The notes under the pieces are model-generated. The model did no database searches, had not been told where the DNA came from, and worked only from the letters and a program-made list of their open reading frames with translations. From an uncultured Acidobacteriia bacterium (lineage in GTDB: Bacteria; Acidobacteriota; Terriglobia; Bryobacterales; Bryobacteraceae), in contig CAIKAS010000011.1 in assembly GCA_903825445.1 (NCBI GenBank), forward strand, positions 1-64,000: DNA of 64,000 bases, given 5' to 3'. This document shows positions 1 to 64,000 of this stretch, piece by piece; within the stretch, counting starts at the first letter, position 1; each line of letters starts with the position of its first letter. The position numbers and the translations under genes were made by a program.

Positions 1-879
1 GCTTCTCCACGATAAACGGATCTTTGTTGCGCGCCAGATCGACATCCGATACCAGACGCTGGACGCGATCTTCGCCTTCGAGGCCTTCCGGCAAGTGACG
101 GAACAGCAGGTCGTTGCCCAGATACACTTCGCCTTCCGGGCATAGAACGTGGCTCTGGTAGAAGCGGAAATCGTCGCGATCGCGCTGCGGCTCTTCCGTG
201 TTGACGGCGGCGGGTCCATGTAGAATTCGGGTCGGCGTGAGGAAACCAGTGCCCATGCGGATGAGCAGATTCCGCGCGTGGCTGCGGATGTGGTTGTCTT
301 TGCCCGCGATGAAGTCGCGCACAAAATCCGCCATCATCTCTTCGGTCACGTATTCCATGAGGCCGACCGAGGTGTGCCAGTCGTTCTTGTAGCGCTTGTT
401 GCGCCACGCGTTGAAGTTGTACGCTTCCGGCTTCCACGGGTGCATGTGGTGGCCAAGCGGATAAAGGTTGTCGAATTCCTTGTTATAGAAGCCCGTGCCG
501 TTCAGCGTGCGGTAGAGCGGACCAACCATGAAATCTGGCGCGCCGTGCACGGCGGCATCCATTGGGATCAGGTGTCCATCCGGGTGGTGGAAGTGGCAGA
601 GGCCTTCACCATGAATGCCATTGCCTGTGTCAGCGAGGATGGCGCTGCCATTCCAGCGTTCATCGATGGCCCAGCCGCTGCGGCCTTCCGGGAAATAGTC
701 CTCGTCGACGAGTTCCAGGTTCTTGCCCGGCAGGCAGAATTTGCGGCCGACGAAGCTGGGGAAGCACCGCAGAACACCTCCGCCCGCTTGCGTGGCAGCC
801 TGAACGGCAGCAGAGGCGCCGTCTTCGACGATAGAAAGGTTGGATCGGTAAAGTTTGACGTTAAGAGCTTTGCTCATTG
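1..879 (-). CDS. Unrecognised BMC-locus protein, 3' end outside window
   Basis: An open minus-strand frame runs from an ATG at 879 to the window edge without a stop, giving 293 residues. It begins MSKALNVKLYRSNLSIVED and contains His-rich stretches (GLCHFHHPDGH, LGHHMHPW) and a segment GFLTPTRILHGPAAVNTEE that resembles the second metal-binding half of a cupin. I do not recognise the family. A cupin-type sugar isomerase or another metal enzyme is possible but unproven. It lies 68 bases downstream of the DeoR gene on the same strand, so it is probably the next gene of the microcompartment operon and may act on the sugar that feeds it. The plus-strand frame at 278-904 is its antisense shadow. 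The reading frame is firm; the function is unknown. Confidence 0.75.
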
Positions 880-947
880 GGAAACTCGTTTCTCTGAAAA
901 ATAAAATATCTTACGCAGCCTAATCGCCGGCCATGTCGAAGCCAGCC

Positions 948-1733
948 CTACGCCAGCAAGACTTCCACACCCTGCCCGCGCAATAACTCCTGATACTCTT
1001 CCGCAAGTCCGCTGTCCGAGACCAGGTAATCCGCCACATGCAGCGGCGCCACATTGATCATGGCGTTGCGCCCGAACTTCGTATGGTCGGTGACGATGAT
1101 GACCTTCCGAGCCACCTCAATCATCTTGCGCTCAGAACCCACCACCAGCGAATTTCCATTACTGAAACCGTCGGCCGTCACGCCACCGATCCCCATGATC
1201 AGCACGTCCGCCGCCACGCCGCTCAGCATCTGCTCGCACAACGGACCCAGCGTGACGCGCAATCTTGGATAGAGGTAGCCGCCGGTCAGCGTGACTTCGA
1301 TTTGGCGGGCGTCGTCAAGAGCCAGCGCGATCGGCAGCGAATTGGTAATGACATGCAGTCTGCGATTACGCAGGGCATGAGCCACCGCAGCCACGGTCGA
1401 GCCACCATCGAGAATCACCGTTTGGCGCTCTTCGATCAACTCTGCTGTCCTGGCGGCAATCAGGCGTTTCTCTTCGGCCTGATGCGTGCTTTGCCAGTCG
1501 AAATCGAGGCCCTGATCCCGGGCATCGTGATTGCCATTTCCATTAGCGCTGTCACGAACGGCCATCGCACCGCCGTATACACGCCGCAACGCGCCTTCGC
1601 CTTCCAGTTGTACGAGATCGCGACGAACGGAAGATTCCGAGGCGTCGAGTTCACGGCAAAGCGTCTCCAGATCGACGAACTCCTGCGCGTCGAGTAATTC
1701 GCGAATTTTGAGGTGCCGTCCGGGCGCCTTCAT
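948..1733 (-). CDS. DeoR-family transcriptional regulator
   Basis: A DNA-binding repressor probably controlling the microcompartment operon in response to a sugar phosphate. Residues 5-60 form a DeoR winged helix-turn-helix (IRELLDAQ, then SESSVRRDLVQLEGEGAL and RRVYGGAM). The rest is the DeoRC sensor domain with the usual DGGST and GGYLYPRL motifs. DeoRC domains bind phosphorylated sugars, which fits an operon with a sugar-phosphate aldolase. A longer start at 1775 would overlap the aldolase stop. I chose the ATG at 1733 (MKAPGRHLKIRELL) because family members begin just before this helix. It is 25 bases downstream of the aldolase. A candidate operator is the inverted repeat between the divergent promoters at 8294-8340. 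The family call is strong; the target is inferred. Confidence 0.9.
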   Translation of the reverse strand: MKAPGRHLKIRELLDAQEFVDLETLCRELDASESSVRRDLVQLEGEGALRRVYGGAMAVRDSANGNGNHDARDQGLDFDWQSTHQAEEKRLIAARTAELIEERQTVILDGGSTVAAVAHALRNRRLHVITNSLPIALALDDARQIEVTLTGGYLYPRLRVTLGPLCEQMLSGVAADVLIMGIGGVTADGFSNGNSLVVGSERKMIEVARKVIIVTDHTKFGRNAMINVAPLHVADYLVSDSGLAEEYQELLRGQGVEVLLA

Positions 1734-1758
1734 CTTGATCTGGACCCGATATAGATAG

Positions 1759-2883
1759 TTACGATTTGCCGCCAAACGCCGCCATCACGGCGTCAGTAAC
1801 CGATTTCACGATGGAGTCAATTTCGGAAGCCGAGGCGCCACCGCCGGAAACTGGCCCGCCCGATACCGCGGCAGGCACTACGGCGATGCCACCGGGGAAT
1901 TCCGGCAGGTCGCACAGCGCGCATTCCTTCATATCCTGAACATCGTGCCGAATGTCGGGCAAGCCGAGCTTCTTCTTCAATTCCAGCAGGTCATCGCTCT
2001 TATCGGGCGCGATGTGAGTGATCGGCGAACCCAACTGGTTGGCCAGCATCAAGGTCCAGCAATAGGTGTCTGTGACTTCGACGAACCACTCCGCATGCGT
2101 AACCGTATCCGCCCAACAGATGATGCCGTGATTCGCAAGCAGCACGGTGTTGTGCTTCTTCACGTACGGAATGACGGTTTCGGCAAACTTCTGCGTACCG
2201 GGCGTTTCATAGGGCGAAAGCGCCACTTTGCCGACGAAAACTTCAAATTCCGGAATCACGCACGTGATGGGTACCCGGCCAGTAATGGCATAGGCGGTGG
2301 CGTGCGCGGGATGACAGTGCACGCAGGCCTTCGCTTCCGGCACGGCCTTGTAGATTTCGAGGTGCAGCAGGATTTCGCTGGTTCGCGCGGCGCTGCCCGC
2401 GAGTTGCTTGCCGTTGAGATCCACCAGGCACATGTCGCTGGCCTTGAGATCGGCCTTGCTGGTGAGGGTCGGGGTGCAGATGACGGCGTTTTCGGCAATG
2501 CGATAAGAGATGTTGCCGCCGTTGCCATCGACGTACTGACGCAGCCAGAGCTTCTTGCCGACGCTGACGATTTCTTCTTTGATCTTTTCGGCTTCGGGCG
2601 AGTTGAGGATCTTATCCCACTCGGTGGCGGAAAGCGACGGAGAGCCGGGGCCTCCGGAGCCAGAGCCACTCGAGCAACTGACGCAACCACCGCCGCCAGG
2701 ATTACCGCAGTCGTTACAGCAGCCGCCTTTGACGGACATGCCCTTCGACGTCACCAGATCCTTCGCCGAAGGCGTCAGGATCGCGCGCGGCTGCACCAGC
2801 AACTCCTTCGCGCCGTCTTTGGCCGCGTTCTCAACATCTTCCAGCGTGATTACACGAAACTGACGAAGATCGAAACTTTTCAT
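1759..2883 (-). CDS. Class II (fuculose-type) aldolase, microcompartment-targeted
   Basis: Predicted to cleave L-fuculose-1-phosphate or L-rhamnulose-1-phosphate into DHAP and L-lactaldehyde inside the microcompartment. The class II aldolase/adducin domain spans about residues 86-310. It has a likely catalytic Glu170 (TSEILLHLEIY), zinc ligands His189/His191 (CVHCHPAHA) and His252 (LLANHGIICW). At 374 residues it is far longer than the usual 215. The extra N-terminus has a segment with RAILTPSAKDL and then a Cys-rich Gly linker (Cys55, 56, 59, 67, 70). The C-terminus adds a CALC motif at 321-324 and, after a Gly/Ala linker, an amphipathic helix (SEIDSIVKSVTDAVMAAFG) typical of encapsulation peptides. 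Its start overlaps the upstream BMC-P stop by four bases (ATGA). The aldolase call is firm; the substrate is inferred from microcompartment loci of this type. Confidence 0.92.
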   Translation of the reverse strand: MKSFDLRQFRVITLEDVENAAKDGAKELLVQPRAILTPSAKDLVTSKGMSVKGGCCNDCGNPGGGGCVSCSSGSGSGGPGSPSLSATEWDKILNSPEAEKIKEEIVSVGKKLWLRQYVDGNGGNISYRIAENAVICTPTLTSKADLKASDMCLVDLNGKQLAGSAARTSEILLHLEIYKAVPEAKACVHCHPAHATAYAITGRVPITCVIPEFEVFVGKVALSPYETPGTQKFAETVIPYVKKHNTVLLANHGIICWADTVTHAEWFVEVTDTYCWTLMLANQLGSPITHIAPDKSDDLLELKKKLGLPDIRHDVQDMKECALCDLPEFPGGIAVVPAAVSGGPVSGGGASASEIDSIVKSVTDAVMAAFGGKS

Positions 2884-3266
2884 TGACGCACCTTTTGCCT
2901 CGAAGCAGTTTTCTGCCTGGGCTCTGTTTTCCTGCCGTTGGGCTTAACGCCCGGCAACACGCTTGCCTGCTTTTCCCGCACTGGCGGAGAGTATTCAAGG
3001 TTCTCCACAATCAGGCAACAATACGCATCCACCGCAATATCGTTCGGGTACCACGGACTTGCCGCCGTCCGGCCTTCCGCAAAACCCACCATCTGTCCGA
3101 TGCCCGGCCCCAGTTGGTCCGCCGCAATCAGACACTTCCCGCCACCCGGATCCCCGGCTGCCAGCCGTGCTGACGTCACCGGTTCCAGAACCACCAGCCT
3201 CACACCGGCCAGCCCAGGTACTGCCTGGCTCAGGACGACGGTTCCACGTACTACGCCGAGTCTCAT
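2880..3266 (-). CDS. BMC-P (EutN/CcmL-type) shell vertex protein, long form
   Basis: A pentameric vertex protein of the microcompartment shell. The first 90 residues show the EutN/CcmL pattern (MRLGVVRGTVVLSQAVPGLAG, a central strand, AADQLGPGIGQMVGFAEGR, then VDAYCCLIVENLEY). The 128-residue length exceeds the usual 85-100 because of a basic tail (KPNGRKTEPRQKTASRQKVRQ, shown in part: KTASRQKVRQ). It is one of three BMC-P genes here. Several BMC-P paralogues in one locus are normal for this class and may form mixed vertices. It overlaps both neighbours by ATGA, which implies translational coupling with the BMC-P gene before it and the aldolase after it. The basic tail could contact cargo, but that is a guess. 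Confidence 0.9.
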   Translation of the reverse strand: MRLGVVRGTVVLSQAVPGLAGVRLVVLEPVTSARLAAGDPGGGKCLIAADQLGPGIGQMVGFAEGRTAASPWYPNDIAVDAYCCLIVENLEYSPPVREKQASVLPGVKPNGRKTEPRQKTASRQKVRQ

Positions 3267-3544
3267 ACAGCTATACCTAACTCGGGATAAACCGAATCCA
3301 CAATTCCCATCACCGCCAGTCGCACGGGCGTCGTATTCTTTGTGGCCTTGCGTATCGCCTCGTTATCGGTGGTTACGAGCACGAGCGAACCTACGCGGGC
3401 GCCCAGCATGTCGACCAACACCTGCGGCTCGCCGCTTTCGCTGCCATCGCCCTCGATCCTCTGCGCGATCAGAAAACGAAGTCCATTGAGGGCCTCGTGT
3501 TTGATCGTCGAAGTCAGAGTACCGTCGATGCGGGCGAGATACAT
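3263..3544 (-). CDS. BMC-P (EutN/CcmL-type) shell vertex protein
   Basis: A second pentameric vertex protein, 93 residues. It has the family start (MYLARIDGTLTSTIKHEAL), the GARVGSLVLVTTDNEAIR turn and the closing strand AVMGIVDSVYPE. It starts inside the aldehyde dehydrogenase stop (TAATG, one-base overlap at 3544) and ends inside the start of the next BMC-P gene (ATGA). The three genes are therefore translated as a chain. Nothing suggests a role other than capping shell vertices. Confidence 0.93.
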   Translation of the reverse strand: MYLARIDGTLTSTIKHEALNGLRFLIAQRIEGDGSESGEPQVLVDMLGARVGSLVLVTTDNEAIRKATKNTTPVRLAVMGIVDSVYPELGIAV

Positions 3545-4992
3545 TAAATGATCCTCAAAGCCCCGCGACCCAGCACAATCTGACGCTCACGCGTGAACGT
3601 CATTGGCGTGGTAATTCCTTCACCTGTCGGTGTGGCGATACTGAAGCTCAGGTACCCTGGGCTTTCGCTGCCCAGAGCCGCCGTACAGGGTCCGTTCTGC
3701 ACGAACAATGTCGTATTCATGGCCCGCGCCATGCGCGTGACCGTTTCCATATCCTGCGAATGGATGATTGCAGTGTGCCGGTAACCATGCTCGGCTTCCA
3801 CGGCAGCGGCGATTCCCGCATCGGCGTTCGGCACGCGGACGATCGGGATGAAGGGCATCATCTGTTCTTCCACTACAAACGCGTGATCGGCCTTGGTTTC
3901 GCCGAACAGCAGATCGGTTCCCGCCGGAACTGTTACGCCAGCGGCCGCAGCCAGTTCAGAAACATCGCGACCCACCAGATCGCGCTTCAGATGCGCGCGG
4001 CCACAGCCCTTGCCCGGTCCGTCAAACTTGAATGCGGCTTCAGAAAGACGTTCCACGGCTGCGGCATCCAGTTCGAACGCGCCCGCGCGCTTCATCGCGG
4101 CGCGGAAGGCCTCGAACACGCTCTCGACCACGAAGACTTCTTTTTCGCCGATGCAGAGGAGGTTGTTATCGAACGAGGCGCCGGCGATGATCGACTTTGC
4201 GGCATGGTTCAGATCCGCCGTCGCGTCCACCAACACAGGGGGATTGCCAGGGCCGGCCGCGATCACGCGCTTGCCGGACTTCAGCGCCGCCTTCACGACA
4301 AACGGTCCGCCGGTCACACACAGCAGCGCGATACCAGGGTGATGAAACATTTCTTCGGCCAATTTGATGCTGGCTTCCGATGTCGTCGTAATCACGTTTG
4401 CCACGCCGATTTCGCGATCGATGGCGCGGTTGAACGCCCGCAGCGCCATGGTCGCGCACTGAGCGCCGGCGGGATGCGGACAAAACACAGCCGTATTACC
4501 CGCCGAGATTACGTTGATCGCGTTGCTCGCCATCGTAGGCACCGAATGCGTGGCAGGCAGCGCCATACCAATCACGCCCCAGGGCGCGCGTTCAATCAGG
4601 CACACACCGGTGGTATCGGCGCGAATGTCGCTGCGCATCGCTTCCACGCCCAATACCTGCTTCACGATCTTGAGCTTTTCAATCTTGTGATCCACGCGGC
4701 CGATCCTGGTCTCCGCCATCTCCTGGCGGCCCCAGTCATCGGCATTCTGTTCGCACATGCGCTTAATGATGGCGACGGCCTTGCCTCTGTCTTCGAGGCT
4801 CAACTGCCCAACCTTCAACTGCGCCGCGGCGGCCGCTTTCACCGCTTCATCCATCGTGGGGAAAACGCCATCGCGGATTTCCGTACGTGCCGGAGCACTT
4901 GCGGCATTCCCCGAATTCGACTGCAACTGAGCCTGCAGGCGCGCGACCACTTCGCGCGTAATCTCTGCCACCATTTCCTGATTCAACGTCAT
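3544..4992 (-). CDS. CoA-acylating aldehyde dehydrogenase (PduP-type), microcompartment enzyme
   Basis: Oxidises an aldehyde, here most likely lactaldehyde, to its acyl-CoA with NAD+. The start at 4992 gives 482 residues beginning MTLNQEMVAEITREVVARL, an amphipathic helix like the encapsulation peptide of PduP/EutE, followed by a Ser/Ala/Pro linker. A start at 5064 would add 24 residues with no homology look and would run into the upstream BMC-P gene. The ALDH fold follows, with ERAPWGVIGMALPATHSVPT, a GPGNPPVLVD nucleotide loop and catalytic Cys280 in FDNNLLCIGEKEV. It acts between the aldolase and PduL. NADH regenerated inside the shell may be used by the PduS-like protein encoded divergently. 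Confidence 0.94.
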   Translation of the reverse strand: MTLNQEMVAEITREVVARLQAQLQSNSGNAASAPARTEIRDGVFPTMDEAVKAAAAAQLKVGQLSLEDRGKAVAIIKRMCEQNADDWGRQEMAETRIGRVDHKIEKLKIVKQVLGVEAMRSDIRADTTGVCLIERAPWGVIGMALPATHSVPTMASNAINVISAGNTAVFCPHPAGAQCATMALRAFNRAIDREIGVANVITTTSEASIKLAEEMFHHPGIALLCVTGGPFVVKAALKSGKRVIAAGPGNPPVLVDATADLNHAAKSIIAGASFDNNLLCIGEKEVFVVESVFEAFRAAMKRAGAFELDAAAVERLSEAAFKFDGPGKGCGRAHLKRDLVGRDVSELAAAAGVTVPAGTDLLFGETKADHAFVVEEQMMPFIPIVRVPNADAGIAAAVEAEHGYRHTAIIHSQDMETVTRMARAMNTTLFVQNGPCTAALGSESPGYLSFSIATPTGEGITTPMTFTRERQIVLGRGALRII

Positions 4993-5017
4993 GGCTGGTT
5001 CTTGTCCTTGAAATCTC

Positions 5018-5314
5018 TTACGGCTTTTCGACCGTACTGCCTTCCACTTCCACGGAATCGACAATGCCCACGATCACGGCATCCACAGGCGCTCCCTTGG
5101 TGTTGTGGGTCAGTCGCGCGGAACTGCCCTGCGTAAACATCACGCATTCGCCGATGCCCGCACCAACGCTATCCACCGCCACCACGGAACTGCCCGACGC
5201 CACCAGCACCTTTTCCTTGTTGATATACGGCTGGATCAGCAGAAGTTTCATCCCATTGAACTCGGGACTCTTCTGCGTCGCGACGACATTGCCGATCACC
5301 TTCGCCAGAAACAT
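5018..5314 (-). CDS. BMC-P (EutN/CcmL-type) shell vertex protein, canonical form
   Basis: The most typical of the three vertex proteins, 98 residues. It begins MFLAKVIGNVVATQKSPEFN, continues through GMKLLLIQPY and VAVDSVGAGIGECVMFTQGSSAR, and ends with DAVIVGIVDSVEVEG, all hallmark EutN/CcmL segments. It sits 25 bases upstream of the aldehyde dehydrogenase start and 69 bases downstream of the BMC-H gene. That gap holds a strong palindrome. Confidence 0.95.
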   Translation of the reverse strand: MFLAKVIGNVVATQKSPEFNGMKLLLIQPYINKEKVLVASGSSVVAVDSVGAGIGECVMFTQGSSARLTHNTKGAPVDAVIVGIVDSVEVEGSTVEKP

Positions 5315-5348
5315 TTTTCCTCTTTGGGGTCTCGTGCTATTGAGTCAC

Positions 5349-5372
5349 GGGGCAGGCCAAAAGGCCTGCCCC
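5349..5372. repeat. GGGGCAG-type palindrome between BMC-H and BMC-P genes
   Basis: A perfect 10-bp stem with an AAAA loop: GGGGCAGGCC at 5349-5358 and GGCCTGCCCC at 5363-5372. No T-run follows on the minus strand, so it is a poor terminator. It may act as an mRNA processing or stabilising hairpin separating high BMC-H expression from downstream genes. The outer seven bases (GGGGCAG/CTGCCCC) recur at 51334-51355, and a shorter form is at 7042-7062, so this may be a dispersed REP-like family. Confidence 0.7.
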
Positions 5373-5383
5373 ACACGCGCTCA

Positions 5384-5656
5384 CTACTTCGGCAGCACCG
5401 TGCCCAGATCGTCATGCGGACGCGCAATCACGTGCACACTGACCAGTTCGCCGACCGGGCGTGCGGCCGCGGCACCGGCATCCACTGCGGCTTTCACGCT
5501 CGAGACATCGCCCGCGACGAAAGCAGTGCATAACCCGCTGCCAACTTTTCTCCAGCCCTTGTACTGAACCTTGGCCGCCTTCAGCATCGCGTCCGTCGCG
5601 ATGACGAGCGCCACAAGGCCCTTCGTTTCGATCATTCCGATTGCCTGGTTTTCCAT
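5384..5656 (-). CDS. BMC-H hexameric shell protein
   Basis: The major facet-forming shell protein, 90 residues, one BMC (pf00936) domain. Features are [23 protein letters not shown] at the start (shown in part as [10 protein letters not shown]), [24 protein letters not shown] and the closing [10 protein letters not shown]. It has a good Shine-Dalgarno (AAGGAG) about 7 bases before the ATG. Close similarity to both halves of the tandem shell protein just upstream indicates duplication within the locus. Only one single-domain BMC-H is present in the window, so it should build most of the shell. Confidence 0.96.
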
Positions 5657-5683
5657 GTTTTTATCTCCTTATGGGGCGTTCGT

Positions 5684-6256
5684 TTAGCGCAACAGACCGT
5701 CGTTCATGCCGTCGCTGGGGCGCGGGATCACGTGCGACGAAACCAATTCGCCCACGCGCTTAGCCGCTGCCGCTCCGGCATCCACTGCCGAACGGACGCT
5801 GCCGACGTCGCCACGAATGACCGCGGTCACAAAGCCGCCGCCGATTTCCACCTGCTTCACAAGCCGGACGTTGGCGGCTTTGCACATGGCATCGCTCGCT
5901 TCAATCAGGCCGACCAGACCGCGCGTTTCGACGAAGCCGACCGCGCCGGCTTTATCGTTTTCGCCGGGTGCGCTGGCTTCCTTCTTCAGCGCGGGCGCAA
6001 AGGCTCCCAGTTCATCGTGAGGCCGCGGAATCACCTGCACCACAGACACTTCGCCGATGCGCTTCGCCGCCGACGCGCCTGCGTCGATGGCCGCTCTCAC
6101 CGCGGCCACGTCGCCTTCCACAAACGCCGTGACCAGGCCGCTGCCGACCTTTTCCCAGCCCGTGAGCGTGACGTTTGCCGCTTTCAACATGGCATCGGTC
6201 GCTTCAGACAAAGCGACGAAGCCCTTGGTTTCGATCATTCCTAACGCTTGCTTCAT
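5684..6256 (-). CDS. BMC-T (tandem-domain) shell protein
   Basis: A pseudohexameric trimer of the shell with two BMC domains in direct order. Residues about 1-88 ([20 protein letters not shown] to [10 protein letters not shown]) and 104-190 ([20 protein letters not shown] to [10 protein letters not shown]) are joined by a charged linker near residue 95. Both domains look like the downstream BMC-H, so it probably arose by duplication and fusion. The plus-strand BMC-T at 9658 is clearly different. An AGGAG Shine-Dalgarno precedes the ATG. It may provide a pore with different selectivity from BMC-H. Confidence 0.93.
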
Positions 6257-6277
6257 ATGTTTGGGTTCTCTCTCCTG

Positions 6278-6367
6278 CTACCTGAACAACTCGATTTCTT
6301 TCGGCTTTTATCTCGACAACTCGAGCCTTTTCGGGCTCTACCGGAACAGCTCAATTTCTTTCGCCAT
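6278..6367 (-). repeat. Three 30-bp copies of the pduL 3' end
   Basis: Three adjoining 30-bp units: 6338-6367, which is the last coding part of pduL with its stop, then 6308-6337 and 6278-6307, which lie beyond that stop. On the minus strand each unit reads as a short peptide ending EL-x-R-stop (KEIELFR, RLELSR, KEIELFR). By eye, unit 3 matches unit 1 at 25 of 30 positions; unit 2 is more diverged. This looks like an old tandem duplication of the gene tail, with the two distal copies now untranslated. Confidence 0.85.
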
Positions 6368-7015
6368 ATGCAAACCGCACGCATTTGCTTCATCCGTATC
6401 CATGTGAATGTTCAGTAGTACCGTTGGATCGATACGCACATGGACTTTTTCAAAAGTCACCGAAGCCGGGCCACCTACGCGCAGCTTCATCAAATCCCCC
6501 TGCTTCACTCCGTAAAAATCCGCGTCTTCCGGATTCATGTGAACGTGGATGGCTGCGCGGATGATTCCCTGCTTCAGCTGGATCATGCCTTTCGGACCCA
6601 TCACCCACGCGCCCGGCGTGTCTTTAATATTTCCCGAAATTCGCACAGGAACGTCTTCTAAGCCGAGGCTGATCACGTCCGTGTAGGCCAGTTCGATCTG
6701 CGATTCCGGACGCAGCGGGCCTAAAACGCGCAGGTTCGAAATGACCCGACTGCGCGGGCCGATGAGAGTGACCATTTCATTCGCTGCGAAATTTCCGGGC
6801 TGATACAGGGGGCGGTATTCCGTTAGTTCGTAGCCTTTGCCGAACAGGGCGTCGATGTCGGCGCGGCAGAGATGCATGTGGCGCGCGGAGGCGTCTACGC
6901 GTAGCGGAGGGCCGGAACGCGTTCGTCCGCCGACGCCGATGGGTTGTTTTGCTTGAGTCAATCGGCGGGTGACTACGTCGCGGACTACGCCTTCGACTAT
7001 GGATCGCGAAATCAT
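6338..7015 (-). CDS. pduL: Phosphate propanoyltransferase-type PTAC (PduL)
   Basis: Converts an acyl-CoA, here probably lactyl-CoA, and phosphate to acyl-phosphate and free CoA, recycling CoA inside the shell. The 225-residue protein shows the three PduL His motifs: SARHMHLC near residue 44, AAIHVHMNPEDADFYGV in the middle and LNIHMDTDEANACG near the end. The first 20 residues (ISRSIVEGVVRDVVTRRL) form an amphipathic helix consistent with encapsulation. It sits between ackA and the BMC-T gene. The 136-base gap to ackA holds palindromic repeats. Its 3' end has been tandemly duplicated into the intergenic region. Confidence 0.94.
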   Translation of the reverse strand: MISRSIVEGVVRDVVTRRLTQAKQPIGVGGRTRSGPPLRVDASARHMHLCRADIDALFGKGYELTEYRPLYQPGNFAANEMVTLIGPRSRVISNLRVLGPLRPESQIELAYTDVISLGLEDVPVRISGNIKDTPGAWVMGPKGMIQLKQGIIRAAIHVHMNPEDADFYGVKQGDLMKLRVGGPASVTFEKVHVRIDPTVLLNIHMDTDEANACGLHMAKEIELFR

Positions 7016-7041
7016 GCGGTCACCATTGGGAGTTCGGTCGC

Positions 7042-7062
7042 GGGCAGATTACCAATCTGCCC
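7042..7062. repeat. GGGCAGATT palindrome in the ackA-pduL gap
   Basis: A perfect 9-bp stem, GGGCAGATT at 7042-7050 and AATCTGCCC at 7054-7062, with a 3-base loop. It shares the GGGCAG/CTGCCC outer part with the palindrome at 5349-5372. There is no T-run. It is likely a small dispersed repeat in transcribed intergenic DNA. Confidence 0.65.
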
Positions 7063-7102
7063 CACATTCGCCGTTACGTGGGTTGCCGTGCTTGGGGAAG
7101 AG

Positions 7103-7139
7103 GCCGGCTGGAAAGCCGGCTGCGGGCAGGAATGCCCGC
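7103..7139. repeat. Twin hairpins with identical GGAA loops
   Basis: Two adjacent perfect 7-bp hairpins: GCCGGCT/AGCCGGC at 7103-7120 and GCGGGCA/TGCCCGC at 7122-7139. Both have loop GGAA on the plus strand. With the palindrome at 7042-7062 they fill most of the 136-base gap upstream of pduL. They resemble a composite REP/BIME element and could shape expression downstream of ackA. Confidence 0.65.
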
Positions 7140-7151
7140 CCTCCAGTCTGA

Positions 7152-8285
7152 TCATGCGGTCACCACCTGTGCTGCCGCGCGAGCGACAATTCGTTCTTCG
7201 TCGGCCGGCACGATATAGATCGGGACTTTCGCGCCATCGGGCGAAAGCTTTGCCTCGTTGCGCGCCGCAGCATTTCTCGCCGCATCCAGTTCAATACCAA
7301 ACGCTTCGAGACCTTTGCAAACAGCCGCACGGGTCGATGCGCCGTTCTCGCCAATGCCGCCGGAGAAAGTCAGCACGTCCACGCCGCCCAGTTCCACGAG
7401 AAACGCTCCAATGTAGTTTCGGATCGCCCGCACGAAAACATCCATCGCGAGTTGCGAACGATGATCGCCAGCCGCAATGCCCGCTTCGATATCGCGCATG
7501 TCGCCCGTCCCGCCGCTCATACCCGCGAGTCCGGATTTCGACGACAAGATCTCCGCCATTTCGTCCACACTCAGGTTCAGCCGCTTCATCGCGTAGAGAG
7601 CGGCGAACGCGTCCACATCGCCCGCGCGATTGTTGTGGGGAATTCCCGATTGCGCAGAAATGCCGAAGCTTGTGCCAACCGCGAAACCATTGCGAATCGC
7701 CGCGATGCTGGAACTGCCACCGAGATGACATGAAATGTGCCGAATGTCTTTGCGGCCCAGCAGTTCCTGCGCGCGTTCACTCGCGGCACGGTGGCTGGCA
7801 CCATGGAAACCATAGCGCCGAATGCCCAACTGCTCCTTCCATTCATAAGGAACGGAATAGGTGATTGTGCTCTCGGGCAGTTCTCCGTAAAACGCGGTTT
7901 CGAAGAGAGCGACCAGCGGCACAGAGGGAACCTGGCTTTGGAAAGCGCGCATCGCAGCCATGTAAGGAGGGTTGTGCGCGGGGGCGAGGAAGGTGAATTC
8001 TTCCATCGCTTTTAGCACCACATCATCGACCAGCCTGGCGCCTGTGACTGGCCCGGCGTGCACGGCCTTGAAACCGATGGCGCTCAATTCGGCCAGATTC
8101 TTCAGCGGTTTACTGTCACCCAGGATATCGCCCAGGCACTGTGAAATCGCAGCTTCGTAATTGGGGCAGCAACCCGCCTGGCCAATGCGCTCGACCAGAC
8201 CTTTCGCCATCACCGCACTTGATTGCATGTCATACAGGCGGTACTTTAGCGAGGTGGTTCCGATGTTGACAACAAGAATCTTCAT
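7152..8285 (-). CDS. ackA: Acetate/propionate kinase family (acyl-phosphate to ATP)
   Basis: Transfers phosphate from acyl-phosphate to ADP, giving the carboxylate (likely lactate here) and ATP. It is the last energy-yielding step of the pathway. The start at 8285 gives 377 residues beginning MKILVVNIGTTSLKYRLYDM, the family phosphate-binding N-terminus. A start at 8339 would add 18 unrelated residues and cross the promoter region. Other motifs are YGFHGASHR, SCHLGGSSSIAAIRNG and LTFSGGIGENGAS. It is the first gene of the minus-strand operon. Kinases of this type usually act outside the shell, and no encapsulation helix is visible. Confidence 0.94.
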   Translation of the reverse strand: MKILVVNIGTTSLKYRLYDMQSSAVMAKGLVERIGQAGCCPNYEAAISQCLGDILGDSKPLKNLAELSAIGFKAVHAGPVTGARLVDDVVLKAMEEFTFLAPAHNPPYMAAMRAFQSQVPSVPLVALFETAFYGELPESTITYSVPYEWKEQLGIRRYGFHGASHRAASERAQELLGRKDIRHISCHLGGSSSIAAIRNGFAVGTSFGISAQSGIPHNNRAGDVDAFAALYAMKRLNLSVDEMAEILSSKSGLAGMSGGTGDMRDIEAGIAAGDHRSQLAMDVFVRAIRNYIGAFLVELGGVDVLTFSGGIGENGASTRAAVCKGLEAFGIELDAARNAAARNEAKLSPDGAKVPIYIVPADEERIVARAAAQVVTA

Positions 8286-8293
8286 TGGAAGTA

Positions 8294-8340
8294 ATTGACT
8301 ATCATACGCCATTTTATATATACTTTCAGTCAGAGTCAAT
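8294..8340. promoter_or_regulatory. Overlapping divergent promoters with inverted repeat
   Basis: Between ackA and the pduS-like gene. On the plus strand TTGACT (8295-8300) is 18 bases from TATACT (8319-8324). On the minus strand TTGACT (8339-8334) is 17 bases from TAAAAT (8316-8311). The two promoters face each other and overlap, so both transcription units probably compete or switch together. The -35 boxes lie in a perfect inverted repeat (ATTGACT at 8294-8300, AGTCAAT at 8334-8340), a possible site for the DeoR-type regulator. The boxes are read from sequence; function is inferred. Confidence 0.6.
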
Positions 8341-8354
8341 CAAAATCCTTCAAA

Positions 8355-9650
8355 ATGACCTTAGACAGAATTGCCGAGCTGGGGATTGTGGGTGCTGGTG
8401 GCGCCGGTTTTCCAACATCCGTCAAACTGAATACACAGGTTCCGCAGTTGCTGGTCAATGGCGCTGAGTGCGAACCGCTCTTACATAAAGATAAAGAGCT
8501 GCTGATGCACCACGCCGACGACATGCTCCGGGGCATCCGGATTTCCATGAATCTGGCTGGCTGCACTGAGGCGGTCATCGGGATTAAGAACAAATATCAC
8601 GGGGTGATGGACGCGATTCAGCCGAAACTTCCGGCCGACGTTCGGATTTTTCCGCTGCCCGATTCCTATCCGTCCGGCGACGAATTCGTGATGGTCAACG
8701 ACATTACGAAGCGCATTATTCCTCCGGGCGGACTGCCGAAGGATGTTGGTTGTGTCGTCATGAACGTGGAAACGCTCATGAACATCGGCCTGGATAAGCC
8801 GGTGACGCATAAGTACCTCACGGTGGCGGGAGCGGTTGCCGATCCCATTACGCTCTCGGTGCCGATCGGTGTGACTATCGGTGAAGTGATCGAGATGGCC
8901 GGTGGCGCGACGGTTTCGGATTTCGGCGTACTGCTGGGTGGCGCGATGATGGGCACGGTGGCGCAAAGCCTGGATCAGCCGGTGACAAAAACGCTGGGCG
9001 GGATCATCGTGCTGCCATCCGACCATTCCCTGATTAAGCGCTACAAAATGCCGTGGGCGGAAATTCATCAGATCGGCAAGTCGGCCTGCGATCAGTGCCG
9101 CTTCTGCACGGACCTTTGCCCGCGCTATCTGCTGGGCCACCCGATTGAACCGCACGCTGCGATGCGCGCGCTGATGTTTGGCACTTCCAACGAGCAGTTG
9201 GTAGCGGCGACGCTTTATTGCTGCGAGTGCAATCTTTGCTCGCTGTTCAGTTGCCCGGAAGATCTGGATCCGAAGAACGTCTGCGTGCAGGGTAAGCCTG
9301 CGGCGCGCGAACAGGGGCTCAAGTTCAAGGGCGATCCAAGCGAGATTGAAACGCACCCGATGAAGGATTACCGCCGCGTTTCGACAAAGCGTTTGATTCT
9401 GAAGCTGGGCCTGGATAATTTCCGCAATGTGGGCCCGTTGACGAAGGTGGATTTCAAGCCCTCGAAAGTCGTGCTTCCGCTGAAGCAACACACCGGCGCG
9501 CCGGCGATTGCGGCGGTCAAAGTGGGCGACAAAGTGAAGGTGGGCGATCTGATCGGCAAGCCCGCGGAGAAGGCGCTGGGCGCGCGTATTCATGCAAGCA
9601 TCAGCGGCACGGTATCGGCAGTGAACAGTTCAGTAACGATTACGGCATAG
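8355..9650 (+). CDS. PduS-like RnfC-family flavo-iron-sulfur protein
   Basis: A predicted electron carrier linked to the microcompartment. In the Pdu system PduS reduces cobalamin using NADH and partners PduT. The start at 8355 (MTLDRIAELGIVGAGGAGFPT) matches the glycine-rich N-terminus of RnfC/NuoF-type FMN-NADH domains. The upstream start at 8295 adds 20 unrelated residues. A SLBB-like segment follows, then two ferredoxin-type cysteine sets for two [4Fe-4S] clusters (CDQCRFCTDLCP, and CCECNLCSLFSCP). The C-terminal 80 residues look like a biotinyl/RnfC hybrid domain (AVKVGDKVKVGDLIGKP). It is separated by only seven bases from the PduT-like shell gene. No cobalamin enzyme is visible, so its role here is probably general NADH/electron export. 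Confidence 0.9.
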   Translation: MTLDRIAELGIVGAGGAGFPTSVKLNTQVPQLLVNGAECEPLLHKDKELLMHHADDMLRGIRISMNLAGCTEAVIGIKNKYHGVMDAIQPKLPADVRIFPLPDSYPSGDEFVMVNDITKRIIPPGGLPKDVGCVVMNVETLMNIGLDKPVTHKYLTVAGAVADPITLSVPIGVTIGEVIEMAGGATVSDFGVLLGGAMMGTVAQSLDQPVTKTLGGIIVLPSDHSLIKRYKMPWAEIHQIGKSACDQCRFCTDLCPRYLLGHPIEPHAAMRALMFGTSNEQLVAATLYCCECNLCSLFSCPEDLDPKNVCVQGKPAAREQGLKFKGDPSEIETHPMKDYRRVSTKRLILKLGLDNFRNVGPLTKVDFKPSKVVLPLKQHTGAPAIAAVKVGDKVKVGDLIGKPAEKALGARIHASISGTVSAVNSSVTITA

Positions 9651-9657
9651 GACAAAC

Positions 9658-10218
9658 ATGGAAGACTTCGATTCAATCGGACTGGTGGAGCTTTCGAGCG
9701 TCGCGCGCGGCTACACGGTGGAAGACGCCATGATCAAGTCCGCTAACGTGAAGATCATCATGGCGCGGACCATCTGCTCGGGCAAGTTTCTGGTGGCGGT
9801 GGCTGGCGATGCGGATGCTGTGATGGCGTCACTTGAAGCAGCTGCGAAAGCGGGACGCGGCGCGATTATCGAAAAGCGCCATATTACGCGCGTGCATCCT
9901 TCGATTTTTCCGGCGATTATGGGTAATGTCGCGCTTGATCCCGATACTACGGACGCGCTTGGGATCATCGAAACTTTTTCGGCTTCGAGCATTATCGATG
10001 TGGCGGATGCGGCAGTGAAATCGGCGAATGTGACTCTGTTCCGCGTGCATCTTGCGATGGCGCTGGGCGGTAAGGGTTTCGTGCTGATGACGGGCGATGT
10101 TTCGAGTGTGGAGACGGCGGTGCAGGTGGGGTCGGACGTGGCGGGAGAAGACGGGATTCTGGTGGATCGTCAGGTGATTCGCCGGCCGGCGAAAGAGCTG
10201 TTCAAAGAGTTTATTTAA
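9658..10218 (+). CDS. PduT-like BMC-T shell protein with a single pore cysteine
   Basis: A tandem BMC-domain shell protein, 186 residues (domains about 1-92 and 98-182). The only cysteine in the chain is Cys40 in RTICSGKFLV. In PduT a cysteine at about this position in the first domain points into the threefold pore, where three copies bind a [4Fe-4S] cluster. The gene directly follows the pduS-like gene, as expected for a pair that passes electrons across the shell. It is unlike the other BMC-T at 5684-6256. The shell call is firm; the cluster is an inference from the cysteine position and neighbour. Confidence 0.93.
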   Translation: MEDFDSIGLVELSSVARGYTVEDAMIKSANVKIIMARTICSGKFLVAVAGDADAVMASLEAAAKAGRGAIIEKRHITRVHPSIFPAIMGNVALDPDTTDALGIIETFSASSIIDVADAAVKSANVTLFRVHLAMALGGKGFVLMTGDVSSVETAVQVGSDVAGEDGILVDRQVIRRPAKELFKEFI

Positions 10219-10243
10219 GCATCGCGACTACGAGCGGGCGGCT

Positions 10244-10576
10244 TCAATAGCCAAACAGCGGCGCGATTCTTTCCCGAACCTCATCCGCGACTTCTGGCGA
10301 GCACTTCTCGGCGCGCCTGGCCTTCCAATTGACGCTCCGGACGTGGTCGGCCAGAATCACACCCTTGGTCGCCGAACCGGACGGTACTGTTACTTCAAAC
10401 GGATAACCCTTCGACAGATTCGTAATCGGACATACGATAGCGAGTCCAGAACGCGCGTTGTAGATCCGGGGACTCAAAACCAAGGCGGGGCGTCTTCCTG
10501 CTTGTTCGCGTCCGGCTTGCGGATCGAACGTCAGCCAGATCAGGTCGTTTGCGTCTGGCACGTACGCGGCGCTCAC
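10244..10576 (-). CDS. mazF: MazF/PemK-family toxin
   Basis: A type II toxin, probably a sequence-specific endoribonuclease, 110 residues. It has the family pattern: GDLVW-like start (DANDLIWLTFDPQAGREQAG), RRPALVLSP, a central IVCPITN strand, and GVILADHVRSVNW before the final helix. It lies 40 bases downstream of a MazE-like antitoxin gene on the same strand, in the standard order. The pair sits just beyond the microcompartment locus and is unrelated to it. Confidence 0.93.
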   Translation of the reverse strand: MSAAYVPDANDLIWLTFDPQAGREQAGRRPALVLSPRIYNARSGLAIVCPITNLSKGYPFEVTVPSGSATKGVILADHVRSVNWKARRAEKCSPEVADEVRERIAPLFGY

Positions 10577-10616
10577 GACTCATTCCGGGTGAAAATACTC
10601 ACCACGCTTCTCCGCC

Positions 10617-10847
10617 CTACCGCGTTCCCCAATCGGTCTCGCGATGACGATTCCTGGGCGTGATCTTCTCCACGAGTTCCGTCAGTTCGTACCTGGGTTT
10701 GGCTGGGCGAAGGACGATGCCGCCATTGGAGTCGATATCCATCGCCAGACGGTCACCTTCGCTAAGGCGAGCCTGTTTGATGATCGATTGAGGAATCCGT
10801 ACCGCGAGACTGTTCCCCCAGACGGATACCGTGGTTTCACTTTGCAT
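10617..10847 (-). CDS. mazE: MazE-family antitoxin
   Basis: A 76-residue AbrB/SpoVT-type DNA-binding antitoxin. The swapped-hairpin beta-barrel is visible as VSVWGNSLAVRIPQSIIKQA followed by LSEGDRLAMDID. The acidic/basic C-terminal tail (residues 50-76) would wrap the toxin. It likely autoregulates the pair from the short AT-rich stretch upstream of 10847. Confidence 0.92.
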   Translation of the reverse strand: MQSETTVSVWGNSLAVRIPQSIIKQARLSEGDRLAMDIDSNGGIVLRPAKPRYELTELVEKITPRNRHRETDWGTR

Positions 10848-10904
10848 ATGTATCTACTTTGAACATACACGCGTACGGGAATATACTCCACGAGCCGCCG
10901 GCGA

Positions 10905-11243
10905 TCACTCGCAGGAGCAAAGCTGAATCACTTCGAACCTGACTTCGACCGACCGGGAACCGGACGCCTGAGTCACCGAATGCTCCACTCGAACCTTTTG
11001 CCCGGCATTGCCGTACAGGTCCCGAATTACATCCCCGGCTCGGTCCACCTCCGACGAATCAAAGTTTCTCAGAGCTATCCCTTTGCTCGTCAACGTTGTT
11101 GTGATCGCATCAATTGACATTTCTTTCAAAGGCGTTTTGGCTGTTGACACGAACTTGTAAATAACGCTGCGAATGTGCATTGACGACTGATCGGCCATCA
11201 ATACACCAGCGGCCAGCGCGAAGCACATTATCTTAAATCGCAT
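10905..11243 (-). CDS. Secreted small protein with a POTRA-like domain
   Basis: A 112-residue exported protein (start at 11243, MRFKIMCFALAAGVLMADQ; an ATG at 11258 is also possible). After the signal peptide comes a single domain (IRSVIYKFVSTAKTPLKEMSIDAI, shown in part as IRSVIYKFVSTA, then FDSSEVDRAGDVIRDLYGNAGQKVRVE and VEVRFEVIQLC). Its order of strand, helix, FD-x3-V...I-x2-LY-x2-G and closing strand is like a POTRA repeat of BamA/FtsQ-type proteins. It ends in CSCE. A single free POTRA-like domain is unusual. The function is unknown. Confidence 0.7.
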   Translation of the reverse strand: MRFKIMCFALAAGVLMADQSSMHIRSVIYKFVSTAKTPLKEMSIDAITTTLTSKGIALRNFDSSEVDRAGDVIRDLYGNAGQKVRVEHSVTQASGSRSVEVRFEVIQLCSCE

Positions 11244-11369
11244 ACAGACTCCTTGCAACGGAGTTTAGCGTAGAAATGGCGCGCACGGGGTGGCCACGAT
11301 ATTTCAACGCGATCCCTGTCGCTATTAAGCCTGGACACCCGCCGCGTGAATTCCAGCTAGAATTGAAGA

Positions 11370-12149
11370 GTGTCCAACCCGCGCGGCTTTCGCACACTGA
11401 CGCCCTACCCGATCGTGCAGGACGTTCCTGGTCTGATTGACTTTCTGAAAGATACCTTTGGTCCCAGCCACACGGTGGAAGAAACATTTCGGGCGGTTGG
11501 CTCGGCGGGCGGGTACCATTGCGAGATCCGCATTGGCGATTGCATGATGATGATCGGCGGCGGTGGCTCGGACGTAGCCTGGAAAGGCGAGAGCCAGCCA
11601 ATGGCGTTTCACATCTATGTGCCGGATGTCGATGAGGCTTACGCGAGAGCGCTCGTCGCCGGGGCCACTTCACTGGCACAGCCTACGGATCAGCCCTGGG
11701 GTGAGCGAACCGCTAACGTCAAAGATCCGTTCGGCAACAACTGGTACATCGCAACGTTTCAGGGTGAGAACTATTTTTCGGAAGGCGCGCCGACTATCCA
11801 GCCGGTTCTGCATCCGCCGCATTCAGCGCCGGTGATCGAATTCCTGGTGCGCGCATTCGGCGCCGATGAATCCGGCCGTGCCACTTCCGATGAAGGCGCT
11901 ATTCTTCACACCACCATTAAGATTGGTGATGCGGCGATGGAGTTGATCGACGCGGCGTGGATTTATCAGCCGATGCCAGGCATGTTTTATCTCTACGTTC
12001 CCGACGTGGACGCAACGTATCGGCGGGCTATCGAAGCGGGGGCCAAATCGATCGGCGAGCCGGTCGATCACGATTACGGCGACCGGAGCGGTGGCGTTGA
12101 AGCCTTTGGCAACAAGTGGTACATCGCAACACACCTGAAAACCGCGTAA
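11370..12149 (+). CDS. Tandem VOC (glyoxalase-like) domain protein, PhnB type
   Basis: A 259-residue cytoplasmic protein with two similar VOC domains (about 8-125 and 130-257). Each has a YPIVQDVPGLIDFL-like start, a metal/substrate strand (CEIRIGDCMMMIG; HTTIKIGDAAMELID) and an ending DPFGNNWYIAT or EAFGNKWYIATH. It starts with GTG. Family members include dioxygenases, resistance proteins and epimerases, so the reaction cannot be named. Confidence 0.85.
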   Translation: MSNPRGFRTLTPYPIVQDVPGLIDFLKDTFGPSHTVEETFRAVGSAGGYHCEIRIGDCMMMIGGGGSDVAWKGESQPMAFHIYVPDVDEAYARALVAGATSLAQPTDQPWGERTANVKDPFGNNWYIATFQGENYFSEGAPTIQPVLHPPHSAPVIEFLVRAFGADESGRATSDEGAILHTTIKIGDAAMELIDAAWIYQPMPGMFYLYVPDVDATYRRAIEAGAKSIGEPVDHDYGDRSGGVEAFGNKWYIATHLKTA

Positions 12150-12230
12150 ATGTTAAAACATTTCCAACAGATTACAATTTGATGTACAATCTGGTCCTGG
12201 CCGGGGTCCAATCGCGGCCAAGGAGGATCT

Positions 12231-13079
12231 ATGCGTCAAATCACGGTTGTTAGTTTTTCCTGCATCGCCCTTTCCGTTTTTTCCGTTTCGACATACGCGT
12301 CGAACATCGTGGTAAACGGTTCGTTTGAAGCTACCCCAACCTACGGCGTGGGGGCCGGGCCATTCGGCGGCGATACCTTCGACTACCCAAACTGTAACTC
12401 GCTCAACCCGTGCGTTGCGGTGCCGAACTGGACAACCCAATCGAGTCTGTCCATACTCTTCACACCTGCCAACATCCCTACGCTTCTGGATGGTGGAGGC
12501 CTGATCACCGCCGCTGACGGCAATAATTTTGTTGGCTCGGATGCTGCCTTCGGCACCGAGGGTCCAATCTCACAAACTCTCACCGGACTAACGGTAGGTC
12601 AAAGCTACACGCTGAGTTTCGATCAGGCGGCGGGAGAACTCGGTGGTAATTATGCGGATCCATCAACTGATCAGTGGATCGTAACGGTCGGCGGGACACT
12701 TGCCAGTTCGCCGACGACGATCACGCTGCCGGACTCATCTACCATCGGCGCCTACGTGGTCAACGGCCCGGATGACTCATGGACAACACCGCTAATTACG
12801 CTGAATGCGGTGATTTCCAATCCGAGCAGTGGTTTTTCCGGCTGGCAGGCGGAGTCGTATTCGTTCACGGCGAGCGCCACCAGTGAACTGCTGGCCTTTA
12901 TGGGCGTCGGGTCTCCGCAGGGAGGGCCACCTCTGGCGCTACTGGACAACGTCGACGTAGAGGCGTCATCGGGCACGTCCGGCACGTCGTCTACTCCGGA
13001 ACCGAAATCCTTCGCGCTGGCATTGTTGGGTGCTGGTCTGCTGGCTGCCGTTGTAATTCATCGACAAAGGCGGGCCTGA
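12231..13079 (+). CDS. PEP-CTERM exported protein
   Basis: A secreted protein of 282 residues. A signal peptide (residues 1-23, ending TYASN) is followed by an NIVVNGSFE start typical of choice-of-anchor/DUF642-like extracellular domains. The C-terminal sorting signal is a PEP motif (STPEPKSFAL), a hydrophobic segment (LALLGAGLLAAVVI) and a basic tail (HRQRRA). PEP-CTERM proteins are processed by exosortase and linked to exopolysaccharide and biofilm. It has a strong Shine-Dalgarno (AAGGAGGA) just upstream of the ATG. Ten bases separate it from the hydroxylase gene. Confidence 0.9.
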   Translation: MRQITVVSFSCIALSVFSVSTYASNIVVNGSFEATPTYGVGAGPFGGDTFDYPNCNSLNPCVAVPNWTTQSSLSILFTPANIPTLLDGGGLITAADGNNFVGSDAAFGTEGPISQTLTGLTVGQSYTLSFDQAAGELGGNYADPSTDQWIVTVGGTLASSPTTITLPDSSTIGAYVVNGPDDSWTTPLITLNAVISNPSSGFSGWQAESYSFTASATSELLAFMGVGSPQGGPPLALLDNVDVEASSGTSGTSSTPEPKSFALALLGAGLLAAVVIHRQRRA

Positions 13080-13088
13080 GCCCAATCC

Positions 13089-13967
13089 ATGGAAACGCTT
13101 CTGCAGTGGCGACGCTTGCCGCCGTTCGCTCTGGATCTGTTGAGGCTGTGTGTCTGGCTGGTGTTGCTGCTCGCCATCTTCGTGCCGCTCGAAAGGCTCT
13201 GGGCACGGCACCGCCAGAAGGTTTTCCGACAAGGTTTCGTTACCGATCTCGGCTATTACTTTCTGAATAGTCTGCTGCCCAAACTGATCCTGATCGCGCC
13301 ACTGTCCCTGCTCGCCAAAACGGTGCACACACTGGCGCCAAGCGGGCAATATGCGTTTATTGCGAGCCTGCCGTTGTGGCTGCGTTTTGCGGCGGCGATC
13401 GTGGTGGGGGACTTTGGCGCCTACTGGGGGCATCGCTGGATGCACGAGATTCCCTTCCTGTGGCGCTTCCATGCCGTCCATCACAGCGCCGAAGCGATGG
13501 ACTGGCTGGTGAATACGCGAGCGCACCCGCTCGACGTCTTCTTCACTCGCTTTTGCGGCCTGGTGCCGATTTACGTGCTGGGACTGGCGCAACCAACGGG
13601 AAATGCGGTGGACCCTTTGCCGCTCGCGGTTGCGATTACCGGTACAATTTGGAGCTTTGTCATCCACGCCAATTTACGGTGGAGATTCGGATGGCTGGAA
13701 AGGCTGGTCTCGACGCCGGCCTTTCACCACTGGCACCACACGAAGGATCCGCAGCACGTTGATAAGAATTACGCAGCACTCTTGCCGTGCATGGATCAGT
13801 GCTTCGGAACTTTCTATCTTCCGCGGGATCGGTGGCCCGAGGTCTATGGAACGGAAGCTCCCATGGCCCGCAGCATGGCTGGCCAGCTACTGCAACCGTT
13901 CGGGAGGGAAGCTGAGGTGGAGGCGGCACCTGGCTCACAAACGCCCCCGTATCCACAGGGCACTTGA
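13089..13967 (+). CDS. Fatty acid hydroxylase / sterol desaturase family membrane protein
   Basis: An integral membrane di-iron oxygenase of 292 residues. Transmembrane stretches lie at about 15-35, 50-75 and 90-110. The three histidine clusters that bind iron are HRWMHE, HAVHHS and HWHHTKD. A long hydrophobic helix bears TGTIWSFVIHANL before the last cluster. The substrate (fatty acid, hopanoid or sterol-like lipid) is not evident. Confidence 0.9.
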   Translation: METLLQWRRLPPFALDLLRLCVWLVLLLAIFVPLERLWARHRQKVFRQGFVTDLGYYFLNSLLPKLILIAPLSLLAKTVHTLAPSGQYAFIASLPLWLRFAAAIVVGDFGAYWGHRWMHEIPFLWRFHAVHHSAEAMDWLVNTRAHPLDVFFTRFCGLVPIYVLGLAQPTGNAVDPLPLAVAITGTIWSFVIHANLRWRFGWLERLVSTPAFHHWHHTKDPQHVDKNYAALLPCMDQCFGTFYLPRDRWPEVYGTEAPMARSMAGQLLQPFGREAEVEAAPGSQTPPYPQGT

Positions 13968-14001
13968 CATACGAATATCGTCGTAGTAATGTCTTCGTAT
14001 G
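13968..14001. promoter_or_regulatory. Tandem BlaI/MecI-like operator over the DUF3738 promoter
   Basis: Two 16-bp half-overlapping boxes, TACGA-N6-TCGTA (13970-13985) and TAGTA-N6-TCGTA (13984-13999), sit between a TTGACA (13964-13969) and the ATG at 13999. They lie in an 8-bp perfect inverted repeat (CATACGAA at 13968-13975, TTCGTATG at 13994-14001). Spacing and symmetry resemble BlaI/MecI operators (TAC-N10-GTA type). No BlaI/BlaR gene is in the window. Confidence 0.5.
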
Positions 14002-14856
14002 ACTGTTCCACGCGTGCTCTGTGCACTTGCCGTCGTCGCCTTGGTGTGCAGCAGGGCCACGGCGGCACCGCCCGCATTTGAAGCCGCGTCGGTCAAACCT
14101 GCGCCGCCAAAGTCCAGACCAGTCATGGAAGGCGGCCCCGGCACGTCCGATCCCAACCGCATCCGCTGTCGCATCAGCCTCCGATACCTGGTGATGGCTG
14201 CCTATCGTACAGGCAGTTCCCAACTGTCTGCCCCGGCGTGGCTTGACGACAGGCTTTTCGAGATCACCGCAACGCTGCCGCCTGGCACGACCGGAGCACA
14301 GCTTCGGACGATGCTGCAAGGCCTGCTCTCTGAGCGGTTCCACCTGACAATTCACCGCGAACAAAAAGAGATGGTCGCCTACACGCTCGGGATCGGCAAA
14401 GGTGGCCCCAAACTGAAAGAAGCCACTGATCAAGCGGCCAACACTACCGCTGACGATTTCGATCCGCTGCCTTCCGGACCTCCCAACGAACTGGAACTGG
14501 ATGGCGAGGGCTATCCCATCGTTCCTCCGACCGAAGGATCATGGCTGGTTGCGCTTCGCAGCGGACGCGCCAGAACACATCAGTTCCATGCGTCCATGCG
14601 GGATCTTGCCGGATTGCTGGAGAATCAACTTGGCCGGCCGGTTGCCGACGTCACGGGCCTGACCGGTCGATACGAATTCACGCTGTCGTGGATGGCTGGT
14701 GATCCGGCACCCTCTGCAAATGTACAAGCTTCAGACTCCGGCCCCGATCTCCCGGCGGCGTTGAAACAGCAACTCGGCCTGAGCTTACAATCGTCGAAAG
14801 AGTCGGTTGAAGTGCTGGTCATCGACTCGATTGACAGAGAACCCGCGGCCAACTGA
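13999..14856 (+). CDS. DUF3738 (TIGR03435) exported protein
   Basis: A 285-residue secreted protein of a family expanded in Solibacter-type acidobacteria. A signal peptide (1-22) precedes FEAASVKPA, the family signature. Then come SLRYLVMAAYRTGSSQLSAP (shown in part as LRYLVMAAY), LLSERFHLTIHREQKEMVAYTL and GRPVADVTGLTGRYEFTLSW, all recurring in TIGR03435. The role is unknown; these genes are often near BlaR1/MecR1-like sensors. A BlaI-like operator covers its promoter. A second member is at 58371-59150. Confidence 0.92.
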   Translation: MTVPRVLCALAVVALVCSRATAAPPAFEAASVKPAPPKSRPVMEGGPGTSDPNRIRCRISLRYLVMAAYRTGSSQLSAPAWLDDRLFEITATLPPGTTGAQLRTMLQGLLSERFHLTIHREQKEMVAYTLGIGKGGPKLKEATDQAANTTADDFDPLPSGPPNELELDGEGYPIVPPTEGSWLVALRSGRARTHQFHASMRDLAGLLENQLGRPVADVTGLTGRYEFTLSWMAGDPAPSANVQASDSGPDLPAALKQQLGLSLQSSKESVEVLVIDSIDREPAAN

Positions 14857-14865
14857 CGTCGCGGC

Positions 14866-15741
14866 CTATTCGTTACCTAATTGGACGAGCGGGGTGACGC
14901 GAACTTCCACTGCCACCGTTTGTCCGCCCCCGCCGAGCGCAACACCTTTCACGGGCGTGACGTCGCCGAAGTCGCGACCCCAGCCTATGGTGACGTGACC
15001 TTCGAATGGCCGAACGTCGTTGGTCGGATCGAAATCCACCCAGCCGACGCCGGGCACCCAGGCTGAAACCCAGGCGTGCGATGCTTCCGCGCCCTGTACA
15101 TCGGCACCGCTTCGAAGGTAGCCGCTAACGTATCGTGCCGCGAGCCCCAGGCTCCGAAGCGCGCCGATCATCACGTGCGCAAAATCCTGGCAAACGCCGT
15201 GGCGCTTATCCATCACTTCCTGCAAAGGCACTTCGATGGAGGTTGATTCCGGCTTGTAGAGGAACTCCCGATGAATACGATGATTGAGTTCGCTCAGGCC
15301 GTCCACCAGCGGACGACCGGCAGTGAATGTGGATCTGGCGTAATTCTCCACCGACTTTACGTAAGGCACGTAGGGCGAATCGAAAATGAATTCCGACGCG
15401 GCCAGACTTTCCGCATCGGGCGGCAGAGCGAGGATATCGCGCGCCGATTCCCACGGGATCACGGGCAGTTCGCCGACCGGCGCAAGTCCCACTTCGACGA
15501 CGCTCGAGGCCGTTACGACGAAGCGATCATGATTGCCGAAGACCGCGATTGTTGTGACATCGTTGCCGAAGTAGTCGGTACGCGTTTGCTGCGTGGCGAA
15601 ATCGGGCTCTACCGTAATGCTGCTTTCGAGCACACGCTGACGGGCAAACGAGCGCGGGGTAAGACGCGCTTCGCTGATGCTTTGGGAGACTTGTCCCTCA
15701 TAGCGATACGTCGTCGTGTGGATGGTCCGATAGGTCGTCAC
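14866..15741 (-). CDS. Transglutaminase-like cysteine peptidase family protein
   Basis: The last gene of a five-gene operon, 291 residues. A beta-rich N-terminal domain (TYRTIHTTTYRYEGQVSQSI) precedes a transglutaminase core. The likely triad is Cys in HGVCQDFAHVMIGALRSLG, His in EASHAWVSAWVPGVGW and Asp in VDFDPTND. Proteins of this type accompany circularly permuted ATP-grasp and alpha-E proteins and may hydrolyse or transfer peptide amides made by them. It starts 14 bases after the preceding gene's stop. Confidence 0.9.
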   Translation of the reverse strand: MTTYRTIHTTTYRYEGQVSQSISEARLTPRSFARQRVLESSITVEPDFATQQTRTDYFGNDVTTIAVFGNHDRFVVTASSVVEVGLAPVGELPVIPWESARDILALPPDAESLAASEFIFDSPYVPYVKSVENYARSTFTAGRPLVDGLSELNHRIHREFLYKPESTSIEVPLQEVMDKRHGVCQDFAHVMIGALRSLGLAARYVSGYLRSGADVQGAEASHAWVSAWVPGVGWVDFDPTNDVRPFEGHVTIGWGRDFGDVTPVKGVALGGGGQTVAVEVRVTPLVQLGNE

Positions 15742-15754
15742 GATGAGTGGGCCG

Positions 15755-18337
15755 TTAAGTTGAGTGGAGCCGGGATTGCGTGAGATGGCTGAGGTAGCGG
15801 GCGGTCAGCACATCGGAAAAATCGTAGAGCGAGCCGCGAATGCGCTGCGTAAGCTCGCCAAGCGCGCTCAGATGACCCTCTTCATCGCGTTTCGCGAGAT
15901 CCTGCATCCAGGCCTGACGAACCGAACCAAGCGCTTTGAGCAGAAGCTTTTCTTCGGGTGACACGCTGTCGTCGGCATCACGCCCGGGCAGATGATGGAT
16001 CTGCTCTAACAACTCCACAAGCTGGAAAGCCACTGAGCGCGGATTGGCCTCGTCGGCGAGCAGCAGATCCAGAACGTACTCCACGCGCATTTCGGTGAGA
16101 TGCCGGGTGCGATAAGTGATCGAGCTATCGGCGATCTGCAACAGGACTTCGAGACATGGCTCCAGTTCGCCACTGTCCTCATCAAGCTCGGTCCTGGCCA
16201 GCGCGGCATCCAGCAGGTTGGCCATTTGCAAGGCCCGTTCAAGCCTCCGCCCGATTTCGAGGAACCGCCATCCGTAGCCGCGCGTGGTGTTCTCCATCAG
16301 AAGCCCGGCAAAGGCGGAGAGGGTCATGATGGCGCGATCCAGCAGATTCATTTCGGCAACAAAAGTCTGGTCCGCCTGACTTGGCGCGGTGTTGGAAAAC
16401 TCGGAATCGAGTTGTTGGAGGACGCGCCATGTGTCCTGTGAAAGGCGCTCTTTGAGGGGCCACGCCACACGGCGAATCTGCTTCAGATTCCAGCCAATGC
16501 CGGTGGTTCGGGAAGGATCGTAAACCATGCCCGTCAGGAGCCGCTGCAATTGCCAGCGCTGCTGGGCGATGGAGGGAGGGATGTGAAATTCCGGCAGATA
16601 CCGCATGTTGGCCAGAAGTTCCGTGACCGTTTCGAGCGACGCTGAGCGGCCGAAATCCGCTTCGCCGGAGAGCCCGGGCAGCAGAGTTCGAACCAGTCGG
16701 ACGCTGTCTTCCACGCGCTCGGTATAACGGCCGAGCCAGAAGAGATTATCGGCGGCACGACTGGGAAGTTCACCGGTGCCACGCGGTGTTGCCACGATTT
16801 CGGCACTGGCGGCGCGCTGGATTCCTTCGTCTCTATCTTTACCGAGAACCCAGGTATCTTTGCTGCCGCCGCCCAACTGCATAGAGACATTCAGCGATTT
16901 ATCAGCGGTGGAAACGCGGGTGAGACCGCCGGGCAATACGGAGTAACCGTTGCCATCCCAGGCGGCGAATACACGCACAACCACGTGCCGCGGAGCGATG
17001 CCGTATTCGGTGCGTACGGGCGCGGTGGAAAGCACAACCTGTTCCTGGGCAACGAACTGTTCCGGATGCGCCTTGATGCGGAGAGCGAGATCGGCGCGTT
17101 CGGCCCGCTTGAGCATGGCGGGGAATTCTACTTTTTGACCGAAGCGCGGGAGCGCCGGCTTGATGACAACTTCATCGAGGTGGTCGAGCACGTATCGCAG
17201 AGGCGCTTCCTGCCCGCACCACCAGGTCGCGACAGAGGGCATTTGAAGTTCCTCGCCGAGAAGATCGCGACACAAGCCTGGCAGAAACGCCATATGGGCG
17301 GGCGTTTCCATCAGGCCGCTGCCGAGTGCGTTAGCGATCACCACGTTGCCTGCACGTACGGCCTGCAAAAGTCCCGGCACTCCGAGCACGGACTCGCTGC
17401 GAAGTTCGAGCGGATCGCAAAAGCCATCGTCGACGCGGCGCAGAATCAGATCGACCGGTTCGAGACCGGCAAGAGTCTTCAGGAAAACCTGATTGTCGCG
17501 AGCAATGAGATCGGCGCCTTCGACAAGTGGGAAACCCCATTGCCGTGCGAGGAACGAGTGCTCGAAGTACGTTTCGTTATGCGGCCCCGGCGTGAGAAGG
17601 ACGACCCGTGGACTGCGGCGAGGATTCCCGGCCGAGCGCGGCGCGAGCGACAGCAGGCCTTCACGCTGCAATTCGAAAAAGCGGTTGAGCTGCCGGACCT
17701 GACAGAGATTGAAAACGGATGGCAGAGTTCGCGCGCTCACCAGACGGTTCTCCAAGGCGTAACCGACGCCGGAGGGCGCCTGCGTGCGATCGGCAATCAC
17801 CCACCAGCTTCCATCGGGAGAGCGCGCGAGATCGGCAGCGTAGCTATGAATATAAACGCCACCTGGCGGTTTGATGCCATGGCACGGGCGCAGGAAATTC
17901 GGATTGGCGAACAGCAGTGGCGCGGGAATACTGCCGGAGTGGATCAGCTTCTGCTCACCGTAGAGATCGCCGAGCATGTTGTTCAGCAGCGTGGCACGCT
18001 GAATGATAGAACGCTCGATATGCGCCCACTCATTTTCCGAGATGAGGAGCGGGATGGGGTCCATCAGCCAGGGGCGTTCTTTGCCTTTAGGGTCGCCGTA
18101 AACGTTATAGGTGACACCGTTGGCGTGGATGAGCTGCTGGCCGGTGCGCCAACGGTTGCTAAGCTGGCGGAAACCCATGCGTCCCAGGGCCACGGACAGC
18201 TGACGCCAGGGACGGCGCGGAAAACCGGATGCGAGCAAAGCTTCATCCCACACGCCTTCATGCGGGACATACTGCCGTAACATCCCGTGAACTCCCGAGG
18301 GTGCGGACGTTTCTTTCACTTGAGCGCTCTTATACAA
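15755..18337 (-). CDS. Circularly permuted ATP-grasp fused to an alpha-E domain
   Basis: An 860-residue fusion. Residues about 40-515 are a circularly permuted ATP-grasp (CP_ATPgrasp_2 type: [66 protein letters not shown]). Residues about 535-850 are an alpha-E helical domain (RAADNLFWLGRYTERVEDSVRLVR, shown in part as LFWLGRYTERVED). Both halves have free-standing paralogues in the same operon, at 22709-24208 and 21675-22709. The ATP-grasp should form an amide or peptide bond; product unknown. An ATG at 18283 is an alternative start. It follows the transglutaminase/DUF2126 gene by 14 bases. Confidence 0.92.
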   Translation of the reverse strand: MYKSAQVKETSAPSGVHGMLRQYVPHEGVWDEALLASGFPRRPWRQLSVALGRMGFRQLSNRWRTGQQLIHANGVTYNVYGDPKGKERPWLMDPIPLLISENEWAHIERSIIQRATLLNNMLGDLYGEQKLIHSGSIPAPLLFANPNFLRPCHGIKPPGGVYIHSYAADLARSPDGSWWVIADRTQAPSGVGYALENRLVSARTLPSVFNLCQVRQLNRFFELQREGLLSLAPRSAGNPRRSPRVVLLTPGPHNETYFEHSFLARQWGFPLVEGADLIARDNQVFLKTLAGLEPVDLILRRVDDGFCDPLELRSESVLGVPGLLQAVRAGNVVIANALGSGLMETPAHMAFLPGLCRDLLGEELQMPSVATWWCGQEAPLRYVLDHLDEVVIKPALPRFGQKVEFPAMLKRAERADLALRIKAHPEQFVAQEQVVLSTAPVRTEYGIAPRHVVVRVFAAWDGNGYSVLPGGLTRVSTADKSLNVSMQLGGGSKDTWVLGKDRDEGIQRAASAEIVATPRGTGELPSRAADNLFWLGRYTERVEDSVRLVRTLLPGLSGEADFGRSASLETVTELLANMRYLPEFHIPPSIAQQRWQLQRLLTGMVYDPSRTTGIGWNLKQIRRVAWPLKERLSQDTWRVLQQLDSEFSNTAPSQADQTFVAEMNLLDRAIMTLSAFAGLLMENTTRGYGWRFLEIGRRLERALQMANLLDAALARTELDEDSGELEPCLEVLLQIADSSITYRTRHLTEMRVEYVLDLLLADEANPRSVAFQLVELLEQIHHLPGRDADDSVSPEEKLLLKALGSVRQAWMQDLAKRDEEGHLSALGELTQRIRGSLYDFSDVLTARYLSHLTQSRLHST

Positions 18338-18351
18338 ACCTTCGTCGGCCT

Positions 18352-21300
18352 TTAAGACGATTTCCGGCGCAGCGCACTCCTACGTGGATCTCTGCGAAGA
18401 TCGAGAGTAGCCGGAAATTCGGGATTTTCTTCCAGCGGAGGGACAGCCATCGCGCCCGGCGTGTGACCGAATGCGAGAAAACGGGCTCTGCGCCTTGCTT
18501 CCGCCTCGTTTGAGTTTACCGCGAAGGTATCGTAATTCCGTCCGCCGGGATGCCCGACGTGATAAGTGCAGCCACCGATGGAGCGGCCAGCCGCGAGATC
18601 GACCAGGTCGAAAACCAGCGGCGTGTGCACGGGGATGGTGGGATGCAGGCAACGTGGCGGCTGCCAGGCGCGATAGCGAACTCCACAAACGTAGTCGCCA
18701 TGGGTGCCTGTGGATTGCAGAGGCAGGCGGCGTCCATTGCACGTGACACAGTAGCGCTCGCCCACCATGCCAGTGACGCGGACCTGCATGCGCTCTACGG
18801 ACGAATCGACATACCGGGCTGTAGCGCCGCCGCCGGGCTCTTCGCCGAGCACGTACCATGGCTCGATGGCCTGGCGAAGTTCGATTTCTATACCGCCGTA
18901 GTTGACGCGTCCGTAAACGGGGAAGCGGAATTCCACGTGAGGCGCGAACCATTCGTTCTCTATGGCGTAGCCCGCGTCGCGGAGTTCTTCGACGACGAGA
19001 GAGAAATCTTTTTCGACGTGATACGGCAGAAGATAGCGGTCGTGAAGACGCGTGCCCCAACGAATGGGCGTGTCATTGTAAGGCGACTTCCAGAATCTTG
19101 CAACGAGCGCCCGGACGAGCAACTGCTGCGCGAGGCTCATGCGCGCGTGCGGCGGCATTTCGAAAGCACGTAGTTCCAGAAGGCCGAGACGTCCGCTGGA
19201 AGTATCGGGCGAGTAGAGCTTGTCGATACAGAATTCAGCACGATGCGTGTTACCGGTGCCATCGGCGAGCAGATCGCGGAAGAGCCGGTCTACGAGCCAG
19301 GGCGGGCACTCGGTGTCCTGGTGATCCAGGAGGCTGAAGGCGATTTCGAGTTCGTAGACGGCGTCAGGGCGTGTTTCATCTACGCGCGGGGCCTGACTCG
19401 TAGGGCCGATAAAAACGCCGGAGAAGAGATAAGAGAGCGACGGATGATTGACCCAGTAACCGAGCAGGCTGCGGAGCAGATCGGGACGCCGCAGGAACGG
19501 ACTATCGGATGGAGTAGGACCGCCGAGCACCAGATGGTTGCCGCCACCAGTGCCGGTATGACGGCCATCGAGCATGAATTTTTCCGTGCCGAGCCGAGCC
19601 TGGCGGGCCTGCTCGTACAGTTCAACGGTGTTGGCGACGAGGTCCGGCCACGCGGAGGTTGGATTCGTGTTGACTTCGATGACGCCGGGATCGGGCGTGA
19701 CTCCGATACGTTTCAAACGCGGATCGGAGGGCGGCGTGTAGCCTTCCATCAGAATCGGCATTTCGAGGCGTGCGGCAGTGTCCTCAATGGCGGCGACCAG
19801 TTCCACATAAGCTTCCGTCGTATCGACCGGCGGCAGGAAAACGTACAGACGGCCTTCTCTGGCCTCGATAGCGAGGGCCGTGCGGACGACGGGACCGCGA
19901 GTCTGTTCAGCCGCTTTGGCCCGCGATGGCGTACGGCGCGCGGCGGCCTGTTTCAACCCCGCCTGGTATGCTTCGCGCGGAATGGGCAAGGGGCTGAGCG
20001 GAGCCATGGGATCAACCTTGAAAACCTGGCGACGCTTGTTCACCGGTTCCCAAGGCAGAGCGGCTACAGGAAGACGGAAACCGATAGGTGAATCGCCTGG
20101 CACCAAATAAAGATGGCGCGCGCGGAGCATCCAGAGGCCAGATTGCCATTCGAGACCGTTCTTGCGGCGCATGTGCTGCAGGGGCAGCACGTAACCGGTG
20201 GGAGTGCCGAGACCGCGTTCGAAAGTGCGGCGCAGGCGTTCGCGCGCTTCCGGTTCGTCGAGATTATTGTCGATGGGGTCGACATTGATGGGCAGCTTAC
20301 GCTCGGCGTGGAGGTACTCGAGTGGATCCTCGTAGGCCGTGATCAGGAAGTTTTCGTCGATACGCAGGCGTTTTGTGAGTTCGATGGCGAAGTCTTCGGC
20401 GTGCTCGAGGCCAAAACCGTAATCGCGGTCTGGTTCGCCAACCCATTGCGGGTCTTCCCACAGCGGGAAGCCGTCCGTTCGCCAGTAACAGGTGTAAGAC
20501 CAGCGCGGCAGAGACTCACCCGGATACCACTTGCCCTGTCCGAAGTGGAGCAAACCGCCAGGCGCGAAATGATCTCGCAAACGAGTGAGAAGATTCCCGG
20601 CAAGGCGACGCTTGTTGGGACCGGTGGCAGCGGTGTTCCACTCGTCGCCATCCACATCGTCAATAGAAACGAAGGTTGGTTCACCACCCATGGTGAGGCG
20701 GACATCGCCATCGGCGAGTTCGCTATCGATCTTGTCGCCGAGTGTGAGGATGCGTTCCCACTGGGCATCCGAATAAGGCTTGGTGACGCGCGGATCTTCG
20801 TGGATGCGCGTAACGGTCATCTCATGCTCAAACTCTACTTCGCAGGCGGTGACACCACCCGAGACGGGCGCGGCCGATTGCGGATCGGGAGTTGCCGCCA
20901 CAGGGATGTGGCCTTCACCTGCGAACAGGCCAGAGGTGGGATCGAGACCAACCCAGCCAGCACCGGGCAGATAGACTTCGGCCCAGGCGTGGAGATCCGT
21001 GAAATCGTACTCAGTGCCGCTGGGCCCATCCAAAGCTTTCACGTCAGGCTTTAGCTGGATCAGGTAGCCGGAGACGAAGCGCGCGGCAAGGCCGAGTTGG
21101 CGCAGAACCTGTACGAGCAGCCAGGTGGAATCGCGGCAGGAACCGGTGGCAAGCGTGAGAGTCTCTTCCGGCGTTTGTACGCCTGGTTCCATGCGGATCA
21201 GATAGCCGACGGCCTGCTGAACGGTGCGATTGAGATCCACGAGAAAATCGATAGTTTGCTTCTCGGAGCGATCGAGCTTCGCCATGAACTTCGTGAATCG

Positions 21301-21675
21301 CTCGCTGCCCGGCAGCTTTTCCAGAAATGGAAGAAGTTCGCGCGCCAGCGATTTTTCGTAGACGAACGGGAAGCGATCCGCATACGGTTCGAGGAAAAAA
21401 TCGAACGGATTGAGCACGGTCATTTCAGCAATAAGATCCACTTCAAGCGCGAAACGTTTGGTGGGTTCCGGGATGACGATGCGGGCGAGGTAGTTGCTTT
21501 GCGGATCCTGCTGCCAGTTAATGAAGTGCGCTTTCGGCTCGACGCGCAGTGAATAGCTGAGCACGGGCGTGCGGCTGTGCGGAGCGGGACGCAGACGCAC
21601 AATCTGTGGGCCCAGAGTTACCAGCCGGTCATAGTTGTAGACCGTTTTGTGATGCAGCGCGACGCGAATTCCCAT
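18352..21675 (-). CDS. Transglutaminase-like and DUF2126 fusion protein
   Basis: A 1107-residue cytoplasmic protein. The start at 21675 (MGIRVALHHKTVYNYDRLV) overlaps the alpha-E stop as TAATG; a start at 21744 is less likely. Residues 1-300 are a transglutaminase-like module (TGSCRDSTWLLVQVLRQLGLAAR with the catalytic Cys, DLHAWAEVYLPGAGWVGLDPTSG with His and Asp; quoted in part). The remainder is DUF2126 (TMGGEPTFVSIDDVDGDEWN, GQGKWYPGESLPRW, GGGNHLVLGGPTPSDSPFLRRPDLL in part). DUF2126 is distantly related to glutamine-synthetase-like amidoligases in published analyses of such clusters. It probably works with the ATP-grasp enzymes on a peptide. Confidence 0.92.
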   Translation of the reverse strand: MGIRVALHHKTVYNYDRLVTLGPQIVRLRPAPHSRTPVLSYSLRVEPKAHFINWQQDPQSNYLARIVIPEPTKRFALEVDLIAEMTVLNPFDFFLEPYADRFPFVYEKSLARELLPFLEKLPGSERFTKFMAKLDRSEKQTIDFLVDLNRTVQQAVGYLIRMEPGVQTPEETLTLATGSCRDSTWLLVQVLRQLGLAARFVSGYLIQLKPDVKALDGPSGTEYDFTDLHAWAEVYLPGAGWVGLDPTSGLFAGEGHIPVAATPDPQSAAPVSGGVTACEVEFEHEMTVTRIHEDPRVTKPYSDAQWERILTLGDKIDSELADGDVRLTMGGEPTFVSIDDVDGDEWNTAATGPNKRRLAGNLLTRLRDHFAPGGLLHFGQGKWYPGESLPRWSYTCYWRTDGFPLWEDPQWVGEPDRDYGFGLEHAEDFAIELTKRLRIDENFLITAYEDPLEYLHAERKLPINVDPIDNNLDEPEARERLRRTFERGLGTPTGYVLPLQHMRRKNGLEWQSGLWMLRARHLYLVPGDSPIGFRLPVAALPWEPVNKRRQVFKVDPMAPLSPLPIPREAYQAGLKQAAARRTPSRAKAAEQTRGPVVRTALAIEAREGRLYVFLPPVDTTEAYVELVAAIEDTAARLEMPILMEGYTPPSDPRLKRIGVTPDPGVIEVNTNPTSAWPDLVANTVELYEQARQARLGTEKFMLDGRHTGTGGGNHLVLGGPTPSDSPFLRRPDLLRSLLGYWVNHPSLSYLFSGVFIGPTSQAPRVDETRPDAVYELEIAFSLLDHQDTECPPWLVDRLFRDLLADGTGNTHRAEFCIDKLYSPDTSSGRLGLLELRAFEMPPHARMSLAQQLLVRALVARFWKSPYNDTPIRWGTRLHDRYLLPYHVEKDFSLVVEELRDAGYAIENEWFAPHVEFRFPVYGRVNYGGIEIELRQAIEPWYVLGEEPGGGATARYVDSSVERMQVRVTGMVGERYCVTCNGRRLPLQSTGTHGDYVCGVRYRAWQPPRCLHPTIPVHTPLVFDLVDLAAGRSIGGCTYHVGHPGGRNYDTFAVNSNEAEARRRARFLAFGHTPGAMAVPPLEENPEFPATLDLRRDPRRSALRRKSS

Positions 21676-22709
21676 TAGTGGCTTCCGATCGTTGCCGAAG
21701 ACTGCGACTGGCTCTGCGACTGCGATTGGCCTTGCGGACGCCAATAGACGAAATCGGACGAAACTGCATCGTCAATTTCGTTGATCTTCATCTGGAGCGC
21801 GTCCAGATAGCCGTGCAGCCCGTTCCTGATGATCTGGTCGACGGGAGTGAAATCGAGTTCGGAGCGAAGCAGGCCCATCAGGCGCTCCGATGAGTAATAG
21901 AAAGTGCCGGGGGCGGTGCCAGTGATAGCGCGCAGCGAATTATCGGCGCGGGCAATGCAGTAATGAATGGAGCGGGGGAAGTCGCGGTCCATGACGAGGA
22001 AGTCGACGATGTCACGAGGCTCCAGGCGGCCGTATCGCTTGCGGTACATTTCGAGACCACTTACGGATTTCAGCACAGCGGACCAGTGAATATCGTCATA
22101 AGGTGTGCCCACATCGCTGAGCGACGGCAGCAGCATGAAATACTTGACGTCGAGAATGCGCGAAGTTTTATCGGCGCGTTCCAACTTGCGGCCGAGGCGC
22201 GCAAAGTGCCATGCCTCGTTATGCGTCATGGTGGCGTCGGCGATACCCTGAAACAGGTGAGAACTGAGACGCAACTGACGAAAGAATTCCGGCAGCCATT
22301 CGGCGCCGGGTGCCAGATGCTGCGCAGCCATGTGCAGGTACATCTCATTGACCTGCTCCCACATTTCCGAGGAAATCGTCTCACGAACCGAGCGGGCATT
22401 CTCGCGGGCGGCGCGCAGGCAGGAGAAGATCGAGTTCGGATTCTCCGTGTCGAAGGTGAGGAATTCGACGACGTTGTGCTGATTGGCGAAACCGTGGCGT
22501 TTTTCAAAGGCTTCGCCGTCACCGCTGGTATCGATAAGAGACTGCCATTGCTGCGAAGGATCACCGGGCAGATCGAGCTGAAGATTCAGATTGACGCCAA
22601 TGTATCGGGCGACGTTTTCGGCACGTTCGATGTAGCGCGCCATCCAGTAGACGGCGTCGGCGACGCGGCTAAGCAGAGGTTTAGTTTCTTCCATCATGGC
22701 GGGGGACAT
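21675..22709 (-). CDS. Alpha-E domain protein
   Basis: A 344-residue all-helical protein of the alpha-E (DUF403) family, with SRVADAVYWMARYIERAENVARYI (in part VYWMARYIERAEN) at the N-terminus and FARLGRKLERADKTSRILDVKYF in the middle. It overlaps the ATP-grasp stop (TAATG at 22709) and the next start (TAATG at 21675), so translation is tightly coupled. Alpha-E proteins always accompany this ATP-grasp type, and the second pair in this operon is fused. The C-terminus has a QSQSQSQS low-complexity tail. Its biochemical role is unknown. Confidence 0.92.
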   Translation of the reverse strand: MSPAMMEETKPLLSRVADAVYWMARYIERAENVARYIGVNLNLQLDLPGDPSQQWQSLIDTSGDGEAFEKRHGFANQHNVVEFLTFDTENPNSIFSCLRAARENARSVRETISSEMWEQVNEMYLHMAAQHLAPGAEWLPEFFRQLRLSSHLFQGIADATMTHNEAWHFARLGRKLERADKTSRILDVKYFMLLPSLSDVGTPYDDIHWSAVLKSVSGLEMYRKRYGRLEPRDIVDFLVMDRDFPRSIHYCIARADNSLRAITGTAPGTFYYSSERLMGLLRSELDFTPVDQIIRNGLHGYLDALQMKINEIDDAVSSDFVYWRPQGQSQSQSQSQSSATIGSH

Positions 22710-24208
22710 TAGTTCACGCCTCCGGTGATAGCGGTATCAGGAACGGGGGCAATTTCGGGGGCGATTTCAGGGTCGGACGCCAGGACCCAGGTGTCTTTAC
22801 TGCCGCCACCCTGCGACGAGTTCACGACGAGCGAGCCTTTGCGAAGGGCCACGCGGGTCAGGCCGCCCGGCAAGACCTCGATTTCTTTGCCATAAAGAAT
22901 GTAAGGACGGAGATCGACGTGGCGACCTTCGAAGTGGTCGTCAATAAGCGTCGGAACGCGGGAAAGGGCCAGCGTGGGTTGTGCGATGTAGTTGCGCGGA
23001 TGCGCGGTGATCTGAGCGGCGAAATCTTCGCGTTGTTTTGCAGTTGAATGCGGGCCAACCAGCATGCCGTAACCGCCAGCTTCGTTCGCGGCCTTGACCA
23101 CCAGTTTGTCCAGATTTGCCAAAACGTGTTGCCGGTCGGCGTCGCGCCAACAGAGATAGGTTGGCACGTTGGGCAGGATAGGGTCTTCCTGCTCGTAGTA
23201 GCGGATCATGTCAGGCACATACGCATAGACGACCTTGTCATCGGCAACGCCATTACCGGGCGCGTTCGCGAGCGCCACATTGCCGGCCCGCCATGCATCC
23301 ATGATGCCGGGGACGCCCAGAAGGGAGTCTTCACGGAAGGCAAGAGGGTCAAGGAAATCGTCGTCGATGCGGCGATAGATGACGTCAACTTTGCGCAGAC
23401 CTTTGGTAGTGCGCATCCAGACCTTTTGATCCTGGACGATGAGGTCACTGCCTTCCACTAACTGAACGCCCATCTTCTGCGCGAGGAAACTGTGCTCAAA
23501 ATAGGCCGAGTTATAGATACCGGGCGTGAGCAGCACGACGGTGGGATGTTCGGCTGCGCCATGTGGCGCAACGTTTTGCAGCATCTCAAGAAGGCGGCTG
23601 GGGTAATCGTCAACCGGGCGGACGTGCAGGCCTTCGAAAACCTGCGGGAACGTACGCTTCATGAGGTCGCGGTTTTCGAGGACGTACGAGACACCGGAAG
23701 GTACCCGGAGATTGTCTTCGAGAACATAAATCTGGCCATCGCCGTGGCGGACAAGATCGGTGCCGGTGATGTGGCACCAGATGCCGCGGGGCGGATTGAT
23801 GCCGATGCACTGAGGACGATAGAAAATGGCGGACTTGATCACCTCCTCGGGGATGATCTTGTCTTTCAGAATCTTCTGATCATGATAAATGTCGTCAATG
23901 AATTTATTGAGGACGCGGATGCGCTGTTTGAGGCCACGCTCCACCCACTCCCATTCCTTCGCAGTGACGATTCGGGGAATCAGGTCGAAAGGGAAGATGC
24001 GTTCCGTGCCGGCGGAATCACCGTAAACATTGAAGGTTATGCCCAACTGCAGCAGGATCCGCTCGGCGGATCGCTGACAGCGCAGGAACTGGCCTTCATC
24101 GAGCGAGCCGATGGTGTCAACCAGGAGTTTTGCTTCGGGGCGTGGAACGCCGGCAGCATCGAACATCTCGTCATGAAAGCCGTCAGTTTGATAATTGGCG
24201 AACTGCAT
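22709..24208 (-). CDS. Circularly permuted ATP-grasp protein
   Basis: The first gene of the operon, 499 residues from the ATG at 24208 ([20 protein letters not shown]). An upstream start at 24382 would add 58 residues with no family look. ATP-grasp motifs are [21 protein letters not shown] (in part), [55 protein letters not shown] and [31 protein letters not shown] (in part). It should ligate an amino or imino group to a carboxylate using ATP. With alpha-E and transglutaminase partners it belongs to a widespread but poorly understood amidoligase cluster. Confidence 0.93.
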
Positions 24209-24330
24209 CGTTTGCCACTCCAGTGCGGGATGAATGAGGAACGGGATTAATCTTTTAGTGTCGCGCGAACGGGGGTCGCCGTGTGATTCAAAGTTGTTAT
24301 TGAGGGCATTTGGAGGGCCGTTTCCGAATT

Positions 24331-24360
24331 GGCCACGGATGCACACGGATACACACGGAT
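24331..24360. repeat. CCACGGAT-CACACGGAT intergenic repeat, copy 1
   Basis: GGCCACGGAT, GCACACGGAT and ACACACGGAT follow one another, an imperfect 10-bp triplet repeat. A second, more degenerate copy in the same orientation is at 26420-26450. The two copies bracket the two genes at 24415-26341. The rest of 24209-24414 has no gene that I can support. Confidence 0.6.
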
Positions 24361-24414
24361 CAAGGCAAGGATGGATGGACAAGAGACTGAAAACATTACG
24401 GATACACCGTCTGG

Positions 24415-24849
24415 CTAGCCGCGGCCGTTGAAGAAACCGGGCAGGCGTCGCATTTGAAGCGCGACGTGGGCTATTAGTTCAACGCCGGTGAAGGCTAGCC
24501 CTGCGACCCACCATTGTGGCCAGCGTGCGTGGCGGAAACCGGCTACAGTCGCCGCGGTCACTCGCATTCCTGTTTCGAGAATGACGCCGCCGGCGAACCA
24601 TACCAGGATGCGGGCAGAGATTTGGACGGCGCGTGCGCGGGGAAGGCGAGGACGAAGCAAGTTGAGAAAGCAGACTTCGATCCAGTGTCCGCCGAACGAC
24701 GGCCAAAGCGCCAACAGAGTAGCCAGGGGCCAACGGTGAAAACCGCCCCAGAACAGGGCGAGCACTGCGCCGATCAGGATCGCGATCATTCCGGTCCGCC
24801 TGACCGTGTTGCGAAGTGGTTCGCGATAGGGCCGCCACGGTGACGTCAT
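24415..24849 (-). CDS. Small integral membrane protein, unrecognised
   Basis: A 144-residue protein with about four hydrophobic segments (residues 20-36, 40-62, 82-98, 110-134). It has a basic N-terminus ([18 protein letters not shown]) and ends LPGFFNGRG. No family is recognised. It starts 13 bases after the stop of the glycosyltransferase gene on the same strand and may be cotranscribed with it. Confidence 0.65.
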
Positions 24850-24862
24850 GGGGAACTCCGGT

Positions 24863-26341
24863 TCATTTAAAGCGAAAGACCTCCATCTGCGGTCGGCCCT
24901 TTGAATCGAAGATCACCCGACCGGGCACCTTGCGGAGACCGATCGACTTCGCAATCTCGCTGAGGCGCTCGCCCGAGCCAACATAGTATTCGCGGCCTGG
25001 CACGTGATCCACATAGACTGCTTGCGGATCTCTCAGAGTATCCTCTATCTCGCCAGCAGGCTGCTCCAATACCGCCACCGGACGGACCTGCAGTTTCCCG
25101 CTATGCAGCAGCCAGAGGTTTTCCCAGAGGCCGTCGTCAATGTTGTAAACATGGTCGGTGACATCGTGCAGGGAATTGGACAGCCCGGCTATCGCGTCCG
25201 TAAACAGACCACAAGGGCCGCTTCGCCGGAGTTGGGTCACATAGGTAGAAAACACCAGGAGGTTGGAGCCTACCAGCAGTGTTGCCATCAACATGGGCAC
25301 GGACTTCCAACGAACGGAGGCGATCGCTATGGCCGCCAGCAGATGCGGCATTGGATACAGGAGCACAATATGATGGGCAGCACCCGCGTATTTGGTGAGA
25401 GCGATGAGAAGGAAAGAGGCGGCGCAGAATGTCAGCGCGAAGATTGCCGGTCTGAATTCAGGGGACCGTAAGCGCCATGCGGCGAGGGCCACCGCAAGGA
25501 TCACGGCAGGCAGGAACAGAGCGTGAAAACGAAGCCCGGTGTGATCGACGACACCATCCATCCCGGCTACTGCTCCGAAGAGATCGGAACCATCCAGAGT
25601 GTAACGCAGTGACGCGATTTTGCCCTGCACACCCTCAAATGTGAGATGAACGTTGGAGCGAACGGTTGATGCGGGCTGGCGAATGTTGTAAAGCAGCAAT
25701 GGAGCGCAGCCGATGAGAAATCCGATAACGCAGCGAGATACACCGCGCCCGTTGCGAAGTGAGTTTTTGATGGATGGCCAGTAAGCGACGAGCCCGCCGG
25801 CGAGCAGGCCCGCGAGAGCCCAGATGAAAATCGCCTTATTCCAAAGTCCCAATCCCAGAAAAAAGAAGGCGATTTGCGGACGCCCTCTGGCGAACAATGC
25901 TAATGCCGAAAGCAAAAGCACATGTTCAAGGGCGACCGGGCCCCAATCGAGCGTATTACTGATGATGAAACAGGGGTCGGTGGCCAGAAGAAACGCGCCG
26001 ATCACGGCGACCTTCCTGCCTGCGATTCGTCCTGCAAAATCGAAGAACAGAGCGACGGAAAGTGCGCCGGCAAGAGCCACCGGCAGACGGATGCTCCAAA
26101 GGTTCGGCCCAAACAGATGGAGGATTGGCCAGCACAGAAGAGCTTTCAGGCTGCCTGCATAGTAGAAGACCATGAGCGGCACCTGATGGTGGAAGATGCT
26201 GACGCAGAAGTTGTGGGCAGCGCCGCCGAAAGCGGCCATTCCGAACACAGCTTCGTCGCTCTCGAGGCCCGGATACGGGATCAGAAGACAGGCGAGGCAG
26301 AATGCGGCCAGCGGCGCGATCCACCAAATCTTAAGATTCAT
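24863..26341 (-). CDS. GT39/ArnT-like membrane glycosyltransferase
   Basis: A polytopic membrane protein of 492 residues (start at 26341, MNLKIWWIAPLAAFCL; an ATG at 26362 is possible). It has a first-loop acidic motif PGLESDEAVFGMAAFG typical of GT39/PMT-type enzymes that use lipid-linked sugars. About 10-11 hydrophobic spans follow, then a soluble C-terminal domain from about residue 390. It likely glycosylates an envelope component; donor and acceptor unknown. Confidence 0.8.
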   Translation of the reverse strand: MNLKIWWIAPLAAFCLACLLIPYPGLESDEAVFGMAAFGGAAHNFCVSIFHHQVPLMVFYYAGSLKALLCWPILHLFGPNLWSIRLPVALAGALSVALFFDFAGRIAGRKVAVIGAFLLATDPCFIISNTLDWGPVALEHVLLLSALALFARGRPQIAFFFLGLGLWNKAIFIWALAGLLAGGLVAYWPSIKNSLRNGRGVSRCVIGFLIGCAPLLLYNIRQPASTVRSNVHLTFEGVQGKIASLRYTLDGSDLFGAVAGMDGVVDHTGLRFHALFLPAVILAVALAAWRLRSPEFRPAIFALTFCAASFLLIALTKYAGAAHHIVLLYPMPHLLAAIAIASVRWKSVPMLMATLLVGSNLLVFSTYVTQLRRSGPCGLFTDAIAGLSNSLHDVTDHVYNIDDGLWENLWLLHSGKLQVRPVAVLEQPAGEIEDTLRDPQAVYVDHVPGREYYVGSGERLSEIAKSIGLRKVPGRVIFDSKGRPQMEVFRFK

Positions 26342-26419
26342 CTGAACCTGGGGAAATGGCACACGGGCTATTCTACCGGAACGGGAACTTTTTAGTGGGT
26401 CAAAATGTCAAAACCTTTT

Positions 26420-26450
26420 GGCCACGGATTCACACAGATGGGCGCGGATG
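26420..26450. repeat. CCACGGAT intergenic repeat, copy 2
   Basis: GGCCACGGATTCACACAGAT followed by GGGCGCGGAT, a decayed form of the repeat at 24331-24360 in the same orientation. Confidence 0.5.
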
Positions 26451-26520
26451 TGACAGGGTGATATTTCTGTCGCGGGCAACCGTTCAGGCCTCTCATCGGT
26501 GTGGCACCGCAGATTGGAAG

Positions 26521-27231
26521 CTACGCGCGCCCGCGTGCCCAGGCGAACAGCGTGATTCCTGCAGCGACCGATACATTCAGTGACGCGATCTTGCCCGCCA
26601 TCGGAATTTTTAGAAGCATGTCGCAATTGCGCTTGACGAGGTCATGCAAGCCCTTGCCCTCTCCGCCCATAACGATGACGGCGTGGTCGGCAAATTTGAC
26701 GGAATCATAAGTGGTTTCGCCGCGTTCATCGAGGCCATAGACGAAGTAGCCCATGTCCTTGAGGGTACGCAGGGTCTGATTGATGTTCGTCGCGCGGACC
26801 ACGGGCAAATGTTCGAGTGCTCCGGCGGCGGCCTTAGCCACGGTTTCGGTGAGTCCGGCGGCGCGGCGTTCGGAGACGACGACAGCACCGGCTCCGGCGG
26901 CATGCGCGGTGCGAATGATCGCGCCGAGATTGTGGGGGTCTTCCACACCATCGAGAACCACGATCAGCGGGGAATGCGGCGCGACATCTTCCAGATCTGC
27001 GTATTGCTTTTCAGAACCGAGCGCGATGATGCCCTGATGCGACTTGACGCCGGCAAGTCGATCCATCGCGGCGCGGTCTTCAAAGCGGACGGGTGTACCG
27101 GTGCCTCGCGCGAGGTCGATGACTTCCTGCACGCGGCCACCCCCGAGTCCACGCGCCACGAGGACACGCTCCAACGGGCGTTTTGCGCGCAAAGCTTCAG
27201 CTACCGGGTGAAATCCAATGAGAACGGCCAA
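26521..27231 (-). CDS. rlmB: 23S rRNA (guanosine-2'-O-)-methyltransferase RlmB (TrmH family)
   Basis: A SPOUT methyltransferase of 236 residues. The N-terminal substrate domain (LIGFHPVAEALRAKRPLERV) is followed by the knotted SAM-binding domain with the TrmH motifs: LDGVEDPHNLGAIIRTA (motif 1), IVMGGEGKGLHDLV (motif 2) and IPMAGKIASLNVSVAAGI (motif 3). RlmB methylates a guanosine in the 23S peptidyl-transferase region. A single housekeeping gene with its own transcription likely. Confidence 0.94.
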   Translation of the reverse strand: MAVLIGFHPVAEALRAKRPLERVLVARGLGGGRVQEVIDLARGTGTPVRFEDRAAMDRLAGVKSHQGIIALGSEKQYADLEDVAPHSPLIVVLDGVEDPHNLGAIIRTAHAAGAGAVVVSERRAAGLTETVAKAAAGALEHLPVVRATNINQTLRTLKDMGYFVYGLDERGETTYDSVKFADHAVIVMGGEGKGLHDLVKRNCDMLLKIPMAGKIASLNVSVAAGITLFAWARGRA

Positions 27232-27281
27232 ATTCGATTATCCCGCAGTGCTGTTAACGCGGCGCTTTGAAGCCACGTTCA

Positions 27282-27812
27282 CTAAGCAACGGCGGCGGTC
27301 TCGACCGGCTTCTCCACTTGAACGTTCAACCCGTTGTTGAAACGGTTGGTGAAGTTGGCCATCGCGATGACCAGCGTGAGTTCCACCAGCTGTTCCTCAG
27401 TGAAGTGTTCGCGGAGGTGAGCGCGAGTGCCGAACTCATCGGCGCAGGAACGTGTCATCTCACGGGCGTAGTGCAGCGCGGTTTGCTCGGTCACGGAAAA
27501 GTTCTGATTCGTCTCGCTGCGCAGGTCTTCGAGGTCACGTTCGGAGAGACCGGCCTTAGGCGCTCCTTTCAGATGCGCGGCGGTGCAGTAAGAGCATTCG
27601 TTGACCATGGAGACAGCGAGATAGACCATCTCTTTGAGGCGCCGGTCGAGTGAACCACGGCCCATAACGGCGCCATAGAGCTTCGGGAAAGCGGCGAGGA
27701 CGTCGGGCTTGTGCGCCATCGCGCGGAAGAAGTTATTGGGTCCTGTCTTGCTCTCGAGTTCTGCAAGGGGTGCGTTATTGGCGGGATCCACGCCGTGTAC
27801 CATCTGTGCCAT
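27282..27812 (-). CDS. AhpD-like carboxymuconolactone decarboxylase family protein
   Basis: A 176-residue all-helical protein from the ATG at 27812 (MAQMVHGVDPANNAPLAELE). The open frame extends to 28262, but that part is antisense to the DUF3667 gene and reads as low-complexity. The AhpD-type redox motif NECSYCTAAH gives a CxxC plus His. These proteins act as peroxidase or disulfide-reductase partners. An upstream gene runs divergently from 27885. Confidence 0.9.
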   Translation of the reverse strand: MAQMVHGVDPANNAPLAELESKTGPNNFFRAMAHKPDVLAAFPKLYGAVMGRGSLDRRLKEMVYLAVSMVNECSYCTAAHLKGAPKAGLSERDLEDLRSETNQNFSVTEQTALHYAREMTRSCADEFGTRAHLREHFTEEQLVELTLVIAMANFTNRFNNGLNVQVEKPVETAAVA

Positions 27813-27884
27813 GTCCAGGATGATAGCGCTTCGGAGACTGGAAGTGAAGCGGGGGGAATTTGCAGAGGATATGATGGGCGGAGC

Positions 27885-28775
27885 GTGAGAAAAAAGAAGG
27901 AGCGGGGGACGGCTGAACGGCACGCGCACAAGGGGCACACGCCCGAACGGCAGACCTCTGGAGAAAGGTGCCGCAATTGCGGGCAGATACTTCATGGCCA
28001 GTATTGCGGAGCCTGTGGGCAACCGGAGCGCGAAGGCCATCCGCCTACCGTCGGGCATTTCCTTCACGACCTGTTCCATGAAGTCGCTCACGTCGATGGC
28101 AGGATCTTTCGCACGCTCGGTGCGCTGCTTTTTCAGCCCGGCAGGCTGACGGAAGAGTATTGGGCTGGGCGCGTCTATTCCCGGGTCAGGCCCATTCGTA
28201 TTTTTCTTGTAATTGTCTTTCTGCACGCGCTGGTCTCTCCTGGAAATGGCCCGCTGAATCACCGAGTGGCGGGAGTTCGATCAACGGATGGAGGCGGGCT
28301 GAAGGTCAACATCGCGAGCGGCTTGTTCGACAGTGAGACGATCGCCAGTTACGTGCCGTGGTATGTCGACCAGGAGGAGAGCACGCTGGCGTCGGAAGAA
28401 GAGCGAGAGGCGTTCTCCCATGAGTTTCAAAAAGCTTACGCGTTCATTCGCTATACGTCCGTCCTGCTGTTCGCGCTGGCGGCGTGGCTGCTCTATCACA
28501 GACAGCAGCCATACTTTGTCAGTCACCTGATCGGAGGGCTGCATTTCTACAGCTTTTGGTACGCAATCGCCGCACTGGCCAGCCTTCCGGCACGACTGAA
28601 TCCGATCTGGAATAATCTATCCGTCCTCGCGTGTGTGTATTTGTTCTTCGCCTTAGGGAGGCTGTTTCACGAGCGTTGGTATGTTCAGCTGGCGAAAACC
28701 ATCGCGCTGTATTTGTTCGTGAATATGACCGAACTGGGATTAGGCTACGCGGCGGCGAAGTGGATTGAGAGGTGA
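27885..28775 (+). CDS. DUF3667-like membrane protein with zinc ribbon
   Basis: A 296-residue protein from a GTG at 27885; the frame is open further upstream but would be antisense to the AhpD-like gene. A zinc ribbon (CRNCGQILHGQYCGACGQ) comes first. Next is a short helix region (FLHDLFHEVAHVDGRIFRTL) and four or so membrane segments towards the C-terminus. This arrangement matches the DUF3667/'membrane protein with zinc ribbon' type. Function unknown. The start is uncertain. Confidence 0.8.
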   Translation: MRKKKERGTAERHAHKGHTPERQTSGERCRNCGQILHGQYCGACGQPEREGHPPTVGHFLHDLFHEVAHVDGRIFRTLGALLFQPGRLTEEYWAGRVYSRVRPIRIFLVIVFLHALVSPGNGPLNHRVAGVRSTDGGGLKVNIASGLFDSETIASYVPWYVDQEESTLASEEEREAFSHEFQKAYAFIRYTSVLLFALAAWLLYHRQQPYFVSHLIGGLHFYSFWYAIAALASLPARLNPIWNNLSVLACVYLFFALGRLFHERWYVQLAKTIALYLFVNMTELGLGYAAAKWIER

Positions 28776-28807
28776 TGCCGCGTCCGGCGTTATTTGTTCA
28801 CCACGAA

Positions 28808-30718
28808 TTACCAGATAATGTCCTTCGCAACTGCGCGCTTGTCGTAGCCATCCAGGACATGCACAACGCGAATCTTCTTCATCGTGACCGGCGATAGCTG
28901 GCCGATAGGTACATAGACAATCGTTCGGCCAAAGCGCGCGGCTACATTGCGGAAAACAGAGCGCGGGGGGGTCGCTGCCACGTAAACTACATACTTCTGG
29001 ATCGAATAATCGAGGCCGGCCAACAGCAGGCGTTCGGCTTTCGTTTCGGCGAAATCGTAATCGGGATCGGCCCAGACGTCGTACATGCGGCGAGCCGGCA
29101 GGCTCATCAGGAAGCCCCCGTATTCGGCGCGTCCGATGCCGGGTCCGATCAGGTGATCAAACGGCGACGTGGAATAGAATGCCATGTCGGATTCGTTCTG
29201 GTGCTCGCCAAGCCAGGTGGTGAGGTAGTTGTAACGGCCATCGCGGTCTTCGTCGAAGATCACCACCACGGAGCCGACTTCGCCGTGAACCTTTTGTATA
29301 TTACGGACGAAGATCTTGCCATCGTGCCAGTTGCGAATAGTTTCGCGCAGGTCGATGCCATCGAGCAACGAGGAGGTGAACGGCTCGACCGTCGTCCGCT
29401 CTTCGGAGAGAACGCTCTTGCCCTTCTTCTTGAGATAGCGGCCGAAGTTTTCGATTACCATGTCTTCGGGCGGATAGGAGCAAATGTTTGCGCCATTCAG
29501 TTCACTGGCCCATTCGCCGGGGAATTGCTCTTTCTTGCGTGGCTTCAGGCCGAGCCGTCCCATGCGGCGCTTGGTACTGGGCAAACGACGACGCAGACGA
29601 ATACGGCGAGTATTGAGCCAAATTTCGTCGCCAGAAATATTGACGGTCGGGATGTCGCTGCCGGTTTGTTGCGGGCCGTAACGGGAGGCGGTTTCCCAAA
29701 CTTCCCATGCGTAGTTTTCATCCACAATGGAACGGGCAGCGATGGTGAGATCAAACAATGCGGCAGTGAGGTCACGGCTCACGATTGCCAGATTGCGGCT
29801 GTATTTCGCGAGCAGGCGACGCTGCCAGGCGTGGATCTTATCGCCGGTGTTGAGTTCGTAGGATTTCTCGGCTTCACGGAAGAGCGCAAACTGAACGCGG
29901 CGACGATCCACTTTTTTGAAATCGGCCACGGCGTCCTTTTGTCGATCCGCCATCGCGGCGCGAAACGCTTCGTAGCGTTCCTGAAGGAACGGGTATTCCG
30001 ATGTAATTTCGCCGAGGCAATCGGGATGCGGATTCACCAGATGCAACTGCTCGCGACGGCGGCGGGCGGGTTCTTCCTGCGGAATTTCCATGGCATCGAG
30101 AACGGGATCGAGCATGTTCAGCGAGATGACGACCATGACGCGCGCGACGGGATCGGCACCCTGCAATTTCCAGGCGACGGCTTGCGCGAATTTTTCAATC
30201 TCTGGCGTGCGTGGCGCGGGATACAGGCGATAGGCCTCGACATATTCAGCATGCCGGATGGTGTGGAGGGCGTAGGAGTCTGGATACGTGTCCGGAACGT
30301 GGGGGCGCTCGGTGGTATCGGGATCCGCAAAGACGATGCGCGCGCCAATTTCCTGGGCCGAACGGATTGCTTCGACAAAGGGATCGGCAGGCTCGACGGG
30401 AACGTAGACGGAGCGGTCGTCGTCGAAATCGTCTTTGCCTTTATCGCGAGTGTAAATGGAGCGGTCGGATTTTGCGCCGAGAGTAGTGTCGTTATAGAAG
30501 ATGACGGAAATCTGCGGCAGTCGCAGGATGGCGTTGAGGTAGACGTCTTCGAGCGTTTCAGGCAACTCGATGGCTACAACTTCGGGCCGTTCAGCCAGAA
30601 TGCGGCGACGCACTTCGAGCGCGAATTCGAGGCGGCCAGGCACCACCGGCAGATAAGTGAAACGACCGCGATCAAGACTCGAAAAATCAGGGAGCGACGG
30701 ACCTGTGGGGTCTGGCAT
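28808..30718 (-). CDS. Large protein paired with MoxR ATPase, family not recognised
   Basis: A 636-residue protein from the ATG at 30718 (MPDPTGPSLPDFSSLD); a GTG at 30736 is possible. It overlaps the MoxR gene by 32 bases (30687-30718), which implies coupled expression. The first 60 residues (RFTYLPVVPGRLEFALEVRR then EVVAIELPETLEDVYLNAIL) have the look of a TraB/Tiki-type N-terminus, but I cannot confirm this. The middle is basic (RRIRLRRRLPSTKRRMGRLG). The last 200 residues are alpha/beta. No von Willebrand domain, the usual MoxR partner, is seen. It may be the substrate or effector of the ATPase. Confidence 0.85.
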   Translation of the reverse strand: MPDPTGPSLPDFSSLDRGRFTYLPVVPGRLEFALEVRRRILAERPEVVAIELPETLEDVYLNAILRLPQISVIFYNDTTLGAKSDRSIYTRDKGKDDFDDDRSVYVPVEPADPFVEAIRSAQEIGARIVFADPDTTERPHVPDTYPDSYALHTIRHAEYVEAYRLYPAPRTPEIEKFAQAVAWKLQGADPVARVMVVISLNMLDPVLDAMEIPQEEPARRRREQLHLVNPHPDCLGEITSEYPFLQERYEAFRAAMADRQKDAVADFKKVDRRRVQFALFREAEKSYELNTGDKIHAWQRRLLAKYSRNLAIVSRDLTAALFDLTIAARSIVDENYAWEVWETASRYGPQQTGSDIPTVNISGDEIWLNTRRIRLRRRLPSTKRRMGRLGLKPRKKEQFPGEWASELNGANICSYPPEDMVIENFGRYLKKKGKSVLSEERTTVEPFTSSLLDGIDLRETIRNWHDGKIFVRNIQKVHGEVGSVVVIFDEDRDGRYNYLTTWLGEHQNESDMAFYSTSPFDHLIGPGIGRAEYGGFLMSLPARRMYDVWADPDYDFAETKAERLLLAGLDYSIQKYVVYVAATPPRSVFRNVAARFGRTIVYVPIGQLSPVTMKKIRVVHVLDGYDKRAVAKDIIW

Positions 30719-31529
30719 ACCGCAGCGCCTCCTCACCGAGCGTTTCGAGCACAGCCGTTTCGAGCGCCATCCGCTCGTGATCGCGGCCCATCGCCAGATT
30801 GCTCAGCTTGGTGGCGAAGCGCGCAATATTGATCCCGTCGCGGACGCTGTAGCGCTCGTCAGCAGCGTGGGCCTGTTCCAGAAAATCGGCAACGTACTGC
30901 AGCACGCGTTCTTCGGCAAAGGGCAGGTTCTCTTTGAGAATCTGGTACTCTTCATCCTTTTCGGGAAAATCGATCAGAAGCTGTGGCTGCAGGCGCGAAT
31001 GGATGTACTCAGGGAGTTCAAATGTCGACGCGTCGTCATTCATGGTAGTGACGAAGCGAAAGTTGGAATGCGCTTTGATCTTGACGCCCGCGACAATGCT
31101 TTCGACGTAGCGGCGATTATCGAGCAGCGGCGCGAGGCTGGCCCAGCTTTTTTCGCTCATGCGATTGCCCTCGTCGAGAATAACGACTCCGCCCGTGATC
31201 ATGGCACTAACGAGCGGTGAAGCAACGTAGCGGAGCTTCCCTGCGCCTTCAATAACTGGTGTGACGAGAAGATCTTCAGGTCGCGTATCGAGGGTAGCCT
31301 GCATGATGAAGACGTCGCGGCCCAGGCGTTTGGCCGCGGCATAAGCAAGTGTGGTTTTGCCGACGCCGGGCTTGCCGATCAGGCGCGGATTCATCGGCAT
31401 ATCGGCGTCGTCGACTACCATCCACGCGGCGAGCAATTGCCGCATGAGTTCCTCCTGGCCCACCCAGCGATTGGTGAGTTCATCGGGGTGGCCGAGGTGC
31501 AGTTTTACGCCTTCAATCTCGACTGTCAT
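30687..31529 (-). CDS. MoxR-family AAA+ ATPase
   Basis: A 280-residue AAA+ chaperone-like ATPase. Walker A is GKPGVGKTT near residue 53. Walker B is VVILDEGNRMSEKSWASL. Sensor 1 is RFVTTMNDDASTF, and the arginine finger region is LPEYIHSRLQPQLLIDFPEKDEEYQIL (in part). MoxR proteins remodel partner proteins, often with a metal-binding or vWA partner. Here the partner is the overlapping gene at 28808-30718. Confidence 0.93.
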   Translation of the reverse strand: MTVEIEGVKLHLGHPDELTNRWVGQEELMRQLLAAWMVVDDADMPMNPRLIGKPGVGKTTLAYAAAKRLGRDVFIMQATLDTRPEDLLVTPVIEGAGKLRYVASPLVSAMITGGVVILDEGNRMSEKSWASLAPLLDNRRYVESIVAGVKIKAHSNFRFVTTMNDDASTFELPEYIHSRLQPQLLIDFPEKDEEYQILKENLPFAEERVLQYVADFLEQAHAADERYSVRDGINIARFATKLSNLAMGRDHERMALETAVLETLGEEALRYARPHRSVAP

Positions 31530-31598
31530 GAATTCTCATTGTAACGATGCGGGACTGGGTTTCGGGATGGGTCGCGGAGAGGTCGCAAACGGGGCGGG

Positions 31599-32702
31599 CT
31601 ATTGCAGGCGCATGAGCGGGTCGCCGATGACCACGGTCATCCAGCTCAACCCAGGGATACCCATATAGAAACTTTCGGCCAAGTTGCGGCCTTCAAAGTA
31701 TGCGGGCAGCACGAAATCGGGCCGCGGGCAGTAGGTCAGGTAAGGCTCGAAGACCTGGCCGGAAGCGCCAGAAGCGCCTTCGTGAATGTAATCGGCCGTC
31801 AGCGTCTGCGGCGCGCCCGCAAACCAGGCAGAGTGGTCCTTCCATGGACCGATGTTCCAGGAATCCGGCGGACGTTTGAAGGTGCGTCCGTCGGTGGAAA
31901 CAAACTCCGTAGCGATGGCTCCGGGGAGCCACTGGAAATTGAGGAAGCGCTGCTTGCGATCAAAGTCGTTAGAACCCCAGGACGCATAGCCGATTACATT
32001 CTTGATACCGGTGAGGACTTTCGCCGAGTCATCGATAATCAACCGGTCCTTCGGGATGAGCAGGGCGGCGGCGCGCAGCCACGAATTACCAGGGGTTGCG
32101 TTATCGGCACGGACATCAATGACAAATTTGCCGGTATTGCGGGCAACCAGTGCCTTGTCAACGATGCCTTTCATCTCATTCAGGTCATAGCCTGCGAGGC
32201 GGGTCACCATATAAATGGGGATCTGGGGATGGCGAAAGGGCGCGTCGCGCTTCTGGAAGAACGGGTTTGGAACGGGGCCAGGTAGCGGTATGATGACGCC
32301 ACGGAGCTTTTGGTAGAGCAGTGTGAGTTCGGAATCTACGGCGGCTTCGGTATCAAGAAACTGTTCGCCGGTTCCTGCTACGCGCAGAGGGACACCCTGG
32401 GTGGTGACGATGTAGAGGATCGACTCGGAGAGCTTCTTTTTCGTGAGGCATTTGCCGATGGGCGCTTCGACGCTGGTTTCATAAGTTGCGCGATCAATAT
32501 CATCCTGATCGGTCACGTCGAGGACACAGATGTTGTCAGCGGGAATATGGCGCTGCCGCATGTAATACGCGCCGATCGCGACGGAAACAGGCGAGCGTTT
32601 ATTGGTGACGACGAATACCTGTGCGGGAGTCTGAGCACTGGCGCTTTGAGTTACGGCGAAAAAGGCGGCGACAGTTAGCAGGAGTGCGAGCGAAGGTCTC
32701 AA
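31599..32702 (-). CDS. TIGR03790 family exported protein
   Basis: A secreted protein of 367 residues, apparently starting with TTG at 32702 (MRPSLALLLTVAAFFAVTQS signal peptide). The body has VFVVTNKRSPVSVAIGAYYM, RHIPADNICVLDV, LYIVTTQGVPLRV and DSELTLLYQK, as in TIGR03790 proteins of acidobacteria and related groups. Function unknown. It is divergent from tRNA-Glu, 41 bases away. Confidence 0.88.
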   Translation of the reverse strand: MRPSLALLLTVAAFFAVTQSASAQTPAQVFVVTNKRSPVSVAIGAYYMRQRHIPADNICVLDVTDQDDIDRATYETSVEAPIGKCLTKKKLSESILYIVTTQGVPLRVAGTGEQFLDTEAAVDSELTLLYQKLRGVIIPLPGPVPNPFFQKRDAPFRHPQIPIYMVTRLAGYDLNEMKGIVDKALVARNTGKFVIDVRADNATPGNSWLRAAALLIPKDRLIIDDSAKVLTGIKNVIGYASWGSNDFDRKQRFLNFQWLPGAIATEFVSTDGRTFKRPPDSWNIGPWKDHSAWFAGAPQTLTADYIHEGASGASGQVFEPYLTYCPRPDFVLPAYFEGRNLAESFYMGIPGLSWMTVVIGDPLMRLQ

Positions 32703-32743
32703 TACCTATACTGTAGCGACTCTGGTAAACTGGGACAGAATTC

Positions 32744-32818
32744 GGCGCTATCGTCTAACGGTTAGGACGGAGCCCTCTCAAGGCTTAAATACGGGTTCGA
32801 TTCCCGTTAGCGCTACCA
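32744..32818 (+). tRNA. tRNA-Glu (CTC anticodon)
   Basis: A complete cloverleaf: acceptor stem GGCGCTA paired with TAGCGCT, D-arm ATCGTCTAACGGTTAGGAC, anticodon loop CTCTCAA giving CTC (reads GAG), T-arm ACGGG-TTCGATT-CCCGT and encoded CCA at 32816-32818. Its last 24 bases are repeated at 43101-43124. It is the integration target of the mobile element that follows and remains intact. Confidence 0.96.
32795..32818 (+). repeat. attL: 3' part of tRNA-Glu
   Basis: The left copy of the 24-bp core. It covers the T-loop side, acceptor 3' strand and CCA of the tRNA. Flanking bases on both sides differ from the right copy. Confidence 0.9.
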
Positions 32819-32842
32819 TGTTTCCAATTACTTACCGGTGCT

Positions 32843-32862
32843 GCGCTCACACGCGCTCACAC
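32843..32862 (+). repeat. Candidate left integrase arm sites
   Basis: GCGCTCACAC occurs twice in perfect tandem, 24 bases inside attL. A near-identical pair is at 42979-42999, close to attR, in the same orientation. Paired short direct repeats flanking the core are what tyrosine integrase arm-binding sites look like. Function not shown. Confidence 0.5.
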
Positions 32863-33288
32863 ATTTTCGGTTTGATGTGACGGTATCGCGGCGATGAATG
32901 CCATCACCACTACGATACCGACCGCAATGACTGAGCTACTCATTGAATTTCCCGCGAATGCGAAGGACGCCAAATGTTCGCAATTGAACCCGAATAAACT
33001 GTACGGCGATCCTATCTTCATCTCCGCCCGCGCAACGATGGCTTGCGCATGCTCCTGCGTGCCACGCTGGTGAAGCTGAATTTCACCGCCGCCAGCAAAT
33101 TCATACCAGTCTCCGACAACAACGCCGACGTCTTTGCAATTGTGAATGATTTCGACCGCGTAACCATCTCCGCTCCAGCACAAGCGTCGGACGATACCGT
33201 GGTGCCAAAGACCTAACGCAGGTATGTAAACCCGAACCCAGTCGCCGCTCGTGATCGGCTCGCCGGTTGAGTATGTCGGCCAGTTCAT
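32857..33288 (-). CDS. LRAT-like (permuted papain fold) protein with C-terminal membrane helix
   Basis: A 143-residue protein. It has GDWVRVYIPALGLWHHGIVRR with the likely catalytic His30, and LFGFNCEHLASFAF with Cys103, the hallmark NCEH motif of the LRAT/NlpC-P60 superfamily. A transmembrane helix follows (SVIAVGIVVVMAFIAAI, residues 119-135). Family members are acyltransferases, thioesterases or phospholipases acting at membranes. It lies four bases after the HTH-GrlR gene and is the last gene before the tRNA, a usual place for island cargo. An effector that attacks or modifies lipid is a reasonable guess, with the upstream gene as its controller. Confidence 0.82.
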   Translation of the reverse strand: MNWPTYSTGEPITSGDWVRVYIPALGLWHHGIVRRLCWSGDGYAVEIIHNCKDVGVVVGDWYEFAGGGEIQLHQRGTQEHAQAIVARAEMKIGSPYSLFGFNCEHLASFAFAGNSMSSSVIAVGIVVVMAFIAAIPSHQTENV

Positions 33289-33292
33289 GGAG

Positions 33293-33859
33293 TCATTCCA
33301 CCGGAAGTTCGCGCATGAATCGGTAACGTGCCGCTATCACATGACCCATCATCGTCTTTACCTGGGTTTCCCCGCTTTGCAACCGGGCATCGATGCCAGC
33401 CGTGGCGTCGACAGACCATTCATGAGGATGAGTTATGCCAAAAACGCTCGTGGCGTTTGCAGCAAACGAGAGCTTCAGCCGCAACTGAGCAACTCCGACC
33501 TGTTCATCGTACGTATAGTTACCGTCATACCTTCCTCCGAAAGCATCGCCCCCGTATGCCTTGCCGCCATCCAGAATGACTACACCTCGTCCCACTCCCG
33601 CTGATGAGGCAAATTCAACTTCATACATGCCGTCTCTCATATTTGACCTTCCTTTCCGTAAACGATTTAGCTCTGCTTGCCTCAGGCTCATAGGCGCGGC
33701 GGTGAGAACTCGCAGATATGCCTCAACGGTTCCGGGTACTGGCCGAGTTTCCATGATCCAGAGATTGACAGCCCGGGCTGTTACGCCTATCAATCGTGCG
33801 AAATCTGTCTGCGATAGCCCGAGATCAGAGATTGATGCACGTAGTTCGCTGCCGAGCAT
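33293..33859 (-). CDS. HTH (XRE-type) plus GrlR-like domain protein
   Basis: A 188-residue two-domain protein. Residues 5-55 form a Cro/CI-type HTH (GLSQTDFARLIGVTARAVNL). Residues 74-130 (MRDGMYEVEFASSAGVGRGV, then VILDGGKAYGGDAFGGRYDG) match the lipocalin-like GrlR fold, known from a negative regulator of type III secretion in enteropathogens that binds a ligand or protein. The C-terminal 50 residues are unassigned. It is followed after four bases by the LRAT-like gene, so it may sense a signal and control that effector. Upstream lie two direct repeats that could be its operator. Confidence 0.82.
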   Translation of the reverse strand: MLGSELRASISDLGLSQTDFARLIGVTARAVNLWIMETRPVPGTVEAYLRVLTAAPMSLRQAELNRLRKGRSNMRDGMYEVEFASSAGVGRGVVILDGGKAYGGDAFGGRYDGNYTYDEQVGVAQLRLKLSFAANATSVFGITHPHEWSVDATAGIDARLQSGETQVKTMMGHVIAARYRFMRELPVE

Positions 33860-33886
33860 AGAACAACATTCTCATAAAATAGAACA
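33858..33886 (-). promoter_or_regulatory. Candidate operator: ATAGAACA direct repeats
   Basis: ATAGAACA at 33858-33865 and again at 33879-33886, 21 bases apart (two helical turns) on the plus strand, right at the start of the HTH-GrlR gene. A minus-strand TTGACT (-35-like) lies just upstream, at 33894-33889. Autoregulation by the HTH protein is plausible. Confidence 0.4.
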
Positions 33887-34092
33887 GAAGTCAATATTTT
33901 TCTTGTGCATCCACTCCCGAGCGCCGACTTCGGGTGCGTAGGAATTCAAATCGCCTGATGCGCTGCCACGGGATAAATGGCGGGATGGTGGCGGCACGGA
34001 TGTCACCAAACCTGTTGTTCTTGACCGGGAGCAGGGGCTATAGCGGACTATGCCGGTCGAATACCGTGAGGGCCGGTTCGTTCCCAGTGCAA

Positions 34093-35304
34093 TTAGACAA
34101 CCTGAGAGCGGGGAGTGCGAGGCTGTTCGACTGGCCCTTGGTACTCCTCCCACTTTCTGGCTGCTTCCTTGTCGGCACCAGGGAGGGAGTGACCGTAGAT
34201 ATTTAGAGTTGTAGAAGTATGCGCATGACCCAGACGTTTTGACGCAACAGTCAGGGATACACCGCTGAGCAGGAGATGCGTGGCGTGAGTATGCCGCAGC
34301 GTGTGAAGGCTGCTGCCCTTCGGAAGGTTAAGTTTCCGGCACAGTAGACTGACTTGTGCGCTCACTGAGTCCGGCTTCAGAGGTGTCCCATCCGGGTTGC
34401 AGAATACAAGGTCCAGATCGGTTCGATACGTCGGCCCGAACTGGTCTCGCAGTGATTGTTGTTTCGCCCGGTGTCCCGCCAACATTACGGTGGCCGTTTC
34501 CGGTAGCCAGATCTTCCGGGGTTTATCGCTCTTCGTCCCCTTGAATTCCAGTCCTGCTCTGGTTTGAGATAACGATCTCGTGATTGACACCGAACTGTTA
34601 GCCAGATCTGACCACCGAAGTGCGAGCAATTCGCCACGTCTAGCACCGGTTGCAGCATCCAACGCCAGAAACGCCGACATGCCCCAGGTTGACATGGCGG
34701 CGTCAATGACCAGCCTCTGTTCTGACGGCAACATTACGGCTGCCTCACGGCGCACCGCCACGGGTGGGTCGCTAGCCGGAACCGGGTTGCTGGCGGTTAG
34801 TTCCCACTTGATTGCCTTGTTGTAGGCGCTCGAAATTACACCGGCGATATTGCGGACAGTTTTGGCGCTCAGTGGCCGTGGTGCCTTCGTCTTGCGATGG
34901 TGACCACCGGACTGGAGCAGTCGGTTCCACTCTTGCGACAGGTGCAGTGGTCGCACACCGCTCAGCGGCATTGCGAGCAGTGCGGGATTCAGATAGGCGG
35001 CCTGTTCACGGTACCGCTCGATCGTCTTGCTAGACAATCGACCTTCACAATGTTCCGTGAAGAACTGCTCCAGCATGTCACTGAGCGTCGTCGGCGACTG
35101 GACGACGGTACCAGTGGAGCCGCCTATTTCGTATTCCCGCTGAACTTCGATACGGCGTTGCGCTTCGGCTTGTGTTGCAGAACTCTTCGTCGCGAAACCG
35201 GACGCGGTGACCTGGTGTCGGCAAGCACGACCGGAGCCGGGCGCGTCGAAGGCATAGCTCCATACCTCCTTTCCACTCCTGTATTTTCGTTTCGTGATAG
35301 CCAT
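34093..35304 (-). CDS. int: Tyrosine integrase of the tRNA-Glu element
   Basis: A 403-residue phage-type integrase. An N-terminal arm-binding region (MAITKRKYRSGKEVWSYAFD) is followed by a SAM-like core-binding domain near 80-190. The catalytic domain has Arg in AATGARRGELLALRW, the HTLRHTHATHLL box and nucleophile Tyr in TLNIYGHSL. It is the last gene of the Rep-Xis-Int set and should catalyse integration into tRNA-Glu. About 1.3 kb, including the GrlR and LRAT-like genes, separates it from attL, so cargo has been inserted there or the layout differs from elements where int abuts att. Confidence 0.95.
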   Translation of the reverse strand: MAITKRKYRSGKEVWSYAFDAPGSGRACRHQVTASGFATKSSATQAEAQRRIEVQREYEIGGSTGTVVQSPTTLSDMLEQFFTEHCEGRLSSKTIERYREQAAYLNPALLAMPLSGVRPLHLSQEWNRLLQSGGHHRKTKAPRPLSAKTVRNIAGVISSAYNKAIKWELTASNPVPASDPPVAVRREAAVMLPSEQRLVIDAAMSTWGMSAFLALDAATGARRGELLALRWSDLANSSVSITRSLSQTRAGLEFKGTKSDKPRKIWLPETATVMLAGHRAKQQSLRDQFGPTYRTDLDLVFCNPDGTPLKPDSVSAQVSLLCRKLNLPKGSSLHTLRHTHATHLLLSGVSLTVASKRLGHAHTSTTLNIYGHSLPGADKEAARKWEEYQGPVEQPRTPRSQVV

Positions 35305-35344
35305 CGATCCTCTGGAACTGCCGCCAATAATACACGCCGAAATT

Positions 35345-35566
35345 TCAGTTCACGCACACCACCGGGAACCGGGAAGTGCCACACGTGCGTTCCCAATGCT
35401 CGTAGGCGTAACGAGTGACGATCCAACGACGGCCAAGTCGGATACCAGGGATGATGCCGCGTTCGAGCATGTCGTAGACGGTAATTCGACCGATGCCAAG
35501 ACGCTTAGCAATCTCTGGAATTGACAGGCGCCCGGACGGACTGTTCAGGATGTTTTCGGTTGGCAT
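35345..35566 (-). CDS. xis: Excisionase-type MerR-like HTH protein
   Basis: A small basic DNA-binding protein of 73 residues (ATG at 35566; GTG at 35569 also fits). The winged HTH of the excisionase/HTH_17 family is clear: LSIPEIAKRLGIGRITVYDM (in part), RGIIPGIRLGRRWIVTRYAYEHW. It starts on the last base of the Rep stop (TGATG) and precedes int by 40 bases. It probably directs excision. Confidence 0.9.
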   Translation of the reverse strand: MPTENILNSPSGRLSIPEIAKRLGIGRITVYDMLERGIIPGIRLGRRWIVTRYAYEHWERTCGTSRFPVVCVN

Positions 35567-36003
35567 CACGCATTGCCCCCGAAATCCAGTCGGCCTGTGT
35601 TAGAGCAGCCATTCTGGGCGACGTAAAATGAACCACCCTGCGATTTGTCATAGGGTACGATGTGAGCCTGCCCGAACTGAGCGTTGGCACGCCGAAGCCA
35701 CTTTGCCAGTACTAGGTGACCCACCTTGGAAACCAGAAAATGGCAATGGAGGTGTCCGCCAATCTCGCCGTACTCCCACGCGATAACCCAGCGGATCGGA
35801 TGGCCAGCGGCTGCCTCGATATCGTGAAGGAATCGGTTCACCGCCGTTACGGAGGGGCCACCCTTATGACGGGATGTAAGTGTTCCGAACCATGTCCAGT
35901 CGTCGAGATCCCGGATGTACCCGCCGTAATGTTCGACCTCTTCGCGAACCCGTGCTTCATCGTGGAGCCTAAATGTGAAATCGTCTTCTTGTTCCGTGAG
36001 CAT
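35566..36003 (-). CDS. HUH-type replication initiator-like protein
   Basis: A 145-residue protein starting at 36003 with a good Shine-Dalgarno (AAGGGAAG); the frame is open to 36036. Rolling-circle Rep motifs appear in order: motif 1 WFGTLTSR (38-45), a FLHDIE helix, the HUH motif in GGHLHCHFLV (His84-Leu-His86), and GGSFYVAQ with a candidate nucleophile Tyr127. It is short for a plasmid Rep but close to single-tyrosine HUH nucleases. It leads the Rep-Xis-Int set, so it may replicate the excised circle or nick DNA for transfer. Confidence 0.75.
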   Translation of the reverse strand: MLTEQEDDFTFRLHDEARVREEVEHYGGYIRDLDDWTWFGTLTSRHKGGPSVTAVNRFLHDIEAAAGHPIRWVIAWEYGEIGGHLHCHFLVSKVGHLVLAKWLRRANAQFGQAHIVPYDKSQGGSFYVAQNGCSNTGRLDFGGNA

Positions 36004-36356
36004 AAATACTTCCCTTGGGGGACATTGAACGGACACACAGGTTACTGCAATGCTGAAAAGTCACCGCGACGAACTCCGGTGCATTCATGCAACCGGACAC
36101 CATGACGACGGGCCATTCGCACGAACGCACGATGTAATCGTGCATGCGGTCGGGCGACGTTTAACCAGCAACGAGGGCTTATGCGCGATGAATGCGCAGG
36201 AGCCGTTAATTGTTAGCTGGATAATCACTATCTCTCTACACTCTCTCCTTTGAAGACAAGTATTGACCGGATGCCGAGGGATAGTGGGGGAAGTTCCCGA
36301 GGGATATTCAGCCCAAAAGGGATGAACAGGGAGAATGCGGGACGTCTCCCGTTCGA
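36004..36356. other. Intergenic region upstream of the HUH gene
   Basis: 353 bases without a convincing gene. A plus-strand frame at 36050-36253 lacks a ribosome site and any recognisable feature. The region lies between the HTH protein gene and the Rep-Xis-Int set on the same strand, so it probably holds their promoter and operators. I could not define boxes with confidence. Confidence 0.5.
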
Positions 36357-37130
36357 TCAGTCGTTGGGGACGTCGGCGGGCTTTACCTTGAGGGCTCCCG
36401 CTATAGCTATGAGCGATTTCTCGTGGACACTCTTGCCGCTGCGGACACGCCGGACGGTCTTGGGGTCGACGCTGGCTCTGTCGGCTAGATGTCGGATGCT
36501 GAAGTTCATACCCAGCCTGTGACTGTCCAACCATTTCGCTCGGTTGGGGAACGGCACCGATTTACCCGACACGCCGGTTCCTTTCAAATTCTGTGGAGGA
36601 TTTGCCAGGCTAGCGGTCGGCTGCTGAAGCTTTTTGATAATCCAGTTGGTTGCGCACGAACGCACCGTCGCTTTGATTGGCATACGGTGGGGACGTACAA
36701 AATTCTCGATCCCGTATTCGCCGAATTCCGAACGCCATCCGCCGAGATTGACCAGTTGACCGCTCTCCCGTGCGGCTCTCTCCCAAACGCCACCGGGCTT
36801 CACGATGGCATTGACAACTGAATCACCAATTGCTGCCAATAGCCGCCTTCTGCCCTGCTTCCCCGCAGCAAAAATCCGGCTCGACTGTCGTATAGCCTCC
36901 GCGTCAAATGCGAGCGTCGCGTAGGTCTGAAAGAACGGTAAAAGATCCATCGATGATGGAAGGCGACCTATCTGCTGCTCGACAAACCCCGTTCGCCAGC
37001 ATGCACGGAAGAAGGACGTTATATCCGCCACCAATTGCTGTCTGGCCAAGAGTGTCGCTGCAACAGCGACCTTCCTTGCGACGACGGTCGGAGTTGGTAC
37101 TAACAGCGGCGGATTAGTAGCGGTTCCCAA
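36357..37130 (-). CDS. HTH-containing regulator with long N-terminal region
   Basis: A 257-residue protein. The C-terminal 60 residues are a Cro/CI-type HTH (FSIRHLADRASVDPKTVRRV then RSGKSVHEKSLIAIAGALKV). The preceding 190 residues are not recognised; they have helical segments and several Trp. The HTH at the end rather than the start is unusual. By position it may regulate the Rep-Xis-Int set downstream. Confidence 0.75.
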   Translation of the reverse strand: MGTATNPPLLVPTPTVVARKVAVAATLLARQQLVADITSFFRACWRTGFVEQQIGRLPSSMDLLPFFQTYATLAFDAEAIRQSSRIFAAGKQGRRRLLAAIGDSVVNAIVKPGGVWERAARESGQLVNLGGWRSEFGEYGIENFVRPHRMPIKATVRSCATNWIIKKLQQPTASLANPPQNLKGTGVSGKSVPFPNRAKWLDSHRLGMNFSIRHLADRASVDPKTVRRVRSGKSVHEKSLIAIAGALKVKPADVPND

Positions 37131-37239
37131 TATCCATCAGCTTAACTTGCGCGACATCTACTCCGCGAATCGACTCATGCGAATCGGATCTTGTCGCAAG
37201 AAGCCTGACAGCGTCAATACGTTTTCCAACGCTGACGAG

Positions 37240-37932
37240 TTAGGCCTTTAACGATGGCCACGATTGGCCGTTCCTCGGCGCATCACCTGAAGACAGTATT
37301 CGGTTGACGACGATGCCATGCCACCGACGCCCAGTTCGGGTGGGGATGCCTTCGGAGGAGAGTCGAGCGGCGATACGATCGAACCCCAGACCTTCTGCGC
37401 GCAGTTCTTCCATGCGCTGTATGGCGGTGTCCTCTCCCGCGTAGTAGCCGAACGGCTTCCGACCTTCACACCGGCCTTCGCTCTCCCTCTTCCGTATCCG
37501 AGCACCGCGTAACTTCGCGACTATCTGGTTCTTGTCGTACTGGGCGACAGCACCGAGAAGTTGTCGCATAAGAACACGGGTGGGATCATTCGCCATCAGA
37601 TCCGGCTCCGCCGTCGAGATAAGGGTGAACCCGTGCTTGTGCAGATCCGCGATGGCAGCCTCCTGAACCATAAGGTCACGGGCCAGTCGGTCCAGTTTTT
37701 CAATCAGGATGGTGCGAACGCCGTTGCCGTGCAGCAGGGCCATGAGTTCGCACCATGCGGGGCGGTCCATGTTTTCGACGGTGCCGCTGACGCCTTCTTC
37801 CCTGAATACACGGACGATCTTGATGTCGTGGGCAGCCACATAGTCGCGAATGGCCTTCAACTGACGGGGGAACCCGTCGCCGTCGATCTGGCCTTTACCG
37901 GAAACCCGAAGATATGCATAAGCCTTTTCCAT
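37240..37932 (-). CDS. Serine recombinase (resolvase/invertase family)
   Basis: A 230-residue recombinase. The catalytic domain has AYLRVSGKGQ with Ser11, FREEGVSGTVENMDRP, and LIEKLDRLARDLMVQE. A Recombinase-type linker (RKPFGYYAGEDTAIQRMEEL) and a short C-terminal HTH (SSEGIPTRTGRRWHGIVVNRIL in part) follow. It is shorter than large serine integrases. It may resolve multimers, invert DNA or be the remnant of a second insertion inside the element. No inverted-repeat sites were found by eye. Confidence 0.92.
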   Translation of the reverse strand: MEKAYAYLRVSGKGQIDGDGFPRQLKAIRDYVAAHDIKIVRVFREEGVSGTVENMDRPAWCELMALLHGNGVRTILIEKLDRLARDLMVQEAAIADLHKHGFTLISTAEPDLMANDPTRVLMRQLLGAVAQYDKNQIVAKLRGARIRKRESEGRCEGRKPFGYYAGEDTAIQRMEELRAEGLGFDRIAARLSSEGIPTRTGRRWHGIVVNRILSSGDAPRNGQSWPSLKA

Positions 37933-38141
37933 GCCACCCAGGCTACACGCTCTGGCGGCGAAAGATCAATACAGATTTCTCTGGATAAGGTGTTATGCAG
38001 ATGGTCGTTCAAAGCTGCTTCTTAACGCGGTGCTTCACCTAAAACGTGAAGCTAAGGGCCGCATCGTACCGACGGTTTGGCATCTCTGCGTATATAATCT
38101 CTGCGTACGGGGCCCCACGTCGGCCCGAAAGGAAGCAGAAC

Positions 38142-38850
38142 ATGAGAACCAAGCAAAACTCCTTTGGGCATGCCGTCGCTGCCCTGTTGTTTGTGGCGGC
38201 AGTACCAGACATTCAGGCGGACAGTTTTACGTACACCTACACTGGGCCGGACTTCACCTTCCTTTAACGCAGGCGGGGTTTCCCAGCCTTTAAGCACCTC
38301 CGACTTCATCACCGCTTCGCTGACGTTCGCGAGTCCTCTTCCTGACGATTTTTCCGATGTTTACAGCGGTGGATCGAGCGTCTTAACGGGCACACTCCCT
38401 ACGCCGCAATGGGACCCGGCGCTTCTGGGCTGGAATATATCCGACCAAGTATCAACTCTCTCGTCTAGTGAAGGCGACATTCTAAACGGCGTCCTTGTTA
38501 CGACCGACGACGCCGGGAACATAATTGCGTGGAGTCTGGAGGGATCGTCTTACACTTTAACGACCGGCCCTTCGTACCTCCCGCCGATTCTCACGCAAAT
38601 CGAACTCACAACGAATTGGCGTAACGGTTATCAGGGTTTTGCGGACGGCTCATTTTTTTCGAATTACCAGACCGCAGCCGAGTGGGTGGGGGAAGTCGAC
38701 GGTCCCGGCTCTTGGTCGGCTGGAGTCGAGTCTACTTCGGCACCGGAGCCCTCGTTTACTTGGTTGCTATTCGTGGTGTTGGCGATCTTGGCAAGGAACC
38801 AGTACCTTTCCTACAGATTCGGTACGGATCCTTTGTTATCAATGCTTTAA
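38142..38850 (+). pseudogene. Frameshifted PEP-CTERM protein gene
   Basis: A gene split between two frames. From the ATG at 38142 (Shine-Dalgarno AAGGAAG) it encodes a signal peptide (MRTKQNSFGHAVAALLFVAA) and TYTYTGPDFTFL, then a stop near 38266. The body continues in the next frame as SFNAGGVSQPLSTSDFITAS up to 38850. That part ends with a PEP motif (SAPEPSFTWL), a hydrophobic stretch and a basic tail. The frame change falls within CACCTTCCTTTAAC, about 38254-38268, and fits one extra base. The cause may be a true mutation or a sequencing error. It is on the mobile element. Confidence 0.78.
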
Positions 38851-38887
38851 AAGTTCGACGACTTCTACCGCGGCATCTTATGGCCAG

Positions 38888-39196
38888 TCAGTGTCGCGTC
38901 TTTTTCGTCCGCTCCCTCTTGACAGGGATCGGCTGCGGATCACTGATAGCCCGTCCCAGGTTGATTACCGAAATCCCCGGTGGTGCTTTGAACCGTGGGT
39001 CGTCTGGATTAGCCCGAAGAATGTCCCGCCAGTTCGCGTTCACTTCGTCGGTCAGGTCGATGACGGATGCGGGATCAATCCGACTGAGGTCCTCCAGCGT
39101 CCTGATTGGGCGTGAATCCGGTGGCGTCGACGGGGCTGGTTTGGACCCTTTCGATCTTCCTCGGTTTTGACCCGTTTTCCTCTTTGGCTCTGCCAT
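38888..39196 (-). CDS. Small basic protein, unrecognised
   Basis: A 102-residue frame with a basic, Pro/Ser-rich N-terminus (MAEPKRKTGQNRGRSKGSKP), a more ordered middle (IDLTDEVNANWRDILRAN) and a basic end (VKRERTKKTRH). It competes with plus-strand frames here, but its composition is the most protein-like. No Shine-Dalgarno is evident. Function unknown. Confidence 0.4.
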   Translation of the reverse strand: MAEPKRKTGQNRGRSKGSKPAPSTPPDSRPIRTLEDLSRIDPASVIDLTDEVNANWRDILRANPDDPRFKAPPGISVINLGRAISDPQPIPVKRERTKKTRH

Positions 39197-39697
39197 GCCG
39201 GAATTGTAGTTGCTGGAACCGGAGAATTCCAGCCCTTACTTCCCAGATTGAACCCGTCTGGAGACCCGGTTGTAGCAGGTCGTTCCGTCCGGTAATCTGC
39301 TAACTTCGTCACAATCCTCTTGCCTCGACCGTTCGCAATTCCGTGCTTTCTAAGTCCGCATTTTTCGCGAACCCATGCGCTTCTATTGGCGAAACGTTGC
39401 CTGTCGGATTGGATGAGTTTGATTTTTTGCGGCAAAAATAACCCGGCCTCAAAGACTGTGCTAATCGTCATTCCCTGGAGTTTCCGGCGGTGCTAATCGT
39501 GAGTTCGGGACGCCGTTCAGTGCCCGTCCGGGCCTCCGTGGAACAGTGGGAAACCGGGTAGCAGGTTGGATCGACTCCCGGGTATCAGAACGCGGACGAT
39601 TCTGCCTGCGTAGTGCCCCGTGGAATGTCACCAGAACGACTCCCGGCAACCGGAGGCTGGGATGGCCGCCGACGGATTCCGCTTCGTCCCCTCGTCC
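39197..39697. other. Region without a supported gene
   Basis: About 500 bases between the small basic protein and the Cro/CI-type regulator. A minus-strand frame at 39052-39471 starts MTISTVFEAGLFLPQKIKLI and is not excluded, but it overlaps the small protein and reads as low-complexity after residue 70. No tRNA, repeat or terminator is evident. Confidence 0.4.
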
Positions 39698-39928
39698 CTA
39701 CTTCTCCGACTGCTGGAACATCGTCCCTATCGATACGCCGAATGCGTTGGCTAGCTTAACCAGAGTCCGGACGGAGGGGTTACGACTTCCGCGTTCGAGA
39801 TCGGCTATATAGCTCCGCTGGATAGAGGACCGTTCTGCCAACTTTTCTTGTGACCACTCCCGCGATTGACGAAGATTCTTGATCTGTCTGGATAGAAGCC
39901 GCTTCGCTTGGCTTTCGGAGATCGGCAA
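39698..39928 (-). CDS. Cro/CI-type (XRE) transcriptional regulator
   Basis: A 76-residue single-domain repressor: IKNLRQSREWSQEKLAERSS then IQRSYIADLERGSRNPSVRT, a classic HTH_3 with its recognition helix, followed by LVKLANAFGVSIGTMF. It is divergent from the surface protein gene (83 bases from its start at 40012) and may regulate it or the element. Confidence 0.93.
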   Translation of the reverse strand: MPISESQAKRLLSRQIKNLRQSREWSQEKLAERSSIQRSYIADLERGSRNPSVRTLVKLANAFGVSIGTMFQQSEK

Positions 39929-40011
39929 CTTCTAATCGTTTCGAATAAAGTACCCGACCGTTGTATGATCGCAGTGACATCAAGAAATGTGAGAAGATTT
40001 TGAGGACGCTT

Positions 40012-42744
40012 ATGATACACGGCTGTCTGATCACTCTGGCAGGGACACTACTGTTCGTGGCGCAGCCACTGTCGGCCACGACGTTGACCATCAGGAGTGG
40101 AAACGGGTCCATCGGCGGCAACGACTCACTCGTTCATGTATTAACCGGCCCGACGACCGGTGCGTTCGGCCATGTCTTTGGCCCAAGCGACTTTGCGGCG
40201 GCCCAGAGCAGCCCAGAAGCCTTCATCGTAGTTCCAAACGCTCTTTGGATTGCGGGCCTAAGTGCCGATCCGTCTGCCAAATGGGTCAGCTCCGTCAACA
40301 ACAGCCTCTTCGGGAATACCGCCTTGTACGCGGTGAGCTTTCAGATTTCGAGTGCATTCACTGCCGCAACACTGGCGGTGAACTATGCGGTTGATGACGG
40401 CATCGGGGACGGCTACGGGGACAGCTACGGGAACAGTGGCATTTATCTCAATGGCTCGGCGGTCTGCGGGGGTTCACTCCCAATCGGTTTCAGTCAGGAA
40501 CACCCAGTCAATTGCGGTGACGTTACGCAATTTCTCCATACGGGTACCAACTGGCTCTACATCGAGGATGGAAACGCAGCCGGGGCAGCGGGATTATTGT
40601 TTTCGGCGACGGTCGCGACTACCGCCGCAACCGGGCCAATAATTACCGTGCCGGGTACCGCCATGCCGTGGCTTTATGGCAAGACGGCAGGGTCGCTGAA
40701 CTATAACTCTCAATTCGGCCTAGGTGATGGGACGAACCCCATCGTCGTTTCTGCGGCGAATGGTGTCGCGTTCACACCGGGAGGCATTGCCACGGTCACA
40801 TATATGAGCGGCAAAGTGAACATCGGCCCTGACCTCCAACTTGCATTTGTTGATGCCAATGGAATCTCTCAAGCGGCCAACAACACGAACCAAGGTGCAA
40901 TCGGAAAGGCGGCACCCAGCAACTACATGAGTCCCTCAACGTATCCGATCTTTTACGGGGAGTTGGTTGGGACCTTTGCCGATGCAACCGGCTCAATCAT
41001 AGGGACTCCATTCGCGATTGGCGATGGGCCGAAGCCGCTGATAATCCCGTCTGGAGCGAGCCAGCTTCAATTGGGCGTCAACGATGATGCCTACTACAAC
41101 AACGTCGGCTCATGGTCAGTTCAGGTGACAACGGCTTTGCAGCCGCCGGTCCTTTCGAACAACGGAGTCGTGAATTCTACGACGCTTGCTCCCGGTGGGC
41201 CGGTGGCTCCCGGCAGTATTTCCAGTCTATTGGGGACATTCCCTGTTGGCACACCGTCGCTGTCACCGGCTACGGGGTCGAACTGGCCCACTAGCCTCGG
41301 CGGACTTTCCGTGCAAGTGGGTGGAACTCCGGCACCGCTCTTTTACGTTTCCAGCAGTCTTGTACATTTTCAGGTGCCGTGGGAATTGGCTGGGTTGATG
41401 CAAGCTGCGGTAACAGTGACATCAGGTGGGCAAACGAGCACGCCGCAGACGGCAAACTTAGCAACGTACGCACCGGGCCTTTACGCTATAAACGGTCAAG
41501 GAACCGGGCAGGGCGCTGTTCTGGATGCCTCGTACCAATTGGTCACCGCTTCCAACCCGACAAAGCCGGGCGCGTACATCCAGCTTTACGGGACAGGTCT
41601 TGGTCCCGTGAGCAACCAGCCTGCTACCGGGACGCCAGACCCGTTGAGCCCGTTCGCAACCACTCCCGCCCACCCCGGCGTGACAATCGGGGGAATTACC
41701 GCGCCGGTACTGTTTTCAGGACTACTGCCTACGGGCATCGGATATTACCAAATAAACGTGCAAGTGCCAGATGGAGTGTCGTCAGGCAATTCGGTGCCGG
41801 TGATTCTCTCAATTGGCGGAATCACATCCAACACAGTGACGATTGCAGTCCAATCACCCGTGCCTTCCAATCCAGTACCGACTATTACGAGTCTCTCCCC
41901 ATCTTCGGCTCTGTCGGGAAGCGGTCCCTTGACGGTCACGATAAGCGGCACCGGTTTCGTCGCGACCTCGACGGTAACGTTCTGCACTGTCCCGCATACG
42001 GCAACTTTCGTTGACGGAAGCCACTTACAGATCACATTGAGCGTAACTGATCTCGCAGGAACGGGAGCGTGTGCTGTCGTTGTCAGTAATCCTGCACCCG
42101 GCGGTGGTAGCTCGTTTCCGATGGCCTTCACCGTAGCGCCAATAAATCCCAAACCTGCGATAATCAGTCTTACGCCGTCTTCCGCACCGGAGGGGAGCAG
42201 TTCTTCTCTGACGGTAACGATCAGCGGGAGTGGCTTCCTGCCCTCATCAACCGTGACTTTCTGCACCCTGACGCACTCGGTTACCTTTGTTGACAGTAGC
42301 CATTTGCAGATCACGTTGACGGCGTTTGATGTGGGAGGAACGGGAGCTTGTGCCGTCGTTGTCAGCAATCCCGCACCCGGTGGGGGCGTATCCGCTGCGG
42401 CGATCTTTACAGTCACCGCTCCCGTGGGACTGGGTGGGACATGGTTAGGATCCTGGAATTCAAGTGAGTACCTCTTTGTCTTCGGCTCGTTGTCGGCGAA
42501 TTTGACGCAATCTGGTAGCGTGCTCACGGGGACACTGACATTTGCAGGATCTCCCTGTTTTTCAAGCGGAACGCTATCTGGGTCGGTCAACGGTTCCAAC
42601 ATCTCGGCAACGATCAACTTCGGGGCTGGACAGACAGCTGCGATCAATGGAGCAGCGAACAGCTCGAACACCGCGATCAACGCAAAGTACACGCTTTATG
42701 GCGGGGCCTGTACCGATAGCGGAACCATCTCACTATCGCGTTAG
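40012..42744 (+). CDS. Large exported surface protein with TIGR03437 and two IPT/TIG domains
   Basis: A 910-residue secreted protein. The start at 40012 (MIHGCLITLAGTLLFVAQPL signal peptide) has GAGG upstream; a start at 39961 is less likely. An N-terminal beta-rich domain comes first. Residues about 380-615 match the Solibacter-type C-terminal domain TIGR03437 (LATYAPGLYAINGQGTGQGA, IQLYGTGLGPVSNQPATGTP, YYQINVQVPDGVSSGNSVPV). Two near-identical IPT/TIG immunoglobulin-like domains follow (about 620-705 and 710-800, ITSLSPSSALSGSGPLTVTI). A final domain of 100 residues ends the protein. There is no visible anchor. Likely adhesion or matrix role. Its presence on the mobile element shows that lineage-specific surface proteins move horizontally. 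Confidence 0.9.
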   Translation: MIHGCLITLAGTLLFVAQPLSATTLTIRSGNGSIGGNDSLVHVLTGPTTGAFGHVFGPSDFAAAQSSPEAFIVVPNALWIAGLSADPSAKWVSSVNNSLFGNTALYAVSFQISSAFTAATLAVNYAVDDGIGDGYGDSYGNSGIYLNGSAVCGGSLPIGFSQEHPVNCGDVTQFLHTGTNWLYIEDGNAAGAAGLLFSATVATTAATGPIITVPGTAMPWLYGKTAGSLNYNSQFGLGDGTNPIVVSAANGVAFTPGGIATVTYMSGKVNIGPDLQLAFVDANGISQAANNTNQGAIGKAAPSNYMSPSTYPIFYGELVGTFADATGSIIGTPFAIGDGPKPLIIPSGASQLQLGVNDDAYYNNVGSWSVQVTTALQPPVLSNNGVVNSTTLAPGGPVAPGSISSLLGTFPVGTPSLSPATGSNWPTSLGGLSVQVGGTPAPLFYVSSSLVHFQVPWELAGLMQAAVTVTSGGQTSTPQTANLATYAPGLYAINGQGTGQGAVLDASYQLVTASNPTKPGAYIQLYGTGLGPVSNQPATGTPDPLSPFATTPAHPGVTIGGITAPVLFSGLLPTGIGYYQINVQVPDGVSSGNSVPVILSIGGITSNTVTIAVQSPVPSNPVPTITSLSPSSALSGSGPLTVTISGTGFVATSTVTFCTVPHTATFVDGSHLQITLSVTDLAGTGACAVVVSNPAPGGGSSFPMAFTVAPINPKPAIISLTPSSAPEGSSSSLTVTISGSGFLPSSTVTFCTLTHSVTFVDSSHLQITLTAFDVGGTGACAVVVSNPAPGGGVSAAAIFTVTAPVGLGGTWLGSWNSSEYLFVFGSLSANLTQSGSVLTGTLTFAGSPCFSSGTLSGSVNGSNISATINFGAGQTAAINGAANSSNTAINAKYTLYGGACTDSGTISLSR

Positions 42745-42978
42745 CCCTCTGACTTCAGCGTCAGAAATGAGATACTTCGACCCTCAAAAGCCCAAAATGA
42801 GACCTCTTCATTCCCGGCCTGAGCGCCGGAGCCGGGGACATCGGCAACGGCATGTCTCCCAGCCCTCTGAACCGCTGCGTGTTGGTCACGGAGTGTCGTA
42901 AAGACTGTCGTTCTTCTCGTGGGTGCGGGGGTAACCGCCGGAGTAGGACTGGGACGGCCCAGTCCGTTGGGGGCTATG

Positions 42979-42999
42979 CGCTCACACCGCGTTCACACC
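42979..42999 (+). repeat. Candidate right integrase arm sites
   Basis: GCGCTCACAC then C then GCGTTCACAC: the same 10-mer as at 32843-32862, repeated with one extra base and one mismatch, 102 bases inside attR. Confidence 0.5.
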
Positions 43000-43100
43000 A
43001 CAGCGTGCCAGAAGGGGTCCCACACAAAACGCCGTGACAATCTAATCCCAGAATGAACAACTTAGACTGAACTGAACCAGACCGAGCCAGCGGTTAACCC

Positions 43101-43124
43101 GTTCGATTCCCGTTAGCGCTACCA
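43101..43124 (+). repeat. attR: 24-bp copy of the tRNA-Glu 3' end
   Basis: Identical to 32795-32818. No D-arm or anticodon arm precedes it, so it is not a second tRNA gene but the right junction of the integrated element. Confidence 0.9.
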
Positions 43125-43400
43125 ATTCCTCAACAACTGCCAAAGGTTTCATCGCAGCGCATCACACATTTTTGAGTGATTGTGGTGATTACGCTCCCCA
43201 AACGGCGAAGACCACCCGCTCTCTGCTCGATTTCGCGTAGGCTAAATGGCACCACGTATCGGGTCGCGCGACGCATTAAGGCGTCTGGCAGGACAGGTAC
43301 TGCACCATTCGACCGCGTGCCTGCAAACGGCGCCCAATAGTGGAGAATCGCCGGGAACATTGACGCCCTCAAGCAGTTCAATGTACTGATTCCAACGAAT

Positions 43401-46400
43401 TCATTTCACCGTTACGACAAAGAGCGCGTGGTGCGAGAGAATGTATAAATCCCGCCCTCCGGCGCCACCGAAGACGACATCAAGCGCTCGCTCTGGCACG
43501 TCGATCCGCCCGATCTGTTTCCCCGCGCGGTCATAGACGAAGATCTGTCCATTCGCGATATATACGTTGCCTTTCGGGTCGACGGCGACGCTTTCACCGC
43601 CACGATCTGCAAACGATTTCAAGTTGTCGAGCGAGCCATCCGAATTCACGGTTGCACTGTAAGTGACGTCCTCGGACTCGCTACTGACGTAAACACGTTC
43701 GCCGGGTTTGGCGGTGACAAAGCCATAGGTGTCGAGGTTATCCGAAAACCGCCAGCCATCGATTGAGTTAGGCGCTCCCTGCTGGAAGACGCGACTGGCG
43801 GGCAGGAAGACGGTGCCATCGGGCGATACGTATTGTTTCGCTTTCGGCGTGGTCACGTCTTCGGCGAACATTTGCGCGAGCGTTTTGTAGACGAAGCTGT
43901 TGAAGTCTAGCTGCGTCTTGAATTCGCCGTTGTTCCAGTAGTTGCCTGGCAAAGCGGCGCGCGCATCCGGACGGGGTTTGGTTTCCTGCGGCGTCAGCAC
44001 CGTGATCTGATCTTTCGGCGAGCCTGGGCGGAAGGAATAGACAGTGCTCTCCGGCCCCGCGGATGAGAGCACAAGCAGGTCACCCGCCTGGTCAAACACA
44101 AGGTTTATGGGGTCGAGCGGGCTATCACGCTCAATCGACAGGCCATCGGCGCCGGACCAGCTATAGATGCGCTGCTCATGGCGATCGACAAAGTACAGCT
44201 TGCCGGTCGAATTCACAGCAGCACCGGCAATAGAAAAGAATCCGTCTTCCAGCTTTCGGACTTGCGCTCCTGGCTCCAGTACAGCGGAAGCGTCGCCGGC
44301 AATTGGCCGGAGCGGAGCGGCTGGAACGTCCAGCACAGCAAAGAGGCGTTCACGCGTATCGATGTGATGAGTCGCGTCCTGTATAGAATTCTCATACGGG
44401 TATTTGCTGATACGCAGAAAAGTGCCGCATCCATTCGCGTCGCATGTTGAGTAGCCGCTTTCGGCGTTAACGTAGACGTTGCGAAAATGGATGCCTTCGG
44501 AGTGATAGATGAGCACGGCGGCGGGAAACGGCGCGCGAGAACGGGTGACACGATAGGCGTGATAGTTGGCTATGGTGATGTTCTTCGACGAATCTATTTC
44601 GAGCGACAGGGCTTCGGGGCTTTCTCCCGCTTCTTCTTCCGATTGAGGCGCGTTGAGGTCCCAGTTCTCCACGTGATCGAGCTTGATTTCGTTGCGAACG
44701 TGGTGTTCGTTGGAAAGTTCGTAGACGTGGCCCGGCGTTGTGGTATCGGAGACGTAGAAGCCGGCCTGAGCGAACGTGTCGGGAGTCCAGATGTCGGCAA
44801 AGGTTCCGCCACCGCCCTCGGTGACCCACAGGCTGGGGTATTGGCCATCCCAGCGCTTGTGCAGGTCGGGGTCGGCCGTATGGTCGTTGTTGTAGGGGTT
44901 GGTACCGCTGCCGTGGCCGCCCAGAAAACGCACGTCGTCAATGAGCGAGCCAACGCCGGCGCGCCAGATGACGCCCGCCGCGCGGGGATTACTGCCACCT
45001 GTGCTGACGCCGAAGCCGCTAAGGATATTCGTACCGCCGGAGGGTGCCGCAATCAAGGCGCGGGCCGGGCCTATGGGCGAGGCTCCGTTGCGAAAAGCGG
45101 GCGCGTCGTCGGGAAGATCGAACTGCGTGAGCGTGGGGTGCAGGCCGATGAGGACGGTATCCGGCTTTAGGATGAGCGTGTCGGTGATGTTGTAATGACC
45201 ACCCGGGAAATAGAGGACGCGATGCTGATCGATGGCCTTTCGGATAGCAGCAGTGTCGTCTGTGGTGCCGTCGCCGGTGACGCCTAACGAGTGGACGTTG
45301 ACCCATTCGGTAGTGGGCGGCAAGGCGGGAATTGCCGGTGCCAGTCCCGCCGGCATAGCGGTCAGAGGCGCTCCGTCGTAACTCATGCCGATAGCGCCGG
45401 CAGCTCCTTCGCCAGGAAGGATGAGTCCATAGTTGAAGTTCGCGACGCGGTACATCGGACCTTTGCCTGAAATCTTCTTACCGCTTTCCCGAAGCAGCGC
45501 GAAGACAGGGGCATTACTCAGAACGGCATTCTCAAAACCGATTTCGGTAAGGGGATTATTCTCATTGCTGATGACGATGACAGGGCCGGAAATGTTTTCG
45601 AAGCGGCTGTCTTTGACCCAAACCTGATCGGAATATTTGGGGTCGATATCGATGGCGGTGGGCACGTCGCGGAAGGTATCGCGGATAAGGGTAAGGGCTA
45701 CTTCGTGTTCGCGAATCGCGGCGTCGCGCTGACCCTGGAATTCCGAATCTATCAGTGTGTATTGCCATGCAGCCGAGGTTTTATCGGTGAGAATGCCATA
45801 GCGTCCGCCGTAGAAGCGCAGGTCCTCGGCTTCGTTGCCGACTTCGGTGAGCGCCGCAAGGCCGGAGCCGATGTGGAAGTCCATGTGGCTGAGATAGGCA
45901 TGCTGGGCGAAGTGGCAGCGGATGGCGACGGCGGCGGGATTGCCGTCGCCTATTTCGAAATCGATGTTGCTCATTGCGGAGTAAAATGTCCCTGCGCCAG
46001 CGTCTGAGATGTCGTTATTGGGAGGCACGCTGTCGGGCGGCGGGAACGGCACGCGGAAGTTTCGGCCGCCGGTTCCTCCCGCCGCAGCGGTGCGAGGACG
46101 TCCGCCAGTGAACATGACCATGACGCTCACACCCTTCTGATAGCCCGGCGTGTTGGCCGCGAGTTGAATGACCGGACGCGTGGCGCCATAGCCGATGATG
46201 CGCACGCCTGGCCAGACATAGATTGTCCGCGTCAGCCGGTATCGGCCGGAAGGAACGAAGAGGATTCCTTCACGGGCGTTGTTTTCCGCTTTGTCAATAG
46301 CGGCCTGGAGCGCCGCGCTGTCGTCGCTCTTACCGTCGGCGTGTGCGCCGAAGTCGGTAGCGGTGAGATAGACGGCCTTCGGGTCGTCCAGGCGAGAGGT

Positions 46401-46484
46401 GAACGCCGAGGCCGCAAACGCAGCGCAGGCCAGGGCATGCAGCAGGGTGAATAGGAGCAGCTTCTTTACAGGACTCGTCAGCAT
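43401..46484 (-). CDS. Exported pectate-lyase-fold (beta-helix) protein with propeller-like C-terminus
   Basis: A 1027-residue secreted protein with signal peptide MLTSPVKKLLLFTLLHALAC. Two Pectate_lyase_3/GH28-like beta-helix units start at about residue 38 (VYLTATDFGAHADGKSDDSA) and 395 (VNVHSLGVTGDGTTDDTAAI). Each has the GTTDDTAAI-like opening and FPGGHYN-type turns. After about 760 the chain has repeats such as GKLYFVDRHEQRIYSWSG and GNVYIANGQIFVYDRAGKQI, suggesting an NHL-type beta-propeller. It may degrade or bind a polysaccharide; catalytic residues cannot be fixed by eye. Confidence 0.88.
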   Translation of the reverse strand: MLTSPVKKLLLFTLLHALACAAFAASAFTSRLDDPKAVYLTATDFGAHADGKSDDSAALQAAIDKAENNAREGILFVPSGRYRLTRTIYVWPGVRIIGYGATRPVIQLAANTPGYQKGVSVMVMFTGGRPRTAAAGGTGGRNFRVPFPPPDSVPPNNDISDAGAGTFYSAMSNIDFEIGDGNPAAVAIRCHFAQHAYLSHMDFHIGSGLAALTEVGNEAEDLRFYGGRYGILTDKTSAAWQYTLIDSEFQGQRDAAIREHEVALTLIRDTFRDVPTAIDIDPKYSDQVWVKDSRFENISGPVIVISNENNPLTEIGFENAVLSNAPVFALLRESGKKISGKGPMYRVANFNYGLILPGEGAAGAIGMSYDGAPLTAMPAGLAPAIPALPPTTEWVNVHSLGVTGDGTTDDTAAIRKAIDQHRVLYFPGGHYNITDTLILKPDTVLIGLHPTLTQFDLPDDAPAFRNGASPIGPARALIAAPSGGTNILSGFGVSTGGSNPRAAGVIWRAGVGSLIDDVRFLGGHGSGTNPYNNDHTADPDLHKRWDGQYPSLWVTEGGGGTFADIWTPDTFAQAGFYVSDTTTPGHVYELSNEHHVRNEIKLDHVENWDLNAPQSEEEAGESPEALSLEIDSSKNITIANYHAYRVTRSRAPFPAAVLIYHSEGIHFRNVYVNAESGYSTCDANGCGTFLRISKYPYENSIQDATHHIDTRERLFAVLDVPAAPLRPIAGDASAVLEPGAQVRKLEDGFFSIAGAAVNSTGKLYFVDRHEQRIYSWSGADGLSIERDSPLDPINLVFDQAGDLLVLSSAGPESTVYSFRPGSPKDQITVLTPQETKPRPDARAALPGNYWNNGEFKTQLDFNSFVYKTLAQMFAEDVTTPKAKQYVSPDGTVFLPASRVFQQGAPNSIDGWRFSDNLDTYGFVTAKPGERVYVSSESEDVTYSATVNSDGSLDNLKSFADRGGESVAVDPKGNVYIANGQIFVYDRAGKQIGRIDVPERALDVVFGGAGGRDLYILSHHALFVVTVK

Positions 46485-46798
46485 GGCGATATCTCCGCCT
46501 CAAGTTATATCGCGGCAGGATGAACGGCAGCAGATGTCGATCTCCTGCCCGGGCACCAACTACAGTTAAAACACCGACCTCCTACGGTCGTATGTCCAAC
46601 TGGCGTCATTTCGATCTTGCAGATTGCGGCTCTCAAATAGATTTCTGGCGCCATTTTCTTTCGCCAAGCCCAGCAAAGTAAGGCGTTTGACCGACGAAAC
46701 GTGGGCGACCACGCGATAAGGCCATGCAGATGCACTCCTTCTAAGTGACTGTCGGCGTGGCACTTGCTACAATCCGGCACCTCAGGAGATCGACGGAA

Positions 46799-47242
46799 AT
46801 GCTAATCAAGCGCTGCATTCGAATACAGATTGAAGGCGGTGCGATCAAGCGCTCGGGGTTGATTTTGGCAATGATGGCTGGTTTATCCATGACTGCCGCT
46901 GCTCAGCCACAGGCGACTCTGTCGACGTTCGGTATCTGGCCATTGTGTGTCGCCGGCCTGGTGGTTCCGGCAGCGGTCTGCAACTTCACGCCGGTGTACG
47001 AACTGTTGATTGCAGGCACTGACGAGACTGCCACTGGATACACGTACACGGTGCAGGCAAAGCTCGAAGACGGTACAACAGCATCAGTGGCGGGAACTGT
47101 GCGGCGTGACGACAATCAGTACGGGTATACGGCCGTTGCGCCAATTACCCTCGGTGGGATCGTACAATCGACAACGATCATTGTGCAGGCAACGTACAAG
47201 GATGTTGGGGCGTCGGCCGCGGCGACAACGCGGAGGAAGTGA
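46799..47242 (+). CDS. Small exported protein, unrecognised
   Basis: A 147-residue protein (start at 46799; ATG at 46745 is also open). A signal-type segment (GLILAMMAGLSMTAAAQPQA) precedes a single beta-rich domain (YELLIAGTDETATGYTYTVQ, then TIIVQATYKDVG). No family recognised. The 260 bases upstream hold no gene that I can support. Confidence 0.6.
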   Translation: MLIKRCIRIQIEGGAIKRSGLILAMMAGLSMTAAAQPQATLSTFGIWPLCVAGLVVPAAVCNFTPVYELLIAGTDETATGYTYTVQAKLEDGTTASVAGTVRRDDNQYGYTAVAPITLGGIVQSTTIIVQATYKDVGASAAATTRRK

Positions 47243-47254
47243 TTAGCATTCCTG

Positions 47255-49819
47255 TCAGGCGCCTGTCGCCGCCCCGATGTTCGGCAAACCTGAACTGACA
47301 GGCCGATTCGCTGAGTCTCCCAGTTCAGAGAGCAGTGGAGCCAGACCGGATTCGTACTTTCGCCAGCGCTGCATGGAAGTGCGGAACAAGGGCTTGCGAA
47401 CCTGAGCGGCGCTGGCAGTCTTAACAGGTCGTTTACTGTTATGGAAGCTGACGCAGCGATTGTCCCAGGGCAACCCGCAATGTTCAATCATTCGTCGTGC
47501 CTGACCCTCGATGTCATCCACCACGTCCTCGTACGACACATCGAGCACGGTTCCCTCAGGAAGAACGGAGCGCCAGTGGTTCATCATGCCCTGGTAACGG
47601 CGATAGCAACGCCCCAACTCTCCCAGGTCGTAGCTGTACGGAACTCCTGCGGTGAACAATTTGGAGTAGCAGGACACGCAGGTATCAACAGGGTCCCGCA
47701 TGGTGTGGATGATCTTCGCGTTTGGCAGCGCGAGTCGTATCAGCCCGATGTAGAGAAAATTGGCGGGCAGCTTATTGGTAATGAACGTCTTTCCCGCTTC
47801 CAGCGCGGGTAGCCTCCCGAGATAGGCCCGGCCCAGTGCGGCTAGCGCGTCGGAATCAAGACCGGGAACGCAGTCCGGGTACGGCAATGACGCCCCACTC
47901 GTGCGTAAGATATCCTCGATGGCCGACTCAAAGGCCATGAGTTCGCCTCCGCCCTGGATCTGCGGATGGCTGGCAAGTATCTGTTCGATCAGAGTGCTGC
48001 CTGAACGCGGCATCCCGAGAACGAAAATCGGAGCCCGGGATGGATCGCCTTCTCCCTGGTAACGGGCACACAGGCTCTTGTCGAATGTCATGGCAACATC
48101 TTCAAAGAGTTTGGCGGCTACTGTTTCGTCGTAGAGAATCTGTCGTCGTTTCAGATCGTTTCCCTGAACCATGTGCTGAAAGGCCCGCTCGTAATCTTTG
48201 CTGTCTTCAAAGGCTTTAGCCAGAGCAAAATGGATGTACAGCGCCTTGTGGTCCGGGAGATGACCGTTCGCCAGCAGATCTTCCAACACCGTCAGGTCAG
48301 CATCGCCTGGATGGCAGGTCTTGATTGCCGAGCGATTATAGTGGGCCTCCGCGTAGTCCGGCCGGATAGAAATTGCCTGCTCGTAGTGCGCTGAGGCCTT
48401 CTCAAGGTCGCCGCGCTCCATGAAGATATTTCCCAGGCTGTTGTGGGCCTCGGGTTGGTTAGGATTGGCCGAAAGTGCGTGGAGGCAGTGCGCGATCGCA
48501 GTTTCATCTAACCCTTCCGCCGCCAGCGCAATGCCCAGGTTACTGTGTGCCTCCGCGTAGTCCGGCCGAATACTGATCGCGTGCTCGTAGTGTCTTCTCC
48601 CCTCCCCTGATCTCCCCTGGGCGCAGAACGCGTTGCCCAGGTTATTGTGAGCTTCTGCGTGCCCGGAATTGATCGTGATCGCTCGTTGATAGCACGTGAT
48701 CGCATCGCCGCCATTGCCTTTCGCGAAAAGGGCCGAACCCAGATTATTGTACGCATCGGCATAATCCGGTTTAACAGTCACGGCTCGCAGGTAATGCGCG
48801 ATCGCATCATCCAGCCTGCCTTGCTCGCTGAGCAGGATTCCCAGGTTGTTATGCGCCTCCGCGAAATCCGGCTGGATGGCGAGTGCACGCGCATAATGCA
48901 ACATCGCTTCGGCAGACCTGCCCTGCGCCTTGAGTGCGGCGCCAAGATTATTGTGCGCATTGGCGTGGCCCGGATCGAGCGTGCATGCACGCTCACAGTG
49001 TGTAATCGCCTCCGCGAACTTACCCTGTGCCGTGAGCGCCATGCCCAAATTGCTGTGAGCGTCCGCATATTCTGGCCTGATCAAGACTGCCTGCCGGTAA
49101 TGCTTTCCAGCATCCTCATGATTGCCAAGCTCGCCAAGAATGATTCCGAGATTGTTGTGAGCTTCGGCGTGATCCGGCTGAATGGCGAGCGCGCGCTCAA
49201 AATGCATTCGCGCTTCGCTGGCCCGGCCGATCGACTTCAGCGCCGCGCCGAGATTGTTATGTGTGTTGGCCCGTCCGGGCGCAAGCGTGGAGGCTCGCTC
49301 ATAGTGATCTATGGCTTCCGCGTATTTACCCTGGGCGGCCAGCACGATCCCGAGGTTGCCATATGCGTCGGCATAGTCTGGCTTCAGCAGGAGAGCGTGC
49401 CGGTAATGCCCCGCCGCATCTTCGTACTTATTCTGACCGGCAAGAAGAACTCCCAGGTTGTTATGCGCTTCGGCAAAATTTGGATTCAGCCGAAGCACCT
49501 GCCGATAACGTGCAGCTGCATCGCTGACCTTGCCCTGGGCCGCCAGCGCATTACCCATACTGAAATGGTACGAAGGGTTGTCACTCACGACTCGGATCGC
49601 GCGACCGATGAATTCAACCGCAGTTTCGAAGCGGCCGTTTTGGCAAGCGATGAGCCCGATTAAATGCAGGCTGTCGGCATGACGAGGCTGGAGGGCCAGG
49701 ACAGCGTGAAAACCTCGTTCAGCCTCCGCCGGGCGGCCAGCCTGATAGTGCCGAATGGCGTCATGAAACATTCCCGGTACTATCTGACCCTGAAAAGCCT
49801 GGCCCTGCATTTGGCGCAT
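47255..49819 (-). CDS. TPR-repeat sulfotransferase
   Basis: An 854-residue protein. About 14 tetratricopeptide repeats of 34 residues fill residues 15-510, most with the AHNNLGI(A)L...AIxHYxRAL pattern. A sulfotransferase domain follows (about 580-830). Its 5'-phosphosulfate loop is APIFVLGMPRSGSTLIEQIL and its second PAPS segment is IIHTMRDPVDTCVSCYSKLF. Such fusions sulfate proteins or glycans, with the TPR as recognition arm. The near-identical repeats explain the repetitive DNA at 48300-49600. Confidence 0.93.
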   Translation of the reverse strand: MRQMQGQAFQGQIVPGMFHDAIRHYQAGRPAEAERGFHAVLALQPRHADSLHLIGLIACQNGRFETAVEFIGRAIRVVSDNPSYHFSMGNALAAQGKVSDAAARYRQVLRLNPNFAEAHNNLGVLLAGQNKYEDAAGHYRHALLLKPDYADAYGNLGIVLAAQGKYAEAIDHYERASTLAPGRANTHNNLGAALKSIGRASEARMHFERALAIQPDHAEAHNNLGIILGELGNHEDAGKHYRQAVLIRPEYADAHSNLGMALTAQGKFAEAITHCERACTLDPGHANAHNNLGAALKAQGRSAEAMLHYARALAIQPDFAEAHNNLGILLSEQGRLDDAIAHYLRAVTVKPDYADAYNNLGSALFAKGNGGDAITCYQRAITINSGHAEAHNNLGNAFCAQGRSGEGRRHYEHAISIRPDYAEAHSNLGIALAAEGLDETAIAHCLHALSANPNQPEAHNSLGNIFMERGDLEKASAHYEQAISIRPDYAEAHYNRSAIKTCHPGDADLTVLEDLLANGHLPDHKALYIHFALAKAFEDSKDYERAFQHMVQGNDLKRRQILYDETVAAKLFEDVAMTFDKSLCARYQGEGDPSRAPIFVLGMPRSGSTLIEQILASHPQIQGGGELMAFESAIEDILRTSGASLPYPDCVPGLDSDALAALGRAYLGRLPALEAGKTFITNKLPANFLYIGLIRLALPNAKIIHTMRDPVDTCVSCYSKLFTAGVPYSYDLGELGRCYRRYQGMMNHWRSVLPEGTVLDVSYEDVVDDIEGQARRMIEHCGLPWDNRCVSFHNSKRPVKTASAAQVRKPLFRTSMQRWRKYESGLAPLLSELGDSANRPVSSGLPNIGAATGA

Positions 49820-49922
49820 TGAAGTTTTCCTCGAGAGACCACTGGTGGGCGGGTGACGACTTGCGACCGGAGTGTCGGACCGAATGTTGAGCGTTCTGCC
49901 TTCCGGGGAATTGCGGCGTGGG

Positions 49923-50279
49923 TCACCTTCCTGCGAGTTGGCGTTTGATCGCCGCGTCCATCTGACTACGCGCTTGCGGAGTCATCTTCTTAAGCGACTG
50001 AGCCAGTTTTTTGCGATCCTTCGGAGAGAGTCGCTTCACGGCTGCGGCGAGCCGCGCCATTTCCGCCGGCGTCAATTCACTGCTGTTGCTTCTGACGGGC
50101 GCCGGTGCTTGTCTGGTCATGCGGGGTGGGGGCGGCAGGGGTGGCAGGAGCGCAGCCCGTACCAAATGAGCGTCGGTCGACGCAGCCAATGATGTCCGAC
50201 GCTCCGGACTTCGTACCGAACTCACCAAAAGGATCCCGGCGAAAAGGGCGACTGACACACTTACGGAAGTACTGCTCAT
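49923..50279 (-). CDS. Small membrane-anchored or exported protein
   Basis: A 118-residue protein with an N-terminal hydrophobic segment (SVSVALFAGILLVSSV), a Pro-rich linker (LLPPLPPPPRM) and a basic helical C-terminus (LTPAEMARLAAAVKRLSPKD). No family recognised. It lies between the TPR-sulfotransferase and a terminator. Confidence 0.6.
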   Translation of the reverse strand: MSSTSVSVSVALFAGILLVSSVRSPERRTSLAASTDAHLVRAALLPPLPPPPRMTRQAPAPVRSNSSELTPAEMARLAAAVKRLSPKDRKKLAQSLKKMTPQARSQMDAAIKRQLAGR

Positions 50280-50411
50280 GTACCTCAGTCAGGCAACTCG
50301 CTTGCCACGTGCAATTGCCTTATTTTCAACAGTTGTGGCTGGATTAGCGGGTTGCCGCTATTGACGGTAATGAGAAATCGTCAAATCTTTGACGCCTATC
50401 CTCTACAGGAC

Positions 50412-50450
50412 AAAAAAAAAAGCGGGACCGGCCTGAGCCTGTCCCGCTTT
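50412..50450 (-). terminator. Rho-independent terminator of the PEP-CTERM gene
   Basis: On the minus strand a perfect stem (AAAGCGGGAC/GTCCCGCTTT) is followed by a run of T. On the plus strand the pairing arms are 50420-50428 and 50441-50450, with the A-run at 50412-50421. It lies 25 bases beyond the stop of the gene at 50476. Confidence 0.9.
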
Positions 50451-50475
50451 CCGAGTTGCCAATTGTAAAGAAAAA

Positions 50476-51084
50476 CTAAGCCTTGAGGCGCTTGCGTGCC
50501 GCAAAAGCGAGGCCGATAAGGCCCGAACCAAACAAGGCGATCGACGCCGGTTCGGGAGCCGAAGCCGGCTGCAGCGTCACGTCAAACACCACCGATTGAC
50601 CGCCCACAGCGTCATATACTCCGGCGTCCGAAGTACCCGTAAAAGTCGCAGTTGTGCCATCAAAGGACACAGTGTTAAAACTGCCGTCAGCGAGATTACC
50701 CGAAGCGTAACTTACGCCGGTGACAATGGAACCGTCTGTGGTCGCAAAGTTACCTAGCTCGATCGTGAATCCACCGGAACCGTCACCGGTGGGACTCGAA
50801 CTGCCGGTGAAGTTAAATGTGATGGTTCCGTCGGTCGAATCCGTGTCGGCGAAAGCAACACTACCGTAAAGGCCAGAACTCACGCAGGCATCGTCGAATG
50901 CAGCAGTATAGGCGCAAAAGGCGACATTGGTCGGGCTAGTGTAAGTGCCGGAAGTTATACCCAGAGAGGTCTCTCCCGAAGCAGAACCGCCGGCGGTGTA
51001 CGTTACACCGACCAGCGACGCCATCGAAGTAGAAGCCAACGCGACGGACAATACCGCCGCCAGTTGTAATGCTCGAATGTTCAT
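50476..51084 (-). CDS. PEP-CTERM exported protein
   Basis: A 202-residue secreted protein, Gly/Ser/Thr-rich and beta-like. The signal peptide is residues 1-22 (AVLSVALASTSMA). The C-terminal sorting signal is SAPEPASIALFGSGLIGLAF then AARKRLKA. A strong Shine-Dalgarno (AAGGAGGA) precedes the ATG. It is a single-gene unit with its own terminator, so it is probably well expressed. Confidence 0.92.
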   Translation of the reverse strand: MNIRALQLAAVLSVALASTSMASLVGVTYTAGGSASGETSLGITSGTYTSPTNVAFCAYTAAFDDACVSSGLYGSVAFADTDSTDGTITFNFTGSSSPTGDGSGGFTIELGNFATTDGSIVTGVSYASGNLADGSFNTVSFDGTTATFTGTSDAGVYDAVGGQSVVFDVTLQPASAPEPASIALFGSGLIGLAFAARKRLKA

Positions 51085-51325
51085 TTGTGTAACTCCTCCT
51101 TAAATAAATCAAAAAAACAGAATGCGATTACCAGCAAACCACTTGCGGTTATTTTGGCATGGGGCAGAGTTAACGGTCAAATTAAATAACAGTTAATTCG
51201 TGCCAAAACACACAACGACACAAAGTGGCGTAACTCATTGATTCATTATCAGTTTGAAGGTAGAGCCCAAAGCCGTTCAGCCCACCCGTCGCAGGTCCGC
51301 CTATCGCGGGTCAAGATGGGGGGCA
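51085..51325. other. Intergenic region with inverted repeat upstream of PEP-CTERM gene
   Basis: Noncoding. A perfect 8-bp inverted repeat, TTTTGGCA at 51152-51159 and TGCCAAAA at 51201-51208, is 41 bases apart and flanks a minus-strand TTGACC. It may be an operator for the PEP-CTERM gene. A partial sigma-54 look (TTGGCACG) lacks the GC at -12. Confidence 0.4.
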
Positions 51326-51359
51326 CGAAAAAGGGGCAGGCGCTTTCGCCTGCCCCTTT
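51326..51359 (-). terminator. Rho-independent terminator of the PQQ-type genes
   Basis: A 13-bp perfect stem (AAAGGGGCAGGCG at 51330-51342, CGCCTGCCCCTTT at 51347-51359) with a 4-base loop, followed on the minus strand by TTTTT. It lies 28 bases past the stop of the gene at 51388. It shares GGGGCAG/CTGCCCC with the palindrome at 5349-5372. Confidence 0.88.
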
Positions 51360-51387
51360 GCTATTTATTCAGATCCTGCGACGGTAT

Positions 51388-52950
51388 TTACTTCGCGATG
51401 CCGTAGCAATAAAGCATGCCATCAAAGGTTCCGATGTATACCTTCCCGTTGGCAATTGAAATCTCGCCGTTGTGTACCCAGGACTTAATCTCGGTCCCGC
51501 TGTTCCAGAGTTCTTTGCCAGTCTGGGCATCGAGAGCGAAGAGGACGGCATGGGTCGAATTCGGGATGCGCCGCGAGGCGACGTCGGCGAGACCGACATC
51601 GAAATATGCCTGCTCCGTGTTCTCGCCGCTGCCGAAGGCGTAAACAACGCCGTTGGCAACGATGGGCGGTTCACCCTGATTCATATCTCGGGACACCCAG
51701 GCTGGTACGAGCTGCGTCTTGCCGTTGACATCCTCCACCTTGAACGCAGCCACTCCGCCTTTTTTCGTTTCGCCGTTTGTGATCGGGAACTTAAATTGAG
51801 AGTGCGCCGGACCCCAGAAGGGGCTGAGCACCCAACGCGTACCCTTGGAGTCCAGCCATGTCGCCAGCGAACCCCAGATGCCAGCCGACGCAAAGTTGGT
51901 TTCCTCGTTGCAAAACATCGGTGTGGTGAAGAGGTCCGTGCGGTGATCGTCGCCGCCAATGGAAGCTGTATCCATGAGCCAGAGACGGCATTCCTTGCTG
52001 CCGCTGACCATCAGTTCCTTACCTTTGTACTGGAAGATGACTGGCGTGACCTGCGCGTCAAGATCGCGCTTCACGAGCCATGCGGCATTAGGAGGACCGA
52101 ACGTGTCGTAGAGCTTGAGTTCCTTAGTTTGGGGATCCTGCTTCAAACCGATGATTCCGTTGCCATAGACACCGGCTGCCGGGTTCCACTGGCCGTCTCC
52201 GGTCCCGGTGTACATGGCGCCCGTCTTCGAGCTGATTGCGGGACCAGTGCGACCCCACATACCGCCGCCGGCGGGACCCCAGTTGCCGACCTTCTTCGTC
52301 GCGAGGTCGTACGCATAAGCGTGATTCGGATTGCCACCGCAGCCCTGCGACGTATGGGTATAGATCACACCCTTGTAAAGATTCAGCGCCCAGGTCTTGC
52401 CGTTGGCCGGAACGAACTTGGCAGGCGGAGCAACATCTTCGCCATCGGCCACGTTGATCTGGTGCAAATTGCCGTCCCAGGATACTGAGTAGATTGTGTA
52501 TTTGCCAGGTGCGTCGTTGCTAATCACCGGGATGGCCGTCTGACCGCCCGGGCAAAGCGGATCCTGGCTGGGAGCCGGACCGACATAATCGGTCGTGTAG
52601 TGCTTGCTCCAGATGATGGTGCCCGTCTTTGCGTCGATCGCGAAGAGGTCGTCGGAGACCCCGGATTCGATAGCGATCTCCTTCGGTCCGTTCTTCGTGT
52701 TCACCTTGCCGGCGATCAGCGTATTGAAGAGTGTGCTCATCACTCGCGGCTTGGTATCAAGCTGCAGCTTCCAGAGCAGCTTCATGTTCTTCGCCGTGGC
52801 GGGGCTGAGAATCTTTTCGTCTTTCTGCCAGTGCGTGCGTTCAAAATCGTTGCCGCCAGCCAGCCAGTCGGCCGCCTGTATCGTAAAGCCGAGAACGCCG
52901 AGCGCTGCTGTTGCCGCGGTCATCACCGCAAATCGCGAAATCGTTTTCAT
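51388..52950 (-). CDS. Exported PQQ-type beta-propeller protein
   Basis: A 520-residue secreted protein with a signal peptide ([20 protein letters not shown]). The propeller blades have PQQ-repeat features: [17 protein letters not shown] near 105, [16 protein letters not shown] near 470 and [20 protein letters not shown] at the end. The start resembles quinoprotein alcohol dehydrogenases ([17 protein letters not shown]), but I do not see the Cys-Cys active-site pair or a cytochrome c motif, so an enzyme role is unproven. It is 30 bases downstream of a similar gene. Confidence 0.88.
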
Positions 52951-52980
52951 GGTCTGAGCCTTAAATATCCTGGTCTTTGT

Positions 52981-54648
52981 CTACTGAACTTTCTTGGCGA
53001 GATCCGGTGGGACAAGCGGAATGCCAAACGCGTAAATCGTGCCGTCGGCCGTGGAGAGATACACCTGACCTGCGCTGCCGGCAAGTGCGCCGGCACGGGC
53101 GGCGGGAGCAGTAATGGTGGATCCGCTGTTGAACAATTCCTTACCGGTGGCTCCATCGAGAGCATAGAACACCGCGGGAGAAGAACCGGCACCGCTGGCT
53201 GCGGTCATTACGATTCCGTTGATCACGATTGGGGGCAGCGGCGACGCGATCGCGCGCGAGGTCCAGCCCTGCTGCAGAGTAGCTTTACCGCCCTGATCGA
53301 CGACTTTCAGCGCGACGATGCCGTTGGCGGATCCAGCGAGAATCCAGCGGGTTCCGGCTGCATCCTGCCAGCTGGCCAACGCCCCGGCACCAGCCCCGGA
53401 GTCAGCATATTTCACCGATGCCAGCGGAGTCTTGTGATCGCCGCCGCCGAGCGAGGCGCCATCGAGAAGATACAAACGACCGTCTTTGTTGGCGACTGCA
53501 ACCAGATCTTTTCCATTGAACTGGAAAACTACCGGCGATGATGTGAACTCAGACTTGCCGGGTGTGAACCAATCCTTCAGGCCGAGGGTCTTTCCGTCCA
53601 GCCCGACCACGGTATCGGAGAACGCCGTGGGCGTGTAATCGCCATCGGCGGTTGCCGCATAGACCATGCCCCCGGTGCCGAGGGCGGGGCCGAAGGTTCC
53701 GGCAACTCCGCCGCCGTTCGACGACCAGTGGATGGCCGACGGCGTGGCCGCGCTCGTATCGATCGCCCATACGCCATTCGGAGCGCCGCCGCAGTTTCCG
53801 CTCGTGGAGGCGTAGATGACGCCATCCACCAGCAGGAGGCCACTGGCGTTCACACCAGCCGGAAGGAACCGGACAGGCGGCTTTGCGTCCTGGCCGTTCG
53901 AGATATAGAGAGTGTGCAGCATGCCATCAGCCGAGACGGCATAGACTGCTTCAGGAGGACGGGCACCGAAACCACCAGCGCCACCGCCGCGACCGCCGGA
54001 AACACCAACTGCGCCACCGCGACCGCCAGCACCACCGCGACCGCCGGACGCTCCCCCGGGGCCACCCGCGCCGCCGAAACCACCACCGCGTCCCTGACCA
54101 ATCGTAATCGCACCGGCGCCAGGTTCACTGACGCCACTCGCCGCGCCGCCGCGTCCGGCTCCACCGCGTCCAGCAGCACCGGCCGCCGGAGCAGCGGGAG
54201 CCAGAGGAGTCGAACGAGTCACACCGGCAGTTGTCGCACCGGGGCACGTGGCAGTACCGCTGGGGGCAGCGCCAAAACTCTGCGTCCATTCCACGCGACC
54301 GAGGTCGATATCCAGCCCAACCGCATTGTTAGAAGCGCCGCCGAGGAACGCATAGGCCCGGAAGCCGCGGTAGCCAATGTAACTATCGACCATCACGGCC
54401 GAAGACAGGGAGAAAGACTGCACGGGGTTGCTGTTGGCCTTCACCTTCCACAGAAAGGAGAAGCCGGGCATGCTGGTGGCTGATATGCGGCCATCGGTGC
54501 GCGCCCACGAATCGCGCTGAGCGTCGGCGCCGCCGGTATTCCATGTGCCGGCACCACGGCCGAACTGAGCCCGGGCATCCGTCGCCGCAAGGCAGGTGAG
54601 AAAAGCGCATCCGGCAACCAAGGCCAGGGGGCGGGAGATATTTCGCAT
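52981..54648 (-). CDS. Exported PQQ-type propeller protein with glycine-rich insert
   Basis: A 555-residue secreted protein paralogous to the next gene. The signal peptide ends near ATDARAQ. A blade with VGLDIDLGRVEWTQSFG near residue 110 is followed by a Gly/Ala/Arg-rich insert of about 90 residues (GRGGAGGRGGAVGVSGGRGG, in part). Further blades follow (VFYALDGATGKELFNSGSTI and QVYLSTADGTIYAFGIP at the end). The insert would be a flexible loop on the propeller surface. The pair has the same strand and terminator, so it probably forms an operon. Confidence 0.88.
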   Translation of the reverse strand: MRNISRPLALVAGCAFLTCLAATDARAQFGRGAGTWNTGGADAQRDSWARTDGRISATSMPGFSFLWKVKANSNPVQSFSLSSAVMVDSYIGYRGFRAYAFLGGASNNAVGLDIDLGRVEWTQSFGAAPSGTATCPGATTAGVTRSTPLAPAAPAAGAAGRGGAGRGGAASGVSEPGAGAITIGQGRGGGFGGAGGPGGASGGRGGAGGRGGAVGVSGGRGGGAGGFGARPPEAVYAVSADGMLHTLYISNGQDAKPPVRFLPAGVNASGLLLVDGVIYASTSGNCGGAPNGVWAIDTSAATPSAIHWSSNGGGVAGTFGPALGTGGMVYAATADGDYTPTAFSDTVVGLDGKTLGLKDWFTPGKSEFTSSPVVFQFNGKDLVAVANKDGRLYLLDGASLGGGDHKTPLASVKYADSGAGAGALASWQDAAGTRWILAGSANGIVALKVVDQGGKATLQQGWTSRAIASPLPPIVINGIVMTAASGAGSSPAVFYALDGATGKELFNSGSTITAPAARAGALAGSAGQVYLSTADGTIYAFGIPLVPPDLAKKVQ

Positions 54649-54844
54649 ATCGTTGTTGAATCCTTCTCAGAAGAGTATATACCCGCAATGGCATCGCCGT
54701 AATCTTTTGTTTACATGCGCTTACACAAGGAAAGACAGCCGCGTTGGTCGGACCAAAAACGGGGGTCGGTGCCCCCCCGTAAAACATTCCGTTTGCAAAA
54801 CTGAGCATAAATAGTGCTATGTTGGGATCTAGCCCATTTAACGC
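54649..54844 (+). other. Leader region upstream of infC
   Basis: Noncoding. It contains a hairpin (ACGGGGG at 54759-54765, CCCCCGT at 54774-54780) and AT-rich DNA with TATGTT preceded by TG, a possible extended -10. No Shine-Dalgarno precedes the infC ATG. IF3 genes are often autoregulated through their start region, which could apply here. Confidence 0.4.
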
Positions 54845-55483
54845 ATGATTCCAGGCCGTAATTTCCCACCCCGTAAGCCCACCCGCAGAGAAAACGTGAA
54901 TGAGACGATTCGTGCGCGAGAAGTGCGCGCGGTCTTCCCCGATGGCACAGCTGAAGTCATGCCGACTGCCGCCGCTATTCGGAGGGCGCAGGAGTTGGGT
55001 CTCGATCTGGTTCTGGTTTCGCCAACCGCCGTGCCACCCGTGGCCAAGGCGATCGACTACGGCCAGTACCAGTATGAAATGAAGAAGAAGCAGCACGACG
55101 CCAAGAAAAAGCAGCACGTCGTGCAGGTGAAGGAATTGAAGTTCCGCCCTAACACGGACGATCACGATTACGATTTCAAGAAGAACCATGCGGTGCGCTT
55201 CCTTCAGGAAGGCAATCGTGTGAAGGCCGTGGTGCAGTTCCGCGGGCGCGAGATTGCCCATACGGATCTGGGCCGCAAACTGTTGCTCCGTTTTGCCGAG
55301 GATCTGACCGCTTATGGCGTAGTGGACGGCACACCGCGAATGGAAGGGCGCAATGCCCACATTCTTATTAGCCCGGTGAAGGTTGTGGTCAAGGCAACAC
55401 CCAAGGAAAAGGCGCCGTCGGCAAAACCGCCCGCGCAGCCACAGCCGCCCCAGACTGAACCACCAGCTCCGCCACAGGCATGA
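54845..55483 (+). CDS. infC: Translation initiation factor IF-3
   Basis: Keeps the 30S subunit free and checks the start codon. The N-domain begins RRENVNETIRAREVRAVFPD; the linker helix is EMKKKQHDAKKKQHVV; the C-domain has VKELKFRPNTDDHDYDFKKN and RGREIAHTDLGRKLL. At 212 residues it is longer than usual because of a C-terminal Lys/Pro-rich tail (KEKAPSAKPPAQPQPPQTEP). The start is ATG at 54845, with a GTG at 54896 possible. The usual partners rpmI and rplT do not follow. Instead it overlaps a beta-helix lipoprotein gene (ATGA at 55480). Confidence 0.95.
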   Translation: MIPGRNFPPRKPTRRENVNETIRAREVRAVFPDGTAEVMPTAAAIRRAQELGLDLVLVSPTAVPPVAKAIDYGQYQYEMKKKQHDAKKKQHVVQVKELKFRPNTDDHDYDFKKNHAVRFLQEGNRVKAVVQFRGREIAHTDLGRKLLLRFAEDLTAYGVVDGTPRMEGRNAHILISPVKVVVKATPKEKAPSAKPPAQPQPPQTEPPAPPQA

Positions 55484-56907
55484 ACGTCAGGTCAAACCTG
55501 CACCTGTGTTTTTGGAACGCGCGTAAGCCATTCCCCCTTGCGATTTCTTGTGCTGTGATTCTGCTGGCAGCCAGCGGGTGCGGACCCTATCGGGCAGCTG
55601 ACCGTGTACGCAACGCCCTAAAGAGCCAGCCACCCGTAATCGATCTGCCCGCGGGCGAGGTTCACCTGGATCGACCGCTTGTTATCCCCAAAGGCACTGT
55701 CAGCCTTCAATTGCGTGGGGACTCTTCGGGCAGCACGCTGGTGCTGGATCCTGGCTTTAAGGGCACGGCCGCAATCGAGGCTGAGGGCGTTTCCAATGTC
55801 ACGCTTTCCGGCTTTACTGTCAGGGGTAACCGCGACAAGTTACAGAGCCAATGGTATCTACCGCTTAAGGAAGCGGCATTTGCGGACTATTACACCGACA
55901 ACGGGATCGTTATCCGCAAGAGCAATGGAATTACGATTCGCGACGTTGCTTTTTCAAAGATCCGCGCATTTCCTATTATCGTGAACGCGACGGCGAAGGC
56001 GACGATAGACGCCGTGACCATTGAAGACTGCGGCACTCTCAATCCCGGTGGCCACAACAATACGACTGGCGGAATTCTGATCGAAGAAGGATCGAGCGGA
56101 TTTGAGGTGCGCAAGGCAAATATCAACCGGGTTGCCGGGAATGCAATCTGGACGCATTCCTATGCGCGCTCTCCGAGGCAAGCCAATGGCCTGATCACGG
56201 AGAATATCATCGCCGGAGTTGGGCGCGATGCGATTCAGGTAGGCCACGCAACCAATGTGCGCGTGGAGAAGAATCACGGCTCGTTAATTGGATTCCCCCC
56301 TGAATATATCGACTTTGCGGGCCTGGGCACGCCGGTGGCGATCGATACCGCAGGAAACGTGGATCATACGCTTTACGTGAACAACAACTTCGAGGATGTC
56401 AACGGGCAGTGCATCGATTTGGACGGCTTCCACGACGGGGAAGTGAGCGGGAACAGATGCATCAACAACTCAGCATCCGCGGCAACACTGGCAGGTCTGC
56501 ACTTCGGAATTATGTTCGGCAATCATGATCCGGGCATGACGTCGTCCAACGTGACGGTTTCCGGCAACGTGCTGCAGGGCTTTGCTTACGGCGCGATTTT
56601 TCTGATTGGCGACCACCATCTGATCGAAGACAACCGTTTCGTCAATATGAATCTTGCGCGATGCGGCTCGGAGCCGACGCCCGCAAAGTGCCTGGCGATG
56701 GCGGATCAGCCAGATGCACTGCGCAGCGGAATATATCTGAGCGACGACGGCGGGCGTCCGGCGAAGACACGCGGCAACGTCATTCGAGGGAATTCGATTG
56801 AAGGGTTTGGCATCGAGCAGCACTGCATCACGGCAAAGCGTGGCGTCGACCTGAAAGCGAACATGATCGCCGGCAATACCTGCGAAAACCCGGAAGTCTC
56901 TCAATAA
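55480..56907 (+). CDS. Parallel beta-helix lipoprotein
   Basis: A 475-residue protein with a lipoprotein signal (ISCAVILLAASGC), then a right-handed beta-helix of PbH1-type repeats (GVSNVTLSGFTVRGN, KSNGITIRDVAFSK, TKATIDAVTIED-like turns, NVTVSGNVLQGF). Such folds bind or cleave polysaccharide. It starts inside the infC stop, so it is coupled to IF3 translation, an odd pairing. Cleavage residues cannot be assigned. Confidence 0.88.
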   Translation: MNVRSNLHLCFWNARKPFPLAISCAVILLAASGCGPYRAADRVRNALKSQPPVIDLPAGEVHLDRPLVIPKGTVSLQLRGDSSGSTLVLDPGFKGTAAIEAEGVSNVTLSGFTVRGNRDKLQSQWYLPLKEAAFADYYTDNGIVIRKSNGITIRDVAFSKIRAFPIIVNATAKATIDAVTIEDCGTLNPGGHNNTTGGILIEEGSSGFEVRKANINRVAGNAIWTHSYARSPRQANGLITENIIAGVGRDAIQVGHATNVRVEKNHGSLIGFPPEYIDFAGLGTPVAIDTAGNVDHTLYVNNNFEDVNGQCIDLDGFHDGEVSGNRCINNSASAATLAGLHFGIMFGNHDPGMTSSNVTVSGNVLQGFAYGAIFLIGDHHLIEDNRFVNMNLARCGSEPTPAKCLAMADQPDALRSGIYLSDDGGRPAKTRGNVIRGNSIEGFGIEQHCITAKRGVDLKANMIAGNTCENPEVSQ

Positions 56908-56930
56908 CCGGCTGATATCCTCTCTATTGC

Positions 56931-58304
56931 ATGGCCCTCGATTCTGCAGCGCGTAACCCCGAATTTCAACGGCTGATCCGACTACAGACGGAGGCCTTCG
57001 CGCGCAACACTCCGTACCACAGTCTGGAACTGAACGATGGAACAGTCATCCCGGGCATCATTTCGGTTCCCCAATTGCGAGCACGGCTGGATCGTTACCC
57101 GCTGCCGGAAGATCTCCGGGGCAAGCGGGTTCTCGATGTGGGCGCGGCGTCAGGCTGGAATAGCTTCGAGTGCGAGCGGCGCGGCGCGGAAGTAGTGGCA
57201 ATCGATTGCGTCGAATATGACGAACTCCTGGCTGTCAGGCGACTGCGTGACTCGAAGCTTGAGTATGCGGTTGTCGACATGGAAGAGATCACACCGGAGC
57301 GGTTCGGACTGTTCGATTATGTCCTTTTTTTCGGAGTCTTTTATCACTTGCGCCACCCTTTGCTGGGTCTGGAAAATGTATGTTCCGTGACGCGCGGCGT
57401 GGCCCTCATCGAATCCTATGTCATCGACGATGCACCCAATCCAGCGCAATGCTTCATGGAGTTTTACGAAACGGATGAGTTGGGTGGACAAATCGATAAC
57501 TGGTGCGGACCGACGACTCAATGCCTGCTGGCGATGACTCGCGCGGCCGGATTTCCGCGCGCGGAATTTCTCTATGTCGATTCGCGGCGCGGTGGGCTGA
57601 TCGGACATCGCCGATGGGAGACGCAGCGGCCGGCTCCGGGAAGCGCGGCGCCGTTTCTGTGTTCGGCCGTCAACAATCGCCACAACGACATTGTCTTTCA
57701 GCCCCGAAAGGACGAGTACATGTGCCTGGCCTTCCTGAGCGAGGAGGCACTGAAGAAAGACGACGTGTTTGTGGAGATTGACGAGTACGGCGTGCCGCCG
57801 CTGGTGCTGGTGCGGCATGACGCGGGTTACTGGCAGGTGAATGTAAAAGTACCGCCGGGGATAGAGCCCGGCGATCACGATGTTCGTGTCGGCACCAAAA
57901 CCTCGGGCTTCAGCGAAGCAGTCAGGATTCGGATGCTGGCTGCGGGAGCCGACAGACGCAGCGGAGAAACACCGTTCGCAGCATTCAGTGAGGAAGTCGC
58001 GGCGCCGGAATTTGTTCGGGTGGAAAACACTATGGATCGCACCACTGTTTTCCACGGGTACCGCAACGAGTCGCTGGCATGCCGCTTTCTGCATTCCGAA
58101 GGCTCTCTGAATTTATCGCAGGTGCAGCTTACGATAGATGGCAAACCGTGGCCGCTGCTCTCGGTCGAGAGACCGGAGCCGGGCATCTGGCAGGTGAATG
58201 CCCGCTTGCGCGGACTGGAAGCAGGTCGTCACCAGTTACAACTGCGGACGCATCGGAGTGGGTTCTCGAAAGTGTTTGAAATAGCGTCGGATCCGGTGTT
58301 CTAA
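56931..58304 (+). CDS. SAM-dependent methyltransferase (CmoB-like) with duplicated C-terminal domain
   Basis: A 457-residue protein. Residues 55-200 are a class I methyltransferase resembling the CmoB/mo5U type (LRGKRVLDVGAASGWNSFEC, VVAIDCVEYDE, FDYVLFFGVFYHLRHPL). The C-terminal half holds two related beta-sandwich units ending YWQVNVKVPPGIEPGDHDVR and IWQVNARLRGLEAGRHQLQL (both in part), each closing with SGFS. The substrate is unknown. The C-terminal repeats are not part of tRNA-modifying CmoB, so a glycan or lipid acceptor is possible. Confidence 0.88.
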   Translation: MALDSAARNPEFQRLIRLQTEAFARNTPYHSLELNDGTVIPGIISVPQLRARLDRYPLPEDLRGKRVLDVGAASGWNSFECERRGAEVVAIDCVEYDELLAVRRLRDSKLEYAVVDMEEITPERFGLFDYVLFFGVFYHLRHPLLGLENVCSVTRGVALIESYVIDDAPNPAQCFMEFYETDELGGQIDNWCGPTTQCLLAMTRAAGFPRAEFLYVDSRRGGLIGHRRWETQRPAPGSAAPFLCSAVNNRHNDIVFQPRKDEYMCLAFLSEEALKKDDVFVEIDEYGVPPLVLVRHDAGYWQVNVKVPPGIEPGDHDVRVGTKTSGFSEAVRIRMLAAGADRRSGETPFAAFSEEVAAPEFVRVENTMDRTTVFHGYRNESLACRFLHSEGSLNLSQVQLTIDGKPWPLLSVERPEPGIWQVNARLRGLEAGRHQLQLRTHRSGFSKVFEIASDPVF

Positions 58305-58370
58305 CCGCAAACCTGATCCATCCTCATTCCTTCAGTGAACCTTTTTGGGCGGCGTGCGTAAGTTCTGATA

Positions 58371-59150
58371 ATGAGAGTTATTTCAACACTGCTGCCGGCA
58401 GTGCTGTGTTCCGCCGCGTGGGGACAAACACCCGTGTCCGCGCGCTCTTTCGACATAGCTTCCATACATCCGACGGAACCCGGTGAAAGAACCGAGCTGA
58501 TTGGCACAGATCCGGGCTCCTTCAACATGCACAACGTTACTTTGCGCCGCTGCATAGAGTGGGCGTATGAGTTAAACCCGAATCAGCTTGTCGGGCCCGA
58601 TTGGCTGAGTGACGTGAGGTACGACATTGCTGCCAGGGCTGAAGACCGGACGGCCAATGACGATCAGCTGCACTTGATGCTGCAGTCGCTGTTGAGCAGC
58701 CGCTTCGGTCTTAAATTTCATCGCGAGCAAAAAGAGCAATCGGTTTACACTCTGACGCTGGCCAAGGGCGGTTTGAAACTGCACGCGCAGGGAACCAAAG
58801 ATGCCTCTAAGATGGTCGAATCGACTACCGAAGGCCCGAATAAATTCAGCGAAGACAAGACTGGTGCAATGGCGGACCGAGTCACTATGGCGGACCTGGC
58901 GAGGAAGCTCTCCGAACTGCTGGGGCGTGTAGTGACCGACAAAACCGGGTTGACCAAGCGCTACGACTTCAGACTCGACATAACACCATACCTTCTGGCG
59001 AACGATGGCGGCGATGGCCCGAAGCCCGACGTTATGAGCGTCTTGTTTACGGGGTTCCAGGAGCAACTCGGTCTCAAACTAGAGGCGGGAAGGGGAATGG
59101 TCAACCTGCTGATCCTTGATTCCGGGAACAAGTCGCCCACCGAAAACTGA
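58371..59150 (+). CDS. DUF3738 (TIGR03435) exported protein
   Basis: A 259-residue secreted protein with signal peptide (VISTLLPAVLCSAAWGQ) and family motifs SFDIASIHPT, LRRCIEWAYELNPNQLVGPD, LLSSRFGLKFHREQKEQSVY and VVTDKTGLTKRYDFRLD. It is the second TIGR03435 member in the window; the first is at 13999. No BlaI-type operator is visible here. Confidence 0.92.
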   Translation: MRVISTLLPAVLCSAAWGQTPVSARSFDIASIHPTEPGERTELIGTDPGSFNMHNVTLRRCIEWAYELNPNQLVGPDWLSDVRYDIAARAEDRTANDDQLHLMLQSLLSSRFGLKFHREQKEQSVYTLTLAKGGLKLHAQGTKDASKMVESTTEGPNKFSEDKTGAMADRVTMADLARKLSELLGRVVTDKTGLTKRYDFRLDITPYLLANDGGDGPKPDVMSVLFTGFQEQLGLKLEAGRGMVNLLILDSGNKSPTEN

Positions 59151-59197
59151 TTCGGCATCTTTCGGCAGTCACGGCCAGCCGCCGATATAATTGTTCC

Positions 59198-60658
59198 GTG
59201 AATAGACTGCGTGCGATCACATTGGTCTGCGTTGTTACGGCAATGACAGCCTCCGGGCAGATACCACAGAATCCCGTGGAATTCGCCCGCGCTAAAGCCG
59301 CCGCGGCGCAGGGCAATGCGGCCGGCCAGCTTTACATGGGCGAATGCTATCGCGATGGCGATGGCGTCCTCCAGGATTACAAGGAGGCGGCACGCTACTT
59401 CCGGCTGGCAGCAGATCAGGGCAATGGGCTCGCACAGTTCAATCTTGGCTTCCTATATTACACAGGTCTGGGGGTGGAGAAAGACCACAAGGAAGCCGTG
59501 CGCTGGTACAAGCTGGCGGCGGATCAGGGAAACGATTCTGCGCAGGCAAATCTGGCATACAGCTATCACACGGGCGACGGTGTCGATAAGGACGACAAGG
59601 AAGCCGTGCGCTGGTATCGAATGGCGGCGGATAAGGGTAACGCCGTCGCGCAAACCGGACTCGGCGAAGCTTATCACGATGGCGAAGGGGTGATGCACGA
59701 TTTCAAGGAATCGCTGAATTGGTATCGCAAGGCAGCGGATCAGGGAAACGCGATCGCACAGTTTCATATTGCGGAGGCTTTTCGGACGGGCGAAGGCGTA
59801 GCGATGGACAATGCGGAGGCCGCACGGTGGTACCGGAAATCGGCTGAGCAGGGCTTTGTAACTGCTGAAGCTTTCCTGGGACTGATGGACGCAGCCGGGC
59901 TGGGCGTGCCGCAGAATTTCACCGAGGCCGCCAAGATGTTCAAAGCCGCGGCGGATCAGGGGCATGCCGTCGCGATGTTCAATCTGGCCGATTGCTACCG
60001 ACTGGGTGAGGGCGTGCCGCGCGATCCTAAAGAAGCGCTGAGACTGTATCGTATTGTGGCCGACCACGACGATCAGGCCGCACAGAACAATGTCGGAGTA
60101 GCGTATCGCGATGGTGACGGTATTGCGAAGGATCCGGCAGAGGCGGTGAAATGGTTCCGAAAAGCAGCCGAGAAGAGTTACCCCGGAGCGCAGGTGAATT
60201 TGGGCGCCGCGTATCTTGCGGGCGACGGCGTAGCGAAGGACTACAAGGAAGCGATGCGTTGGTTTAAGAGCGCCGCGGATCAGGCGGACCCTGTCGGCCA
60301 GTTCAATATCGGCGGCATGTATGAGCGCGGCGAAGGGGTGGCGCGATCGCTGGAAGAAGCGGTGAAGTGGTACAAACTCGCTGCCGATCAGGGAGATTCA
60401 ACCGCACAGTTACGCCTGGGGAAAATGTTCGCGGCGGGTGAGGGCGTCGCGAAAGATGGTGTACAGGCGTGGGAGTGGCTGGAACTCGCGGCCGGCGCTA
60501 AGGACGCGAGCCCGGCCGAGGCCGCAGATGCGGCGCGGGCTCGGGATGCTGTAGCTGTCGATATGACAGCCGCGCAGAGAACTGAAGCCCATCGCCTCTC
60601 GGACAAATGGAGATCAGAGCAGGTGGCGGCTCAGCCGTACGGGCTTTTCACTAAATAG
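59198..60658 (+). CDS. Sel1-repeat protein
   Basis: A 486-residue exported protein starting with GTG (signal-like MNRLRAITLVCVVTAMTASG). Eleven consecutive Sel1 repeats of 36 residues cover about 33-430 (AQFNLGFLYYTGLGVEKDHK, EAVRWYKLAADQGN and so on). Sel1 arrays are scaffolds for protein interaction. The repeats are nearly the same length throughout. It ends with a short helical tail. Target unknown. Confidence 0.94.
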   Translation: MNRLRAITLVCVVTAMTASGQIPQNPVEFARAKAAAAQGNAAGQLYMGECYRDGDGVLQDYKEAARYFRLAADQGNGLAQFNLGFLYYTGLGVEKDHKEAVRWYKLAADQGNDSAQANLAYSYHTGDGVDKDDKEAVRWYRMAADKGNAVAQTGLGEAYHDGEGVMHDFKESLNWYRKAADQGNAIAQFHIAEAFRTGEGVAMDNAEAARWYRKSAEQGFVTAEAFLGLMDAAGLGVPQNFTEAAKMFKAAADQGHAVAMFNLADCYRLGEGVPRDPKEALRLYRIVADHDDQAAQNNVGVAYRDGDGIAKDPAEAVKWFRKAAEKSYPGAQVNLGAAYLAGDGVAKDYKEAMRWFKSAADQADPVGQFNIGGMYERGEGVARSLEEAVKWYKLAADQGDSTAQLRLGKMFAAGEGVAKDGVQAWEWLELAAGAKDASPAEAADAARARDAVAVDMTAAQRTEAHRLSDKWRSEQVAAQPYGLFTK

Positions 60659-60662
60659 CGAG

Positions 60663-61136
60663 ATGGACGCGCCACGTTCGAGTGTCGATTGGATATTGGA
60701 AGGCGTGGCGGGCATCGCACTGTTAGCCGCGATCGGCGATGTGGCGATGCACTGGCATCTATTACCCGAACGTATTCCGGTGCACTTCGGCGCATCTGGG
60801 GATCCGGACGGATGGGGTGGCAGAAGCATGTTGCTGGTGCTGCTGGGGACGACCGTGGGAATGTCCGTGATCCTGACTCTGGCGGAAAAGTACCAACGAC
60901 TGATTAACATTCCGATCAGTGTGGATCGGGAATCGCCTGCCGTACGACAGTTGCTGAGGAGTATGGTGATCGGCCTGAAGGCCGTGATCACCGCCGCATT
61001 CTTTTGGATAGCCGATGTGACAATGCGGACTGCGCTGGGGGAAACAAATGGACTGGGAACTGCATTTCTGCCGTTGTTCCTCGGCGGGATTTTCGCGCCG
61101 ATGATTTATTACCTGGTGAAGCTGAAGCGCTTGTAG
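60663..61136 (+). CDS. DUF1648-type membrane protein
   Basis: A 157-residue membrane protein with four hydrophobic segments (about 10-28, 55-75, 103-123, 136-155). Between the first two lies the DUF1648 motif LPERIPVHFGASGDPDGWGG. Members occur in the SdpI-like family; the role here is unknown. It starts four bases after the Sel1 gene. Confidence 0.88.
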   Translation: MDAPRSSVDWILEGVAGIALLAAIGDVAMHWHLLPERIPVHFGASGDPDGWGGRSMLLVLLGTTVGMSVILTLAEKYQRLINIPISVDRESPAVRQLLRSMVIGLKAVITAAFFWIADVTMRTALGETNGLGTAFLPLFLGGIFAPMIYYLVKLKRL

Positions 61137-61341
61137 TGCGGGGTTCAGTTTGTAACTGTAGTTCAGAGTCCGGCCCGGACGCAGACAAGGACACTCTTGG
61201 CAACCTGGATTTTGAGTCGAGCCGGCGATGGCGTGCACTTTGAAATGCATTGCCATGCTTGCAATACCGACAGTACTCTGATTTCGATTGAAGCTGCCGT
61301 GGGTCTTGGGGTAAGGTGAATGAAAATGCTCGGAGGAGAGT

Positions 61342-61940
61342 ATGAAGACAAGCACTATTGCTGCGATCTTTATGGCAACCGCAACGGTGGGTACCGTTCA
61401 GGCGAACGACCTCGTCTATGACGTCGACCTGGTAGCGGGGGCGGATACTATTACCGGCACCATCACGACCGACGGAACCAGTGGGACTATATATTTCAAC
61501 AATGTACTCAGCTTTGACCTGTCCATTTTCGACGGCACGAATACGCTGGAGGCCACTACGGCTAATGGTGGCTATCTGGCTGAATACGACGTGGGGAATT
61601 TCTTCCAGGCAACAAGTTCGGAACTCACATATGGCGGCGATGGCACGGCGGGTTTGAGTTATTTTGGGCTGATGGTAATTCTGGCTTTTTTTGCCTCCAG
61701 TCGGATGCGTGCTACGACTTTTCCGGAAACGGATATGGAGCGTACGACGGCTTGACAAATCTGCAGGTACAGCCTGAATCCGACACGTCCGTGGTCGGCA
61801 CGGTCGCTGGCGCCAGCGCACCCGAACCGGGTACGGTGGCGCTGATTCTCGGCGGCTTGGGTCTCGTGGCTGGACGCCGATTGGCGCAGAAGAGCAACCT
61901 CTGGTACCGCCATTTCCACATCCGCAAGAGTTCACGTTAA
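61342..61940 (+). pseudogene. Frameshifted PEP-CTERM protein gene
   Basis: A PEP-CTERM gene split into two frames. The first (from 61342, signal MKTSTIAAIFMATATVGTVQ) reads to about 61650 (SELTYGGDGTAG). The second continues from about 61653 as FELFWADGNSGFFCLQSDAC and ends with SAPEPGTVALILGGLGLVAG and a basic tail at 61940. The first frame runs into a stop at 61755. The switch lies in GCGGGTTTGAG (about 61647-61657) and fits one missing base. It may be a real mutation or a sequencing error. Confidence 0.8.
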
Positions 61941-61970
61941 ACACCCCGCCACCCACGGGTGTTTTTCTTT
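61939..61970 (+). terminator. Hairpin terminator after the broken PEP-CTERM gene
   Basis: A 7-bp stem AACACCC (61940-61946) with GGGTGTT (61957-61963) and a T-run (GTTTTTCTTT) on the plus strand, directly after the stop of the PEP-CTERM frame. Confidence 0.75.
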
Positions 61971-62026
61971 GTAGCTCTGAGCGAACACCCAGAAGTTAGG
62001 TACCCGGCCGGAGGGAGCGGGATACA

Positions 62027-64000
62027 ATGCTTCTCGCCATGAGATTTCTCGTTTGCCTGCTGGGCCTGTGCGCGGTTGTCGCCGCACAACCTCCGGTGAT
62101 TCCTGTCGGCATGGATGCCTATCGCCAATGGGCGCGGTGGGCCTATCAGCGCATCGGCGCGCGCGCTTACATGCGGAGCACGTATGACCGCAGCGGCGGC
62201 AACGAGCGCGCCGACGCCTCGCATTTCCTTTATCAGGAAGCCGATGACTTCAATGTGTCTCTGGATCTGGAAGGACCGGGAATCCTTTACTTTGTGCGCT
62301 ACAACCACTGGCATGGCAGTCCGTGGCACTACGAGGTGGATCACGTGGACCACGTAGTGCAGGAAACCACGACGGCCGATCCACTGCACCCGGCGCAGGG
62401 TTCGACGTTTTTGCCCGTGCTCTCTTTCCCGAAGCCTCTGGCCTGGACGTGGGCAGATACCAAAGGCGCGGATCTTAGCTGGATTCCAATCGGGTTTGCG
62501 CAATCGCTCCGCATGGCGTATTCGCGTACGTTTTATGGGACTGGGTATTACATCTACGATCAGTTCGTGCCTGGTGCAAAGCTGTCGCGTCCAATTACAC
62601 CGTGGAACGCCGAGCCTCCCGATGCGGATGTGCTTCAGCTGGTGGGTCTGGCGGGCAGCGATCTCGCTCCTGCCGGAACGGATGGGATTCAGGAACGGTC
62701 AGGCAAAGTTCACGTAGTCGCGAGCGGTGCCGTTCCGGTATGGAGCGAACCACGCGGAGCGCAGATGGTAAGGGCAATCGAGTTCTCCGTGCCCCGGGCG
62801 CAGGCGCTGGACTTTTCCAGCGTCCGCCTGCGCGTAACGTGGGACGGGCGGGCCGAGCCATCCGTCGATGCGCCGATCGGGCTGTTCTTTGGAGCTGGTG
62901 TTCTGTACAACCGTGACAATCGCGAGTACCTGGTGAAGTCGTTCCCTATGGTTGTACGGTACGGCGCGGATCGCGTCTACCTTAGCTGTTATTTCCCCAT
63001 GCCATTCTTTCGTTCGGCGCGCCTGGAATTAGTGGGAGCGGGCGTTGCGGTCGGCGATGTGGAGTGGAAAGTGCGCACCGCGCCTTACCGCGACGGGCTG
63101 AATCAGGTGGGATATTTTCACGCTACTTACAAGGATCACGCTACGCCAGAACCAGGCAGAGACCTGGTTCTGCTGGATACGACAAAAACTGAAGGCGGCG
63201 GCAACTGGTCGGGATCGTTCGTGGGGACATCATTTATCTTTTCGCACGCAGCGGTGCTGAATACGCTGGAGGGCGATCCGCGCTTCTTTTTCGACGACAG
63301 CCGAACCCCGCAGGCGCAGGGCACCGGAACGGAAGAATGGGGCGGCGGCGGGGACTACTGGGGCGGAGAGAACATGACGCTGCCGTTTGCGGGTCATCCG
63401 GCCGGCGCGAAGAGTGCGCAGGCGGCGGTGGGCGAGGAAGACAAGATCGAATCGGCCTATCGATTTTTGCTGGCGGATTTGATGCCGTTCGGCAGGAATG
63501 CACGCATCCAGCTGGAGCATGGAGGCGTGAACGAATCGACGCAGCACTACGAGACGGTTGCTTACTGGTATGGGCTTCCAGCGGCTTCTCTGGTTCAGAC
63601 GGATGAGTTGATCGTAGGGAATGAAGCAAGTGAACGGCTACACCGATATGCGTCACCGGAGGCCTCGGCGCCTTATGAAATTACTTCGCGCTATGAGTGG
63701 GGACCGGACACGCTTCAGGGCCAGGAGATTTTTGCCGCTGAGACGGATCGGGGCCGTACGACGAAGACGGCTTCCGAGTTTACAGTGAAGATCGATCCGC
63801 ATAACTTCGGCGTCATGCTGCGACGGAAACTGGATTATTCGTTTCCAAATCAGAGAGCGGAGGTATTCGTGGCGGATGGCAATGCGGCGCGGCCTGACTG
63901 GAAACCGGCCGGCGTTTGGTATCTGGCAGGATCGAATACGGCGGTGTTCTCAAACCCTTCAGGCGAACTGGGCGCGACACAACATGTGGTCCAGACATCC
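62027..64000 (+). CDS. DUF2961 exported protein, 3' end outside window
   Basis: An open frame from the ATG at 62027 (GGAG upstream) to the window edge, 658 residues without a stop; an ATG at 62039 is the other option. The signal peptide is MLLAMRFLVCLLGLCAVVAA. DUF2961 features are RSTYDRSGGNERADASHFLY near the start and EGDPRFFFDDSRTPQAQGTG with TEEWGGGGDYWGGEN near residue 425. Members are glycoside-hydrolase-like (GH172 difructose-anhydride/arabinofuranosidase enzymes belong to this group). An exported glycosidase is likely. Confidence 0.88.
   Translation, partial: MLLAMRFLVCLLGLCAVVAAQPPVIPVGMDAYRQWARWAYQRIGARAYMRSTYDRSGGNERADASHFLYQEADDFNVSLDLEGPGILYFVRYNHWHGSPWHYEVDHVDHVVQETTTADPLHPAQGSTFLPVLSFPKPLAWTWADTKGADLSWIPIGFAQSLRMAYSRTFYGTGYYIYDQFVPGAKLSRPITPWNAEPPDADVLQLVGLAGSDLAPAGTDGIQERSGKVHVVASGAVPVWSEPRGAQMVRAIEFSVPRAQALDFSSVRLRVTWDGRAEPSVDAPIGLFFGAGVLYNRDNREYLVKSFPMVVRYGADRVYLSCYFPMPFFRSARLELVGAGVAVGDVEWKVRTAPYRDGLNQVGYFHATYKDHATPEPGRDLVLLDTTKTEGGGNWSGSFVGTSFIFSHAAVLNTLEGDPRFFFDDSRTPQAQGTGTEEWGGGGDYWGGENMTLPFAGHPAGAKSAQAAVGEEDKIESAYRFLLADLMPFGRNARIQLEHGGVNESTQHYETVAYWYGLPAASLVQTDELIVGNEASERLHRYASPEASAPYEITSRYEWGPDTLQGQEIFAAETDRGRTTKTASEFTVKIDPHNFGVMLRRKLDYSFPNQRAEVFVADGNAARPDWKPAGVWYLAGSNTAVFSNPSGELGATQHVVQTS

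Follow-up and report, generated by a model that had tools for sequence, protein, structure and literature searches.

The closest described systems are the AICEs, integrative elements of actinomycetes. The extract of PMC3218068 used here characterizes them by a tyrosine or serine integrase with att sites, usually in a tRNA 3′ end, by a Tra protein of the FtsK/SpoIIIE type, by a Rep of the RepSA, RepAM or Prim-Pol kind and by a host belonging to the Actinomycetales. In the Streptomyces AICE pSAM2, repSA, int and xis are arranged in an operon under one activator (extract of PMC8584621), which makes a functional analogy to the cassette described below a natural one. A small Rep with a catalytic tyrosine is also known from SIRV1, where it is the product of ORF119 (PMC4187194).

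Little has been described of the mobile elements of Acidobacteriota, which are abundant in soil and difficult to cultivate. In the open-licence literature on AICEs and pSAM2, HUH proteins, inoviruses and elements of Acidobacteria, Solibacter and Bryobacter, no title or abstract opening described elements of the present kind in Acidobacteriota; a study of gene acquisition in Solibacter (PMC3174227) could mention some. The window analyzed here, a stretch of 64,000 nt from an uncultured Acidobacteriia bacterium (contig CAIKAS010000011.1), carries a rep-xis-int cassette whose parts are familiar and whose layout is found repeatedly in a phylum not expected to have it. We consider excision by Int and Xis, combined with rolling-circle replication started by Rep, the best reading of this locus, at a probability of about 0.6.

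The cassette is part of a tRNA-integrated element

The last 24 nt of a tRNA-Glu(CTC) gene are repeated exactly at 43101-43124, the two copies being 10,306 bp apart. The cassette is therefore part of a 10.3-kb element (about 32819-43124) integrated into the 3′ end of this tRNA gene, a frame that the initial annotation had overlooked. When the tRNA was compared with 200 mononucleotide shuffles of the 15 kb downstream, the longest match was 14 nt. The features of the element are as follows:

32744-32818, plus strand: tRNA-Glu (CTC), integration target (ARAGORN)
32795-32818, plus strand: attL, the last 24 nt of tRNA-Glu(CTC) (exact repeat search)
32843-32862, plus strand: two tandem copies of GCGCTCACAC, left-end candidate arm sites for the integrase (word search; putative function)
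32857-33288, minus strand: 143-aa protein with LRAT-like domain, passenger (PF04970 2.5e-5, barely above cut-off)
33293-33859, minus strand: 188-aa HTH protein (weak HTH matches below cut-off)
34093-35304, minus strand: int, tyrosine integrase of 403 aa (PF00589 8.8e-19)
35345-35569, minus strand: xis, 74-aa excisionase-type HTH protein (PF12728 HTH_17 8.9e-10; NCBIfam TIGR01764 2.6e-9)
35566-36003, minus strand: rep, 145-aa HUH endonuclease, overlapping xis (PF23343 1.3e-7; conserved H86, H88 and Y127; fold match 2x3g)
36127-36143, no strand assigned: hairpin of the rep leader (7-bp stem, 3-nt loop), weak origin candidate (DNA folding; read from sequence)
36357-37130, minus strand: 257-aa protein with C-terminal Cro/C1-type HTH (HTH_3 below cut-off; PHROG repressor 1.6e-4)
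37240-37932, minus strand: 230-aa serine recombinase, Recombinase domain cut short (PF00239 2.8e-27; PF07508 partial)
38164-38850, plus strand: 228-aa ORF, possible secreted passenger (no Pfam match)
39698-39928, minus strand: 76-aa Cro/C1-type regulator (HTH_3 1.8e-18)
39961-42744, plus strand: 927-aa passenger with TIG repeats and Solibacter C-terminal domain (PF01833; TIGR03437 1.8e-58)
42978-42998, plus strand: GCGCTCACAC and, after it, GCGTTCACAC, right-end candidate arm sites (word search; putative function)
43101-43124, plus strand: attR, identical to attL over 24 nt (exact repeat search)

On both strands of the 64-kb window, the 10-bp word GCGCTCACAC occurs at 32843, 32853 and 42978 only. 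Its copies inside both ends are placed like integrase arm sites and may function as such; a shared word as long (11 nt counting the neighboring base) was found in 9 of 2,000 random stretch pairs. In relatives from the same genus the spot after tRNA-Glu is often occupied by a different tandem repeat of about 10 nt, as judged by eye, and these differing repeats would fit arm sites that vary along with their integrase. The GC content of the element is 0.561, compared to 0.586 and 0.581 for the flanks, a value that was equally low in 3.2% of 3,000 random windows of the same length.

The search for an empty site of the window element itself found none. In G462, tRNA-Glu lies behind the same upstream gene, the DNA beyond is not clearly alike and a different gene comes next; G403 and G447 have the right-flank gene, with no tRNA on the stretches examined. 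Copies of the tRNA-Glu 3′ end are themselves frequent: G466 has a second one 52 kb from the tRNA (contig C66, 25936-26021 and 78450-78480), and further copies are found in G459, G461, G462, G468 and G435. Judging from these repeated copies, tRNA-Glu looks like an integration hot spot in the genus.

Rep is a small HUH endonuclease of family PF23343

The ATG was preferred as start of rep over a GTG at 36036 because it has AAGGGAAG a short way upstream. At its other end, the junction with xis reads GCGTGATGCC, in which the rep stop codon TGA overlaps the ATG of xis (TGATG), as the initial annotation had pointed out. Its description of Rep as a 145-residue HUH protein with the motif GGHLHCHFLV and Tyr127 was equally accurate, and the match to PF23343 (REP_ORF2-G2P; 32.3 bits) lies above the curated cut-off of 27.8. 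The excisionase and the tyrosine integrase follow rep on the minus strand at the coordinates given there, and the three genes are probably co-transcribed.

H86, H88 and Y127 are kept in all 19 rows of an alignment of Rep homologues, so that the conservation of the HUH residues, on which the initial annotation had made its proposal depend, is borne out. The Lys or Arg three residues after the Tyr (motif 3) is present in 17 of the 19 rows, the exceptions being the window protein (Gln130) and that of G754 (Asn). The window Rep is shorter than every other row but one, a 134-aa frame of G709 that is cut by the contig end.

A predicted model of Rep, obtained from a 3-row alignment (pLDDT 73, pTM 0.71), matched the SIRV1 ORF119 Rep best (PDB 2x3g; Z 9.5, 106 residues, 2.9 Å, 16% identity). 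The next rows were ribosomal protein S6 at Z 8.0 and below, and other HUH Reps, with Z of 7.0 to 7.7, were tied with S6, so that 2x3g only was counted. Given these S6 rows and a Foldseek search with the model that returned no E-value below 0.001, the fold evidence for Rep taken by itself is moderate. The best match is a small Rep like the window protein, but one of an archaeal virus with a linear genome. As the matching chain has 116 residues, the earlier suggestion that Rep is a 'minimal nickase' appears plausible on the basis of the model.

Up to E 1, PF23343 was the only Pfam family matched by Rep, with no match to RepAM (DUF3631) or Prim-Pol. The same result led us to reject an assignment as an IS200/IS605-type Y1 transposase. 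No relatives were found by tblastn with the window Rep in plasmids and phages, by tblastn with the Rep of a related element (L093, see below) in phages, or in viral contigs searched with the single Rep protein, a 5-row Rep alignment and the L093 ATPase. A sequence search of the PDB with Rep gave no match either, and the 5-row alignment, when run against genome contigs, returned two loci only, both in the metagenome-assembled genome (MAG) RSWS6.

HUH proteins act as Reps and also as relaxases, and integrative mobilizable elements often have no transfer genes of their own. The window element, in which no transfer gene was recognized, could accordingly be read as such an element, nicked by Rep as its relaxase and transferred between cells by conjugation functions that are encoded outside it. 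Pfam, however, puts Rep in PF23343 and in no relaxase family up to E 1, and none of the 11 ORFs of the element that were scanned matched a relaxase family. We regard a mobilizable element of this type as distinctly unlikely.

Under the preferred reading, replication by Rep would start at a nick site, which the initial annotation had proposed to seek as a hairpin near 36004-36356. A hairpin is present there, the weak 7-bp stem at 36127-36143, and the region 36037-36260 folded as DNA with z −2.53 (4 of 200 shuffles equally good). The search for a rolling-circle origin of the window element yielded hairpins only and no origin.

Likeness to and differences from AICEs

The window element and pSAM2 have in common a tyrosine integrase acting on a tRNA 3′ end and the grouping of genes for an HUH Rep, Xis and Int (extracts of PMC3218068 and PMC8584621). 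They differ in that the window contig carries no FtsK/SpoIIIE Tra, that Rep has 145 aa and belongs to PF23343, and that the host is a member of the Acidobacteriota. When compared with the AICE definition in the extract of PMC3218068, the element has the integrase and att site (PF00589 Int, tRNA-Glu repeat). For Rep, the comparison covered the RepAM and Prim-Pol kinds through Pfam up to E 1, which gave PF23343 and neither of these two. The host is of the same family as the Bryobacteraceae MAG RSWS6, and the element itself encodes the Solibacter domain TIGR03437. The initial annotation had seen no translocase, and a six-frame search of the whole genome for FtsK/SpoIIIE (PF01580) agrees with this, giving three places, none of them on the contig of the window.

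With no FtsK/SpoIIIE gene on the contig and a host outside the Actinomycetales, the element is not an AICE as defined in that extract. The likeness to AICEs and pSAM2 drawn by the initial annotation thus holds for the integrative element and its pSAM2 gene set and not for AICE membership. By analogy, the element would work like the replication-integration half of an AICE.

The layout recurs in Acidobacteriota

Used as a query, the single Rep protein found 1 of 396 genomes in a sample of the phylum, the window's own, and 3 of 237 in the family, namely the window's, G514 (two copies) and G460, where the match is weak and covers 34 residues within a long unrelated frame. PF23343 was detected in 7 of the 396 phylum genomes, in five of them above the cut-off. 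The 5-row Rep profile identified 15 rep loci in 14 of 399 genomes of the class, which comprise the window and 14 other neighborhoods; Rep, Xis and Int were marked in these with profiles built in this analysis.

At 8 of the 15 loci, Rep is followed by Int on one strand, with or without Xis between them (window, G817, G816, G631, G779, G648, G754 and G803), so the cassette order is no one-off in the phylum. Xis stands between the two in three of them (window, G817 and G648). A tRNA gene adjoins Int or lies near it at six of the eight ordered loci (Glu, Pro, Asp, Met, Met and Val); the window tRNA is 1.3 kb from Int and separated from it by two genes. As to the other seven loci, Int precedes Rep in G869, G679 and G880, Rep lies on the opposite strand at both loci of G694, and no Int was present on the stretch examined in G745 and G709, the Rep of the latter being at a contig end.

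Other searches added eight loci, three of which fit the order: G036 (tRNA-Met), G147 (tRNA-Val; its Rep is frameshifted and Xis was not seen) and L093 (tRNA-SeC). The order in G119 is Int, Xis, Rep; a circle of RSWS6 has no Int; G092 showed none on the stretch examined; and G171 and G178 gave a weak PF23343 match that the Rep profile built here did not detect. An att repeat was found at 5 of 13 tRNA-linked loci, a set that takes in three loci without the order (G880 and both of G694) and one without Rep (G187). The repeats measure 24 nt in the window, 28 nt in L093, 49 nt in G631, at least 45 nt in G754 and 50 nt in G803, an ambiguous copy that falls within a second tRNA-Val call. At the remaining eight loci, no att repeat of at least 14 nt was present on the stretch examined.

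An element of 5.0 kb was observed in tRNA-Asp (L113, 6399-11437; 49-nt att repeat). Besides Rep and Int it holds an ATPase with 36% identity to the L093 enzyme, a gene of winged-HTH-like type and one of 152 aa without Pfam match. The 152-aa product presumably resembles SpoVG.

Filled and empty sites of a related element in RSWS6

Two relatives come from RSWS6 (G514), a MAG of the same family as the window host; two G514 contigs match the RSWS6 records with full identity. Its contig C139 (6,826 bp) carries a rep-xis-int element in tRNA-SeC (L093, JAPWUP010000202.1), with a flank overlap of exactly 127 nt at each end, and the exact empty site of 226 bp is present in the same MAG (C345, 19608-19833). 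In our reading, an assembly graph with k = 127 branched at the att sites, which the 127-nt overlaps reflect. Either the element was lost in some cells or strains differed in the sample.

L093 shares with the window element the orientation of rep-xis-int towards the tRNA, a homologous Rep and an att repeat, of 28 nt in one and 24 nt in the other. It differs in its size of 6.6 kb, in having a packaging-type ATPase and two small genes between rep and xis, and in its Int, which is only 31% identical to that of the window over 159 aa. The second relative is a 3,293-bp contig (L092/L043, JAPWUP010000345.1) with identical 127-nt ends, which make it a circle of 3,166 bp. Besides a packaging-type ATPase the circle encodes an HUH Rep, which is the nearest to that of the window (35-37% identity); no integrase was seen on it. 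L093, whose site is present both empty and filled in a single assembly, and the small Rep circle together offer a concrete test system for the coupling of excision and replication.

The two RSWS6 elements, otherwise unlike, share a 26-nt word (25 of 26 positions; L092 1309-1334, L093 3415-3440) about 250 to 340 bp before rep, which we propose as a candidate origin. In the window and in 19 other loci tried, this word had at least seven mismatches. The ATPases of both elements are 54% identical to each other and related to viral packaging ATPases (STIV B204 6e-5, Thermus phage phiKo 1e-4); for the tRNA-SeC element, this likeness was noted at 1355-2032 (L093/L044). No capsid gene was recognized among the scanned ORFs of L093; the element may represent a satellite or an analogue of AICEs.

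The name of PF23343 refers to phage-type Reps, and together with these ATPases it raises the possibility that the window element derives from a small phage, or is a satellite of one, and spreads in its particles. Yet of the four RSWS6 proteins compared (ATPase, Rep, Xis and Int), Rep and Int alone have a match in the window element, and no capsid or Zot-type gene was found in 11 of its ORFs with Pfam or in 9 with PHROGs. A phage-derived or satellite element of this kind seems very unlikely to us. An inovirus in particular was rejected for the window element, of which none of the 11 scanned ORFs matched Zot, as it was for the RSWS6 elements, whose ATPase had no Zot match.

The integrase lineage and the gene before xis

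Four of the 18 other genomes of the genus (G466, G468, G460 and G461) have integrases near tRNA-Glu(CTC) that share 54-56% identity with the window Int. The G468 integrase is 7.5 kb from the tRNA and that of G461 is partial. In G460 the orthologous gene (C39, 4-1167), at a contig end, has one TGA in frame, and its element may have lost self-excision. The initial annotation had suggested a phylogeny of the three proteins; for Int, a 23-row tree from which G460 was left out places the window protein in the tRNA-Glu clade (support 100/99). This clade lies inside a group of nine that has no other Rep-linked row (98/99), away from the remaining Rep-linked integrases; the non-Rep rows were picked for likeness to the window Int, so the clustering of labels is partly by design and the placement of the window protein is not.

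Context was readable in G466 and G468 only, the contigs of G460 and G461 ending at int. These two elements share with that of the window the integrase clade (100/99), the target tRNA, a homologous xis that overlaps int, and tandem repeats inside the left end. They differ in the gene at the rep position, which overlaps xis and is a 328-aa DUF3991/Toprim gene in G466 and a 110-aa gene without family in G468; the Rep profile had no match on the 19-kb stretches of either. With other genes at the rep position in two Int relatives, the slot before xis looks exchangeable. On the simplest reading of these sequences, rep was placed there in the line of the window, or was replaced in the others.

The same two relatives bear on a reading in which only Int and Xis still function and the element moves unreplicated, with Rep a decaying or repurposed passenger before a tRNA-Glu int-xis module. 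The int-xis pair beside other genes, the Gln in motif 3 and the short length of Rep would agree with this. Rep has nevertheless retained an open frame, a ribosome-binding site, the xis overlap and intact His and Tyr residues, and the G754 protein likewise does without Lys/Arg while belonging to an att-flanked element. We judge a passenger role for Rep unlikely.

Since the window Int belongs to the tRNA-Glu clade and stands apart from the other rep-linked integrases, we read the layout, among relatives sought in Acidobacteriota, as a probable modular assembly and not as AICE descent. An actinobacterial origin of the whole cassette is, within the same scope, a less simple reading: the nearest Int relatives found come from the genus itself and lie near a tRNA-Glu too, and the Rep relatives found are from Acidobacteriota. 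That an AICE-like rep-xis-int set occurs here with an integrase of another lineage suggests that the link between excision and rolling-circle copying is a general solution, assembled more than once.

Proposed cycle of excision and replication

In the cycle we favor for the window element, Int and Xis would recombine the two 24-bp att copies, helped by the arm sites in each end, to give a circle. Rep would be made in coupling with Xis through the stop/start overlap and would nick the circle via Tyr127, with the HUH pair holding the metal. Host polymerase and helicase would then copy the nicked circle by the rolling-circle mode, and the excised copy could be kept or multiplied before re-integration.

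Several lines of evidence argue for this cycle: the att repeat at the tRNA end, the arm-like words, intact int, xis and rep genes with their overlap, the HUH and Tyr residues in all 19 rows, the PF23343 family, the small-Rep fold match, the recurrence of the order (8/15, 6/8 with a tRNA), the att repeats at 5/13 loci, the empty and integrated forms of a relative in one MAG and the occurrence of the nearest Rep on a 3,166-bp circle. Our confidence was lowered by the Gln in motif 3 and by the lack of an origin, an empty site and a transfer gene. The rarity of Rep (1/396) and the orthologous tRNA-Glu integrases beside other genes were also counted against it.

More tentatively, and with more doubt than belief, we propose that Acidobacteriota harbor a class of tRNA-integrated elements of their own, small in size (about 5-10 kb) and equipped with a PF23343 HUH Rep, often Xis, Int and in some cases a packaging-like P-loop ATPase, as an independent counterpart of AICEs. 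The gene before xis would be a swappable cartridge (HUH Rep, DUF3991/Toprim or others) that is translationally coupled to excision, so that copying would take place only after the element has left the chromosome.

Other genes of the element and the window

Besides the cassette, the element encodes a serine recombinase with a full resolvase domain (37240-37932), perhaps the relic of a second integration system within it. The 228-aa product of 38164-38850 is presumably PEP-CTERM-like, as judged by eye. PADLOC gave generic HTH matches only, all to the 76-aa regulator. Elsewhere in the window, 102-bp repeats at 48336-49479 lie inside an 854-aa ORF on the minus strand (47255-49819) and appear TPR-like by eye.
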